In this document: in pieces, positions 1 to 64,000 of the stretch
Numbering within the stretch: the stretch's first letter is position 1
Layout of the letters: every line of letters begins with the position of its first letter
Origin: Puccinia triticina
Taxonomy: Eukaryota > Basidiomycota > Pucciniomycetes > Pucciniales > Pucciniaceae
Reading direction: 5' to 3'
Length of the DNA: 64,000 nucleotides
Assembly: GCF_026914185.1 (NCBI RefSeq)
Contig: NC_070558.1
Location: 5,146,001-5,210,000 of the forward strand
Program-made: the position numbers and the translations under genes
The notes under the pieces: model-generated
Told to the model about the DNA's origin: nothing
Database searches by the model: none
Seen by the model: only the letters and a program-made list of their open reading frames with translations

Positions 1-1
1 C

Positions 2-976
2 ATGCATGTCGATGATGGTTTGCTAGTGGGTGAATCGGATTTGTTGGTGAAGACGTTTTTGGACAATTTACAGAAGACGTACAAGTTGAAGATCGAACAT
101 CGGCCTACTCAGCACCTCGGATATACTCTCAAGTGGCTAGACAACGGTGAACTAATATTGCATCATTCGAATATGATTTCTCAGATCCTTGAAGATTTTG
201 GAATGAAAAACTCAAAAAGTGTTAAAACACCGGCTCCAACAAACATTCATGAACTACTTGACAAAGAAGATGAACCGTTTGATGTCACAATTATGCAACG
301 AGTAGTTGGAAGCTTGAATCATATTGCCCTTCATACACGGCCAGATATTCAATTCACGGTAAATCAACTTGCTCGGTACACGTCTAAGCCAACTCGAACA
401 CACTGGTATCTGGTAAAGCATTTACTACGTTATCTTCAGGGTACTCAAAGTCTTGGGCTGCACATTTGGAGAACCAAACCATCGTCGGAACATATGTCTC
501 ACCTGGTAGGATGGGCGGATGCTGATTACGCCAATATCATTCCGTCTTGCAAATCGATCTCGGGATACTTCATCAAGTTTCTTGGAAATCCGGTATGCTG
601 GCTCACCAAGAAGCAACCAGTAGTTGCCCAATCGACTACAGAAGCGGAATACATATTGATTAATGTCTGCGCTAAGCAAGTGCGCTGGTTGTCAAACTTG
701 GTTCTAGAAATGGGCATCAAGATTGTAGCTCCGATGATTTTTAATGACAATTCCGGCGCCAACTGTATCAGTCAAGAGGTTCAACTCAATCCTAACTCAA
801 AACACATCGATGTTTGATATCAATACGTCCAAGATCAAGTTCAGAAGAAACGCTTAGTAGTCAAACAAGTTTCAACAAATGAAATGACTGCCGATATTCT
901 GACCAAAGCACTGGGACCCAAGAAGATTGAGGTGGCAATTCAGCAACTTCACATGATACATGCGAATGATATTTAG
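2..976 (+). pseudogene. Copia-A pol, C-terminal RT and RNase H
   Basis: This is the 3' end of a Ty1/copia polyprotein entering from the left edge. It opens with the RT active-site block (HVDDGLLVG), then the thumb, the copia signature LHTRPDI, and RNase H with GWADADY, WLTKKQPVVAQST and the catalytic-region TEAEY. The frame is interrupted by TGA at 815-817, right after KHIDV, where related elements carry Arg (CGA); the change is consistent with a C-to-T transition. Past the stop the same frame continues with the RNase H tail (DILTKALGPKK) to TAG at 974-976. A purine tract and LTR follow at once. It is closest in sequence to Copia-D in this window. Inactive copy; assignment to copia is firm. 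Confidence 0.93.
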
Positions 977-982
977 GGGGAG

Positions 983-1409
983 TGTTGGGTGAAATATCCA
1001 TCACATGTCACATGCTCAGCCGCGAGTTCAAATCAACTTCCAGAATATTCCCGAGTCAGCTTTCTCAGCAAACCAACTCGGAACCATCAAGATCAAACTC
1101 TTCAAGCAAGACTCAACACCGGCAGTGATCAAGGTAACGTCGACACTGTCTAGATATCGAAAACTATCACTCATCAGCATTTCTCACTCAATAGTGTACA
1201 CCGGTCAAGTCCGTGAGGGAATCACATAACCGTCAGAGGATACTTGCTCAGGAGGAGGAGAGGTACTTGGTCAAACGCTATTTCTCTTATCACTCAGATT
1301 GTCAACTCAATGTTTTTCCTATTTTTAGTGTTTGTCTCTCAATATCGTCGCCTTCTCATTAGTCTGATCAATCACAAAAACAAAAACTTATTAGGTAAAA
1401 CATTCAACA
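983..1409 (+). repeat. 3' LTR of Copia-A
   Basis: A polypurine tract (GGGGGAG, from 977) ends at a TGTTGGGTG start. The proposed end is ATTCAACA at 1409, giving the TGTTG...CAACA inverted ends typical of copia LTRs and a length of 427 bp. The left boundary is well supported by the purine tract; the right boundary is inferred, because the matching 5' LTR lies outside the window. Confidence 0.6.
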
Positions 1410-1561
1410 ACTCACTACATTAAAATTGTTTTCTTCATTTATTAACTCTTGTTTTGTTGTTAAGTTTTACTACTACTGGTTTTAAAGTGTTCGCAATTAT
1501 AAAAGATCTCTCTGAACTACAACGTTCTAGTTTCAACGTCCTCGGGGGTCTGTATTGCAAG

Positions 1562-1708
1562 CTAGCTCGGCAGAGAGGTCAAGGGGTCCGGAGGTCTCTC
1601 TGTATTAGTCTATGTACACAGGTCTTGAGGATGGGAAGGAAGGGGCCATAGAGAGGAAAGAAGAACTCACCTAGCTCGGCAGAGAGGTCAAGGGGTCCGG
1701 AGGTCTCT
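1562..1708 (+). repeat. Two 38-bp direct repeats
   Basis: The same 38-bp block, beginning CTAGCTCGGCAGAGAGG, occurs at 1562-1599 and 1671-1708, a 109-bp period. No gene is visible between the LTR end (1409) and about 1820; this stretch holds only these repeats and a short inverted repeat (AGGTGTC/GACACCT) at 1770-1785. Confidence 0.8.
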
Positions 1709-1756
1709 ACCGGGCTAGGAAGGAGGGGGAAAGCCTGAGACTAAAACCCTGGCTGT

Positions 1757-3193
1757 GTGGGTCATGTGATAGGTGTCGTGACACCTAGTGAACTCTGCAA
1801 GGGGTGCGGGGCTTCACATCAAGCAACATACATGATGGCCCACTATGCATCATTCATTGGTAAAGATTTCAGAATAATATTGCAAGTCGCCCCATTTGTC
1901 TTATTTCCTTATATGACAGAAGAAATGAAGGATCTGAGGTTTTCAATGTGCTATATAGCAAGTATGGCATTTCAGACCACTATCCCTGACATGGAGGAAT
2001 ATTTAAAAGATATGGAAGCTGTAATCCGGGCATTTATGTATCACATCTCTAAGATGTCTGGCAGGTGGTCAAATAAACCCAAGATACATATGCTTCTACA
2101 ACTCCCTCAATCAATCAGAAGATTGGGGCCTCCAATCCTGTTTGCCACTGAAACATTTGAGAGTTTCAATGGAATTGTCCGCACTGCATCAATCCATTCA
2201 AATAGACAAGCACCAAGTCATGATTTGGCAATCTGCTTCAGCAATTACCACACAGAGAGGCTTTTATTCTCTGGTGCTTATCTTTACAATTTAGAAACAG
2301 GAGAATACATTCAACCACACTCGGATGTTACCAATATATTCCAGAAAAATGTTTTGATTCAACGTCTTTTTGGTTACAACTCCACATTAGTCAACCCAAT
2401 GACTTCATACCCCTGCTTACACAATACAAAAGTGGACCCTTCAGAAGTTGAACCTGTACCAAAAGCCCTCAGATCAGTCAATCCAAGGAGTAGCATCAGG
2501 CAAGTAGCTGCAATCAAACTGAATTCAAAGGAAAACATTAACAAGGGGATGTTTTATTTGGTGAGCTATAAGCTGGTAGAAGAAAAATTTCATATACACC
2601 CACTAACATCCAAAAATGTTCCCATATTGTGTGCGGTTCTGATAGGAGAAAGCAATTCAAAACCGTAGTGTAATACTAATAGCATGTGTTCAATCGATCT
2701 GGGAGGTCACCCCTGGAAATCATTTTTATGTCCGACATGTGGAATGTTCCAAAGGACACATAAGCACTCATACAAGGATGCCTACACTGACCAAAAGGGC
2801 CACATTGTGTATTGTACCTGTACACGTAATTCTGAGCAGTGTCTCAAACTTCCTTGTCAGGTAAGATGAAAATTGATTGCAAACATTTATCAACAGATGA
2901 TCCAGTGTTGCCTCAATGTACAACATAACTGCTTTGAGGGGGGATGTAAAGCAATTGAAGGTGCAGTCCCAGTAAACAAGCGACATGAGGGCACATCTGT
3001 CTGTCATCACATCCAACACACACAGTATAACAGTTATCTGTTAAATACATTTGCGCATCATGAGGCTGAAATCCACCGCCATTACTCCAACTTGCAACCT
3101 AAGCAAATTCCAGAATGGCAAATGATGCAAGCATTGCATGAGGGCCTCCATAAGTGGCGCTCAGAAAATGATGATGATGGCATCAGTGATTAA
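1757..3193 (+). pseudogene. Transposon-type protein, C-terminal part (TNP2/DUF4218-like region)
   Basis: Three open segments read as one spliced C-terminal part of a large basidiomycete protein family usually left hypothetical. The first (about 1830-2668) has a hydrophobic helix block, then KPKIHMLLQLP...FATETFESFNG and the N-R-(Q)-A-P-S-H-D-L-A motif, which resembles the C-terminal DUF4218 region of CACTA TNP2 transposases. The second (2684-2860) has paired Cys (CPTCG). It ends in a GTAAGA donor, and an acceptor 36 nt later (2896) restores the frame into the third segment (VQHNCFEGGC, ending at 3193). An intron with a TACTAAT branch just before 2682 would join the first two. No N-terminal catalytic domain and no ATG start are seen; residues before about 1830 look unrelated. 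Most likely a 5'-truncated transposon relic. The superfamily is uncertain. Confidence 0.5.
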
Positions 3194-3368
3194 ATCAGAT
3201 TCAGTTTAGCCATGATATTTTTAACAAAACATACATTTATGATGGTAGAAATACACTAGAAGTGTTACCCAGGTGATCAAAGCTAGTACAGTGGGTTTCA
3301 ATTTTTTTTGGCTTTGGCATGTTTATTTGGTTATAGCATAGCATGGTGGTGTGTGTTTTGGTTATAGT

Positions 3369-3525
3369 GTGTTTTCCTTATACATGAAGTAAGACTGCAT
3401 GATTGATTCAATAGCTACCTGATAAGATTCAGACTCTGACATCTTAAGCAGTGTTTTCCTTATACATGAAGTAAGACTGCATGAATGAATTAATAGCTGC
3501 CAGATAAGATTCAGAATCTGGAATA
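3369..3525. repeat. Tandem duplication, 82-bp period
   Basis: A block starting GTGTTTTCCTTATACATGAA at 3369 is repeated from 3451 with about ten mismatches in the second copy. The surrounding 3194-3850 is AT-rich with no gene, including a G run at 3781-3792. Confidence 0.85.
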
Positions 3526-3850
3526 CTCAAGCACAGTCAATGCTATTTGGATGCAGAAGCTCACAGTGAAATGATATAACAAAAATTTCACTTAAACATC
3601 AGAACAAGTATGGACTTCTGAACCTGATAGGTGATAAGTTATAAGAAAAGTGTCAAAAATGGCAAGCCAACAAAACAAACTTTGCAGGTCAATAAATTCC
3701 CTAATGGAGTGTAAAAATAATAAAGCAAACATCATGAATGCGGGAAAATAAGATGAGCTTTTAGTCAAAGGGAAATCAAAGGGGGGGGGGGGCAATGAAA
3801 ACTGAAAGCAGGATTCCAATTCATTGATTGCAATGTTGAGTGCATTTGGA

Positions 3851-4572
3851 TCATTCGGAGGCTTGATTGAGTCGCTTCGTGGCCTCATGTACCCCCTCCG
3901 TGAGCAACACCGCGGGGCCGTAGGGAATACCAAGCTTGCAAAGCCTCCTGATTGAGGTTTTCTTGAATATCGACCAGTGGTATAACAAGTGCTTATCGAT
4001 GGCGTCACGTGTCACAGTGTCACTGGGCAAAATGTGGCACAATGCAAGGTAGTCGTCCATTTCAAGGTCGGCTGTCTGGGTGCAAGGTGCGCTGTGTGTC
4101 TTCATCCGCTTGGTTGGAGGCAGGTCTTGTGTTGAAATCAACAACGGCTGCAACTCTGAGTTGAAGCCTGACAACTCCCCGGAAAACAGTCGGCTGAGCA
4201 ACACTGGGTCGAAGTAAGAGTCGTGTTTCTTTTGTACCCGGAGGGGGCGAGGTGACCACTTGTCCTTGTCGCACTTGTTGTTGTCGTTCGGGGCAGGTTG
4301 CGACCCGTTGTTGGGGGAAGGGTGCGACTCTTTGTTGGGTGGAGCACGCGAATCGTTTTTGGGGGCAGTGAGCAACTCTCCGTTGGGGGGAGGGGTTGAC
4401 TTGTTGTAGGTCTCCTGGCCAGCCTGTGGTGGAAAACAATGATCAATCAATCAGCTCTAAGCAAAGGGTTCAATAAAATAAACAAAACCAATAAACTGAC
4501 ATTATTATGGTGATGCTTTTCGTACTCCGGATGCGCAGTGTAATTACGATCTTTGGCTGATTCTTGGTCCAT
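3851..4572 (-). CDS. Hypothetical protein with low-complexity N-terminus and SAM-like C-terminal domain
   Basis: Two exons on the minus strand. Exon 1 (4572-4501) starts with ATG and encodes 24 residues. A GTCAGT donor at 4500 and a CACAG acceptor ending at 4424 define a 77-nt intron, and the phase matches. Exon 2 runs to TGA at 3851, giving 214 aa. Residues about 25-70 are a degenerate 7-10 residue repeat rich in Pro, Asn and Ser (PPN, SPNN, PAPND), also visible as a G/T-rich DNA repeat. The C-terminal 70 residues (MDDYLALCHIL...HWSIFKK...GIPYGPAVLLTEGV) match the pattern of a SAM-like helical domain I recall in many rust hypothetical proteins, a protein-interaction fold. An in-frame ATG at 4450 lies inside the intron and is rejected as the start. 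Function unknown. Confidence 0.65.
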
Positions 4573-5536
4573 ATCTTACGAGTTGGCTGGAAGGTTGCGA
4601 CTGGAATGGCGGGATTGAGATGTTGGCAGAGATCTGAAGCGTCCTTGGGGGATGTCGATGGTCATGTCCGCCATGTCGGCGGCGCTCAGCTTTGAACATT
4701 TCTTGAAACGCTTTTGAATATTATTTGTTGGGCAACCTTCAGGACAACTCTCGAGAAAACTCCCAAAAATATTCGAAATCCCTTCGGAGGGCGGGTTGCG
4801 CTCCCAAAGGTTTTTCGAAGTGTATTTGGCTGCAAAGTTTGAAGAATGGATCCGGCCATATCCGCTTTCTGAACCGATCTCCTGCGGATAAAAACCTTAA
4901 AATTCCAACATTTGAAAGATATTAGAAGTTTTTCAAAACAACTCGGAAAAAGTTTGAAGAATTCTCAAAAGTTAACCAATGGGCGCGACTTCGGAGGTTC
5001 TCCAAAAGAAAACTGTCACTTTGAAGGTTTTTCGGATAAAAACTCAAAAAGTGCGTCCGCCGTGTAGGTATGAACAAGAATGGAAGTCAGCTTGAAACCA
5101 GTTGGAAATCATCCTGAAATAAACCATAACTTGCCAAGGAATAATCCATAACTCATCTGGAATTCATCCAGAACTCATCCAAAATATAGGCCTTTCTTGG
5201 CTCCATGACCAGTGTGTCCTTTTCATGGGGATGTGAGATGCGCAGTATGTCATATTGTCCCCCTCATGTACTTGCGTACATCAGGGGGACAATTGGTGTC
5301 TCAACACAAAGTTTTCACTTTTCATGTGGCTGTGAAAAGCCCATCCTGTGATATTTCCACCTCAATGTACGCGCGTACATTAGGGTGACTATTAGCAAAG
5401 TGCAAAAAAGTTCACTTGCATGTGCACATGTGGATTTTGAAAAGCAAAAAAAAAAAAAATCACACAATCATTTTTGTGAAGAGGTCAGGATATGTGGCCA
5501 AACTGGGGTGGCACTGCAATCCAACCTTGACTTACC
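4573..5536. other. Intergenic region with paired hairpins
   Basis: No gene is seen. The proximal part would hold the promoter of the minus-strand gene ending at 3851. 4720-5180 is AT-rich, unrecognised sequence with TTTTCGAAG/TTCGAAA-like words. The distal part holds the two hairpins listed separately and an A run at 5447-5459. Confidence 0.5.
5254..5387. repeat. Two related hairpins centred on GTAC-N4-GTAC
   Basis: The first hairpin, 5254-5293, has 18-bp arms (ATTGTCCCCCTCATGTAC and its complement, one mismatch) around TTGC. The second, about 5357-5387, has AATGTAC around GCGC, with further imperfect pairing. Both share the layout CCxxC-ATGTAC...GTACAT, and both are followed by TGTG/GTGA-type words, so they look like a duplicated palindromic unit or the remains of a small foldback element. 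Confidence 0.7.
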
Positions 5537-6677
5537 TCAGACTTTCACCCCAATACAATAGTTTATCACCATTTTTTTAGCCAAATTCAAATTAATTACA
5601 GCATTTCCAAGAAAATGGGTTTCACTAATTTTACTGCATTGGACTTTGGCTACCCAGTTTGTGATGCGTGGTTGTCCTCCATGCTGGCCTGCAGTCCTGA
5701 CCTGAGCTGAATACGCCCTCCTCACGCTACCCTGACCAACAACCAAGTTGCGTTCCCTCTTGACATTCTCTGGAACAGTAGTTGCCTTCAGATGATGGCA
5801 TCTTGGAAGCGAGTGACTGTTACAGCCAATTTCCAAGTCAAAGTGGTTCAACTTGAGCCTATTGGTGATTACCCAACCTCCCAGGTTGATGTTGAGTGAG
5901 CTGGAAAGGGGTCTTCCAAGGTGCCTCATGTGAGTCGAGAGGCTGGCACGTCCGCAAGCAGGCACAGTAGCTTCATAGGATTCAAATCAGCTCTCATGCA
6001 TTGCCATTAATTCAGAATTCACCAGAACTTACCAGAGGTACCACCCAGTGCCCAATTACCATCATTTGGCCTGGCAGTGATGGCAGTTGGGATGTAAAAA
6101 GGATCATTAACATTACTACAAGAAGTTGCAAGGGAACTCAGACCTTCATTGGGTTGAGTGGCAACTGGCGATGTAATTATGTTTGGTTCAAGATTTTCTC
6201 TATTTCTCAATGGTCTCTTGGTTGCAGTGGTTCTCTCAGTTGTGTTGGTTTATTTTGCAGAGACTTCTTCATGGTGGACTGTCCAACAAGTAGCAGTAGG
6301 GTACTGGCATTGAGGACATTCTTATTAGCGCTTAGAGCTGTACAATTGATTGGATTGTTGGGAAGAGCTTTGACTAGCTCCTTACAAATTAGCTTGGGGG
6401 AGAACAACTTCCATAGTTGTTGTTGAAGAGTTTGATACAAATTAGGAACACTTATGTCCAATTGCTGCATGTAGCTCATGATGCCAGTTTTCTTTGGCTT
6501 GTCATCCTGGTGGAAAATGATTCCACACTTCAACATAAGGATTGAATTTTCAGTGGGTGTGGCTGAAGTCAAAAGATTTCGGGAAAAAGGAGTTGGGGCT
6601 GGAATTTTGGTGCATTTTGCTTTGCTGATATTGTGGAAGTGGGATATTGAGCTAGCACACGGTATTTTCTTGGTCAA
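5537..6677 (-). pseudogene. Unrecognised spliced gene or gene fragment
   Basis: Three minus-strand segments join into one plausible product. Segment 1 (6677-6207) ends ...REPLQPRD-H-stop; deleting one base near 6212 makes it run into segment 2 (RNRENLEPN..., to 6019), so a single frameshift separates them. Segment 2 ends at GGTSG followed by a GTAAGT donor, and an intron to about 5965 would join it to segment 3 (PACGRASLS..., 5965-5537). Segment 3 is basic and polar (VKRERNLVVGQGSVRRAYSAQ). No ATG start is obvious at 6677. I do not recognise the family. The frameshift and the lack of a clear start suggest a decaying gene or an unknown TE fragment. Confidence 0.35.
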
Positions 6678-7731
6678 AAGGTGTCAGCTTGTAGGTAACC
6701 AACCGTGTCTGAGAGGGTTGTTACTAGCAAGATGATAGTTTAAAAAGCCAAGGATGGGCCAATGGGTTCGTGGTAAGACCTGTAGAAGGTTTCAATCTAT
6801 CAGTAATCTTGACTGAGAGGCTTGCTCAATTAAGGCGCATCCAGATCAACACAGGGTGTTAATAGGCATCCAAGGAATAACTCAACTTGGGTTCGTGGTT
6901 TTACCTACAGAAAGGTAAGGGTAATCAAGAGTTGATGTTAAGATGGTGATGATGAAGGCACTGTTTAACTATGTATGTGCTAAACCTTGCTATAATAATA
7001 TTCTGAAGGATAAACAGTCCTGGGGGGCGTGTTTATATAGAGGGGAAAAGAGCAGGAGGGAACATGAGGCGCTTGGAGGCGCTTCAGGGCCAGGGGGGAA
7101 CTGGAAGTGCTCAAAGGAAGCAGATCCTCATGAGGATCAACATTGGAAATGATCAGGTCAGTGTAATGATCAGTACTGATCCTAGATCAGTAGCTGTGTA
7201 AACTAGTTGATCATAACCAATCAGTGATTCCATTCAGTGCTCTTTGAATTGGATTACATCATGTATTGTTTATGTATCTATATCATAATCAATATGTTAT
7301 GTAAATAGGGACTGAGGTGTAACAGGGGATAAATGAGTGATACCTGTCTTGGGGGTATTTCACATGTGCAGTAATATTACAAGGTATTGTAATCTTACTG
7401 TTTGCACATAACTTAATTCTTATAACAACAGTACATTATGGCAACTGTATTTAACTATGGTTATCTGTAATGTAATGTATAACAAGAGTACATTCTTAAG
7501 CTTGTATCTAATGATATACATATGTAATAAAAGGTGTAAAAGGACTGTACTATATGTAATGTGAACAATTGCAGGTACTTGGTATGTGTAAGGTACTGTT
7601 ACATGTACTCTGTGGCTGCCAAGGGGGGACCTAGCTTAACTTGAGGACCTTGGTTTGAGATGATGGCAGGGCAGGAAGGGATTATGTTGTAGCAATTTAC
7701 TAGTGGGCTACCCATATTTTTGGGCTTAATA
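6678..7731. other. Gene-poor AT-rich stretch
   Basis: No supported gene. A near-duplicate phrase GGGTTCGTGGT...ACCT(G/A)(T/C)AGAA occurs at about 6766 and 6891. 7130-7215 is dense in GATC and TGATCAGT words, including the palindrome GATCCTCATGAGGATC. 7250-7600 is TA-rich with no recognisable feature. Confidence 0.4.
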
Positions 7732-8101
7732 CAGCCATGTTAGAAAAGCTTGTGGGCTTGTGTGGCTGAAAATGATTTCTGCATTTCAGCCACAGGCCTG
7801 TACAGCTTCACTGTTCAGGCAGTTGAAACCCCTTTGGGCGGCTGGGTCAGCTTGAGGAGGGTGCAGGGCTGGCCATGCCACATGGGGGCAGGGGGGGATG
7901 TGCGGCGAAGGGCCAGATTGCCATAAAATCACTCCAGGATTCCAATGGTGCAACTCTTGAGGCCCCAAAGTTAAAAACAAAGAAACTGGATTTTTTCTTC
8001 CAATGGCATTCCTGACATACAGGAGCCATACAGGCTTTGAGGCTGAAATCAGCAGCCCAAAATTTGGGCCTACCCGACTGCAAGCTTTTCTAACATGGCT
8101 G
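7732..8101 (-). mobile_element. MITE with TA target duplication, copy 1
   Basis: A 370-bp element has perfect 21-bp terminal inverted repeats (starting CAGCCATGTTAGAAAAGC at 7732-7752, complement at 8081-8101) and is flanked by TA on both sides, as for Tc1/mariner-type MITEs. A second copy in the opposite orientation lies at 20077-20428. The interior matches through blocks such as GATTTCAGCCTCAAAGCCTGTATGG (reading the minus strand). Open frames here are non-coding by-products. Confidence 0.9.
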
Positions 8102-8733
8102 TACCAACATAGACAAGGCATTTGAGGCACCAGCTGCCAAACTGCAGCTTGGTGACAAAATTGTGGCAGTTCATGCACGTGACCATGATGAGTTCTTGAC
8201 CGGCAGTGGACAAGTCAGCAAGAACTTCAGCAATCTTAAGGCTCTCAACCGCTGAAGTGATCCTGGGTCAACTTGTGGTTTTGCAAATATGCTTGTGAAA
8301 CTTGCCGGGGCACAAGTTGGACTTGGCCCTTAAGGTGCACGTACATGGAAAAGGCAAGGCCAAGTTGGATACTCATAAACACAGGAGGAAGTGCTGTTTC
8401 TACAAAAGTGGCCATGTAAAACAGAGGGGTACGGCATCACTGGCATCTTAGCAAGTTAGCAGCCGTCATCTTTGTCATTGCAGTGGTTACAATGCTCTCT
8501 CCCTAGGGCCTCACTGCCATCTCAGAAAACGCTGTCCAGGTCCCTTTGGAGGAAGCACTAGCCGCTGGCGAGGTAGCATCTGGCCCTTTGAAGCCCAAGG
8601 CTCATCCTCAAGTGGCATCTGCAAATGCCCCTTTGCAGGAAATTACTGGCTCCAGCACTGACACAAAAACCTATGACCAAGACAGCATGTTGATCTCTTT
8701 CTCAATTCAGCTGACCTTCTGGTGGGTCAACAG
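8102..8733. other. Sequence flanking the Copia-B insertion
   Basis: No complete gene is seen. On the minus strand this would be the downstream continuation of the interrupted gene described at 15671-16150. A short plus-strand frame (8546-8746) that ends inside the LTR is not credible. 8729-8733 (AACAG) is the left target-site duplication of Copia-B. Confidence 0.4.
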
Positions 8734-8958
8734 TGTAGAGCTATGAATCCTAAAGATGAGATAATGGTAGAAAACTTCCCCAAGGGAAAATACATTTCAG
8801 CTACTAAGAGGACTATAAATAGCTGACTGTAAGTACATAGTTTGGTTGATGAGAAATAAAGACATAGTATAATATGTAAATAGAATATGTGGGAAAATAT
8901 GGATATAAAATACTGAGAAAATACAGATATAAAAATAAGACCATAGTTTGACATAACA
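8734..8958 (-). repeat. 3' LTR of Copia-B
   Basis: 225 bp, TGTTATGTCAAAC...CTCTACA on the minus strand. It matches the LTR at 15446-15670 nearly base for base (differences at about 8763, 8777, 8783 and 8921). Confidence 0.97.
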
Positions 8959-8969
8959 CTCCCCCCCTC
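8959..8969 (-). promoter_or_regulatory. Polypurine tract of Copia-B
   Basis: Minus-strand GAGGGGGGGAG directly abuts the 3' LTR; this is the plus-strand primer for reverse transcription. Confidence 0.9.
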
Positions 8970-9220
8970 ATCAACCACAAAAAAACAGAGAAAAGAAAAC
9001 AATGAAAAAGAAACAGAAAATTTGAGGAACAAGCTGAATGGCTAAGAAGGAAGATAAAAAATAGAAAACATAAAAATTGAGAACATAAAACAAAGAAAGA
9101 TAAACATAAAGAATGAAATACAATAACATGATGAGCACAGAGAAAGACCCCACTCAAATACGCCGCCAAGTCGAGTACTGCATGATATAAAATGAGTTTG
9201 CTTAGCTACTGTGGAACCAA

Positions 9221-10488
9221 TCAATCGCCTGTTTCAGGTGGGGGTTGCGGATGGAGACGAACAGATGCGGGGGGTGCATGTTCATTGTAGCCAGCGCATA
9301 CTTCCCCCCCATTACTTGCCAAGGTTTGAGATTGCATACACAACCCAACAGACGCCAAAAACTCCGAAATTTTCCTCCATCCTAGAGCTTTGGTGAAAAT
9401 ATTGGCCAATTGATTGTTGGTCGAGATCCATTCAAGGAGGACTTTTTTGGTATATAGGAGTTCATTGATGACGTGAAATTCCCTGTCGACGTGGCGATTT
9501 TCTTTTCTTGTTTGGCAGTCGGAGCTAATTTGGACGGCGGCCTTGCTGTCGCATAGTAGGAGCGGGGGCGGAAGGTCGAAAAAATGAGATAAAATGGAGG
9601 CCAGAACACAGGCGTCCTTGGAAGCGAAGGACAAAGCCATGTACTCCGCCTGGCAGGTTGAGCGGGAAACACAGGTCTGACGTTTGGACGACCAAGACAC
9701 TGGAGCTCCCCAGACTGTGGAGATGAAACCATGAACTGATCTGGATGCCTCGCCTCCCCAATTTGCGTCGACAAATGTGGATACACCAGCGACAATGGGT
9801 AACGCCAGAGCCTTGCTGTATCATATTTATGAGATTAAATGGTCGAGAGCTGACCAGTGGGAAGCATCTGGGGCCATGAAAAAACGGGCGAGAAAATTCA
9901 CGGCGAAGGGGATATCTGGTCTTGATCCCATGGACAGATAGAGAAGACATCCTACCCGGGAAAGATAGTCAATGTCCATGGAACCATTTGAGGGATTGGA
10001 CTCAAGGTCAGTTGAGGCAATCGGAGTCCGCGTGCAGATCGTTGAAGGCTGAAAAGCAATGTTTTTCTTGACTAGCATTGGTTGATCAATTTTGAAACAG
10101 CCATCCACTTCACAAACACGCAGGCCAACGATGCTAGATAAGGATGTGTCCCATTTGAGATCAAGGACAGACAAAAGCTTTGACTTGAGGGATTCTAGAA
10201 GAATTTTGGAGCTCGCAGTGAAAATACCATCATCAACATGCACCCAAAGATAGGCCATTTCGTTACCGGAACAATATACATAAGTGGATTGATCTTCAAG
10301 AGATAGATTGAAACTGATATTCTTCAAATTCAGCCACCAACAGCGAGCAGCCTGTCGCGTGCCGTAGAGAGCCTTTCGAAGCTTGAGAACACAGCCTGGA
10401 CTTGTCGAAACACCTGGAGGAGGACGCATAAACACATCATGATCAATATCACTGTGTAGGAACGCGCTTTTCACATCAAAAGAAGCTA
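9221..10488 (-). pseudogene. Copia-B pol: RT core to RNase H
   Basis: Reading down from the insertion point at 10488, PVASFDVKSAFLHSDIDHDVF is the RT palm (first catalytic Asp in the FDVKSAFL block). Then come KALYGTRQAARCW and the active-site block WVHVDDGIF, the connection region with SRPDIPFAVNFLARF, and RNase H (MSWSSKRQTCVSRSTCQAEYMAL, HVDREFHVI, LANIFTKAL). The frame is lost between about 9700 and 9830, where three partial frames cover the region, so at least two indels are present. The N-terminal half of RT lies beyond the solo LTR, in the piece starting at 11265. Non-functional. Confidence 0.92.
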
Positions 10489-10493
10489 CCGGC

Positions 10494-11259
10494 TGTCAGG
10501 ATTCAGGGTTAACCCCGAATCAAAGGAAGCGCAAGGCTATTAAACCTAACCCTACCAGGGAGCAAGGTAAGCCGGCGCGACTCCCAGGCGCATGCAATAT
10601 GCGTGCAGCTCCCAGGTGGATGGAACAAGCGAAAGCTAATTCCTCCGCCCCTTTACTTTTAGCCACGTCACCATCCGACGCAGAGCCCAAGCGACCCAAA
10701 CAAGCCAAGCAACCTTCAAGGTAAGCTTGCTGATTGGGATAGCCATAGCTAGGAGGAGTGTAGCTGACTAGACTTTCTATCTAAAGTTACAGCACACTCC
10801 CACCCGATGCCCAACCAGACCAATCAGGTTCCAGCCTTCGTGATAGGATCTCTAACTCCGCAAACGGAGGTAAGTCCATCACTGTTGTGCCTCTAGCCGC
10901 AAAGGTACTAAACTGATAAGTCGAACATGCTACCAGCATTTGACATTAGCAGTCTCGGTACCCTCGCGGCACGTATCGGCGATAACATCGCTCCAGGCTC
11001 ATCGAGCTAAAGTAAGAAAAATCTTACCTTACTCTTCGCTATAAGGGAGAGCTTTTACTGATGATGACTACAGTCCTCATCAGCAGATCTATTGATCCCA
11101 CAGCTGCACAGCAGCCAGCTTCTTCTATCCTTAGTACCCGAGCAAATCCGCTCTTAGGTACATCAACTACTCTTGTCTTTCTATTTCTTTTATCTTTGTC
11201 ATGCAATCAGCATTAGTTCTAACAAAAGAAATATAACTCTTAGTTGTGTCAAAATTAAC
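10494..11259 (+). repeat. Solo LTR inserted in Copia-B RT
   Basis: A 766-bp TGTCAGG...TTAACA unit sits in the RT frame and is flanked by a perfect 5-bp duplication CCGGC (10489-10493 and 11260-11264). Removing it restores RLGWPV-ASFDVKSAFL. It is homologous but diverged from the 797-bp LTRs of Copia-C: shared blocks include GGAAGCGCAAGG, TAGCCACGTC and GCTCTTAGGTACAT. It is likely what remains after LTR-LTR recombination of a Copia-C-related element. Confidence 0.88.
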
Positions 11260-11264
11260 ACCGG

Positions 11265-12842
11265 CCACCCAAGGCGTGAAGCCATTGCAAGCAGAATGCG
11301 GAGAGCCGGAAAAGTCGGAGTTGGAGTGAAGGTCTCGCCAAAGTTACGGCCATTGATTTGTTTGAAACCCTGGGCAACAATTCTTGCCTTGAATTTGGTG
11401 ATGACGCCTTCTTGATCCCTTTTTAGCGCAAAAACCCAACGACAAGTTAGGATATCTTGTGCCTCTGACTTCGGAACCTCCTCCCAGACACAAAGATCAA
11501 GCATCATCCCGACCTCAGCATCAATAGCCACCTTCCATTCGGCGTGAAGAGTAGATGTGATTGCTTGACGGTATGTGTATGGTGCGTCCGACGTAAAAGG
11601 CGATTCAGATACCGCAGACTCCAAACAGGCGTCCTGAAGTTCTAACTCATGAAGCTGGCTGAAATCACCCAGCCGATCTACACGAATCGAGTTGAGAATT
11701 GCGTTGACAGAACCGGAGTTGGTGAGTTGCGATGGTAAATCATCCTCATGAAATATGACTGATGCTCCCCGCTCAAGCTTCTTGGAATTCAGATTCCAGA
11801 GCAACCAACCATGCGAGTCATCCAGAACACCAACTTGGATGAGAGCGGTTGACCGTGGAACAAATTGCTTTGGATAATTGATGTTGTGTAGGTAAGCCCA
11901 ACAATCAAAGACACGGACCATATTGAGTGATGGCTGTTTTCCCAAAGACAACTCAAACGGAGACTTCTCAGCGGCAGTGTGAACTATACGATTGCAAATG
12001 TAGGCTGCCAGCTTCATCGCCAAAAACCAGAAAGAAGTCGGCAACTTAGCATGGATAAGGAAGGTTTGTGCCATGTCCAGAAGCGTCCGGTTGGTCCGTT
12101 CAACACTTCTGTTCTGATGATGCTTGTACGGAATGCTTAGCTCATGACGGATGTCGTGTTCTTCAAGAAATTTGTTGAACTTGTTTGATGTCAATTCACC
12201 TGCATTGTCAGATCGGATAGCCTTCACACTATGTGGTGTCAATCGGTTGAAATCCAGAATCCAGTCACAAACAGCCTTGCCCGCCGCAGCGTTACTCTTC
12301 AAACCAATAACCGAAGTCATTTGAGAAAAAACATCATGGATAACTAATCCGTACGTACTCCCATCCAGCGCCTCAGGAAACGGCCCAACAAGATCAACCG
12401 CAATAACATTGCCTGGCGCATGGGCTATTTCACGCGAAGGGGACTGAACAGGAGAGTGTGTTCTCTTTGCGAGGGAACAAGAATGACATTTGGATTTGGG
12501 GAGTAACAACTTTTTCATAGGGATACCAAACACACACTGTTGATTGATTGTTTGATTGAAGAACCTGACAGCAATGTGACCGAGTCGAGCGTGCCAAAGA
12601 TTTGAGGCAGAAAGAGAAGATAAATGGGGTGAGAAATAACATGACTGGAGAGAGGCAGAGGATGTGGGAGAAGGGATAAACCAGCAATATTGACAGATGT
12701 ACGTCAAGAAATGCCTGCCTCGTTGAAAGAAGGTGAAACAACCGTCTTCAAAACCCACATTAACGTCCCATTTGTCAAAATAACAGTTCCAGAAACCCGG
12801 GGTACCAGTAAAACGTCCTTGAGATGCAGATTCCCAAAACAT
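11265..12842 (-). pseudogene. Copia-B pol: integrase and N-terminal RT
   Basis: The frame contains the HHCC zinc region (LWHARLGH ... CHSCSLAK) and the integrase core with D (IAVDLVGPF), D (IRSDNAGEL) and E in HHQNRSVERTNRT. A GAG-Pol linker follows, then the start of RT (WKVAIDAEV, CRWVFALKRD, FKARIVAQGF). It stops being RT exactly at the solo LTR boundary; residues after GWPV are read-through. A frameshift separates it from the protease frame at about 12704-12842. Confidence 0.93.
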
Positions 12843-13180
12843 GTTGGTACAATTGCATCCCCAATGCCGTCTACGGGAATACGGTCTTGAGACGCAACAC
12901 GCAACCGTAAATTAGCAGGACGAATGTGAGAGAAAAAAGACCGGTGTGACGTTACATGATGTGTAGCGCCTGTGTCACAAAGAGGATCATCTGGGTTTTT
13001 GGGTGTCACCGAGATTGACACCAATTCTCCAGACTTGGTAACCAGTTGTCCCAAAAGGACGTTTGAATTCTGGGGCCTCCATGAAGGGTTCTTCCTTGGC
13101 GGGTCCTCGAGCGGCGGTAGGTTATTCTTCACTCGCGGGCAATCAGGTGCCCAGTGACCCCATTCCCAGCAGAAGTTGCA
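12704..13180 (-). pseudogene. Copia-B zinc knuckle and protease
   Basis: 13180-13139 encodes a CX2CX4HX4C nucleocapsid zinc knuckle (CNFCWEWGHWAPDC), and the same frame continues into KNNLPPLEDPPRK. The aspartic protease active site follows as CDTGATHHVTS. The frame ends at 12704, overlapping the shifted integrase frame, so an indel has broken the polyprotein here. Confidence 0.9.
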
Positions 13181-14577
13181 CGGCCAATCGGCCGTGAGGT
13201 ACTGTTTTGCCCAATTGTCTGGGGGCGGAGTGAAGGAATTATGACCTCAGGCGAGCGAAACAGGCGGAGGGAAGAAGATCGGCTTTTAGCCGATAGCAGA
13301 CAATGTCTGAGAAAAAGGACCGAGTAACTCACTTGAAGGGGCTTAAGTGCCTTTGTAGATAAGACAGAGTGCAGGCTCAAGTGCGCACAAGGGATCAAGG
13401 TGGTCAGGACTGATGATTTGATTTCCTAGGATAGTCTCAGGTTTAAATAGACTATCTACATGTGTTCAAGATGTTGGCGCAAACAGAAAGAAGGACAATG
13501 AATAAGGAAGAAAAATTACATGCATAAGGGAAGGTGACATGTTTGTGAAAGGAAGAAAACAGGAAAGGAAAGCGAGATCGAGTGAAATTCCAACATGGAG
13601 TGGTTGAGTTGGAAGAGTCTTGGCTCCGTTGAGGCTGTTGTAAAGATGAACCACAAGATCCACGAAAGCCCCCTTGACCGTGTCCACCACAATAAGAACC
13701 AGAGTGAGAGCCGCGACCAGAAGTGGACGAGACAGCCATCGCCAACGCCGTCCCCAGAGCCAAAGCTGATTGGTGGAGGCGAGTCGCCATGTGTAGGAGT
13801 TCCTCTGAGGTGACGACGTGATTGGGTTTGATAGCAATCCGAGAGTCAACGGAATCAGCCATGGTCTGCTGGTATTGATGGACGACGGAGTGGAATGAGA
13901 CAGCTAGACACTTATCTACTGTCAAACCCCCCAGTCTCTCATCCAGATCAATCCAGCTCCGCTTCAAAGCCTCATAGCTGGACAATATTGAATCCAATGC
14001 ATCTGGGGCCTGTGCAATGTTAGACCATCAACTCAGAATGAGAGACCAGGAGGTGCCTGCAAATTGCCCTTTCAAAGAATGGTAGGCCCCATACGCAGTC
14101 AGCCCGTTGAGGGAGGAGCGTAGCGCCGGATCAATTGAATGTTGAAGGAGGGCCAAAACTCCATTGGAAATCGCCGGATCGGTTGCCAAAATGTTGGTGT
14201 CAACAAATTTGACGTTTTGAGTGATGCCTTTGACCATGTTGACTACCGCCGCCGACCAAAGAGGAAAGTTTGTCCCATCCAAATTGAGCTGAGGAGAAAT
14301 TTGTTTGCCGAGTTGGTGCCATTGAAGTTGATTGGAGACAAGAGAGTTTGAGGCCAAGGTGATGGGTCTGACTGTTGTTGGAGAGATTCTGAATCAGAAG
14401 GACCTTTAGAAGATTATCATTGATCCCCGAAAGGCCTGTCCTTTCCAATTCTCAAACAATGATTGTATCTAAAGACTCAGAAGGTTAAGGTTCTCCGGAG
14501 GCTGGACTGGAATCCACGGCGGGCAGTTGGTTGACGGAAGAAGAAGGAAATGGAACTTGGGACTTTTTGCCCAACAT
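13139..14577 (-). pseudogene. Copia-B gag
   Basis: The likely gag start is ATG at 14577 (MLGKKSQVPFPSSS). Gag-like pieces follow in several frames: LNLDGTNFPLWSAAVVNMV, the typical N-terminal gag sequence of copia, at about 14290, and the helical gag body in 13997-13452 (ALKRSWIDLDERLGGL ... SSTSGRGSHSG) leading to a Gly/Ser-rich stretch before the zinc knuckle. At least two frameshifts and one stop break it. Recognisable by position and motif, not intact. Confidence 0.8.
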
Positions 14578-14777
14578 GGTATGGGATGAGTTAGATTAGA
14601 GCAAAGAATCAGCCGATACAAAAGGATTCGATTCAAATAACTGTTTGTGGATGGAAGTCAGGGGTCTGCAAGGTGGGGTTACTCTAGCGGTGAAATCCGA
14701 ATGAATAAGGTCAGGACGGTCAGATCGCGTGTTAACCATAAAGATGCTTGTCAAAGAACCACGGAAGGGTGGAAGTA

Positions 14778-15318
14778 CTAGCTTAACAAAGCCTCTTGGG
14801 CAAAGTGTCTGGGGGACCCCGCCTGGAGGGCTCTCCGCAGGAGAGGCTTATGAGTTATGTCTTGGTTTAAGCAGGAGCAGAAAGGATCTGCTACACTTCA
14901 AATCCCAACTAATATAAAAAAACTGAATACACAGAGTTGTAGATTCTGTTCTTGCAAGGAATTTGAGCCACTTAACTATCTTGTAGCCAGAAAAACAACT
15001 CCTGGATTCCCAAACAAGTGGAGCCTCATTTGGAAGACTTGTGCATTTTTGATCTTTTGAAAAGGTCAACAGATTGTAATAGAAAAAATCTGAGTAGACC
15101 AAATTGTAGAGAAAGAAAAGTAGCATAGGGTACAGATAGGGCATATTGGTGGAGAGGCTGGGGGAGGAGCTATAAAAAATTTAAAACCCTCTCAGCCAAA
15201 TGAACTTTCTGCTCCCGCTTAAAATTTGGGATAATGCGCAAGTCCCTCCCTGCGGGAGGGGCGGCTTTGCCGCCAGCCACAGCGAGCCTCCCACCAGGGG
15301 GGACTTTTGTTAAGTTAG
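14778..15318. mobile_element. Small TIR element with 9-bp duplication (nested in the Copia-B leader)
   Basis: 541 bp. The ends are CTAGCTTAACAAAGCC... and ...GGGACTTTTGTTAAGTTAG. The flanks are GTGGAAGTA (14769-14777) and GTGGCAGTA (15319-15327), 8 of 9 matching. Internal CCTC...GAGG and CCCTCC...GGAGGG palindromes lie next to each end. It belongs to the family whose coding member is at 44367-48358. No coding capacity. Confidence 0.85.
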
Positions 15319-15429
15319 GTGGCAGTATATTTGAGAAAAAGTGTGTTTCACAGGAGGGTGAGATAAGGATCCACAAGCTTGTCCACAGAAGGGTGGAGCT
15401 TAAAGATGAAGGATATCCCGCTGGTCACA

Positions 15430-15445
15430 GCGCGGGCTCATAACC
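15430..15445 (-). promoter_or_regulatory. Copia-B primer binding site, initiator-Met half-tRNA type
   Basis: Directly after the 5' LTR the minus strand reads GGTTATGAGCCCGCGC. Its complement, GCGCGGGCTCATAACC, matches the D-stem/anticodon-loop region of eukaryotic initiator tRNA-Met (CAT anticodon flanked by CT...AACC). Drosophila copia is known to prime from this internal part of the same tRNA. Confidence 0.85.
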
Positions 15446-15670
15446 TGTAGAGCTATGAATCCTAAAGATGAGATGATGGTAGAAAACTCCCCCGAGGGAA
15501 AATACATTTCAGCTACTAAGAGGACTATAAATAGCTGACTGTAAGTACATAGTTTGGTTGATGAGAAATAAAGACATAGTATAATATGTAAATAGAATAT
15601 GTGGGAAAATATGGATATAAAATACTGAGAAAATATTGATATAAAAATAAGACCATAGTTTGACATAACA
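15446..15670 (-). repeat. 5' LTR of Copia-B
   Basis: 225 bp, same ends as the 3' LTR. It is followed on the outside by target duplication AACAG at 15671-15675. Confidence 0.97.
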
Positions 15671-16150
15671 AACAGGGCCTTGTTGCCCGCATCCTTGGGT
15701 ACGTCAGCCTTCTTCCCCTTGTCCTTGTTACTCAACGTTATCGCAGCGTTTGCGCCCACAGGCGCCTCGCCGCTCTTGCCGTCCACCTTCACTGCGCTTG
15801 CTCCGCCCGCTTCTTCAACATGGGCTTGATTGGCTTGCTCGGCTAGCTTTGCAATCGCCGCAACCGCTAGGCTGTCCAAAGCTGGGTCCCATCAATCATT
15901 TCATCATTGTCAGTCTACTGAGCGTTCTGATACGGTATCCAAAGATTGACTGGACTCACTCTTGAGGATTTGCAAGAACAATTTGTCCAAATTATTGTAT
16001 TCCTGCTTTAAGACGCAGAAGATGCAAGGAGCAGATGTCAGCTCTCTATCAACAAATCACAGGCAAGATAATTGAACTCACTTGGCGTCATTGACTTTTG
16101 CGGAAATGGCTATGAGGGATTTACTACATTCATATTACTAGAGTTCATGG
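15671..16150 (-). pseudogene. Exons of an interrupted helical-protein gene
   Basis: The minus strand shows three exon-like pieces with good splice sites: ...SLIAISAKVNDAK (about 16130-16090) then GTGAGT; ...QEYNNLDKLFLQILK ending at 15960 with a GTGAGT donor; a 78-nt intron (15959-15882) with a CTGAC branch and CAG acceptor; and LDSLAVAAIAKLAEQANQAHVEEAGGASAV...KDAGNKAL from 15881. The last exon is cut at 15675 by Copia-B and would continue at 8728. The product is Ala/Lys/Glu-rich and helical. It may belong to the same gene as the exons at 17199-19700. No family recognised. Confidence 0.45.
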
Positions 16151-17198
16151 CGGCTTCGCCGCTGCAATCTCAGGGCTCTCTCCTCACATTACACAAAAAC
16201 CCAGGTGCAACCACACCAAAAGACTGCAGTGAAGAAAAATTGAAATCTTCATTACAAAGATTCAATAGTCCAATATTCTCAGGGTTAAGCCCCTGTCCAA
16301 ATTTTTCCAGTATAATCTTCTTTTTTCAAAAATACATAAACTACCACTTATCATATTGGAGACTCTTATTTTAAGGCCTTCATCAATGTTCACCCAGGAC
16401 TGATTTCAAGGACACAGATAATTTCCCTTGCCCAATATTGAGGATTTGACTTTTGCTTTTAGCATTAATAGCTGGCAGCTAAGCTGTACTAACAGGTCTC
16501 AACCTTCAATCCCCAACAGTTCAATCACCTGTGCAAAATCTTCCCAAGCCACAATTTATCCTCTATGCTTGCTGCATCTCCAACTCAAATTTCAAAGTCA
16601 GTTGAGTTTGTCATTTATATCATTCCACAGCAAGTTCTTTTTGTGAATTACCTGTTGAATCTTAAAACTACCCAGATAATAATACCTTCAGAGGATTAAT
16701 AGTATACAAAAGAATGAAAGAGTAAAGAGATGAGGCAAAAGGCACGACACAGAGAGAGAGGAAGCGGAAAATCATAGGATACCAAAGGAGGAGAAAAGGG
16801 GCATTATCAAAGGAATAGAAATCACTCTTGTCTTATGTTTAGTCATCATGAGCAAAAAGAAAAAAGAAACCAAGCAGAAAAACTGAAAGAAAGAAAAGAG
16901 AATACAAGCTGTAGACATTTTTACTTTGACTTGGTCTATTTCTAGTGCCTTCTTGATATCCTTTCACAAATAAATAACTCAAGAAAATCAAGGGGCAAAA
17001 AAACAGGCTTGGATAACAAAATGATCTCTGCGCGCTGCTGCAACAATGATATATGGCTAGGTTTCAAAATGCTTCCTGGGGTCTCTTTTTGAGGATTTCC
17101 CCCTCTCCCAATACCTTGTTTTGTCTGCTTGGGATTGGCTGGTTTTCAAGTCAGCTGGTCAAGACATGCAAGACCTTAATCAAGTGGCCATCATTTTT
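16151..17198. other. Intron-like or intergenic AT-rich stretch
   Basis: No supported exon. 16700-16920 is purine-rich (GAGAGA and AAAGAAA runs). It may be intronic if the helical-protein exons on both sides are one gene. Confidence 0.35.
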
Positions 17199-19700
17199 TC
17201 ACTTGTCTTTGATTTCGAGTCCTTTGACTCGTTGCAAGATAGTCATGGGTTGCTGGTCCATGGATTTGCTAGATTGTTCTTCCTTTCCCAAAGATTGAGG
17301 TCCTGATGTATGCAGGGGTAGCAGTCGCATTGGCGGCGGCAGTCTTAGAAAGTGCAGCAAACAAACTGCCTTCCTTACAGAAGGACGACAGAATGAGAGA
17401 CAATGGAGAAGTATCACTTTTAGAGGTGGGTGGGGCGGCGGCTGCGGGAGCGGGGGCAGTGGCGGAAGGTGGAGAATTGCCATTTGTAGCCGGCTTGGAA
17501 ACGCTCAATTTCAGTTGAGTTGCGCTCCGTCATTGGTGCTCTTCTCAAACTACCGCCGGACGCGCTGTGACCATCTTAGGATCCCACCGGCGTGACCCGG
17601 CTTGGAACGCAATTGCTGCCCCTTGGAGGTGGGCCTATGTCCTTCCGAACTGGCTCGTCTTATCGGGACTTGGATATTCCGGTCTCGTCGTGTGTCTTGC
17701 CGCTCCGGCTAACGGCTGTTGATAAAATTGGAGCAGGGGCCTAGCTTCCGAGGCGTCCTTGGTCTCTTGATGACCAATTCATTGAGACTCTAGATTAAAC
17801 TGTAAGATGTGACTCGCGCATTTCCTCTGAATGCCGAGTTGCCGACCACCAAGACAACATCTTCCTTGACCTGTAGGCATTCTGCCTTGCGATAAAATTA
17901 CATCCAAAACCGGTGAAGAACTTATACTCCTCGATAAACTGATCCACGTTTGCGTTGTGGAGAAGCATCCACTGGGAGAATTCTGTCTGGAAAATCGTGA
18001 AAACTGCGCAGCGCTGATTTCATGATTGTTTGTCACTGCTCCTGTAATCTTCTCTCAAATGAAACACGGTGGACCCCCCGGTCTGGCCCAGCTCAGTATG
18101 CTCGCGTGCTTGGACCTTGGGGACCTCCCCTTGCAGTCCGGTCACCTACCATGCCAAGATAAAACAAATGGCCGTGAGGGCCTCATCAAGACGAAGGCAG
18201 AGGCAATGCCAGCATGGTACGGCGAGCCCCTGCCAGAAAGCCAGGAAATATTGGACTGGTTACAAATACATACCAAGCTGTAAATATTTGGGCCTGGATA
18301 AGTCATTTGGGATGGGACTTACGAGTACGCAATAGAGTTATGACGTTGACATCTGCCCTGAGTTTCCTGACTCGGTGGCAACTCCCTCATTGGGTGGGAA
18401 GGAAGGCGTGTTGGGGGGCGGATTGGCAAGGCAACGGGATCAAATGAAATCGCGTAGTGGTCGCCATGTGGCTAGGGTACCGTGGCTTCAATGTATTGCC
18501 ACGGCGCTGCGAGTAATGGATGGACAATTCGTGGCCAGACAGAGCTGGGGCAAGGGTATAAATAGCTTCAATTGGTGGTTCATCATCCCCCCAGGGCAGT
18601 CGAGGATGCTGCACTTCCAGCTAACCTTTGCCCTCAACCCCTCCGCTGTTGCGCGTGCGCAGTCTGAGGGGCAAAGAGTGGGCCCCCCACGGGTCTGCAG
18701 CCTTTGCTGCGGGCTGGGGGCCTTCACGTCCAACCTTTTTGACCCGCGCGCTTGACGCGGGCTGGAGGTTGAGCCTGGGCGCACAGCACTGCTGATGTTG
18801 GAAGGCTAGGTTGACAATTTACAGTGCTACATTTTTTTTTTTTTGATTCATATTGATTGAGGAAAATTTGTGGATTTTGAATTGGTTTTTTGTACAATGG
18901 GGAAACCCTAGATTTTTTTTCTTCTATTTTGTGTGTTTACAGGGGGAACCCTTGATTTTTTTTTTAGGGTTCTGGGAAATCTGTGTCTTTAATAAACTTG
19001 GATTCAGCAAAAAAGTGTTAGGCTTTTTTGCGAGGATCCGTATCTGTGCTCCTACAAGGTTCTACTTACGTGATTGCCTCGCCGGCATTGGTGGACTCTT
19101 CAACAGCCTTGTTAAGCTCATTGCTCTTTTTTGGAGCGGCGCCGAGCAACTCAGTTGTCAAAGTCTTGACCATTGGGAGCATCTGGGAGACCTTTTTACT
19201 CTGGTCGACGATTTCTTTAGTGTTTCTTCCCAAGTTGGTCACGCCTTCCAAGCCGACACCCATTTTGATGGTTCCCTTGAACAGCTTAGTCGCAAGCTGT
19301 TCCTCCTTGGAGAGATTTTGAGGCTTGTTGTTTCCATCCTTCACACCAGCTGGCGGGGGTAAATTGCCCTTGGCATCAACCTTGGTATCATTTGCTGCTG
19401 CTGCGGTTGCTTGGGTGGCATCAACTTTCTGTTCAGTCGCCCCACCTAGTTTGATTTTTCAACAACAAAATCTTAGGGCTGGGGCATGTATAATGTTAGT
19501 TCTTGGTTGCAGTTGTGGAGGAGCAGGGGAGATGGGCGGGCTCAAAGCAGCTGTGCCTTGCCAGCAACCAGAGCAACCATAGATGGAGATTTAGGGAAAA
19601 ACACTTACTTGAGGCGGGCTCAGAGGAGGCAATTTGCTTGGGTGGCAGCTTGGGCAGGCAATGGAGGGGGAAGTTTGGGCAGGCAGTGATGAAGGCAAGG
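17199..19700 (-). CDS. Multi-exon helical protein, unrecognised (exons only)
   Basis: One exon (about 19700-19609) ends in PPKQIASSEPAS with a GTAAGT donor at 19608. The acceptor after ACTAG at 19446 restores the frame into SGATEQKVDATQATAAAANDTKVDAKG...LPMVKTLTTELLGAAPKKSNELNKAVEESTNAGEAI, which ends at 19066 in another GTAAGT donor. A later block (17508-17269, VSKPATNGNSPPSATAPAPAAAAPPTS) is phase-compatible. A further one (to 17199) reads SLGKEEQSSKSMDQQPMTILQRVKGLEIKDK and ends near GTGAAA. The protein would be Ala/Pro-rich with amphipathic helices. The long gap 17509-19065 holds an interspersed repeat. No start codon found. Could be one gene with 15671-16150. Confidence 0.4.
17509..18539. 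other. Stretch without a supported gene
   Basis: Moderate-GC sequence with several short overlapping frames on both strands and no consistent coding signal. Probably intronic or TE-derived. Confidence 0.3.
18540..19015 (+). repeat. Interspersed repeat family R1, copy 1
   Basis: It shares blocks with 32239-32690 in the opposite orientation: GCACTTCCAGCT, GGGGCCCACTC-like, GCAGCC/TTTGCTG around 18695, the T-rich run, and ACAGGGGGAACCCTTGATTTT. Near its end is AATAAACTTGGATTC. The single polarity, T-rich blocks and AATAAA fit a 3' end of a retroposon or a processed transcript; no terminal repeats are seen. Confidence 0.6.
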
Positions 19701-20076
19701 GTGAGGTTTGATTGAGTTGGTGTTGCGCGAGTCAAAAGAGCCACACAAGTGCCTTCTGTACCCAGATGGTCGTCAGACTTGAGCCATGCGAGCAATCAGG
19801 TTACTGGGGGACACGGGGCTCTTAGCAATTGATGGGGATGTGGTTGTTGGGTCGCCGAGCTCCGTTGGTGTTGCAGGTGTTGACGGGGCTACATACAAGC
19901 ATCGGAAGCGGCTGAGTTGGCGAAGACAAAATGGTTGAAGGGGAACTACAAATGACTAGCTGGGCCAATCGGACATAGCTGGCGGGGGACCGTCAGGTCC
20001 CCGCTGATCTTTGATGGGTAAAAAAAAATAGGGGAAGAGGACAAGTGGCAAAAAAAAGCGGGGGGGGGAACCGGTA
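19701..20076. other. Short gene-free stretch before the MITE
   Basis: No gene or repeat recognised, apart from A and G runs at 20021-20069. Confidence 0.3.
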
Positions 20077-20428
20077 CAGCAATGTCAGAAGTGCTTGCGG
20101 CCAGCTTTTGGACCACTGATTTCAGCCTCAAAGCCTGTATGGCTCCTGTACGTCAGGAATGCCATCAGAAGAAAAAACCCAGTTTCTTTGTTTTCCACTT
20201 TGGGGCCTTGAGGGCCCCACCATTGGATTCCTGGAGTGATTTTACTTCAATCCGGCCCTTCGCCGCCCCTGCCCCCCTTGCCCCTCACCCGGCCCGGCAC
20301 CCATGTCAAGCAAAACCAGCTTCCCAAACGGGTTTTGTCTGCCTGTACAGTGAAGCTGTACAGGCCTGTGGCTGAAATGCAAAAGTCATTCCAGCCACAA
20401 AATTTGGCAAGCTTTTCTGACATTGCTG
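20077..20428 (+). mobile_element. MITE with TA target duplication, copy 2
   Basis: 352 bp. Ends are CAGCAATGTCAGAA... and the complement ...GACATTGCTG, flanked by TA (20075-20076 and 20429-20430). It has the same interior as 7732-8101 in the reverse direction. The TIRs match with two mismatches. Confidence 0.88.
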
Positions 20429-20493
20429 TACCTTTTCTGAAGGGGGAAGGTGAAACACAAATCAGACACCGCAATTTTGCATGTTGAAATTAT

Positions 20494-20640
20494 GGTGTTC
20501 AAAGTTGGTTTGCATAGTTTTATGCATGCATAAATCGTAAAATCATAAAATCTTTTTTGCAGGGGATATAACTGTCTGATTATGTAATACAAAATTTCCT
20601 CACCAAAACATTTTTATGATTTTATGATTTATGCATGAAT
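20494..20640 (+). mobile_element. Truncated Tourist-like MITE
   Basis: It begins GGTGTTCAAAGTTGGTTTGCAT, matching the inner-strand end of the complete Tourist-like MITE at 38661-38857, and carries the same ATCATAAAATC/GATTTTATGAT inverted blocks. It stops where the foldback element starts, so its far end is missing. Confidence 0.7.
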
Positions 20641-20646
20641 AAAATT

Positions 20647-21905
20647 ACAGACTTACTTTGCGCACTGCAAAAAACTCTTTGCGCACTGTGGGGGTCGTCG
20701 TCTCAACGTCCCGCCCCCAGTGCGCGCTTCTGCCACGGCTCTTCGCGCACTGTGCATTCCCCCAAAAAAACGGCTTACTTTTCTGGTGATATTTTTCAAT
20801 GAGTCGATAGAACGACCTTTTATGACCCCCCCAAAAAATAATCAAGTCATTTGATGGTCTCCTTGAGCCTAGAGAAAATTGAGATGAAATAATCATATTT
20901 TAATGCGGCAGGGACCTGTAATATCGCTTCCTGTGCCCCAGTAGCCCCAAAACTTTCACAGTATCATGGTACATGTACAAGTTCATGATCTGATAATTTT
21001 CAGAATTTTTCCCAGAGATATAAGGGGTGCGCGGCAGGCTTAGTAGGAAAATTACTGCTAACTGTATAGCTTTTTTGTTACACACCCAAACAGTCCCAAA
21101 ATTTCAGAAATGTTTTCATTGTGGATATTCTCCGCGCCATGAATTTCTTGGCAATAGTGTGTCATGATAACATGAGATATAAGGGGTGCGCGGCGGGCTT
21201 GGTAGGAAAATGACTGCTAACTTATCTCATGTTTTAATGACACACTATTGCTAAGAGCTTTATGGCGCGGAGAATATGCAAAACTGAAACATTCCTGAAA
21301 ATTTCAGACTGTTTCAGCATGTAACAAAAAATCTATACCTGTAGCAGCCATTTTCCGCCGCGCACCCCTTATATCTCATGTTATCATGACACAATATTGC
21401 CAAGGAATTTATAGCGCGGGGAGTATTCACAATGAAAACATTTCTGAAATTTTGGGACTGTTTGGGTGTGTAACAAAAAAGCTATACAGTTAGCAGTAAT
21501 TTTCCTACTAAGCCTGCCGCGCACCCCTCATATCTCTGGGAAGAATTCTGAAAATTATCAGATCATGAATTTGCACATGTACCATGATACTGTGAAATTT
21601 TTGGGGCTACTGGGGCACAGGAAGCGATATTCCAGGTCCCTGCCACATTAAAATATGATTATTTTATCTCAATTTTCTCTAGGCTCAAGGAGACCATCAA
21701 ATGACTTGATTATTTTTTGAGGGGGGTCATAAAAGGTCGTTCTATCGACTCATCAAAAAATATCTCCGGAAAAGTAAGCCGTTTTTTTGGGGGAACGCAC
21801 AGTGCGCAAAGAGCCGTGGCAGAAGCGCGCACTGGGGGCGGGACGTCGCGACGACGACCCCCACAGTGCGCGAAGAGTTTTTCGCAGTGCGCGAAGTAGG
21901 TCCGT
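20647..21905. mobile_element. Foldback element, about 1.26 kb, with subterminal GCGCACTG repeats
   Basis: The two halves are inverted copies. The outer arms run from AC(A/G)GAC(T/C)TACTT(T/C)GCGCACTGC at 20647 and pair with 21905 inward; the inner arms reach about 21190 and 21350. Pairing extends over about 540 bp per side with scattered mismatches, around a spacer near 21200-21340 that itself repeats inner sequence. GCGCACTG or its complement recurs about four times near each end, as expected for transposase-binding subterminal repeats. Frames inside are mirrored pairs and not genes. Confidence 0.85.
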
Positions 21906-22030
21906 ATATATTTTTTTTGGTTGATTTGGCTACAAAATGATTTCCCTGCTTTTTCCTCTGAAATGGCCATGTAGTCCACAAGTATACATCCCATCAGTTA
22001 TGCTTTGAATTGCCATTCACACCAATCAAC

Positions 22031-23440
22031 TTACGAACCGGTACATGGGTTAGTGTTATCAGTCTCAAAGTAGGAGTACTGCCTGCTTGGAGCTCTACAC
22101 GCTTTCAAGCTGCCCAATAGGAACCATGTTTGAGTGGGAATGGCCCCCTTATTTGAGTTGTTACAACAAGTTATCAATATCCCGGGTAAAGTTGAGTGGA
22201 TTCTAGGGCGCTTGTTTCCCTGCCAGTTATAAGCCATGCTGGGGTACCTTGTCCTTAGACGGATCAACCTAATTGGTAGCCGCCACATAGGACAACAACT
22301 TCGAAAATGATCATCTTTAATGTCCGCCATCACATCAACGGGGGACGTGCTCTGATGAAAGATATTCACGAGGAAATTTGATCTTGCCCAGCACTTCTCC
22401 GACTCTGATCCAGAAGATGAAAAAAGGTTACCTCCCAATAAGGAAAGAAATTATTATTATTATTTCACCATATGCTCATTCCAACCGAGTTAATATGCGC
22501 ATCTGTCAACCTATTTGGCTCGTCCATGGGGCATGAACTGCAATTGGTCTCGAAGCCGTCGTTGGAAGAAAAGAAGTCCACTATTTAGTATGCTCCACTG
22601 CAACTCCAGGTGAGGAAGCAACCCATTGAGGGCAGAGGAAGATGCATATATATATGTTTCAACTTGATATAGCACATCCTCACCTTGCCAGCCAACTGGG
22701 AGGCCAGAAGGGGGAATGATCATCAGCCCTTCCGTCAGAAGAGTTGAGACCAGCCTCTGAGAAGATGTATCCGTGAGGCGGGAGAAACACTGCTTTGAGT
22801 TCCAGAGATCACAAGAGTTCTCCGGTGACCTCATTCATAAGTGCCTATCAAATCTCCTGGATAGGTTTTTTCACTCAAACATCATCATGGTTCTTGGGAT
22901 TTCAAGTCCGGCGTAACTCTTGAGAATGCGTGCTGTAATTGTCAGACTCAGTATTGGATGATTTGGCACTTCAACATTTGTAAACACCGATGGTGCAGCG
23001 GAGACATATAGCTTTAATTAATCGTGCTGCTGGGGAGACTCAACAGAGAGAGCGGTAATTAGGTATTTACTTGAGACGTAGCAAACCCAACTTGACCCTC
23101 CATTGGATTTGACACTTGAATTTTATCTTGGACACCAAACCTGGAAATTGTTCCCCAGAACCGTATAATCCGATATTGGCTAAGATACTTCTGAACACGC
23201 ATGCTATACTTTTCTCCCACCCCGATATCCAATCCTTTCCAGGGTATTTGCACACAAAAGCGCCCAAGGGGATATCAGAAGAGGCAAGCGGAAGACGGGA
23301 GCCAAGCAAGTTTCGAATCCTATGAGCTTGGACCAATCATGTGGCCGACCCTTAGTGGATGTGTATGATTCACAAAGAAGACGGGCAACGTTCGTCCAAT
23401 TTATCCAAGTCACGAAAGGGGTTATGTCGTTGGGAGCCTG
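22031..23440 (-). pseudogene. Unrecognised minus-strand gene remnant
   Basis: Three minus-strand open blocks look protein-like: QAPNDITPFVTWINWTNV... (about 23440-23204, continued in a shifted frame to 23059), ...EGLMIIPPSGLPVGWQGEDVLYQVETYIYAS... (22834-22511) and ...VDVMADIKDDHFRSCC... (22438-22031). The shift around 23230 and the lack of a start suggest decay, or introns I cannot place. No family recognised. Confidence 0.3.
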
Positions 23441-23661
23441 GCTTGACGGTTACCAGAAGAAACGCCAACACGTGGTGTGCTTGTAAGTGATGTTCATTCA
23501 AGATGGTCCATCCCTCGCTTGATCGCTCGCGCTAGCTGTCACACTCTGACGCCCAACCCTGCATGGCCCGGATTGAACAATTATAGTATGTACATTTTTT
23601 TCTTCTTCTTTGTGGAATGCAGTATTCAGTATGCAGATCAAACTACAAGCGATGAATGTGT

Positions 23662-24283
23662 TCAGACGGTCATGGACTCCAGATCGATCGACCTGACGAT
23701 TTCTTTGAGCGCGCGTTGGTTAGCTTCGACCTCTGCTTCGAGACTCTGTTGCGATCGGGGAATGTGTGATTGGTGGATGAGCATCTATCGACGACGAGTT
23801 GGAGAAGCGGGGGCTGGGCATACTTTGATCCTGGCGACGAGTTTGTTGGCCTCGTCCTCTGCGGCCTTCTGCCTAGCCTTCAACCCGTCCTCGATCGCGG
23901 TCCGCGGCCTGAGCATGAACCTTTGCCCAGAAGCGAGGATCAGTCACGGTGCTCGTTGTTCGCGAACGGAAGGGGGGTCTCCTGACATTTTGCCCACGGG
24001 CTGGTAGAAGTGGATCTGGCCGGGGGAGAGCTTATTGAGTTCGCTGAGGGTGAGTGCCGATTGTCTGGCCACGCGGACCTTGCCGGCCAGCTCGGCGCGA
24101 CACCTGGCCAGCTCTCTGGTGACGTCCCTCGCCTGGCGCTGGAGCTGCGACAGGATCTGTGTTTGATCCCCCCGGAAGGACATGCAGCGGCGGGGTCAGC
24201 TTGTCCAGGAGCGCTCTGCTGGATATCGGAGGTCGAAGTGGCTCACCTACATTCCTGATTTCATCGTTGTGCTGGTCCGGCAT
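23662..24283 (-). CDS. PFD1: Prefoldin subunit 1
   Basis: Subunit of the hexameric cytosolic prefoldin chaperone that hands unfolded actin and tubulin to the CCT chaperonin. Four exons: 24283-24251 (ATG, 11 residues), 24156-23987, 23920-23824 and 23745-23662 (TGA). Introns of 94, 66 and 78 nt have donors GTAGGT, GTCAGG and GTATGC and CAG or AAG acceptors; phases 0, 2 and 0 all agree, giving 127 aa, normal for the family. The sequence is a coiled coil around a beta hairpin: helix 1 ILSQLQRQARDVTRELARCRAELAG, then LTLSELNKL and VGKMF (the family signature near residues 50-69), then a long C-terminal helix ending SIDLESMTV. The gene is divergent from the EF-hand gene at 24730. I see no lesion, so it is probably functional. 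Confidence 0.9.
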
Positions 24284-24729
24284 CTTGGGTGAGTGGGTGG
24301 CCGCTGCTCTGGGGCTGAGAACCTTGGGCAGGATGCCTCGGGGACCCCGAAGCCCCGGGCTCCACCCGTCTGGTCAGCCGGGGCCGGAGCCAGTCCGCCG
24401 CCGGCATGATGGAATTCGCCGGCGGGATGTCACTGACTGTACGAAGAAGTGATCTTAAGCTGCAAATATGTAGTGTCCGATTCATGGCCATGCCCCGCAC
24501 GCGGCTCATGTCCGGCCAGCATGGGAGCTGGTCTGCCCTCGCCGGACACTGCAGGGCGTGCAGCTGTCTGCAGGGCTAAGGCTGACTGTGTCCGAGCGGG
24601 TGTGTTGAACAAAAGAAAGTGTTTTGGCCATGACCGCCAGATCGGGGAATCCTGGGTGCGCCCCTCGGGCCCCAGCCCATCCCTGCCCAGCCATCGCCAG
24701 CCAGCCACCATCTGCACATCCCCTCGACC
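24284..24729. promoter_or_regulatory. Bidirectional intergenic promoter region
   Basis: 446 bp between the start codons of the prefoldin gene (minus) and the EF-hand gene (plus). The sequence is GC-rich with C/T-rich runs just upstream of the plus-strand ATG. No clear TATA box is seen on either side. Confidence 0.6.
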
Positions 24730-25771
24730 ATGCACGCCTCCTGCCTCACCCTCACCCTCCTCTCGGCCCTGGCGCTCTCCATCGATGGCCACGCCGACAC
24801 CCCCGCCGACCCCTCGGCCGACTTCCTCACCGTACACATGGACAAGGAGCACCACATCCAGGTATGCATCTCTTAATCTTTCCCCCGGACGGATCCCCCC
24901 AGCGGATCGGTGGACTCATCTCGGACTGTTTGGCAGGGCTTCGACTTGCAATCCGCCTTCCACCTCCACGACCTCAACTCCGACAACATCCTCGAGGCCT
25001 CCGAGGTGCTCAAGCTCTACGGCGTCGACCACGAGACGGCCATCGACCAGTCCGACTCCGTCGACCACCACAACTCCGTCGCCGCCCGCATCCTCACCGA
25101 GGTCATGGACAAGCTCGACCTCAACAAGGACGGCCTCATCACCAAGTCCGAGTTCGTCGCCGTCGTCAGCCAACACGGCCTGCCCACCTTCGACGACATC
25201 TCCGGGCTCGGCCACCATTACGATGAAGAAGGCGAATACTTCCTCCAGTCAGTCATCTCTCCACTCTCCGACGGGACAGACTACTGACAGCCCAGGGCTT
25301 TTTTTTTTTTTTTGCCAGTCACGAAGAGATGTTCCACAGCAGTCCGGAGTCGCAGCGGGAGGAAGCGTATGTGCATCCGGAAGACATTGCCCATTTCTCC
25401 CACCACGAGGAGCTCGAGGTGAAGGAGGACGAGCTCGCGCGGGTGGCCCAAGGCCTGCCGGCGGACGTGAACACGCTCGCCTACCGGCGCCAGCGCCAGC
25501 GCCACGCCGACCTCGACCTCGAGCGCGAACGCCGCCTCGACGCCGTCCGCGCTCAGGCCGCAAAGTACAGCTCCTTCCACGACGAGGCCCAGCGCCGCGG
25601 CTCCTGGGCGGGCTTCAAGAAGCCCGTCGATCAGGCCGACAGGCTGCGCAAAAACATCCCCTACAAGGTCCGCCATCCCCACCCCTGCTTCCTGCGGGCT
25701 TCCTCCTTATTGACCCTCTCTCTCTCTCTTGCTAGTACAAGCTTCGGAAACCGTTCCTTGGAGAGTTTTGA
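24730..25771 (+). CDS. SSP120: EF-hand secretory-pathway protein, SSP120/nucleobindin-like
   Basis: Predicted soluble calcium-binding protein of the early secretory pathway. Four exons: 24730-24861, 24937-25247, 25319-25667 and 25736-25771. Introns of 75, 71 and 68 nt have matching phases (0, 2, 0) and polypyrimidine-rich acceptors; the product is 275 aa. Residues 1-19 are a signal peptide (hydrophobic LTLTLLSALALS). Two canonical EF-hand loops are at residues 56-67 (D-L-N-S-D-N-I...E) and 105-116 (D-L-N-K-D-G-L...E). A His/Glu-rich acidic segment (HFSHHEELEVKEDEL) and a charged helix (RRQRQRHADLDLERERRLDAVRAQA) follow, matching the layout of yeast Ssp120 and the nucleobindins. The last coding exon gives YKLRKPFLGEF. 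The weakest intron is the third (GTCCGC donor). Probably functional. Confidence 0.85.
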
Positions 25772-26562
25772 TCCATCCGCCACCAAAACACGTCCCACCA
25801 ACACCTTTTTCCTCAGAGGGAGTCGCAAAATGACTGTGATATGGACACGCAAACTCTTCTTTTGAATAGCACTTCAATTCCTTGTATCCTTCCTCAGCTC
25901 TCCCGCGCGCCCTTATCGGACTCAAGCATTTTTCCTCTTCTTTGTTTTCTTTCGTTGTTGTAGTTTCACTACCACTCGCTCTTGTTTGTTGGACCATCTT
26001 TCCATCTCGCTCGAGTGTAAACCCAATAGACGCCAGCAAACATGTACCTGTTCTTCGTTCTTTTGGACACGCATTGTGGCTGGCGTGCAAAGACCCTTGG
26101 TGCTAGACACTCTATTCAACAGCCGGCCGCCGTGAGACCGAGAGAGGACATTGTAAATTATGAATACGTCGCTGAAAGGAAGCTTTGCTGCTTGTGCTAA
26201 AATGTATCCTAAATTATGATGTGAATACCCAGAAAAAACATGGATTAAAAATGACAGACACGGTGCAGTGAAAGGGGGAAAAGGAGAAGCGGAAGCGGAA
26301 GCCACAGCAGCACAAGACATACACTGCAAGGGAGAGAAAGGATGCATCTGATTTGGGGGGTGTTCTTTGCTGCAACATGCAACCCGGGCACCACAACCTC
26401 TGTATAACATTGCTACGCAACATGCAACCCCCGGACAGCATCTTTCCGGAACAGATACACGCCATGTAGCAACGACGGGAAGCTACTTACGTTCGGTTAT
26501 CCAGACGGATTTTTGTCACGTAACTTCCCACCGTTATCAGATAACGCAGTGGTAACAAGTAA
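25772..26562. other. 3' flank of the EF-hand gene, no further gene seen
   Basis: Likely includes its 3' UTR. 26500-26560 begins a series of GTTATC/GATAAC words that resumes after 28660. Confidence 0.4.
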
Positions 26563-27149
26563 CGAACTTAACAAAGTCCCTCAAGACTTTGGGGGTGAAC
26601 TTGCGAAGCGAGCCTCCGTCAGGAGGGACTTACCCCTTAGCTCCCCAAACTTGCGCACCAAGAATGGATTTTCAAGGTTTTTTTTTTTTTTCTACAGCTC
26701 GCCCACCACATCCACTCCTTGTTTATTAGCTCAATGTCATTGGAACATGCTGGAGAAAAGGGTACAGATGTGTACATCTCCCATGATCCCCTCTACATTC
26801 TTGTGGAGAGCAAACTGTGGAAAGTGTGTTGGTGAGCACAGACCCTTGCCGTGCAAAATCCTCATTTTGTGTATATTTCAAGATTTTTTTTGGACCAGAA
26901 GGAATGTTGTGAAGTTACCCAAATTCTGTAGGTTGGACAGGCACAAGCTAATCTTTCACCTAAGCAGCTTTATTCCAAAGAAAGACATGGAAGCAAGGAA
27001 TTATAGAAGTTTGAAAACTCCTGCCACCTAAATTTAGAATCTTGCCCCCGCAAAAAGGGGCGATAAGGCGCAAGTGCCTCCTGCCGAGGGCTGTCGGAGG
27101 CTTGCTTTGCAAGACACACACCCGCAGCAGAGGGACCTTGTTAAGTTTG
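26563..27149. mobile_element. Small TIR element with 9-bp duplication
   Basis: 587 bp. Ends are CGAACTTAACAAAGTCCCTC... and ...GAGGGACCTTGTTAAGTTTG. Flanks AACAAGTAA (26554-26562) and GACAAGTAC (27150-27158) match at 7 of 9. Subterminal blocks GAGCCTCCG and GGAGG(G/C)ACTT are shared between ends. Same terminal motif as 44367-48358. Non-coding. Confidence 0.78.
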
Positions 27150-27450
27150 GACAAGTACGGGCGCGGGGCGCCAGAGCGGCCAGCGGGGTGTCCGGGTGTG
27201 CGGTGCTGCGGAGGAAAGGGGCTACGGATGCCCTCGGCGCGGCGCGGATGAGAGTTGCAGAGGTGGGGCGCATTACTTGAGCGCCGAGCCGCGGCCAGAT
27301 GCAGCGGAGTTGCGGCATGCGGAGCGAAGCAGGCTGCGCAGTCCAGCAGGGACTTTCTAGTAGTGGCGCGGAGCTGGGGGAAGCTGCGGCAGCTGGGGCG
27401 GAGGCAGCAAGTAGGATCCCAAGCCTCCGGAGGCTAGGCAGGGGCGTGGA
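27150..27450. other. GC-rich spacer between two TIR elements
   Basis: Strongly GC-rich with GGCGCGG-type words. Overlapping frames on both strands are a composition effect. It ends with target duplication GGGCGTGGA at 27442-27450. Confidence 0.4.
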
Positions 27451-28120
27451 CGAGCTTAACAAAGCCTCACTGTGAGAGCCCCGCAGGGTCTCTGTCTCAC
27501 AGAGAGGCTTACCTGGAAAAACCTGTACCTGGCCTGAGAGCCCCAGGAATATCCACCTGTATTAGGCTTTTTTTCACATTTTCCTTTTTTAGAAATCAAC
27601 CGTTCATCTGTTGAAGTCGCCCCTCGGGACTTAAGGAGTGCTCGGCATTGCGCTTCTTTTGATGCAATTTGAGCCTTGTAGCTCCCAATATAAGGCCTGA
27701 TCCTCCCGGTTGAAATTTCCAATCATGGAGGAAAAGTGGCCGTGTAGGGAGTGAGATTTACTGTACAGAACTGTACAACTCTATTAGTCATCTCAAAGGA
27801 TTCTTGGAAAGTGAGCTCCTTTGAGCCAATCTCCAGGAGTCCAGCTCATGGGAGGAGGGCAATGGTGGCAGGCCTACCACCAATTTGAAGAGGAGATGCA
27901 GGTCTTTCACCGGTTCAAGAGGCGGGTAACATGCCCTCTGGGAAGTGGGGGATTTGGGGGCACAAAGTTGGCCACCTGCAAAAAACACCAACTGCACGCG
28001 GGGCTCTCACGCCAGGAATTGTGGATTGCACGCAAGTCCCTCCCTGACGGGAGGTCGCACTTCGTGCGAGGCGCTTCGCGCCCCTGCCCCCCGGCAGGCG
28101 AGGGACCTGTGCTAAGTTTG
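27451..28120. mobile_element. Small TIR element with perfect 9-bp duplication, subfamily 2 copy 1
   Basis: 670 bp, from CGAGCTTAACAAAGCCTC to ...GACCTGTGCTAAGTTTG, flanked by GGGCGTGGA on both sides (27442-27450, 28121-28129). A second copy of the same element lies at 35278-35956 in the same orientation, highly similar across the interior (for example GAGCTCCTTTGAGCCAATCT). The outer ends each carry a hairpin (CCTC...GAGG; CCCTCC...GAGGG). Confidence 0.92.
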
Positions 28121-28129
28121 GGGCGTGGA

Positions 28130-29050
28130 TGATGGATGCGGCGGAGTCTGGCGGCTGTCTACGGCAAGCAGCGCAAGTGCAGAGAACGGCGTCGGAGCGG
28201 CGGTGACGGCATGCGTGGGATGGGAGGAGGATCTGTTTTCTTAGTGCTATTCTATTGCTATTGTGTGGTTTTTAGGTCTATGTGGGTTAGGAGATGCGGT
28301 GGGAGTTTTCTCACAGGGGGGTTTCTTTGTACGGCGGAGGGAGGAGGTGTTTTCTTTTACTTACTCACTCACTTATTTTGGGGGGGGGGGGGCGTTTTCC
28401 GCCCATCATTGGAGGAGGATTGTTTTACTTTTACGACTCTACTTCTTCTTTGTGGTTACGGAGGCGGTTCTTTTAGGGTTATTGGGGTTTTACTGGATTA
28501 CTTTCTTTGCTATTCTCATTGGTTTTTGCGGCTTTCATCCTGAGCGGAGTTTCCTGGAGCACTTATATTACGCCGAGCTTGGAGAACCCTTGATACACTC
28601 GGGAATCTCGCGGAGGAGATGGAGCTGCGGTCATTATGTGACAGAGCAACACTTCCTTTCACCACAACGCGTTATCGCTATCTGGTAAAATGTGCTTGTG
28701 CACGTTTGGATAACGTAACGGAGGGCGATTTCCCCCTCAATACCACAAAAAAAATAATGCCAGTAACGCGCTAACTGCGTTATCTGGCACAAAAACACTG
28801 TAAAATGGGCAAAAAACCCGTGTTATCTGCATGTTATCCCCCTAAATGGCGGGGGATAACGCAACAGGTCTAATAACTCAGGAAAAAAGTAAAAAAAATA
28901 ATGCAACTGAAACATTGTTGCCATTAGCGCAACAATTAAGTTTTTTTATCCATTACTTTTAGTTACAGATAACGTAACTTCCCATTGTTTCATGTAGATA
29001 TTGCAGATTGCGCTAACCCTACACTAATTTAGCCAAATTCAGCTACATCA
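28130..29050. other. Gene-free region with many GTTATC/GATAAC words
   Basis: 28130-28560 is G/T-rich with a G run at 28381-28392; 28660-29000 repeatedly shows (G)ATAACG, GCGTTATC and GTAACTTCCCA. TACAGATAACGTAACTTCCCATTG at 28971 echoes CACGTAACTTCCCACCG at 26516, so both may belong to one older repeat. Confidence 0.45.
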
Positions 29051-29413
29051 AGCTACGCTAACCGTAGCGGTTAGCGTAGCTGGCCAAGGGAGGATTAGCG
29101 TAACTAATCCTCCTCAGAAACTGCATTGGGTCCGATTTAATCGGACTACACTCCTCCCGGGAGTAAAATTTGGAGTAAGCGGGAGTAAATTTACTCCTTG
29201 CTAATCCTGGGAGTAAGCACTGCATGCAGAAACTCCTCCCCACCCAAAAGTATGCACCAAACACAGCTTACATAAGCTGTAGGTGCATACAACATACTTA
29301 CTCATCATTTAAGCCCGCACCAATGCAGTTGACCACCCGGATTAGTGCTAATCCCGGAATAAGCGAATCCGCTACTCCTCAAGTTACACCCGCACCAATG
29401 CAGATGCTCTAAG
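29051..29413. repeat. Palindrome-rich repeat, five consecutive hairpins
   Basis: 29051-29081 is a 14-bp-arm palindrome (AGCTACGCTAACCG, loop TAG). 29090-29112 is GAGGATTAG/CTAATCCTC; 29131-29145 is TCCGATTTAATCGGA; CTCC..GGGAG follows; and 29182-29197 is GGAGTAAATTTACTCC. Downstream, CCCGCACCAATGCAG(T/A)TG occurs twice (about 29312 and 29389). It is possibly a foldback or MITE remnant. No gene. Confidence 0.75.
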
Positions 29414-29807
29414 GGGCTTACAATCACCAATGGTGTCTCAACAGCCATCTTCTTGGTTACTGCAGGGGTCAAGATGCTCTTTGCCCTTGGACTCCGCTAC
29501 CAACAATGAAAATCTGTTACGTAAGCTGACTTTGATGCGGGTTGACATGGTGGGTGGGCCATCAAGGCCCATGAGATCAAAGGCAACACCCCAAAATTTT
29601 GTAGTTTTGGGTTATGTGATTACAAAATCTGTACTACGGCCTTCCGGCTGGGGAAGTCTGACTGGCATCTTTGGATACCAAAGGTGAAACCCAAAGTCAG
29701 AAACCAAAATCAATGGCACAATTTGTGTCGGTCCAGGGCTTCCGTAAAAATCTCTACAGAAGCCTACAGACACCAGGTTGAGCTACTTGTGAAGGCTACC
29801 CTATTAT
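29414..29807. other. Stretch without a supported gene
   Basis: No coding signal that is consistent across frames. It ends with target duplication CCCTATTAT (29799-29807). Confidence 0.35.
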
Positions 29808-30484
29808 CTAACTTAACAAAGTCCCTCCTCTGCAGGGCTGAGTGGGGAGCAGAGTGCCGCCGACCGCAGGGAGGGACTTAGACCTTATGTGGGGGAGCTC
29901 GCCTGAGAGCATTGGGCAGAAATCTGGTTCAACTTTGAGAGGATGTAGCTTGCTTGTTTTGCGAGCTACATATGAAGTTCCAAGCATCAAGATGCAAATG
30001 CATCCCGTCTGTCTTTTTATCAACTCTGTTTTTGAAGAGAGTCACTCAAACAAAAAAAGTGAAGGAGAATAAAGACAAAAGAAAATTTCTCCGCTTGGAC
30101 CTGCGGGGCCAGGCACCACCCAAGAAGAGGGTGGTCTTGAGGCTTGCCACTTTTTTCAAAAATTAATCAGAAAATCCCTTGATGGTATCTTGATCAGCTG
30201 TAGAGCTTAAAAAATCAATCATGTATGTATGTCCGTAAGTCCCAATAATGGGGGGGGGGCAGCGTTGAAGCTGCAGGCTACAAAATTCAAAGAGTGATTT
30301 TCCATCACTTTTTGGTGGGTGTTCTCCCACCCAAACAGTTGCTTTAGCCGTATGTCCCTCCCTGCGGGAGGGGTGGCTTCGCCACCAGCCAAACTTAAGC
30401 TCCACCCAAATGAGTTACCCCCCGGACCACCACCTGAGCTCCAAACTCTGACCTCCCGCATGGGGAGGGACTTTGATAAGTTAG
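29808..30484. mobile_element. Small TIR element with perfect 9-bp duplication
   Basis: 677 bp, from CTAACTTAACAAAGTCCC to GGGACTTTGATAAGTTAG, flanked by CCCTATTAT on both sides (29799-29807 and 30485-30493). Each end contains a CCCTCC...GGAGGGACTT or CCCTCCCTGCGGGAGG palindrome. Clearest defining copy of the 9-bp family. Non-coding. Confidence 0.95.
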
Positions 30485-30493
30485 CCCTATTAT

Positions 30494-31131
30494 TCAGTTC
30501 GTTATAAGGTTGGCTATGAAATTATCCAGGAGGATCACCAGAAAAATTATTATGTCAACTGGGGGCAGGTGACGTGAAGGCATCTCCAGTTTGGTCTCCA
30601 TTCAAACTCCACTCTGAAAATCAGCCCACCACTTGTACTGCTCATTCCGATGAGCAGGTTCATTCATGTTCAGCTCACTTCATGAGTATGTCCTCACGCT
30701 AGCATGGCTCATATTCTGCTCAGAAAACTTATGTATATGTATATGTACATATGTACATAAATGAGCTGTGCTTTGGGATTGCCAGATTCACACGCACGCG
30801 TGTAGTCTGACGCCTTGCGGCCCTTGGCCCTCGCACCCATCTGGGGTGCACCTGCTCCCGGAGGACCCGCTCGGCTAACCTCTCCTTCCTTACGGACACT
30901 TCTTGGCCCTTGGGGTCCCTCTCAGGGGACCTCAAGCCAATGCAAGGCCATGAGGAGGGGAATCCCTAGCGGACTGGGGACCACACCTCCCCCCGAACCT
31001 CACACAGGAGTCTTGTAGTCCCCCTCCCGGGCTCTCGGGACTCCTTGGGCGCCGCAACATAGCGCCAAGCCTGTGAGTAGGAACGAGACGGCTCCCGCCG
31101 CAAGTTCGAGTGTACATAACCGCGAAGCACG
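30494..31131. repeat. Sequence related to the DIRS-like element's 3' flank
   Basis: 30494-30780 shows no gene (TATATG/TACATA run at 30731-30757). 30785-31130 shares phrases with 60395-60660: GGGGACCA..CCTCCCCCCGA and CACACA(G/A)GAGTCTT in the same order. It may be a solo terminal part of a DIRS-like element. Confidence 0.5.
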
Positions 31132-31140
31132 GGCGGCGAG

Positions 31141-31273
31141 CTAGCCTAACACAATCCCCTCGTTTCAGGGGCCGGGAGAGCCTCGCGAAGCAAGCCTCTG
31201 AATCGCTCCGCGGGAGGGGCCCGACGGTGTTTCACCTGCCTCCCTCTGAAACGAGGGGCTTGTGTTGAGCTAG
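31141..31273. mobile_element. 133-bp TIR micro-element with perfect 9-bp duplication
   Basis: Ends CTAGCCTAACACAATCCCCT and the complement-like AGGGGCTTGTGTTGAGCTAG pair over about 30 bp (with CGTTTCAG further in). Flanked by GGCGGCGAG on both sides (31132-31140, 31274-31282). The end sequence is a variant of the CTAGCTTAACAAAG ends nearby. Too short to encode anything. Confidence 0.9.
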
Positions 31274-31339
31274 GGCGGCGAGCATGCACAGTGCACCTGC
31301 CCTTCCAGGAGGCTGCCCCGCCGCGTCCAGGTCAGAATG

Positions 31340-31790
31340 TACTTGATGGCAAGTGCTGGATGGCAGTGTGTACCGGCCATCAAACGGAGGGGAGCCCCTG
31401 CTTGATGGCCGGTGTGTACCAGCCATTGAGCGGAGGGGAGCCCCTGCTGGATGGTGGTGTGTACTGGCCATTGAGCGGAGGGGAGCCCCTGCTGGATGGC
31501 GGTGTGTACCGGCCATCAAGCAGAGGAGAGTCCCTGCTGGATGGCGGTGTGTACCGGCCATCGAGCGGAGGGGAGCCCCTGCTGGATGGCGGTGTGTACT
31601 GGCCATCGAGCGGAGGGGAGCCCCTGCTGGATGGCAGTGTGTACCGGCCATCAAGCAGAGGGGAGCCCCTGCTTGATGGCCGGTGTGTACCGGCCATCAA
31701 GTAGAGGGGAGCTCCTGCTGGATGGCGGTGTGTACCGGCCATTGAGTGGAGCCGGGGAGCCCCTCCTTGATGGCCGGTACACACTGACCA
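31340..31790 (+). repeat. 45-bp minisatellite, about ten copies
   Basis: The unit begins GCCCCTGCTGGATGGCGGTG and includes TGTACCGGCCAT and GAGCGGAGGGGA. The period is exactly 45 bp, except for a 3-nt insertion near 31755. Because 45 is a multiple of 3, several frames stay open on both strands (15-residue repeat GEPLLDGGVYRPSSR on plus), but there is no start, splice or context evidence for a protein. Confidence 0.93.
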
Positions 31791-31799
31791 TTGAGCGGT

Positions 31800-32238
31800 G
31801 TCCAGACAATGGCCATGCCCATAGTCGGGGGAGACTTGCTCTCAAGTTGTAAATACATACATATCCTTTCCCCCTGAAGCTGAACAAAATTCTGAACTCA
31901 AACATTCAAGCTCAGGAGTTCAGCAATGTTGGTGGATGAGTGAACTCAGTCTAATTACTCACCCACCCCTGATCCGCAAATGAGTAAAGCAATACATTGC
32001 ACAGAGTCAGGCTGAAGTTGCAGCAGAGTCTCAGCCTGTGTTCCTTCATGTCACCTTCCCCCAGTTGACATGATTTTTTTCCTGGTGGATAATTTGCTGA
32101 TGCTTGAATAATAGATAAGATTTCAAATTCTATGCAAGATGCAACCAAACTTGATTCACAATGTTGTATAGCTTTAACTTTCCAAATTTACAATTTCTTT
32201 GGGATGATAAAACTGTAGGATAATGATGATGAAGATAA
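31800..32238. other. Gene-free stretch
   Basis: AT-rich sequence with no recognised feature. Confidence 0.35.
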
Positions 32239-32690
32239 AGAATCCAAGTTTATTCAAGACACAGTTTTGGCAGAATCCTAAAAAAAAAAATCAAGGGTTC
32301 CCCCTGTAAATACACAAAATAAGAAAAAAAAATCAAGGGTTCCCCCTGTAAATACACAAAATAAGAAAATAAAATCAAGGGTTTTGTTGTACAAAAAAAC
32401 ACTCTAAAAATTGTAACTTTTCCTCAAACAATACAAATCAAAAAAAAATTGCAAAGCACTCTAAATAATCCTCAACCAGCCTTCCAACATTGGCAAAGCC
32501 GTGCCCACAGGCGCAACACCCAGCCCGCGTCAAGCGCACGGGTCAAAAGTGATGGACTAGAAGGCCCCCAGCCTGCAGCAAAGGCTGCAGACCCGTGGGG
32601 GGCCCACTCTTTTCCCCTCAGACTGCGCATGTGCAACAGCGGAGGGGTTGAGGACAACTGATAGCTGGAAGTGCAGCATCTCAAATTGCC
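32239..32690 (-). repeat. Interspersed repeat family R1, copy 2
   Basis: Reverse-orientation copy of 18540-19015. It contains about two full direct repeats of a roughly 40-bp unit, AATCAAGGGTTCCCCCTGTA-AATACACAAAATAAGAA (32290-32370), plus a partial third copy; copy 1 has about two. Confidence 0.6.
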
Positions 32691-33340
32691 TGGGGAAACA
32701 TAAATCACCAGCCTATCCGCCTTTTAAGCTCTTGCGCCTTGGCTACACCACAGCTCGACTCAAACCCTCAACTTCCCCAGGCCAGAGCTTTCATTTTCAT
32801 CCCGCAAAACCCACGGCGTGGCACCGTAACCGTAACCAATTCCACGGCGACCGCGCCAGCCATTAACAACTTGGACACAAGACACCTGTATACTCTTGCC
32901 TCCACGCTACTTGGCCTCACCTACACGCACCACAAGCCGCGGCCCTATCATGCTATTTTTCCGTGAGTCATCCCGTCGCCTTAACAGCTGCTGCCTTCGA
33001 CGCCACGCGGACCCCTGCGTAGCCAACTCTGCTTTACACTTACCCCTAAATCAGGTTTACCTAGGAGCCATTGCAAGGACCCTCATTGTGTCTACTCGAA
33101 GTGGTACTGACTTTCAAATTGCTTCATGTCAGCATTTACCAGAACGGACGGACACTGATTCCCCTATTACAGGTCATGTAGACTCTGATTTTCTGAGTAA
33201 ATCATTGATTTCTTCCTCTACTGCGAAGCCTGCTGACCCAAGCCATCCGTTCCAAATGATCTGTATTACAATATTTAGCCGTAGCAACTTTTGACCCAGC
33301 CGTCGGGCTGGGTAATATCACCATCTTGACTAAATTTTGT
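32691..33340. other. Stretch without a supported gene
   Basis: Several plus-strand frames are open, but none shows start, splice and composition together. It could be the 5' part of the uncertain gene at 33341. Confidence 0.3.
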
Positions 33341-33772
33341 ATGGACAGCTACACACACACTCAGATCTCAGCTCCAACAATGCAAATACCACAGCTTGCG
33401 CAGTTAAGTCGCTCGCCCCAGTCTGCTCAATCTCGTGAGGGGGTTGTTCTGAAATTAGCTGTAAACATCAATGCCAAGGCAATTTGCGGTTGTTTCACTG
33501 GTCAGTATCCTTTGGACTTCTCTCCCTCAGACTGCAGCTTGTCAAAACCATGTATTTGGAAATTACAGCTGGTAACTTTACCAACTACGTCACCCAATTC
33601 TTCAAGGACACTTACTTAATCTGTGACATTGAATTCCGGATCAATGCCCAAGCCATCCGAGAAACCTCATACGTTAACATCGCCCGTGCTGTGGACTGCG
33701 AAGTCGCCGGAGCTGTTGCCGGTATTGCTGCCGCTGCGTCTAACCCTTGGTTGAGACTGGACTACCGCTGAG
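33341..33772 (+). CDS. Possible small spliced gene, unrecognised
   Basis: An ATG at 33341 opens a frame (MDSYTHTQISAPTMQIPQLA...). Around 33501-33531 a GTCAGT donor and a CTCAG acceptor bracket a 30-nt C/T-rich stretch. The downstream block (about 33545-33769) reads MYLEITAGNFTNYVTQFFKDTYLICDIEF...ARAVDCEVAGAVAGIAAAAS and ends at TGA. I could not make both halves join in frame with the canonical sites, so the model is uncertain. Confidence 0.25.
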
Positions 33773-35277
33773 GCCACAACTGATTGGGATCAGTGTGGAA
33801 GAGATGTTTAGTTGCTCTTGAGAGACAGCCACAATCTTACTAATTCGTCTCTATTCCCCGCATAGCTGCCGCCGACACTGGTGACGCCCCAGCTCCCGCT
33901 GCCAAATCCTTGGTGAGCATATCCAACCTTCTCACCATATCATCGCTCTCAATTTGACCGGTTCAATTCTTTTTGCGAAGGGATGGTAAAAAAATGAATG
34001 GCTGGGACTCGCATCTAAATAATACCAATTACAGGCACCTCGCTGGCTATCCCTAGCCATCTCGAGCCCTATGTAGGATCAACAGTAGGCTACAAAACCC
34101 CGTCGTCATTCTCAATCCAACTTTCCTGCTTCCCTGCGTCACATTACTCCAACAACTCTCAGCCTTCTCAGTTCTCTTCAACAAACAAGCGGTCCTACCA
34201 AAGAACTGGCGCCGACAAAAATGAGTCTACCAACGCTCCGCCTAACATGTCTCACTTTCCCAAGCGCACCAGTCATCTGGATCATCCTGATTCACAAAGT
34301 TCAATCAGTGAGAAAGTGGCCCAATCTTGTGTGAGATCCTGGTTCTCATCATCTGCCTGTTGTACCAGCTTCTTTCATGTTTCCCAGGTACTCATGTCTT
34401 ATCTCTGTTTGTGTAACTGCCTGTGTGGTATTACAATTAATGTGTGGATTTTATCCATTTATTCATTTGCTATATTACTACAATCTTTGTTTGTGCCATA
34501 CAAGACCCAAATGAATAAAGAAATAAAGACCACATGTGTCCTATTAGCCCAATTTCACATGAGCTGCTTCACTTACAACAAAAACAAATTCAGGATCATG
34601 CTGCAATGCAAACTAACTATAACTATAATCTCTAATACTGCTCACCCAATCTTCATCAATAAAGTTGAGGAAATAGAGCCTAATTTGCATGACATTCTTT
34701 GAGAAAATGTTAATAACTTTGATCATCAATTAAATTCATATTTCCCTTATACACAAAGCCTGATTGACTGGAAAAAGTAAAGCTCAGACAGCCCAAGCTG
34801 GAAAATGAAAAGTGTCCATGGCATCGGAGTGTTTTCTGTTGGAGTGCACTACTTATTTGGTAGTTGTTTTGCCTTCAATTTCTTTTTCAATATTTTGAAA
34901 TTAGAAATTAACCAAATACCAACAGGATAGTATGCTGAAATAACCTCAAAGGTTACAGCTCAATGTGCTTCATCAACTTCTAAAGAAAATACTTGAGTTG
35001 ACCATGAGAACTTTGTGTTATTGTTGTTGCATTTGCATCCCTAATTTTATTCAAAAAGTGAACACATGAACATTTAACACTGGTTTTCTAGGATCTGCAG
35101 CGGCGCAGCCGCCTTGGCCTCTAGTATATCAATAAGGAAAAGAGAAAGAAAGTAGGGGAGAACAATCCCAAGAACAGAAAAGGGTAACGAGAAAATGATG
35201 CGCGCTGATGTGCAACAACAATCAAGAGCTAAATGAAATATGTCATAACAATGTAGATCAGAACCGTATCCATCAAC
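33773..35277. other. 1.5-kb AT-rich stretch without a supported gene
   Basis: Only short frames with unconvincing composition; no recognised repeats. Confidence 0.35.
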
Positions 35278-35956
35278 CAAGCTTAACAAAGCCTCACTGT
35301 GAGAGCCCCAAAGGGGCAGCCCTGCAGGGTCTCTGTCTCACAGAGAGGCTTACCTTCAAAAACCTGTATCTGGCCTGAGAGCCCCAGGAATATCAGCCTG
35401 TATCAGGCTTTTTTTCACTCTTTTCATTTTTAAACATCAACCATTGGCCCGTTGAAGTTGCCCTTCTGGACTTAAGAAGTGCTTTGGAGTGCGCTTCTTC
35501 TGATGCAATTTGGGCCTTGACGTAGCTGCTAATATAATGCCTGATCCTCCTGGTTGAAATTTCCAATCATGGAGGAAAAGTGGCTGTGTAGGGAGTGAGA
35601 TTTACTGTACAGAACTGTACAACTCTATTAGCCATCTCAAAGAATTCTTGGAAAGTGAGCTCCTTTGAGCCAATCTCCAGCTCATGGGAGGAGGGCAATT
35701 GTGGCATGCCTACCACCAATTTGAAGAGGAGATGCAGGTTGTTCACCGGTTCAAGAGGCGGGCAACATGCCCTCTGGGAAGTGGGGGATTTGGGGGCACA
35801 AAGTTGGCCACCTGCAAAAAACACCAACTGCACACGGGGCTCTCACGCCAGGAATTGTGGATTGCACACAAGTCCCTCCCTGACGGGAGGTCGCACTTTG
35901 TGCAAGGCGCTTCGCGCCCCTGCCCCCCAGCAGGCGAGGGACTTGTGCTAAGTTCG
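35278..35956. mobile_element. Small TIR element, subfamily 2 copy 2
   Basis: 679 bp, from CAAGCTTAACAAAGCCTC to ...GACTTGTGCTAAGTTCG, collinear with 27451-28120. It has an extra AAGGGGCAGCCCTG segment near the left end and a small deletion in CTCCAGGAGTCCAG. The flanks (TCCATCAAC and CCTGAACTC) do not match, so this copy may be recombinant or its flank has changed. Confidence 0.85.
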
Positions 35957-36393
35957 CCTGAACTCAGGCTTTGGAGCGGCATGGACTTTGTCTGAACCGT
36001 ATTTCTCATCTCAGATCATCCGTCCACCCCGAATCCCAGCAAATACATATCAAGAGCTTATTGATCACTTCCCCGCGTGTCTTCTGTGTTTCAAGCTCTC
36101 AGCCGCTGAGTACCAAGTCGCTAAAACCTTTTCCTGATCACAACTTCTGGTCCCTTTTGCCGGCTTTTCCTCCTAAATTACTCCCTTCTGATCTTTCAAC
36201 AAACCACCTCCAACAAGGATCTAACCCCCGTTGCCTCTCAAAATAAATCCCCCCCCCTCTCTAAGCTAAAATTTGAATCCTGAATCCCCACAACTCTTTT
36301 CTGGATCACCGCGAAGGCAACGCTCAGCGCACTTTTCCCTTCCAGTAACTGCCGACGGCCCAGCACAGGTCGGAGTTCCACACCGGTGAACAC
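35957..36393 (+). promoter_or_regulatory. Upstream region of the secreted-protein gene
   Basis: No gene is recognised. C/T-rich runs near 36240-36262. It would contain the promoter of the gene starting at 36394, now separated from the small TIR element by only a few hundred bases. Confidence 0.35.
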
Positions 36394-37425
36394 ATGAACA
36401 TGTTTTCAAAGCGCCAGCGACTGACCTCTCTTGTTTTGTGCTGCTTTCAAGCGGCGCACTACATAGCCCGGCCTACCCCTCCATTGCATATCACTCATGA
36501 AGCAGATCAAGCAGCAGAAGGTATCTTCATCAGTTTCTTCTCCTCCCACATGGCATATTTGAAATACTCAAACCATGTGATACACTGATAATGTCCCTTG
36601 AAATACGGATACCACTTTCTTTCTGTGTCTAGTTGCCGTGGATAGTCAACACCCTTCAAGTTCCAACATCATTTGGTCGCTCATGAATGGATCTCTAGAC
36701 CCCCAACCAGCCGCGCTTCCAGTCGCTCATAAACGTCAGTTGCCTGCCTCGCCGCGTAGCAAACTAAGCTTAAAAAGCCTTTTTTTGTTGAATTTTTGTG
36801 ATTAAAATACATCAGATGTAGGGGTTACGGTCTTGCTGGAATGGAAACAAAGTACTTACCAAGTTCCATGGCATCACTTTCTTTCAACACTTCCACAACT
36901 TTGGAAACTGATGCTAGAAAAACTTTGAATAATTAACAGGGCAAGAAAGAGTGGAAGAAGAATTTCGTATTTTGGGTACACATTTCACAATTTTCAATCT
37001 ACAAGTTACAGAAGACAAGATATGGATCACCAAGTCTAACAATGCCAATAGGTTGAGGAAGTACCCCAACCCCTGGTCTCTGAAGTTGACTAAGGAGTTA
37101 CGGAAATCCATTCAAGAAATAGAAGAGATTTTCAAGTTAATTGGAGGTTGTAGGTGGCATTTTTTGTTCAAGCTCACTGAGAAGCTGATGGTGCTTGGTT
37201 CTCATTGTGGTGCTACAATGCAATTTTTCAAAGAATTTTCCAAAGGAATGAAGTTGGTATTCTATTCAGCTTCATGGAACTGTTGTTTGGAAGATTGGGA
37301 TCTCTAATTGATGTTCACCTACTTCCAGATTAAATGATCTTCAAAAATTCAAGGGCAGGAGCTCCATCAAGCCAATCAAAAAATCATGGAAGAAAGCAAT
37401 AAAACTGGGCGCCGGATCAAATAAA
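36394..37425 (+). pseudogene. Predicted secreted protein, 5' exons (split by Copia-D)
   Basis: ATG at 36394 starts MNMFSKRQRLTSLVLCCFQ..., a basic N-terminus followed by a hydrophobic core, consistent with a signal peptide. Exon 1 (36394-36520) ends in a GTATCT donor. The 112-nt intron ends CTAG at 36632, and exon 2 continues in phase (VAVDSQHPSSSNIIW...). Another exon (about 36929 to 37133 or 37307) reads EEEFRILGTHFTIFNLQV...LTKELRKSIQEIEEIF. The last one begins at 37329 after CTTCCAG with LNDLQKFKGRSSIKPIKKSWKKAI and is cut by Copia-D at 37425. It continues at 52744. Secreted, helical, Lys-rich; reminiscent of rust-specific secreted proteins. Not expressed intact here. Confidence 0.6.
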
Positions 37426-37460
37426 TGTAAAAATGGTAGACAATTACTTTATTGCAACAT
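37426..37460 (-). repeat. Remnant of Copia-D 3' LTR
   Basis: Only the last 35 bp of the LTR remain (plus strand TGTAAAAATGGTAGA...GCAACA), matching 52074-52108. They join the RNase H frame at TTGCAACAT, so about 630 bp of LTR and the end of pol were deleted. Confidence 0.85.
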
Positions 37461-39035
37461 GCAATGAATTTGGCTTCAGTAGTTAATTGTGCAACCACGG
37501 ATTGCTTTTTTGTTGTCCACAAAATTGGGTTTCCAAAAATGGTGATGACGTAGCCAGATAAAGATTTCTTTGATACAAATGAAGTACCATAATCAGCGTC
37601 CGCCCAGCCGCACAAGGCATTGGTTTGTTGGCCTTTTTTGAAATGAATGCCAACATCGGCCGTGCCTTGAAGATACCAAAGGAGATGCTTGATAAGAGAC
37701 CAATGCAAAAAAGAAGGGGAAGATGCAAACTGAGCCAAGATGGTGACCGTAAACGCGATGTCTGGGCGAGTGTGAAGGGCGAGATAGTTTAACATGCCGA
37801 TTGCCTTTTGCATAGTTTTAACATCAAAAGAAGGGGAATCCAAAGCAACCACTCAATGAAAATTCATCGGAGATGGAGCTTTTACCGTCGTAGCGCTGCT
37901 CATGCCGAACTCTTCAATGATTTTGTGTGCAAAGTCTGACTGATGAATTAGTGATGAGCCATCTTTGTGCCAATCCAGAGTGTATCCAAGGTGTTGATTA
38001 GGCTTTTCTTTAATTTTCAGCACATATGATTTCTTCAAGTCGTCCAAAAAAGCCAGAACCGCCTTCCGGGACCGTCCAACCACCAAGCCGTCGTCCATGT
38101 GCATGTGAAAAAGAACAGATTTTTCGGCGTTGTGAAAAAGAGCATCATCCAAAATTGAAGCCTCAAAATTAATAGAATTAAAGGTCGCCACCAGATGGGC
38201 CTTCCACATGCGCAGAGCTTGCTTCGTTCTGTACAGAGACTTGTTGAGTTTCCAAACCCAACCCTTTTTCGCCGGATCCGGATCTTCAAAACCAAGAACT
38301 TGAGATACGTAGATTGAAGCATTGATGTTGCCATAAAGAAATGCAGTCTCAACGTTGAATTGAAACACATCCCAGCCCAAATTTACCGCTAAAGAAAGGA
38401 TCATCTTTAGCAATTCGTTTCTTGCTACAGATGAATACGTTTTGAAGTAGTGGAGCATATGTTACTGATGATTTCCGAACACCACCCATCGCGCCTTATG
38501 ACGAACAACTTCTTTGAATTTGTTAAGCTTTTTGGTTAACAACCACATACCACCAATGGTTATGGAGGCGGAACGAGGGTGCCAGTGTTCTTTGATTGCA
38601 AAGAATTGAATTTAGATGACAACGTGTTCTCCCATTGAGGCAAAGAGCGTGCATCATTAAGGGTGTTCAAAGTTGAAATCATAAAATTTTCAATGCATAA
38701 AATCATAAAATTATAAAAATTTTAAGTGATGATTTCATATGTACCATTCTAGAAATGTTGCTCTAATTTGAGTGCTTGGGTGCAACATATTTTTTTCAGC
38801 TTAGAATTTTATGATTTTATGGAGTTATGATTTTATGCAAGTCAACTTTGAACACCCTAATTCATTGCTTTGTTGATCAGAACCGATTGATTCAAGTTTA
38901 GATGAGGAAATTCATTGTCCGCAGCAAAAGTTAAATCCGGCAACTCTTGTGCAGCAGCACGTCAAGAGCCTTCTACAATCTTTGATGGGTCCATTGTCGA
39001 AGAAATATCCTTTTGCGCGCGTTGATCTTTTGGTT
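37441..39035 (-). pseudogene. Copia-D pol: RT and RNase H
   Basis: Reading down from 39035: QPKDQRAQKDISSTMDPSK (linker), the RT start ARSLPQWENTLSSKFNSL on the far side of the MITE, FKEVVRHKARWVVFGNHQ, a TAA stop at 38464-38462, HMLHYFKTYSSVARNE, palm FNVETAFLYGNI, SLYRTKQALRMW, active site HMHMDDGLVVG, and a stop near 37853. Then LHTRPDIAFTV and RNase H GWADADYGTSF...LWTTKKQSVVAQLTTEA, truncated at 37441. Two in-frame stops plus truncation make it inactive. Confidence 0.9.
38661..38857. mobile_element. Tourist-like (PIF/Harbinger-type) MITE
   Basis: 197 bp with perfect 16-bp ends GGGTGTTCAAAGTTGA and flanking TAA (38658-38660, 38858-38860). The interior is made of ATCATAAAATT-type inverted blocks. 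It sits inside the Copia-D RT frame. The 3-bp TWA duplication and G-rich ends fit PIF/Harbinger. Confidence 0.9.
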
Positions 39036-39832
39036 TGTCAAGACTCAGGGCTCGCCCCAGAGCAGAGGAAGCGCAAGGAGCGAAACCCTAACCCCGCAAG
39101 GGGGAATGGTGAGTCCGCGCGACCCATAGGTCCATGCATATGCATGTGACTCTCAGACAATAGGAGTAGGCGAGAAGCTGAAACTTTGTTCCTCTCCTTC
39201 TAGCCACGTCTCCACACGACGAAAAGCCTCAGCAATCCAAGAGAAGCACTCCACCAAAAAGGTAAGTAGTGCTCCTTGGATTCGTCACAAGCTGAGGAGC
39301 GAGCAGCTGATCAAAAGATTAATAATCTTATTGCAGCAAGCTTACGCCCGAAGCCGATTCAGACCGCAACGGTTCCAGCCTCATCAATAGGATCTCCAGC
39401 TCAACAAGCGGTAAGTCCATCGATGCAGAGCTTCATAAAGCATTGCCAGTCACTGACTGAGAGAACTGCATGTGCAATAGACTACAGCAGTTCCAGCTTG
39501 CTTCGCACTCGTATTGGCGGACGCTAAAGCATCAAGCCTGATCGAGCATAAGTAAGAGATAACCTATATCTCTCTCTAGATTCCTCCCGGAATTCAGGCA
39601 CTGACTCTAGATTCAGTTGCTGCACACAGGCAGAAGCTCCATCACCACAAACGCGTGGCTCAAGCTGCTCAAGCAGTCCCTTTCAATCTTATTCCATTCT
39701 CATACCAGAGCCGGCAATAGTTCCGCTCTTAGGTACATTATTTGTTTTCTTTCTCTCTAAGTCTCTGAGATTGTCAGATAGACCAAATTCCTAATGCAGA
39801 AATAAAACCTCGCAGTATTGTGGAATCTTTTA
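39036..39832 (+). repeat. 5' LTR of Copia-C
   Basis: 797 bp, TGTCAAGACTC...GGAATCTTTTA. It contains AATAAA at 39801 and GCTCTTAGGTACATT near 39726, which is shared with the solo LTR at 10494-11259. Confidence 0.95.
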
Positions 39833-39843
39833 GATTTACAGTC
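39833..39843 (+). promoter_or_regulatory. Copia-C primer binding site, possibly tRNA-Tyr anticodon loop
   Basis: GATTTACAGTC directly follows the LTR. Its complement GACTGTAAATC matches the anticodon stem-loop of eukaryotic tRNA-Tyr (GTA anticodon), which suggests half-tRNA priming as in copia-type elements. The match beyond 11 nt is uncertain. Confidence 0.55.
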
Positions 39844-39894
39844 TCGGATCTCTGAACCACCCGACCTCATTACCACAACTAAGAGCGGAACACC

Positions 39895-41364
39895 ATGGCC
39901 GGCACTTGTCAAACTCCTGCTGCTTCCTCATCAAACGCAAACTCCAACACCTCCCCCTCTACGAACAATGAGCGCAACCTGTTTAAATGTCCAACCTTCA
40001 ATGGAAAAAAATTTCCCATCTGGCAGCGAAAGGTCAAGACCTATCTGGCCGTCAAGAGTTTGATGAAGTGTATTGAGCAACCCCTACCGCCTAACGCCTC
40101 CGAGCAAGCAAAATTGGAATATGTTCGAGCCGCTGCCATTATCAGCGGCCACATCAAGGACAATATCTACAACCACATCATCACCGACAAGAACATGAAC
40201 GACGCCTTTGCTCTCTGGAAAGAGCTAAAGGGTGAATATGCCTCAGCGTCAGTACTCGCCATCTATCACGCCTGGCGAAAGTGGGAAGATATTCAGTACA
40301 ACAACAATATCAACCGCTACATTACACAACTTGAATTGATGTTGGCGGAGTTTGTGGCTATGGGGTTAGACGTTCCCGGTACTATTCTGAGCTGTACTAT
40401 AATCGCAAGGATCTCAAGAAAAAGGCCCTCCCTCATGGAGACTCTGATCAGCAATGCCAAAATGCTATCACATCCGAAGCAGATCATAGCTAAACTGCGG
40501 GATATTGCCCACCACGACGCCATCTCAGAAACCATGTCCAGGGATGAAGAAGCAGCTACCGGATTGTCCACAGCACTAGCGGCACAAGCGCAACACTCTG
40601 GAAACCGCGGAAACCAGCAGCGCAAGCGGCACTACAACCCTCACCCATGTACCAACAAGCAACATAATCCTTTGGCAACTTCTCACACTGAGGAAGACTG
40701 CTGGACGTTGCACCCTGGTCTCTACAAGAAAGCTTGTTCAAATCCACCCACTGGCTTAGTCACCACCACTGCAACAGAAACTCCGGAATCTGCAAATATT
40801 GTAAGACCATCTTTTGGTTACTTAACAGGCCCGGACACAGCTGGGGTGAAAATGCCCATGGTTTTGGACTCGGGTGCCAGCCACCATATGCTCAATGCTC
40901 TTGATTTATTCAGCACCACCTCACAGGTTAAAATAAGCATTGCAACCGGTAATAAGTGGGATTAGCGTGAGCTGTTTGCGGTAGCCAAGGGGAACCCAGT
41001 GTTGCGACTCAAAAACGGATCGTCCATTGTATTGAAGGACGCCCTCTACGTCCCCAACCTAACTCAAAGTCTAATCTTGTTTGCTCAGTTAATGGAGAAT
41101 AACGCCTCCATCTTACCGGCGCCGTGCGGCTTTACTGTGAAGATTGACAATCAAACTGCAATTGACATCGACACTACCAACTCGATTTTTGAGATGGTGG
41201 GTGTCTGTGAACCGCAGACTGAACCTACAGCAAATCTCACAGTAACTACGTTGGCTGCAAAACACAACAGTTTTGATCTCTGGCACCAACGGTTAGGACA
41301 CGCCAGCCGCAAGAGAATCAAAGTGATGCTCGACAAGCCTCAAAAGCGTGTGACGCCTGTATGA
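39895..41364 (+). pseudogene. Copia-C gag, protease and pre-integrase
   Basis: ATG at 39895. Gag includes LFKCPTFNGKKFPIWQRKVKTYL and the helical body ALWKELKGEY...KWEDIQYNNNINRYITQLE. Late in this frame come the protease active site VLDSGASHHM and then a TAG at 40963-40965. The same frame resumes (KGNPVLRLKNGSSIVLKDALYVPNLTQSL, then DLWHQRLGHASRKRIKVML, the first His pair of integrase) until a frameshift at about 41345. I see no classical CCHC zinc knuckle; HTEEDCWTLHPG is the remnant at that position. Confidence 0.92.
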
Positions 41365-41873
41365 AGGGTAAGGTCACTTGACTACCGTTCAACAGCCACT
41401 TCAAAGCCACTACCTGCTCTCTTGAGGTTGTGCATGCCAATCTTGTCGGGCCCATCACACCCGCGACAAACGGAGGCGCTCGCTATTTTCTCACAATAGT
41501 GGATCAACACTCCGGTTACATACACACGGACATTCTGAAGCTGAAGAGTGAGGCACCAAAAGCCATTCTTGAATACAAGTCTTTCTTTGAGGCGCAGACA
41601 GGTAACACCATTAAAAAACTGATAACCAAAGGCGGTGGTGAATTTGTTGGGAAAGCATTGAGCGCAATTCTCAAGGAGGCCGGAATCCAGGACAATGTTT
41701 CCCCGCCTTATACGCCTCAGCACAACGGATTTGCTGAACGCGCCAATTGGACGGTAATTGAAATGACTCGGACTCAAATGATGCAGGCCAATATGGCCCC
41801 GGAGTGGTGGGGCGAAGCAGTCAAGTCTGCCACAGCAACCACCAATTGCTTGCCTTCTCTCAGCAAAAGTTGA
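41365..41873 (+). pseudogene. Copia-C integrase core
   Basis: Shifted frame with HANLVGPI (first catalytic region; the expected Asp is Asn here), YFLTIVDQHSGY, LITKGGGEF (second Asp of the DDE triad replaced) and YTPQHNGFAERANWT with the catalytic Glu. Two of the three acidic residues are altered, so the enzyme is dead. Stop after SLSKS at 41871-41873. Confidence 0.9.
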
Positions 41874-41882
41874 GCCTCACCA

Positions 41883-44100
41883 ATGGAGCTCATGTTCAAA
41901 ATCAAGCCAAATATGAACTTTTTCAGGCCATTTGGATGTCGCGCTTGGATCGTGAAACCAAAGCAAAACCGTGGAATAAAATTTGGTCCAATAGCTTGGG
42001 ACGGGATAATGCTGGGCTACAACAATGACTTCACGTCATACAGAATTTTTCGGCCAGAAGACAAGTCTTTCGTAACATCAAAACACGTGCACTTTGACGA
42101 GTTGACTTTTCCTGTCTATCCTGCAATGAATAAGAGTCTCAACGTCTTCGGAATCGACAAATTACCATTGTTCACTGAAGAGGATCCTCTGCCCTTCACT
42201 GAGGAAGATCAACTGAATGAACTCCAGCAAAATGAAGATGAAGATCGTGAGGAAGAAGAAGACATTGAACAGGTATTAAGAGAGCTAGCGCCTGGCCCGC
42301 AACTAGGCGACAAGGATCAGGAACATGAAGACCGTCAAGAAGACGCTGAGGACGAGACGGCCGTGACCAATCAGCAGCAACATCCTTTGCAACCAACATT
42401 GCTCCCGCGACTTGAAGTTATCGGCCCTCGCCATCCCACCTTAATCACTAGTGACATTGACCCGGCTAACATCCGTAACTATAGTCAGCGCCAAATGTAT
42501 CATGCAACAACTGTGTCGGAGCCTCAAAACCATCAACAGGCAATGAACTCAGCTGAGTCTCTTAACTGGAAAGAGGCAGAGCTGAAGGAAGTAGCAAACA
42601 TGATTCAACATGATGTGTGGCTACAGCGGCCCCGTGAACCCGAAGATATGCCAATTCCGGCCACTTGGGCTTTTCGGAAAAAGCTAGGCCCAGACAACAA
42701 GGTGACCGAGTTCAAAGCTAGAATATGTGCTCAAGGTTTCCGGCAAACCTATGGTCTAAATTACGAGGCGCGCTATGCACCCACGGGTCAGCCATGCTCA
42801 TTGAGGCTGCTTATCTCTTTTGCCGTTAATCATGGACTTGAAGTTCATCAACTTGATGTAAGGAGCACTTTCCTTACTTGCCCACTCGAAGACAAAGTCA
42901 CTCTCCTTCCGCCTCCCAGACTCAATCTGCCGCCCAACACCATGCTGAATCTCAAGAAAGCAATATACGGCCTAAGGCAAGCGCCATTAGTGTGGTACAA
43001 CCGGCTGTCAAACTACCTGAAGAAGATTGGCTTCACCATTTTGATTGCCAATCCCTGCGTCTTCTACCGCTGCGGGATTGCAGGAAGAGCAGACACCTTT
43101 GTTTACGCGCACGTTGACGATCTCGTCTTTGTCAGCAAGCAACCGCTCCAATTTAAAGAGGAAATGGAGGCAGAGTTCAAGATCAAGTACTTGGGCAAGG
43201 CTAAATTCCTCCTAGGAATGAATATCGAGCAAACTGAGAAAGGCGTTCACATCAATCAGTCGCAGTTCATTGAGCAGAAGCTAGAGGAATTCGGTCTGGA
43301 AAACCTTCATCCGGCATCATGCCCGCTCAACCCAAAAGTCTACCTGAAGAAGCCAACTACTCAAGAAATAGCTGAGTTCCAGAAGACCGGCGTCAACTAT
43401 TGGGCGCTAATCGGCTCACTAAACTACTTAAGCGTACTAACTCGACCTGACATAGCGTACGCGGTCAGTTCTCTGTCTCAATACCTCAAGAACCCCGGCA
43501 TACTGCACTATCACGCTGCTATTCAGGTTTATCGGTACCTGGTGGGAACAATGACTCTCGGCTTAATTTTTCTGAAAAGAGCTGATAATGCATTGAAGGC
43601 CTATGTTGACCCGGATTGGGGGAACTGCCCCAATACAAGAAGGTCCTCTACTGGCTTTGCAATCATTGCGGGATCTCACTTGATAGCTTGGAAATCATCA
43701 AACCAAGCTACCGTGTCGCTGTCAACAACGGAGACTGAATACAAAGCCTTGTCGGACCTAGGTTGGGAATTAGCCTGGCTATCCAATCTTCTATCCGAAG
43801 TCAAGATCCATCCCAAATCGCAAAACATTGAATTCTTAGTCGACAACAGGGGAGCCATTGACTTGGCCAAAAGCAAAACATCTCAAAACAGCTTTTGTAC
43901 AAAGCATATGTCGATCTGTCTTCACTTTGTCCGTGAACTCATCATCAGGCAACTGATCTGACTAAGCTACATTCGCTGTGGGGCAAACGCCGCCGACTTT
44001 CTCACTAAACCGGTTGGCAGGGTCATTATAAGACGGGCACTTGAAACCATCGGCATTAAACCTTTGTCTCAAGTTGCTTCAACCCTACTGGATCGAAGCA
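41883..44100 (+). pseudogene. Copia-C integrase C-terminus, RT and RNase H
   Basis: The longest frame of the window (692 residues to 43961). FFRPFGCRAWIVKP is the integrase tail; an acidic Glu/Asp-rich linker follows; then RT: NWKEAELKEV, ATWAFRKKL, FKARICAQGF, palm HQLDVRSTFLTC, KKAIYGLRQAP, active site VYAHVDDLVFVS, LTRPDIAYAVSSLSQYL. RNase H has DPDWGNCPNTRRSSTGF, VSLSTTETEY and FLVDNRGAID. After the stop at 43961 the RNase H tail (CGANAADFLTKP) continues to about 44100, ending in the purine-rich GGCGGGA before the 3' LTR. Confidence 0.93.
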
Positions 44101-44849
44101 TGGCGGGATGTCAAGACTCAGGGCTCGCCCCAGAGCAAAGGAAGCGCAAGGAGCGAAACCCTAACCCCGCAAGGGGGAATGGTGAGTCCGCGCGACCCAT
44201 AGGTCCATGCATATGCATGTGACTCTCAGACAATAGGAGTAGGCAAGAAGCTGAAACTTTGTTCCTCTCCTTCTAGCCACGTCTCCACACGACAAAGAGC
44301 CTAAGCGATCCAAGAGAAGCACTCCACCAAAAAGGTAAGTAGTGCTCCTTGGATTCGTCACAAGCTCGAACTTAACTAAGTCCCTCCCCCGCCTGAGGCT
44401 TTGCCGGAGGGACTTACGCCCTATCAGGAATTCTCGCGTGAGACTATTCTGAGTTTTGGTGGTAGTCAACTTTGAGTGCCCAGAACTCAACCTAGATGAT
44501 TAGCTAGCAATTCAAAAACTTAATGCATGATAGGCCTACATCGTGTCTTTCTTCTCATACAATTTGGGACCATCTCCTCTTCATCTTCGTGCTGTTTTTA
44601 TTTTTTGAAAACTATGTAAAACTTGATTCCCCAGGTTCGGAGCGGATCACTAAACAACAAAGCCCGTGCGCGATTGGCAGATCTGATACAACGTGATATC
44701 ACATACGTGCATCCTTTTTTTTCACTTCCTCTCTCCCTACTGACATTTTAGCTTTTATCTCTCGACCATTAGATCCGATCATTCTCCTGAAACCCAACCA
44801 CCCCACGCAAAAAGTTTGACCGAGTCAGCTACCGGCAAGAGCTGACAAG

Positions 44850-46636
44850 ATGACGATGTGCCTACAAAACCTACCAGCACTGTCGGACCAGGCCGAAAAG
44901 TTGTTATTCATCGATCAAGTCTTACATGCGTACAATCTAGACGCAAAGCGCTTCATCCAGGCCTACCTCCAAAACGAATGTCCAAAAATCAAATCAAATC
45001 GTCGAATTTGGGGGGCACCCTATGGATGGCCGTCGACGATGCTGCTTATCAACACCATCAAGGAGCTTGTACACAAGACAACTGAAGGAAAGGCTCGATG
45101 GAGCGCCTACATCTTGTCAGAGGTGTGTGTGTTCTGATAGTGCAAAATCAGATCATTACTTCGTGTTTCCACTCAAGGCTTTGTTTTCTTGCTGGACAGG
45201 CAAAGCTTATCATTGCCGGAGAAGGCGGTGCACATGGTCAATTCCCCAAGGGTAACTATTACAACTCAAAAAAAATTACGCCCGCCTTTTTCTCTGATGA
45301 AGCAAAAGCCGCTCGCATGGAACAACACGTCACACTGGATATGCCATTCCTTTATAATCTCATCCTTCACAAGGTGCAAAGAGACCGACCGTCACCTACA
45401 GATCCTGCCCAGAAGAATACAGCCTCGGGATCGGACAGAAAAGGAAAGAAACAACTAGCGGCCACAACTTGTGACTCGGGACTGGACAAAGGAGGTAACT
45501 CTGGCAGCCTAATATACGATTCAGATACATCAGATTCTGATACTGGTCTAGCGGAATCGGCAAAGCAAAAGAACAAGAAAAAACTGAAAACCGGAGATGA
45601 TTTGCTCACACGAAAGATGAAAACTAGTCCGGCGGAAACGGAAGACGTCGAAGAAGAGCTTGATCGTAAAAACCGACCTCACATCATTGCCGCTACCGTC
45701 TGCTCAATGGTTGCTTTTGGGGCAAACCGTCGCGATAACGCCCTTCAGATTCAAAATGCTGTTGTTTTGCTTGCATGTGGAGTGACCGAAAGAGTGAGCA
45801 GTTATCTCAACTACATCGGTCTTGCCTCTTCCCGACGAACAGCCCATCGCGCCCTCAGTTCACTTGGAAGAATTGCAGAAAGAACGGTCATCAGAAAAAT
45901 GGGAAAGTCACAAGCCCCCTTGGCACCTATTATATGCATGGACAACATTGACTTCGAAGAGTCCATTCACGAGAAATCAGTCGAAAAAACCACTCAGATG
46001 TTTCACGGAACGTGGGGCTACCTGCATGTTCCCGACCGTACGCTCATTGATAAGTTTGATCCAAAAGACTTCTCCCTCGAAAGTTTCAAGACAGCAATCG
46101 AAAGATCTTCAGAGATGAAGGTTCAACCATCGTGGTTTCTTCCCGACACCGCTTCTGCTGAACACTTCCGAGCTGTACTCAAAAGCCAGATCTTACGAGT
46201 CCTGCTTGAGTTTCTAGCGACCCCAGAAGATAAGCAACATCCCTTGAACAAGGATCCACCCCCAATCGATCCGATAGATGTGAAAGAACCCGACATTACA
46301 ATGTTCAAGCTCATGATTGCCTCGGACAACTCTACTGAGGGTGTGGGCGAGGTCCTACAAGGGTTCTTGCGCCAAACAGATCTAAGCTCGACCGATTTTT
46401 TCTCTCGGCTCCAGGTTATTGACGGTGATCTCGCCACCTGTATGAACGTTGAAAGTCTGAGGGCTCAACGAAAGCCCAGCGGTCACGTCGAAGAAGATCT
46501 TTCCGCCATTGTGACTCTTCTTGGGGCCTCTCATGTTCTGTGGAATATTGCACAGTCGTTCTTTCTTCTTCATTTCGGTAATTCTTCCGACTCCGAAGAT
46601 TTAGGTGCATGGCATACACTACAAACCCCTCAATGA
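44850..46636 (+). pseudogene. DUF6589-type protein, candidate transposase, C-terminally truncated
   Basis: ATG at 44850. Exon 1 (44850-45122, 91 residues) ends SAYILSE with a GTGTGT donor; the 77-nt intron ends GGACAG at 45199; exon 2 continues in phase (AKLIIAGEGGAHGQF...) to TGA at 46636, 569 aa. Residues 1-180 are helical with FPKGNYYNSKKITPAFF. 180-250 is a charged low-complexity linker. 310-569 is the DUF6589 core: PIICMDNIDFEE (about 336-344), MFHGTWGYLHVPD, LMIASDNSTEGVGE (462-474), RLQVIDGDLATCMN (494-507) and LGASHVLWNIAQSFFLLHFGN. Three Asp-centred motifs after hydrophobic strands could be an RNase H-fold active site; that is my inference. Family members as I recall them extend about 200-300 residues past GAWHTL, so the C-terminus is lost at the deletion junction. 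Confidence 0.8.
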
Positions 46637-46639
46637 TAT

Positions 46640-47837
46640 CAATCTTATCCATGTCACCAGTACAAGAATGGTATCTCCGAGCGAATGTACTTCCAGGGTC
46701 CAGATGGCCAGCTCAAATCTCACGAGCGTCGTGGATAGCTCGGAGGACCTGCCAACTTAGATTACGTGTTGGGGCGTAAATCAGAGTCGGTGGAATCTCT
46801 TCATCTGGGACCATGCTTCTGGGACCGAAAAGCCTCTTGAGGTCGTTACAGGATCCAAGAGAACATTACATTGGCACTCGTACCAAACGAATCTCCGGGC
46901 GGGTAAGTTCACCCTGTATTTGAGTCATGTTTTCATCTTCAAGCTGTTCAAAATTTTCTCAATGGCAACTGGTCGGCAGGTTGCTGATAAGAGAAGGATT
47001 GGGACACCATAAGTTGCGAGGAGCCTGGCGCCTAAATCTCCATAAGACGGGCGAAAGATTCCTCGGTCTTGGATTTTCATGTGAGAGCTGATTTTTTTCC
47101 CGAGCCCACTTGCAACAAGGCCCCACACGTAAACCATATGCGCTTCGTCAATGACTGTTAATACCAACTTAGACTGAAATTTTCGATCAAAGAACATCCT
47201 TCGGAACATCCCGTTGTTCAACAGAACCTCGGGGCTCTGTTTTTCAAAAATTCAAATTCATTCAATGCCTCAGGGAGATTTTTCAAAAGATGGCAAAGAC
47301 AACTAACCAGATAGACAAAGCCAAAGTCCCCTCGGATAACCTGCGCTTCGATTTCAGGTGTTAAGTTCATTTTGGTCAAGTTCACGGCCTTGATGTTGAC
47401 GGCTTTTTTCTCCAAAACCTTTGTTGAGATACACATACAGATTAGTTCTGTTGTACACATTGCTAAGTTATCCAGGACTAACTCACTTGATTATCGCCAA
47501 GAGAATCCAAAGGATTCAAAACAATCACGATAGGTTTTTTGTAAGCAGGAAAGAGGCGATAGTATACCTCGCCGATCCTTGTTTTACCAAAACCGGTCCC
47601 AGCAAGCGTAAAAGTATGCTTGCCGCGGACCAAGCTGACCACGGTTTCCATCTGAATTGGTTTCAGGGGTTCCGAGTAAAACTTGGCATTTGTTGTTCTG
47701 ATGTGTTCCTCAAGCTTTTCACGGGACATGTTTTGGAGATCTTCACGTAGTGATAATTTCGACTGTATGTTTTCCTGTTGGGACACATTGAGAGCATCGA
47801 GTGGGCTATGAGCATTCTCGTCATTTGTCGTCGCCAT
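46640..47837 (-). pseudogene. RecQ-like helicase, C-terminally truncated
   Basis: ATG at 47837. Exon 1 (47837-47487, 117 residues) has the Q-like region FYSEPLKPIQ, Walker A AGTGFGKT (79-86) and motif Ia VLNPLDSLGDNQ, the RecQ form. Introns 47486-47419 (68 nt) and 47307-47237 (71 nt) have GT-AG ends and phase 0. Exon 2 ends DFGFVYL; exon 3 begins SPEVLLNNGMF and holds motif II VIDEAHMVYVWG and motif III LLLSATCRP. A one-base frameshift near 46935 leads to MTQIQGELTRPEIRLVR; TAA and TGA stops follow in the same frame (after RVPM and after AREI), then STFARRYHSCTGDMDKIDIIEGF. Motifs V-VI are missing: the gene ends at the junction with the DUF6589 gene. Confidence 0.8.
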
Positions 47838-48906
47838 AGTTAGGGCGCAAGTAGGTGGTATCTCTTCTGGCGTTGTTCTCTGCTTGTTGTAACTTGTGAT
47901 TCTGTGCGGATGTTTGCGATGGCGATCAGTTGGCCTTTTTTTTTGTCATGCTTCAATGACCTTGCACGGAGTGCAAGGACTAGTCTCGATCAGGCTTGCT
48001 AGCCTCGATCAATCCTCGAAACGGTCGTGTTTTCGGCGCTAAGTAAAAAGTTGGTCTGTGCTCATAAATCCCGGTGGTATGCTGGGATATGATAGTTATT
48101 TTGCTTTTATTCGAGATTTTACAAAAAAAATTATAAAAAAAATTGAACAAAGATACAAAGAATGGTAAAAATATAACAAATAAGGGGATGAGGAGGCGCA
48201 TCAGGAAAAATGGGTTGGAAGAACGGAGGATGAGATCTGCAGGAGTGGCGAGGAATATAACGTTTTCACGGATCAAATATCCGAAAGTCTCACGCGAGAA
48301 TTCCTGATAGGGCATAAGTCCCTCCGGCGAAGCCTCAGGCGGGACTTAGTTAAGTTCGTCACAAGCTGAGGAGCGAGCAGCTGATCAAAAGATTAATAAT
48401 CTTATTGCAGCAAGCTTACGCCCGAAGCCGATTCAGACCGCAACGGTTCCAGCCTCATCAATAGGATCTCCAGCTCAACAAGCGGTAAGTCCATCGATGC
48501 AGAGCCTCATAAAGCATTGCCAGTCACTGACTGAGAGAACTGCATGTGCAATAGACTACAGCAGTTCCAGCTTGCTTCGCACTCGTATTGGCGGACGCTA
48601 AAGCATCAAGCCTGATCGAGCATAAGTAAGAGATAACCTATATCTCTCTCTAGATTCCTCCCGGAATTCAGGCACTGACTCTAGATTCAGTTGCTGCACA
48701 CAGGCAGAAGCTCCATCACCACAAACGCGTGGCTCAAGCTGCTCAAGCAGTCCCTTTCAATCTTATTCCATTCTCATACCAGAGCCGGCAATAGTTCCGC
48801 TCTTAGGTACATTATTTGTTTTCTTTCTCTCTAAGTCTCTGAGATTGTCAGATAGACCAAATTCCTAATGCAGAAATAAAACCTCGCAGTATTGTGGAAT
48901 CTTTTA

Positions 48907-51900
48907 TGGTTGCCATTCATAAGTGAATCTTTTGGTCGGAGGCTGTTTTGTTGACAAAGCAGGTTGATCAGTTTGTTGAATTGGAACATCCAAAGCAGGA
49001 GATTGAGGAATAGGTGGAAGAGTAGATGGAGGCAAAGGTAAAGAAGTTGGGGGAGACAGGACAGACAATGGAGTAGAGTGAGAAATTGGCAGAGGTTTGT
49101 TTGAATTGTTTTGTTTCTTCTTGGACAAAGCATCAAGAGTGATATTTTCCGAGTGCAAATCTACATCTGCACATGATGTGGGCAAAGTTGTGGGTAACTT
49201 CATCATTGCTGATGTAGAGTTATACGGGAAAGATAGTATAGAAGGGGTGAAATCTCTACTAATGATTGTTTGGCGAGATACAGGATCAAAAAATTGTAAG
49301 GCATCTCATCTGGCCTCATAGCCAAGGAAAAAGAAGGTTTTTGACGGCGGGAGAACCTTGGATGAAGGCGTCTGAGAATGTACATAAACCTTGAGGCCAA
49401 AAGGAATTAAAGTGTGAACATTTCTTGCTCAATCAAGGAATGATTATTGATTAAAACCAAATTTGGTGATTGCCAGTTTAACGCTGAAGTCGGCAACATA
49501 TTGATGAGTGAGGATGCAAACTTAGCAGCCTCATCCCAATAGCTCAACGGCACCGAGCATTGCGCAAGCATACAACACATCTTCATCAAAAGCGTCTGAT
49601 TAAATTGCTTGGCTAGACCATTTGTTTGAGGAGAGTTAGCCGGTCTTTGTTCCAAACAGATTCCACACTGCAAAAGAAAAGCCTTGAAAATTACTGAACC
49701 AAATTCTCCACTGCGATCCGTATGAAGTATTGCAGGCGTGATGTCCAACTGATTCTTTATTTCATTTAGGTATGAAATGATCTTAGCCTCCAATTTGGAT
49801 TTCTTTTGCATTAGAAAAATTTGATTGAACCGGGAAAAATCATTGATCAAAACCAGAATATATCAAAAAGAATTTTGGGAATTCGGAGAAATCTGTAAGA
49901 CGTACATGTGAATCATTTTGAACAGAACAGAAAAAGAAGGAAGGGGATTGCTATGTGAAGAACACTTCAACTTAGCCATTCTACACACCTCACAATTTAT
50001 TGATGATCCAGATTTTCCATTTGGCGAGATTTTCATCAATTCGAAAACAATTTTCAAATAGACATTGGATGGGTGACCAAGAATTATGTGCCAATCTTTG
50101 AGAGAATTGCTTTCCTCGATAGAGCACAGTGTCCTCGAGGTGACCACACTTGAGCCAGATGAAACATATAGATCACCATTCCGCGGAAATTGTTTGATTA
50201 TTGTGGAACCCATATTCACCAAGAACAGCTTTTTCTTGTGTATGCGTTTAAATCCGTGATCCTCCAACTGTAAAACCAATATGAGATTACACTTGCCGGC
50301 AGGTGCAAGATAAACAGGATGTAAATCATATTTTCCGAATTGCATTGATCCGGTGTGAGTAATTTTGATGGAACCAGAATATGTTTTCATCGTCTTGTTG
50401 ATTGACTGCAAGTTGGATAAGAGTCAAACGTCGGAAACAGTTGATTTTGATGCACCCGTGTCAAGAATTAAACAAATTTGTTCACTATCAACAGGTCCAA
50501 TATGAAAAGTAGTCTCATCTTTGATAAAGAAACCTGTATCCTCCAGATCATTTATGTTCTCTGTAACAGTGTCAGCAACATCTTCACCGTCTGATTTGTC
50601 TATTGATTTTAAACTTTGTGTACAAAGTTTGGTAAGGGATTTGATTAATTGATCAAGTTCTTGATTGCTCATCTTAGGTTTAGAAGATGAACCCGATGAA
50701 TTAGATTGATTTTTTTTTGGAACTACGTTTCTGAATTTCTTCTCAACTGCTTGAAACTTGTCTTTGTTAGTTCAGATAAATGGTTTTGAGGAAATAGAAT
50801 TAACTGAATCGGATATATGATTTCAACTATGTTCAATGCCCATTTGAATAGCAAGTTTCTCAAATTTAAATGGAGTAACAATGAAAAGATTTTGAATAAG
50901 AGGGGCTAGTGATTTGTCATGTCGAAAACTTTTGAGGAAGAACATCCCGGCCATTGCAGTGTTGACTTGAGTTCCTGGAGTAGCCAATTGGGCAGATTTT
51001 CAAGATGTATACATTGTTTGAAATGTACTAATGTGATCTGCAATAGATGTTCCGGGAACATAATCAATATGAATGAGTGCAAAGAGTTTGTTGCCAAGTT
51101 TGATTAACAAATTTTTGCCACAAGCTTCAGCCAAATCCTTCATAGCCTTAGAAAACGTATTGACTGCTTGAACAACGGGATAAAGATTGGCTGAAACGCA
51201 TAGCTCAAGAAGAGTATATGCATTAGATGTCCTCTTTCAAAACTTTTTCTCTTTTTTGTGTTCCTCACACCAGACTTCATCAAATACTTCTTCATCACCA
51301 CGACCAACAATAAGGTGTTTGAATGATTTCTTCCACTCTGGGAAATTATTGCAACGAAGTTTAGTTATTTGAATCTTGTCACTTTGATGATCATTGTTGC
51401 TTGACAAGGAGTCATCAATTTGCAGGTTTACTGGAAGCTCAGCCTAGGGCTGGCCCCCGTTCCCGGCCTCTCCGGGTATACCCGCGGTCTGCCCCGTGGG
51501 TATAGGGCTCCGGGACGCCTCTTTGCCTGGACCGTACCCGGCCTGCCCGGCGGGTACGGTCCACGGGCAGCCTCAGAAATACCCGCGGGTATATCGGGTA
51601 TGAGGAAGGTCATGTGCAGGTGCGCTGAGGCTACCAATCTGCACCCGCGTGGAGGAAGTGAGAAAAAAAAATGCACATATCAAAAGTGAAAAGGTCCTTC
51701 AGCCCGGACTGGGGCCCTCATGACTCATGGGCGCAAAGTGGGTGCAGTACATAGCTCTGGGCCTTTACAGGCCTTACCCGCGGGAATCGGGAACGGGTCG
51801 CGGGTATACCCGCGGGCTGGCGGGTATACCCGTAGCCCGGCCGCCCCGCGGGTACCCTGCTCCTGTTCCCGATACCCGCGGGTAAGGCTCGGGCTGCTCG

Positions 51901-51997
51901 ATTTTGGTACCCAAGTGACAGGTATACCCGCGGGACGGGCGCCGGGCTAGCTCAAAGTGGCCGGGTACCCCGCGGGATCCAGCCCCAGCTCAGCCAT
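48907..51997 (-). pseudogene. Copia-D gag, protease and integrase
   Basis: Gag starts at ATG 51997 (MAE); the hAT-like element interrupts codon 4, and the frame resumes at 51444 (LPVNLQIDDSLSSNNDH..., then KLRCNNFPEWKKSFKHLI). Several stops follow. The protease block is CLILDTGASKSTVSDV (about 50435). Pre-integrase SLKDWHIILGHPSN and zinc CEVCRMAKL, then integrase core with LHTDRSGEFGS and NSPQTNGLAKQFNQT. A Pro-rich linker (PPTSLPLPPSTLPPIPQS) ends at TYEWQ/P, exactly where Copia-C inserted; the frame resumes at 39035. Confidence 0.9.
51445..51987. mobile_element. GC-rich hAT-like non-autonomous element
   Basis: 543 bp with ends TAGGGCTGG and CCAGCCCCA (8 of 9 complementary) and a perfect 8-bp duplication GCTCAGCC (51437-51444, 51988-51995); the 8-bp site and T(A/G)GGG ends are typical of hAT elements. 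The interior is dominated by TACCCGCGGG, GGGTATACCCGCGGG and related words, well over ten copies. It interrupts the Copia-D gag just after its start codon. Open frames on both strands are a composition effect. Confidence 0.88.
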
Positions 51998-52060
51998 CTT
52001 GTTTGTATTTATCTAGAAGTGTTTTTCTTATTTTGAGTTTTTTATAACTGTCAAGTAATG

Positions 52061-52073
52061 ACTCTTGCTACCA
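52061..52073 (-). promoter_or_regulatory. Copia-D primer binding site
   Basis: Minus-strand TGGTAGCAAGAGT directly follows the 5' LTR (ends TTTTTACA). TGGTAGC matches the conserved tRNA 3' end GCTACCA used by Ty1-like elements; Copia-E has TGGTAGCGAGAG at the same place. Confidence 0.8.
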
Positions 52074-52738
52074 TGTAAAAATGGTAGATGATTACTTTAT
52101 TGCAACATTTATAATATAAAACTCAATAAAAGTAAATAACATTTTAAAGAATGAAATGTAACAGATTAGTTTTTTAAGAACAACTGTAATAATAAAATGT
52201 AGATAAATACCTTTAAAGAAAATGAATTGAATCAAAGAAACCTCAACACAATGATAACAATGACGACGCGCAAACACCAGGAATGTCACAACAAAACAGC
52301 CTAAAACGATTGATTATAAAAACAGAAAGATGTCAATAACAAGTTGAACGATTCTGGTTATCAACTAAGGAATAAGACTGTATACCTGCCCAGAGACTGG
52401 TTCTAGCTACTCCTGAGAGTTTGAAGTTGGCAAGAGTTAGGATTGATTTTTGGTTTGATGATTGATTTGATGCGAAGAAGAATGTCTTTGAGTAAGGTTG
52501 AATTGATGAAGGTTGACGGGTTGACAATGAAAGCGACAATGATTTGATAAGAAGAAGGGAATGGAACGGAAAGGGGAATTTGAGTTATTGGCAAATAGTG
52601 TTGTAGATGATCAAAGTTTTTTGAGCGGGGTTCTGATCAATCGTCATCACTATGTAGATCAATGACTCATGCAGATTGGTATGCATAGACGCATGCATAA
52701 ACTAGCATAAACTCAATTTGCAAGTTTAAAAACCAACA
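52074..52738 (-). repeat. 5' LTR of Copia-D
   Basis: 665 bp, TGTTGGTTTTTAAAC... to ...CCATTTTTACA on the minus strand. Its outer end abuts target duplication ATAAA at 52739-52743. Confidence 0.88.
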
Positions 52739-52743
52739 ATAAA

Positions 52744-53145
52744 TACAAGTTTCTCACACGGATTGCTCCTAAACAAGGAAGGATTGATGGGCTTCTTCTG
52801 GATCTGGTCATGGATTTTGCTAAATGGGAATGGCTCGAAAGATTGAATAATCTGTTGCATGGAATCAAGGCAATTAATACTGCAACAGTGATGTATCCTT
52901 TTCATCTCTTTTTCCTTCAGCAATTGGTGTTCAGAACCATTGAATTGTTGTACAACACAGAAACAATCCCCACAGAACATCTCGTAAATTTCTTTGAGTT
53001 GAAGGCTACAAAAGATATTGCTAAGAGGAACTTTTATACAACAAGAGAAATCCCCGCTTGCAACCTGCCTCCAGCAATACAATGTGTGAAACCTCAACCC
53101 TATTGCAAGTTGTGGCTATTCACACCTCAATTGACCTACCGCTGA
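52744..53145 (+). pseudogene. Predicted secreted protein, 3' exon (split by Copia-D)
   Basis: Removing Copia-D and one ATAAA copy joins 37425 to 52744 in one frame: IKLGAGSNKYKFLTRIAPKQGRIDG (across the junction), then LLLDLVMDFAKWEWLERLNNLLHGIKAINTATVMYPFHLFFLQQLVFRTIELLYNTETIPTEHLVNFFELKATKDIAKRN and TGA at 53145. The protein is helical with a hydrophobic middle. I associate this type of sequence with a rust-specific family of secreted hypotheticals. Function unknown. Confidence 0.6.
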
Positions 53146-53148
53146 GCT

Positions 53149-53899
53149 TCCCGACGCCCTCCTGCTCACCAACCACACCATAGAAGTTTTTGGATGGAGT
53201 CCAAAAGTAATTGACTGTTTTTTGGAAATATTATGAGGAACTTTGGCAAAAAAAAAAATTGAAGCCTCTTTGTAAACATGACCTCACATTTTTATTTGAA
53301 ATCAACCATTTCCAACAAGATCTACCGGAACAAAAGATATTTACTCAAACTTTATCAAGAAGTTCCAGCAGATATTTTCTGTCCTCCAACACTTCAAGGA
53401 AATATTTTCTTGTGGTGTTACCGGGAGCGTAGTGGGAGGTTGGTGGAGTCCATGGAGCCGTCCAGCCCCTCCCTGTACTTGCCAGCCTAAGACATGTATG
53501 TGGCTTAAACAGCTGCTCAATTTATCTCACGCCTACCGGCGGAGATAGCGGCGTACAGGGACTAGAGGGAGGTCACCAAACCCTTGACCAAGGACTCGAG
53601 GTCAGGAGGAACTTAGAGCTTTCCCCCTCCCAATCCAAGTGTCACGCTCCTCCCCATCCTCCTCTCCCATATCCTGAATTCCATCCAGCAACCATCCGCT
53701 CCCACTCACCCTTTTCCTGGATCAAAAACTTTTTGTGTACTTCCTTTAAAAATAACATGACACACAGAAATAACCAGTTTAACTTCAACCCCCACTTCTG
53801 TAAAATCCAAAAACCCTATCTTTAACATGTCATCAACACCCACGCTTTCCCCACCGTAACTCATTCCCCACCCCCCCCCCCCCAAACCTTATTTGCCAA
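53149..53899. other. 5' flank or leader of the DIRS-like element
   Basis: No gene is supported. It is C/T-rich from 53580 to 53720 and has a C run at 53872-53883 just before the gag start. The left terminus of the DIRS-like element is probably here but could not be fixed. Confidence 0.4.
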
Positions 53900-55407
53900 A
53901 TGTCAGGACTGAATATCTCTGACGCAACAAACTCTGTGAAAGCCGCTGCCCAACAAACCGCCTCCAAGGCAGGTGAGGAAAGCCAAATGGCCCAACACCC
54001 CGTCACCCAAACCCAAGAGCCGGACGTAGACAAAAGCCAACAGGCCACATTGTTGCAAGCCCCAGGTCCGAACCCCAAGCCGCCCAAAGCAACAAAATCG
54101 GTGAAAGCTTCCAAGCCTACGACCGGCGCAGCAGCAAAAAACAACGCGAATACCCCAAGAGCTGAACCTGCCTCAGGATAACCCCCAAAAGGGCCGCTCC
54201 ACGACCCAGAGATTGCTGAGATAATTGGCCCGGTATGCGGTAAGCACCAAAAAACCAAGCTGGAGAAAGAACCAGGACTGACCATGACACCACATGAGAC
54301 CTCCCAATAGAACCGGCCGCGGTCAAGAAAGAGCCGGTATCCATCAAAGTTGAAGAAAAATCAAACAAGGCAGCCAACCGCGAGGCTTGTGCAATCCTCA
54401 TGACCAAGGTGTTACAAGCGGAAAGAGCGGGAGACGACACAAAGGTCAAACGCTACATGAAGATGTTCAAAGCCGTCCTGGCAGACCAGAAGACAGCGTT
54501 GAGATGTGTTGGACCCACAATCACCCAGTCACCGGTCATCCCACAGAAGAGACCAGCGACCCCCAGCGAGATGACGCAAGTACGGAATGTCAAATTCATC
54601 ACGGGGTGATCAAACTCCCACGACGACGGTGGTTTCCCCCCCTACTTCCACAAACTCCTCCTCAAATGTAAAGGCCCACTTCCCCTCACCATTTTCAACA
54701 GGGAATGGCAAGAAAAAGCCCTGGCCAAACATTCGAAAAACCAACCAAAGATTGAAGAATCAGCCTTGGAAAAGGGACTACGCTATCACAGCTTCCCAGT
54801 CCCAGACAAGCTCTCTCAGAACTTCTCCAACTGGACCCTCAACCACTGCTGCTTCTAATTAAACATGTGGGACAGTTTCCACTACCCGGTCCTTGCAGAA
54901 TGGATCCTAGCTCACAAGGAGCACTGCTACTGTCTCCCCCGGAAACAAGGCTTCATGGTAGCCCTGAGGTACGGCATCCGGATTTGAAACAATGTGTTTG
55001 CTTTCTGAGTCAAAGAAAAAGGAGAAGAATTGTTCTCCAATATTTCCCAATTCAAGCAGGAAACGGCCGATGAAGCCATCTCCACCTGTCGGGACTTCAA
55101 CAAGATAGGCCTCCAAGACAACCCATACGCAATGGGCGACGGCAAGGTCAGAGGCGACCCGATGAAAGGGATCCAACCCTCAAAATCTAACAGGTGCAAC
55201 CCCCCAGCTCATCCCAACCCACCAAAAACCAAGTCAAACCAAAAAGGGACCATGGATGAGTCCTCCTCCACAATGCAAGGTCACTCTTCCCTTCCCCCCA
55301 AACCCAATCAAGGCCGTGTGCCCCCTGGAAGCGGGTACAAGGGGAACAATTTCAACCCAAACCACACTGGAGGAAGCATGCAAAACCCGACCACAACCAG
55401 TAAGTGA
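53900..55407 (+). pseudogene. DIRS-like element gag-type gene
   Basis: ATG at 53900 (MSGLNISDATNSVKAA...). Low-complexity Ala/Lys/Pro region, then in shifting frames ...KRYMKMFKAVLADQKTALRC, TIFNREWQEKALAKHSKNQ, ALEKGLRYHSFPVPDKLSQNFSNWTLNH, FMVALRYGIRI and EELFSNISQFKQETADEAISTCRDFNKIGLQDNPYAMGDGK. I recognise the last blocks from rust DIRS-like gag proteins. Two TGA stops (54985-54987 and 55006-55008) sit where relatives have Arg or similar, and several frameshifts occur. Inactive. Confidence 0.7.
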
Positions 55408-55543
55408 CATAGACCCTCTCCCTAACCCTTTTATTTTTTGTCCTCCCTAACTCCCCTGTACTCTTGTTGCAGAACTGCCCCTTTCTAGATCCCTCAAGGA
55501 TGTCTCCCCCCTTCTCCCATCCTCCTCTTAGCACCCCATACAA

Positions 55544-56018
55544 TTGTCCCTACTCCTTCACCATGTTTCCCCACATCCCACCATGCAATGGATACGTGAG
55601 AATCCCACCCTAACATGTGTGAATTCTGTGCACCTCATTAGGGACAGATTGCCTGAGCAGAGAGCAACCCCTGAACCTGAGAGGAACAACCTGGGTCTCC
55701 CAAAGTGGCCTACCCGCGTGACCTGTGAGATGGATATTGATGGATGGGAAAAAGCTCTAAGCCAAGCAGGGCTAGCTGAGAAATATAGTGATTTCATCTG
55801 CGGCTTCAAGAAGGGTTTCCACCAAGGAATCCCAGAGCACAACCTGGGACCTGGAATCCCATACTACACCCCACCAAATCACCAAGGATCCATGCTGGCA
55901 AGAGAAAAGATTGAAGCCACCATTGCAAAAGAGATTGTGGCAGGGAGAATGTTTGGGCCGTTCTCTCACAAACAACTGATGGAACAATATGGATTCTTCC
56001 AAACATTTCCTAGACGTG
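55544..56018 (+). pseudogene. DIRS-like element RT, N-terminal part
   Basis: The frame (best from PEPERNNLGLPKWPTRVTC) includes WEKALSQAGLAEKYSDFICGFKKGFHQGIPEHNLGPGIPYYTPPNH and EIVAGRMFGPFSHKQLMEQYGFFQTFP, the typical start of DIRS-like RT. It stops at about 56018, where sequence switches to Copia-E; the RT palm is missing and only the thumb region reappears at about 59240. Confidence 0.8.
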
Positions 56019-56902
56019 GGGCTAAACTTGCCTTCCATTTGAGCCTTCCTATTATGGATGTATGCAAGGCATCCAAAAGTTTGGATGTAGTTAAGGTTTG
56101 GCTTGTGGCCGTACCATAGCTTGTATGCTGAATGCGGAAGCCCATTCCTTGATTTGTTGAAGATTTGATTTTGGATGAAAACTGCCGCATTGCACGCCAA
56201 ACTCCAATATTTGTTGGATATCCCGCTGTGGAGTAGCAAGGACCTTGCCTTTGTCAATATGGTTTGCATGAAGCGCTCAATCAGGCCGTTTTGTTGGGGG
56301 GTGTATGGAGCGTTAGTTTTCTTAACAATACCGAGAGAGTCACAGAAAGGAATCAGGAGTGAATTGAGAAACTCGCCGCCTCCATTGGTTGTAATCATCT
56401 TAACCTTTCTGTCACAAAGTCTTTTGGCACGGGTTATGAATGATTGACTTGCATTGAAAACATCTTCTTTAGTTTTTGATTTTAGAAAAGAAATGAAAAC
56501 CATTCTAGTGTGTTCATCAACAATCAACATGAAATACAAGTGATTGAATATACAAGGAATTCTAATAATGCCACTCAGATCTGTATGGATGTTGTCTAGA
56601 GGATGGAGGGAATACGGTTTTACTCCGGTTAGTGGGAGCTTGGTTGATTTACTGAGCTTGCAAGTGTTGCAGCTTGCGTCCGCTAGAGTCTTTTTTAAGT
56701 ACATTGGGTTCAGATGTCCTAGACAATTGTGATCTGCATTTAATGTGATATTGTCAGCTTCATTCGGGGTCATAGAATTGATATGAACTTTGCTGACAGG
56801 TTCAATCTTGACGACCATGAGGTTATTGATGTATTGACCGTGGAGGAATGTTTCATCATCAAAAGCAACAATGAATTTTGACAAGTTGTTTGGGTCTTGC
56901 AC
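56019..56902 (-). pseudogene. Copia-E integrase
   Basis: HNCLGHLNPMYLKKTL and CNTCKLSKSTKLPL are the HHCC zinc region; IHTDLSGII holds the first Asp, MITTNGGGEFLNS the second region (Asp replaced by Asn), and YTPQQNGLIERFMQT the catalytic Glu. FGCLAYIHN is the distal part. Truncated before the integrase C-terminus. Confidence 0.9.
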
Positions 56903-58400
56903 CTCTATAGCGCCCTTTTGTTTGAGAGCCCCGGCTGCAATTAAGTTGTTCCTTAGATGGAATATATAGCGAGTTGGTCAGAGTGAACTTTTCAATGGTG
57001 AATCCTTGAATAACAACATTGCCTCTAGCTTCCACCTTCAATTCTTCTGAGCCAGCCGTCATTATTGTATCTAGAGATTTTGACATTTTATTGACGTTAT
57101 TGAAGAAACTGTAGTCATTGAACATGTGGCTTGATGCCCCAGTGTCCCAGATTGCCTCAAATTTTGGATGCACTGTGTTAACTTCATTACCACACGCCAT
57201 GAAGACGTAGTTCTTCTTCTTTTTGGTGATTGTGGTTGTCCCGGTATGACTGGCAATATTGATGGATTCGGTCTGGTCAGATTGGTCAGATTGCAATGAT
57301 TCGAGCTTGGCGACTTTTGCAATGTTGGATTGGTTCTTTGGTGGATTGAGTCCTCTGGCTTCAAACCATTCTTGTTTGGCTTGGGTGTTTCCGGGTTTTT
57401 TGAAGCACTTTGACGCCGGATGGGGTCCTTGACATTTTTCCGGGGTGCATTGTTGTCGATCTGATTGTGGTTGTCTTGATGTGTTGCCAGCAAGCTTCAG
57501 GTTATGAATTCCATTGCTGAGTTTTCCAGTTGCAGAGAATTTAAACTCGTTATTTTCATCTTTGTATTGCTTTAGGGAACAGATAACTGATTGAGTATTG
57601 ATTGGTTTGACGTTCTGGAGAATGTGTCTGACTTCGACAGAATGAGATGTGTGCATTGAGTGAAGTAATCTTCTACCCATACTGGCTTCGTCGAGTGTGC
57701 CGCCTCAATTGAAAAATTTATTTTTGAGCTTGAGAAAATCATCAATATGAGAACAGATTGAGGTTTTGAAGTCTTGTTTGAAGTTCTCGATTTTGTTTTG
57801 AACCAGGTATAGTGTTGCTTTGTTGTCTGCTTGGTGAAAGTCTTTAACTAAGTTCCATAGGTGTGCTGGGCCTCATTTGACGAGGGGAATCATTCTTCCA
57901 GGGGTAGTTTGTGCGTCTGGGTTCTCTTCAAGTTCTTCGTTGGTTGGAGGGATCATTTCTCTAACCATTGGTATTTCAACGTCATTTATAGCTGTTCTGA
58001 ATCTTGCAGCATTTGTCTTGTCCATTCTAGAGTACATGAATTCAATGATACATCCTCTATTGATTTCATTAATTGCTGGAACAACTGAGAGGTCGGTAAA
58101 GTTGATATCTAGAAGGTAATTAGCCAGAAAGATTGAGTTGAGAGATCCTCCCACTTGACAACACCGAATGGTGTAGTTTTTGTCCGTGAGATCTTCTATT
58201 CCTTTAACTTTGTTGAGCATAGAGGACATCGCAAACGCATGTGCTTGGTCTGCACCGAGAACAAGACCTCCTCGATTGATGGCATTCTTGGAAGCTAGTT
58301 TTTGGGCGTTTTGGATTCTGAGTTGTTCTCGGGCTTGTTCCAATTGAGCTCGATCTCCTTGAGCAGGTGGTGGAATTGGGTTTTGGGTCTGTTTGGCCAT
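56903..58400 (-). pseudogene. Copia-E gag and protease
   Basis: ATG at 58400 (MAKQTQNPIPPPAQGDRAQLEQ) starts gag; it contains LTDKNYTIRCCQVGGSLNS and a stop at about 57873. It resumes as GRRLLHSMHTSHSVEVRHIL (57680) with a zinc-knuckle-like CTPEKCQGPHPASKC, then protease EAIWDTGASSHMFNDYS. At least one stop and one shift separate the parts. Confidence 0.88.
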
Positions 58401-58404
58401 TGAT

Positions 58405-58416
58405 CTCTCGCTACCA
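58405..58416 (-). promoter_or_regulatory. Copia-E primer binding site
   Basis: Minus-strand TGGTAGCGAGAG directly after an LTR end in TTTACA, 5 nt before the gag ATG. The match to a tRNA 3' end (CTCTCGCTACCA) fits a Ty1-like primer site. Confidence 0.8.
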
Positions 58417-59210
58417 TGTAAATTCTAGACAGAAATCGACCTGGGATTTGAGCAGTATAGCTTTATGGGACAAAAATTGTACCGTGTAAATAATCTCTGA
58501 CAACAAAAACGACTTCTCAAGCAAACACACCTGCAGTGGAAAGCGCAGTTGTGTTGATTTTAGATTTGGTTATGGATTCAGTTGAAGGACGCGTGTAAGA
58601 GCACAATGATTTAGTCTCTTCTTCACGGGTTGATAGTGTAAACGCGTGAATTTTATTTCAAACTAACCTTTATGGGACAAAAATTGTACCGTGTAAATAA
58701 TCTCTGACGGCAACAACGACTTCTCAAGCAAACACACCTAACATGGAAACAAAAGAAGGAGAGAAAAAGATAAGGACAAATAAGCAATGAACAATGAGAC
58801 AGTAATAAGATGATATGTAGGAATAGAGGAGTTATTTTATATTAGTGCATACCTGCGGTGGAAAGGGCAGTTGTGTTGATTTTAGATTTGGTTATGGATT
58901 TGGGTGAAGGACGCATGTAAGAGCACAATGATCCTGGATGGATGATAAAAAGGGAAAAAGAAGATAAAAGGAAGTTGGATAAAATTATTGTTAGTTGTTG
59001 TTGACGAGTTGTTGAGGTTTGAGTGATGTCTTTGAGGAAATTTTGTGCTTACTAGTCTCTTCTTCACGGGTTGATAGTGTAAACGCGTGAAGAAAAGACT
59101 AGCAAGCTCGGGGCGGGATGAATTTGCTTTTTGGCGTTGGGATCCTGATAGGGTTAGGTTAATGTTTGGTATATTCAAGATGCGAGTGAGAATTGGAATG
59201 TTGGCCGCGT
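58417..59210 (-). repeat. Copia-E LTR region with internal duplication
   Basis: A block beginning CTTTATGGGACAAAAATTG at 58470 recurs at 58670, and the second copy carries extra segments (about 58740-58850 and 58930-59045). Both end in TCTTCTTCAC...GTGTAAACGCGTGAA. The outer LTR end could not be fixed. Confidence 0.6.
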
Positions 59211-59214
59211 ATTC

Positions 59215-60317
59215 ATGATGAGTGGCGGATTTAGGCGTGAATTGAATGTAACTCAACATCTGGAACACCACGAAGAAAACTGTCTGCCTCCAAGACAACA
59301 AAAAGTATCAGCAAATACAACAAGTGAAGGCATTCCTGATTCCCGGCACCAAGTTCACCTTTGCACAAGTCAAACAGCTAGCAGGAAGACTAAATCATGT
59401 ATTGTATATCCTCCCACAATTACACTGTAACCTCAACAGCCTATATAGGTGGATAAACAAGTGGATCCACAGACAGACAGACCGCACCCTCCCAAAAGAT
59501 GCCCAGGTTGACCTTGAATACTGGCTGTTGATGCTCCTACAATACAAGGGGAGGAAAATGATTCAAAACCCAGGCCCCACCTTACCCGTATGAGACCAAG
59601 AACAAAGTCAACGTCCTCCTGAAGTCCTCGGCATACATTGGCGCGGAGCAGTCCGCTAAACCCAAGAAGAAGACCGTTTTGATCAGGCACCTTGTAATGC
59701 TCACCCCTGCGTGGATCGACGGATCTGAGTTCCAAAAGGCCCTCCTAGACCTGGTGATTGTTGCATTTTGGGGACTGGCTAGGCTATGAGAGCTCACATA
59801 CAACGACAAAACGGGACCCCTCCGAGAGTCGGCATCAGTGCTTGTCAGGGACGTCAGCTTCCAAACAGTCGACCACAAGAGAAGTGCTACACTGGCGATC
59901 CGGGGAGCCAAGACGGCCAGTCCCGGAAAGACTCAAGAAATCCACCTGGCAGCGAGGAAAATGATGATCTGCCCGCTCTTAGCCCTCAAAAGGAGAATCA
60001 AGAATGCTGCGGGACACAACACCTCCCTCTTTGGATACTGGGAAACCGACACTAGAGTACACCTCACCAAACCTGCTGCGTGTCGTGCACTATCTCAATT
60101 TTGGAACAAAAATGGGTGCTCTGGGATCTCTGGCCATTCCTTCAGAGTTGGGGGGACCTCTTTCCTTTGCAAGGCCGGCGTCCACGAAGACGGTCTTTGC
60201 TGGCTCGGGTGCTGGACCTCTGACTGTTACAAACTTTACATCAGAGAATACACAGAAGAAGAGAGTGCCGACACCGGCGAAATTCTACGGGAACTACAGA
60301 GATGCTGGACCAATTAA
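59215..60317 (+). pseudogene. DIRS-like element: RT thumb/RNase H and tyrosine recombinase
   Basis: 59250-59593 reads TVCLQDNKKYQQIQQVKAFLIPGTKFTFAQVKQLAGRLNHVLYILPQLHCNLNSLYRWINKW, the C-terminal RT region of DIRS-like elements. After shifts, 59838-60317 is the catalytic domain of a tyrosine recombinase: ISGHSFRVGGTSF holds the H-x-x-R pair, WLGCWTSDCYKLYIREYT holds the Trp and the nucleophile-type Tyr. Tyrosine recombinases replace integrase in DIRS elements. The product ends at 60317. Missing RT core and frameshifts make it inactive. Confidence 0.82.
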
Positions 60318-60999
60318 ACCCCACTTCCTTTGACAAAATCTCATGCCACCAATCTCTCACCGGCTCTGTGCTTTTCCAAACCAGAGTAACTAGCGCCTTC
60401 GCCCACACTCCCTCCGGGGGCTTTCTGCTCCGGGAGGATCCGGTCCGTTGCCTTCTCCTCCCTCTGGGACTTCTCCCTGTCCTGTCCCCCCTCCTGGGTG
60501 ACTTTGCACAAGGAGAAGCACCACGAGAGCGCAGCACACAGGATCGGGGACCATCCTCCCCCCGACCCGCACACAAGAGTCTTGGGAAGTCACTCCCTGA
60601 CTTCCGGGGCTCTCTCCATGTGAGCAGTTATTAGTGCCAGCGCTACTAGACAAAGAGAGCTTAAGGAAAACACGCCGCAGCCACCGCTGAGGCGCTGCGG
60701 CGCGGAGGGGCCTACACCACGGGTGCAGTTGGACGGCGGGCAGATGTCCGGTCCGACGTTGGCCACCCCCTCTCCGCCCCTGCAGTAATACTTTGCATGG
60801 TGGACGTTGGGAGGAGTGTATGTCGGGAAGGTCGGGCTGCCCCTGACAGCGGCTAGGCCACAAATCCTACCCGGATGTTGGGCTTCAAGCTGGGATTGCC
60901 CAGACGTTGTGAGAAATAAGAGTGGTTAGCTGGTGTAGAATGTCCGCTGACCGCCTTCTTCAAGAATATTGATGTCCAGGCTGTGTGATTGTTGGTAAC
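60318..60999. repeat. 3' flank of the DIRS-like element
   Basis: GC-rich. It shares ordered phrases with 30785-31130 (GGGGACCATCCTCCCCCCGA..CACACAAGAGTCTT), so this is probably the terminal non-coding region of the element. Exact end not seen. Confidence 0.5.
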
Positions 61000-62440
61000 T
61001 CGGCTCCGCACTGCTACTTTCCGCTAGCCTTCAGCGCTCCTCTACCGAACCTGATCTATAGCGTAATAATCCGCAAGTGAATAAAGCTCCGCACTTTGTA
61101 AGCGCCAGAATCCGCAGTAACTCTCTAATAAGAATAAGAACACAGATAATCTCCCAATAACTCTTGTACGTCCGTAGTTGTAAGTACAATGATGATTGAA
61201 ATCCGTAATAATCCGTAGGATAAAGATAATAGGATGAGGAAAAGAGAGGAGAAAAACCCTGAGCCACCCCCGTCCTTCCCTCCACGCATGTCACCGTTCC
61301 CACCCGATCCCGCACACCTGACACTTTCCCGCACTAGTCCTCCAGCTCCGCCCGCTATCCCGCTCGTCACTCTCCCAGACTCCGCTCCTCTCTGACGCTT
61401 GTCCTCCCACCGTCCTCTGTCTAGCCCCCGTCAGTTGTTCTCTTGCCACCGCCTTCACCCCGGTTCCACCCGCTGGTGGAACCCGCTCTGGCTGTCATGG
61501 CTCACCCGCTGACACGCCGCTGCTACCAGTCCACATGTGTAGTCCCGCTGCAGTCCAGCCCTGTCTTTTCTGCTCCGATCCGAAATCCGCAATCCGCAAT
61601 CCGCAATCCGTGCATTCCAATCCGCGCATGACTTTCTGTAAGCTTTCCTAGCGTGCTTTCCTGACCTCATCCCCAGTGCTTATGTCACCGGAATGCACTC
61701 TGCCTGAGCGGCTTTGTGCATTCCCCGCCCGCGCTATCCCCGCGTGGACATTCTACCGCGCTTGCCTATATAAATCACCACAACGTCGGCCGCAGGGCCT
61801 CGGGTCATGAGGAGATCCAAGAAGCAAAAATATTCCCAAGGGTGGGTCGATCTGGCAACCGCGCCACACCTCCGGAGGTTGACCGCTGACCGGTGCAATC
61901 GCTTACGACCACTGCGATGACAACGATGTTCATATCAGCTTCCATCTAAGTTACAATCATATACCGCATTCTCTTCTTATCATGAAGAGCAAACGGTGTG
62001 AAGTCCCACAATTTTTTTTTTTTTTCTTTTCTCTTCTATGTATGATCTGCAAGCACGCTTGGCAGATTGTACTGGTGGTCTCAGGAAACTCACTTTTTCA
62101 AGTGAGTTTCTGACCTTGGGCCAACGGACAGGTCGACTAGTCCGGTGACTCGTTGGGAAGGTTGGCTCATTTCCGGGGGCAGCCGACCTGTTGACAACCT
62201 CAAGGGCGAGCCGACCATGCTGACCCACCGGGCAGATGGGTTGGCCGGACCTATCAGACAAGCCGACCATGCTGCCTTGCGGGTCGGCACGGTCGGACGA
62301 GGTCGGCCTGCCCTCCCTGCCGTGAACAGCCGACGGGTGGTTGGGCAGGGTCGGGCCGACCCGGAGGGCTGCTCGACGTCCTACCAGGACGGCCCGACCC
62401 AAATCTGACGGGAGGGTCCGCCCGCCGCGCGACTCACTTT
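61000..62440. other. Gene-free region with short repeats
   Basis: 61030-61220 and 61560-61625 are rich in AATCCGC/CCGTAATAATCCG words, with a short tandem (AATCCGC)3 around 61585. 62083-62108 is a hairpin (GAAACTCACTT/AAGTGAGTTTC). 62110-62400 is a GC-rich block of GGTCGGC and GCCGACC words resembling the interior of a non-autonomous element. No coding signal. Confidence 0.45.
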
Positions 62441-63372
62441 ACAAGTGGAGCCGTGGTGTAGGGGTACCACCCCAAAGCCATCTCTGAACTATCTCTGGTG
62501 ACCTCCCCGAGGCGTCCAGGCGTGAATGGACTCACCTACCAAAGTCTTTGAAAATATTTTCCTTGACTCTCAGAGAAATATTTTTCTGTTCATGCGGGGA
62601 TATTGGACCAGTTCAATCACACAGAACATGACAGTTGAAGCTTTGGGTCAAAGAACTTGCTGAAGTGCTGCAGGTTGCGCAGCCATTACCCTCCTCCATC
62701 CAACTGGAGTTTTGAATCAGGGCCAAAGGGGTAGCCGTGGAAGCCACACAGAACCTGATTGAATGTGTGTTTTCCACAGCATACAAAATTCTGCTCTCAT
62801 TGAGCTTAACTAAGCCTCTCTGGGGAGGCGTGAAGAGTCTCCAAAGGAGAGGCTTTGCACCAAAGTCAGATTCCTGGCCAGGGAATTTTCAAAGGAAACC
62901 AACAATTTTGTGTTTACATTTATTTTATAATTAGCTCCACTCTTTGACTCCAAATTCTAGCTAGTGAATCTGTTGCAGCCCTTGATCTCAGCTATCTCGT
63001 ACGCATTTTTTCAAGTATTCTCAACAAAAATTGGCTGCTCAGCAGCCGTTCTTGCCAGGGTTGTTTCTGAGCAATTTGATGGGCCACACATTACAATTGG
63101 ACAGGTTCTTGCGGTTTTTGGCCTCACAAGACCTCCCAAGGCAGTTTTTTACATCACAATTACTTGCGAGGGATGAGGACACAAGCTTGATGGGATACAT
63201 GGTAAGATGTGCAATATCTTTTGAGAGGTGTTTGAAATGAAGAGAACCTTCACCGTGTAGATCTAGTTTGGTTTACTATTTAGGGCCCACGGAGATGCTC
63301 TCAGAGTGTAGAAGACGATAATGCACCTGCACAAGTTCCAAGTTGAAGGTTCCGGCTGGGGGATGTGGATGT
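62441..63372. other. Gene-free region with one TIR-family terminus
   Basis: 62804-62865 carries GAGCTTAACTAAGCCTCTCTGG...GGAGAGGCTTT, the left-end signature of the 9-bp TIR family, but no matching right end is present, so it is a fragment. Other frames (62964-63240) are not recognised. Confidence 0.45.
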
Positions 63373-63456
63373 ATGCGGGGTGGGGTCCGGCACGGCCACT
63401 CGCCCTTGACCGGGTCTGCTCATGACCACCAACCACCACCAGCCGAGCAACGGGCG

Positions 63457-64000
63457 ATGGCAGCAGCAGCAGCACCCACCAGCAACAGCAACAGCAACAG
63501 CAACACCAGCGACGGAAGACCAGCGAAGCGGACCAGGTTCAGCACCCCAGAAGCAGAACAACCCGGCCCACGAGCTGCTGACCATCCGCAACAGAAACTG
63601 GGACAAGAGCCAGAAGGTCTGCACATGATCCCGATCATCTCAGTGTATACATATCACGCCTGCTAACCGCCTCACACGCAGTCTCCGGCGCACCCCACAC
63701 CCCGGGCTTCTCGTCGGATGGAAGAAGCGGACGGGAGGACCGAGCACACCGAGGATCGGAAGCCAAAGACCCTCAGCCGGCGTCTCCTTCCACGACGATC
63801 CCTCCGCCGCTCGCACCTCAAACCCCATCAGACCGACAAGACAGTCTGACCCCGTTGAGCGAGCCACGCTCCGAGGAGGAAAACTATCCGCTGACCGCCG
63901 AGGTGTCCGAGAACGACCCTGAGATCAGCCAGTACGATATCTGGAGCGATTGCGAGCAGGAGGACTTCGACCAATCCGAGCTTCCCCACAATGGACTCCT
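63457..64000 (+). CDS. Disordered acidic protein, partial (runs off the window)
   Basis: ATG at 63457 (MAAAAAPTSNSNSNSNTSDGRPAKRTRFSTPEAEQ). Exon 1 ends at 63616 with a GTCTGC donor. A 65-nt intron with a CTAAC branch ends GCAG at 63681, and exon 2 continues in phase (VSGAPHTPGFSSDGRSGREDRAH...). It stays open to the window end with an acidic segment (SEPRSEEENYPL, DIWSDCEQEDFDQSE). Short Ser-Asn and poly-Ala runs, a basic PAKRTRF that could be a nuclear localisation signal, and Pro/Ser-rich stretches indicate mostly disordered sequence. An in-frame ATG at 63373 is an alternative start. Function not recognised. Confidence 0.65.

What the first reader, a model, noticed from the sequence alone, without database searches (positions are those of the whole stretch)
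44367..48358. TIR transposon carrying a DUF6589-type gene and a RecQ-like helicase
Seen: 73-79 bp TIRs, a perfect 9-bp duplication TCACAAGCT, and exact restoration of a 797-bp LTR when it is removed. Two convergent spliced genes: a DUF6589-type protein and a helicase with AGTGFGKT, VLNPLDSLGDNQ, VIDEAH and LLSAT. Known: RecQ-family helicases have this motif form; 9-bp duplications are usual in Mutator-like elements, but no MULE transposase is present. Inference: the DUF6589 protein, with Asp motifs CMDNID, ASDN and VIDGDL, is the transposase of an undescribed superfamily that uses its own helicase.
Basis: partly seen in the sequence, partly recalled or inferred. Interest (0 to 1): 0.92.

Follow-up and report, generated by a model that had tools for sequence, protein, structure and literature searches.

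The report
Broken helicase-carrying transposon in rust
A piece of DNA from what is likely a rust fungus holds a broken copy of a jumping gene, bounded by inverted repeats and a 9-base duplication, whose family pairs a DUF6589 protein (predicted to be the transposase) with its own DNA helicase, and which likely belongs to a known but little-studied group called AcademH.

Summary
In detail: 79/73-bp TIRs, a perfect 9-bp duplication TCACAAGCT, insertion into a 797-bp LTR, and convergent DUF6589 and RecQ-like helicase sequence.

The two genes form a unit. In the host genome 77 of 83 DUF6589 clusters have the helicase within 10 kb, all downstream and convergent; distances of the two proteins correlate at r = 0.97 over 12 loci, and both are under purifying selection. 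Nine of 19 other gene-pair loci examined end in CNAACTTAA with exact 9-bp duplications. AlphaFold2 gives DUF6589 an RNase-H-like core with a helical insertion, most like Hermes, P element, ISCth4 and RAG1; D190, D352 and E596 are the likely triad.

'Undescribed superfamily' is not supported: AcademH (Kojima 2020) already covers helicase-encoding transposons with 9-10-bp duplications in fungi and animals. Homology to Academ transposase could not be tested. What looks new: DUF6589 as likely transposase, high copy number, and a conserved dyad inside most TIRs.

The parts
44358..44366 (.). left copy of the 9-bp target site duplication TCACAAGCT
48359..48367 (.). right copy of the 9-bp target site duplication
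44367..44445 (+). left TIR (79 bp)
48286..48358 (-). right TIR (73 bp)
44378..44415 (+). dyad inside the left TIR: arms 44378-44386 AAGTCCCTC and 44407-44415 GAGGGACTT
48316..48347 (-). dyad inside the right TIR: arms AAGTCCCGC (48339-48347) and GAGGGACTT (48316-48324), one mismatch
44850..45122 (+). predicted first exon of the DUF6589 gene (91 codons from ATG)
   Evidence: sequence; GT-AG intron 45123-45199; spliced reading without stop
45200..46636 (+). second exon of the DUF6589 gene, truncated: DUF6589 homology ends at the deletion junction (about 46620), then a stop at 46634-46636
46619..46622 (.). junction of the internal deletion that joins mid-DUF6589 to mid-helicase
46620..47837 (-). 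remnant of the RecQ-like helicase gene: ATG at 47837, homologous blocks about 47810-47484, 47421-47308, 47236-46838 and 46946 to the junction, with stops/frame changes in the last blocks; 3' half deleted
44109..44366 (+). left part of the interrupted LTR (target)
48359..48906 (+). right part of the interrupted LTR (target)
39036..39832 (+). intact 797-bp sister LTR that shows the empty site

Best explanation
The window element is a 3,992-bp, internally deleted copy of a two-gene TIR transposon family in which the DUF6589 protein is predicted to be a DDE transposase and the co-carried RecQ-like helicase likely assists it, and the family is likely the AcademH lineage of Academ transposons. Shown by the calls: conserved ends (CNAACTTAAC plus an internal dyad), 9-bp target duplications, a recurrent convergent gene pair, congruent protein distances, purifying selection on both genes, a transposase-like predicted fold with conserved D, D and E, and a deletion seen only in this copy. 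Inferred: the DUF6589 protein pairs the two ends, cuts with D190/D352/E596 (P0103 numbering) and inserts them with a 9-base stagger, in the manner of hAT, P and RAG enzymes. Inferred with less support: the helicase acts on the DNA intermediates, unwinding the hairpin-prone ends or the strands at the cut so that end pairing, strand transfer or gap repair can finish. The window copy lost the 3' halves of both genes and could move only with proteins supplied in trans.
Confidence: 0.75

Rival explanations
1. A new transposon superfamily: DUF6589 is a DDE transposase lineage of its own, and its likeness to AcademH (helicase, 9-bp TSD, fungal host) is convergent.
For: No held paper names DUF6589, PF20231 or IPR046496 as a transposase; Academ homology is untested; copy number is high where AcademH is called low-copy.
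Against: Helicase, 9-bp TSD and fungal host all fit the published AcademH (passages); the absence in print was searched only in the held library.
Confidence: 0.17
2. A KolobokH element: a fungal Kolobok transposon that encodes a RecQ helicase.
For: KolobokH is fungal and carries a RecQ helicase (passage of PMC9587614).
Against: TSDs are 9 bp of varied sequence, not the 4-bp TTAA of Kolobok (recalled); [quoted passage not shown]
Confidence: 0.02
3. A Mutator-like element (Pack-MULE type) that captured fragments of two host genes, moved by a MULE transposase elsewhere.
For: Long TIRs and 9-bp TSDs are usual for MULEs (recalled), and the window copy holds only gene fragments.
Against: The same convergent pair recurs in 77 clusters, co-evolves and is under purifying selection, unlike captured passengers; only DUF6589 is found by Pfam in the longer protein, whose predicted fold is itself that of a transposase.
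Confidence: 0.03

Closest known systems
AcademH, a lineage of the Academ superfamily (Kojima 2020, Mob DNA 11:15; not held, known here through passages of PMC10045372 and PMC10799480)
   Same: encodes a helicase; 9- or 10-bp TSDs; found in fungi including Basidiomycota (passages)
   Different: high copy number here; layout of two convergent genes and the TIR dyad could not be compared; transposase homology untested
KolobokH (passage of PMC9587614)
   Same: fungal DNA transposon with a RecQ helicase
   Different: TSD length and sequence; helicase placement
hAT (Hermes), P element and RAG1/Transib transposases
   Same: predicted RNase-H-like core with a helical insertion between the second Asp and the last Glu
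   Different: no Pfam domain of these families in DUF6589; they carry no RecQ-like helicase; TSD lengths differ (recalled: 8, 8 and 5 bp)
RecQ helicases (RECQ5, RECQ1, WRN, BLM, bacterial RecQ)
   Same: helicase core matches RECQ5 at E 5e-11 and TIGR00614 recQ_fam at 101 bits over residues 36-405 of 449
   Different: below NCBIfam's curated cut-off of 219.8 bits; the C-terminal part shows no Pfam domain; carried by a transposon

Membership tests
AcademH | encodes a helicase next to the transposase | tested here: met
   77 of 83 clusters; DEAD and Helicase_C over cut-off in L040
AcademH | 9- or 10-bp target site duplications | tested here: met
   22 of 28 two-ended rows at most 1 mismatch over 9 bp, 19 exact; 4 of 10 random gene pairs exact
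AcademH | host is a fungus or an animal | tested here: met
   best protein matches are Puccinia; the genome itself is unnamed
AcademH | Academ-type DDD/E transposase by sequence homology | not testable with these tools
   paper and Repbase sequences not held; only a DDE-type fold could be predicted
KolobokH | 4-bp TTAA duplication (recalled) | tested here: not met
   9-bp duplications of varied sequence
Mutator-like elements | MULE transposase domain | tested here: not met
   Pfam scan of P0103, P0114 and the window fragments finds DUF6589 only
hAT / P element | their own transposase domain by sequence, and 8-bp duplications (recalled) | tested here: not met
   Pfam scan; 9-bp, not 8-bp, duplications
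DDE (RNase-H-fold) transposases in general | RNase-H-like fold with a conserved D-D-E/D triad | tested here: inconclusive
   predicted fold and rows 1-40 are such recombinases, conserved D190/D352/E596; but Foldseek E is above 0.001, there was no residue-level superposition, and no activity is known
RecQ helicases | score over the curated cut-off of a RecQ model | tested here: not met
   TIGR00614 at 101 bits of 219.8 required: RecQ-like, not filed as RecQ proper

The most novel reading that the evidence does not exclude
The transposon's own RecQ-like helicase exists to open its structured ends: most TIRs of this family hold a dyad kept by paired changes (AAGTCCCTC/GAGGGACTT in some subfamilies, AAGCCTCTC/GAGAGGCTT in others), so the ends are hairpins that the helicase resolves for the DUF6589 transposase, a helicase-licensed form of DDE transposition.
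Probability: 0.2. Interest if true: 0.75.

Novelty: new member of a known kind. Interest (0 to 1): 0.45.

Why it matters
DUF6589 is a Pfam family of unknown function; evidence that it is a DDE transposase with a helicase as constant companion would let annotators mark both gene sets as transposon genes. In rust genomes many such helicases now carry names like 'ATP-dependent DNA helicase sgs1' (names). The family leaves 1,680 exact matches to two end motifs in one 123-Mb genome. A conserved dyad in the ends together with a co-evolving helicase makes a concrete question testable: why some cut-and-paste transposons carry a helicase.

Tried and rejected
Rejected: KolobokH (TSDs, gene layout), Pack-MULE (recurrent co-evolving pair, transposase-like fold), Helitron (these elements have TIRs and TSDs). 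Not useful: viral-contig scan with the DUF6589 alignment (150 pattern matches, none confirmed); genome-contig scan with the helicase (7 pattern matches, none confirmed); PADLOC (no family for P0103; the helicase matches DpdF and other helicase models, taken as generic kinship). Literature: the AcademH paper, Muszewska 2017 and a Kojima review are not held. Foldseek gave no E below 0.001. The random control used guessed lengths for contigs C14 and C17 (5.5 and 5.0 Mb; C14 is really 5.31 Mb). One search allowed variable TSD lengths and gave 10-11 bp in places; with the boundary fixed before CN of CNAACTTAAC the extra letters are the element's own C or G or a chance match next to it. L066 shows a 146-bp inverted repeat of another kind, not followed up.
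Full report
What is there. The element spans 44367-48358 (3,992 bp) with TIRs of 79 and 73 bp and a perfect 9-bp duplication TCACAAGCT. It sits in the 3' LTR of an LTR retrotransposon (Copia-like by eye from the ORF; not tested). Carried in convergent orientation are DUF6589 coding sequence (PF20231, E 7e-28) and helicase coding sequence.

This copy is broken. Compared with a longer relative (L039, 6,410 bp), homology stops in the middle of DUF6589 and resumes in the middle of the helicase at window 46619-46620, with about 2.3 kb of L039 missing. A 301-bp probe across the junction is continuous only at the window; none of the 12 other genomic matches crosses it, and in the nearest relative the halves are about 2.2 kb apart. 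The DUF6589 remnant ends at the equivalent of residue 417 of 743 of P0103, and the helicase homology ends before the C-terminal motif region, with stops and frame changes in its last blocks. Internal deletions of this kind are common after incomplete gap repair in cut-and-paste transposition (established knowledge). The copy could move only with proteins supplied in trans (inference).

The family. The host genome (122.8 Mb, 18 contigs, unnamed) encodes DUF6589 proteins closest to Puccinia triticina, so it is likely a rust. PF20231 gives 104 matches (102 of 223 candidates scored), merged into 83 clusters; a window helicase exon gives 147 matches, 138 clusters. In 77 of 83 DUF6589 clusters a helicase lies within 10 kb, in all 77 downstream and convergent; random placement gave a mean of 2.3 and a maximum of 9 in 500 trials. 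The converse is weaker: 62 of 138 helicase clusters have no scored DUF6589 neighbour. Nine pairs of consecutive locus tags, found by eye in capped lists, show the same neighbourhood in other species: PGTG_13098/13099, PGTG_17611/17610, PGTG_17027/17026, PSTG_01050/01049, PSHT_04139/04140, MJO28_008683/008684, MJO28_006874/006875, PCANC_07072/07071, PCANC_18941/18940 (DUF6589 first; names).

Ends and duplications. Among 28 two-ended rows with well-matched ends, mostly short copies brought in by their TIRs, 22 have 9-bp duplications with at most one mismatch and 19 are exact; reshuffled flanks give 0.15 on average, at most 2. L009 and L038 are the same element, and L010 is a near-identical duplicate locus. 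The six rows without a duplication are L018, L026 (second pair), L033, L056, L044/L045 and the window copy at 26563 (2 mismatches). Loci where only one end was found (L052/L053, L054/L055) were not in that table. Of 9 gene-pair loci chosen by hand, mostly because a TIR match lay near them, 5 have exact duplications (C10, C13, C8:4.7 Mb, C3, C6), 2 have TIRs without one (L040; C18:1.78 Mb), 1 has one end only (C2:1.147 Mb) and 1 shows no TIR pair (L041). Because that choice was biased, 10 more gene pairs were drawn at random from 55 eligible: 4 of 10 have CNAACTTAA ends with an exact 9-bp duplication (L060, L063, L064, L068) and 6 do not. Other duplication lengths (6-8, 10, 11), other offsets, and shuffled motifs over 80,898 end pairs gave nothing. 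Genome-wide, CNAACTTAACNAAGNCNCTC has 805 exact matches and AACTTAACNNAAGTCCC 875, against 0 and 1 for the reversed patterns; by their spacing the two cannot match the same place.

A dyad inside the TIR. Next to the terminal CNAACTTAAC most ends have a 9-base arm whose reverse complement lies a little further in (loops of about 14 to 54 bases by the offsets). In 78 of 96 distinct ends the best arms pair at 8 or 9 of 9 positions, against 1.6% for scrambled arms; 18 ends do not reach 8. AAGTCCCTC ends have GAGGGACTT in 42 of 47. AAGCCTCTC ends have GAGAGGCTT in 9 of 12, and GAGGGACTT is the best partner in none; some of these were fetched by that very arm, which does not bias the partner. So two positions change in pairs. 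Mixed forms also occur, e.g. AAGCCCCTC with GAGGGACTT in 2 of 2. Eight ends folded as single-stranded DNA have this stem in the minimum-energy structure, with z-scores from -0.7 to -6.7; in the weakest, L064 left, the centroid loses it. The dyad may be a hairpin or a two-fold protein-binding site; the data do not decide. Ends within a subfamily are related, so the 96 are not independent.

What the helicase is. It has DEAD and Helicase_C domains, matches RECQ5 and RECQ1 among solved structures (E 5e-11 and about 1e-10) and the RecQ-family model over its core at 101 bits, under the cut-off of 219.8. Over 12 gene-pair loci (L039, L040, L041 and the random ten less L066, whose DUF6589 matched only as a fragment) the distances between helicases and between DUF6589 proteins correlate at r = 0.97, with 0 of 5000 permutations as high. 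In the five pairs with measurable dS, dN/dS is 0.10-0.33 for DUF6589 and 0.07-0.60 for the helicase, the 0.60 from a nearly identical pair. Both proteins have been kept by selection while the elements spread, so the helicase is likely needed for spread (inference).

What is known. AcademH, a lineage of Academ transposons encoding a helicase in animals and fungi, was published in 2020 (title in reference lists; the paper itself not seen). PMC10045372 (passages) gives 9- or 10-bp TSDs for AcademH and 3 or 4 for AcademX. PMC10799480 (passages) names DEAD and Helicase_C domains as from AcademH, KolobokH or Helitron, and Basidiomycota among AcademH hosts, at low copy. PMC9587614 (passages) describes KolobokH. 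The element fits AcademH on helicase, TSD length and host; the homology of its transposase to Academ could not be tested, so the filing is likely, not shown. PMC12210899 on rust transposons (passages) cites AcademH only in general. Searches for 'DUF6589' and for 'PF20231' or 'IPR046496' found no paper on this protein family; the one 'PF20231' hit is an optics paper by its title.

Verdict.

Noticed in passing
window 29808-30484: 677-bp non-coding-looking copy with the same ends and an exact 9-bp duplication CCCTATTAT.
   Followed up: partly
window 27451-28120: 670-bp copy with diverged ends (CGAGCTTAAC, CAAACTTAGC) and an exact 9-bp duplication GGGCGTGGA.
   Followed up: partly
window 26563-27149: 587-bp copy with the same ends; its flanking 9-mers differ at 2 places, though a 7-bp ACAAGTA repeat flanks it.
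   Followed up: partly
window 14778-15318: 541-bp candidate copy with GTGGAAGTA/GTGGCAGTA flanks (1 mismatch).
   Followed up: no
L040 (G000:C4:3797000-3804600), helicase 4574-5989 on -: The helicase core is one open frame of 472 aa here, while in L039 and the window the same part is spread over several exons: intron content differs between subfamilies.
   Followed up: no
L060, L068, L069: Some elements have unlike ends: one end AACTTAACACAAGTCCC, the other AAC/GCTTAACNAAGCCNC; the two end types may be bound differently.
   Followed up: no
G000, 62 of 138 helicase clusters: Many helicase copies stand without a scored DUF6589 match: degraded pairs, unscored candidates, or helicases separated from the transposon.
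   Followed up: no
L066 2824 and 8141: A gene-pair locus bracketed by a 146-bp inverted repeat of another sequence type.
   Followed up: no
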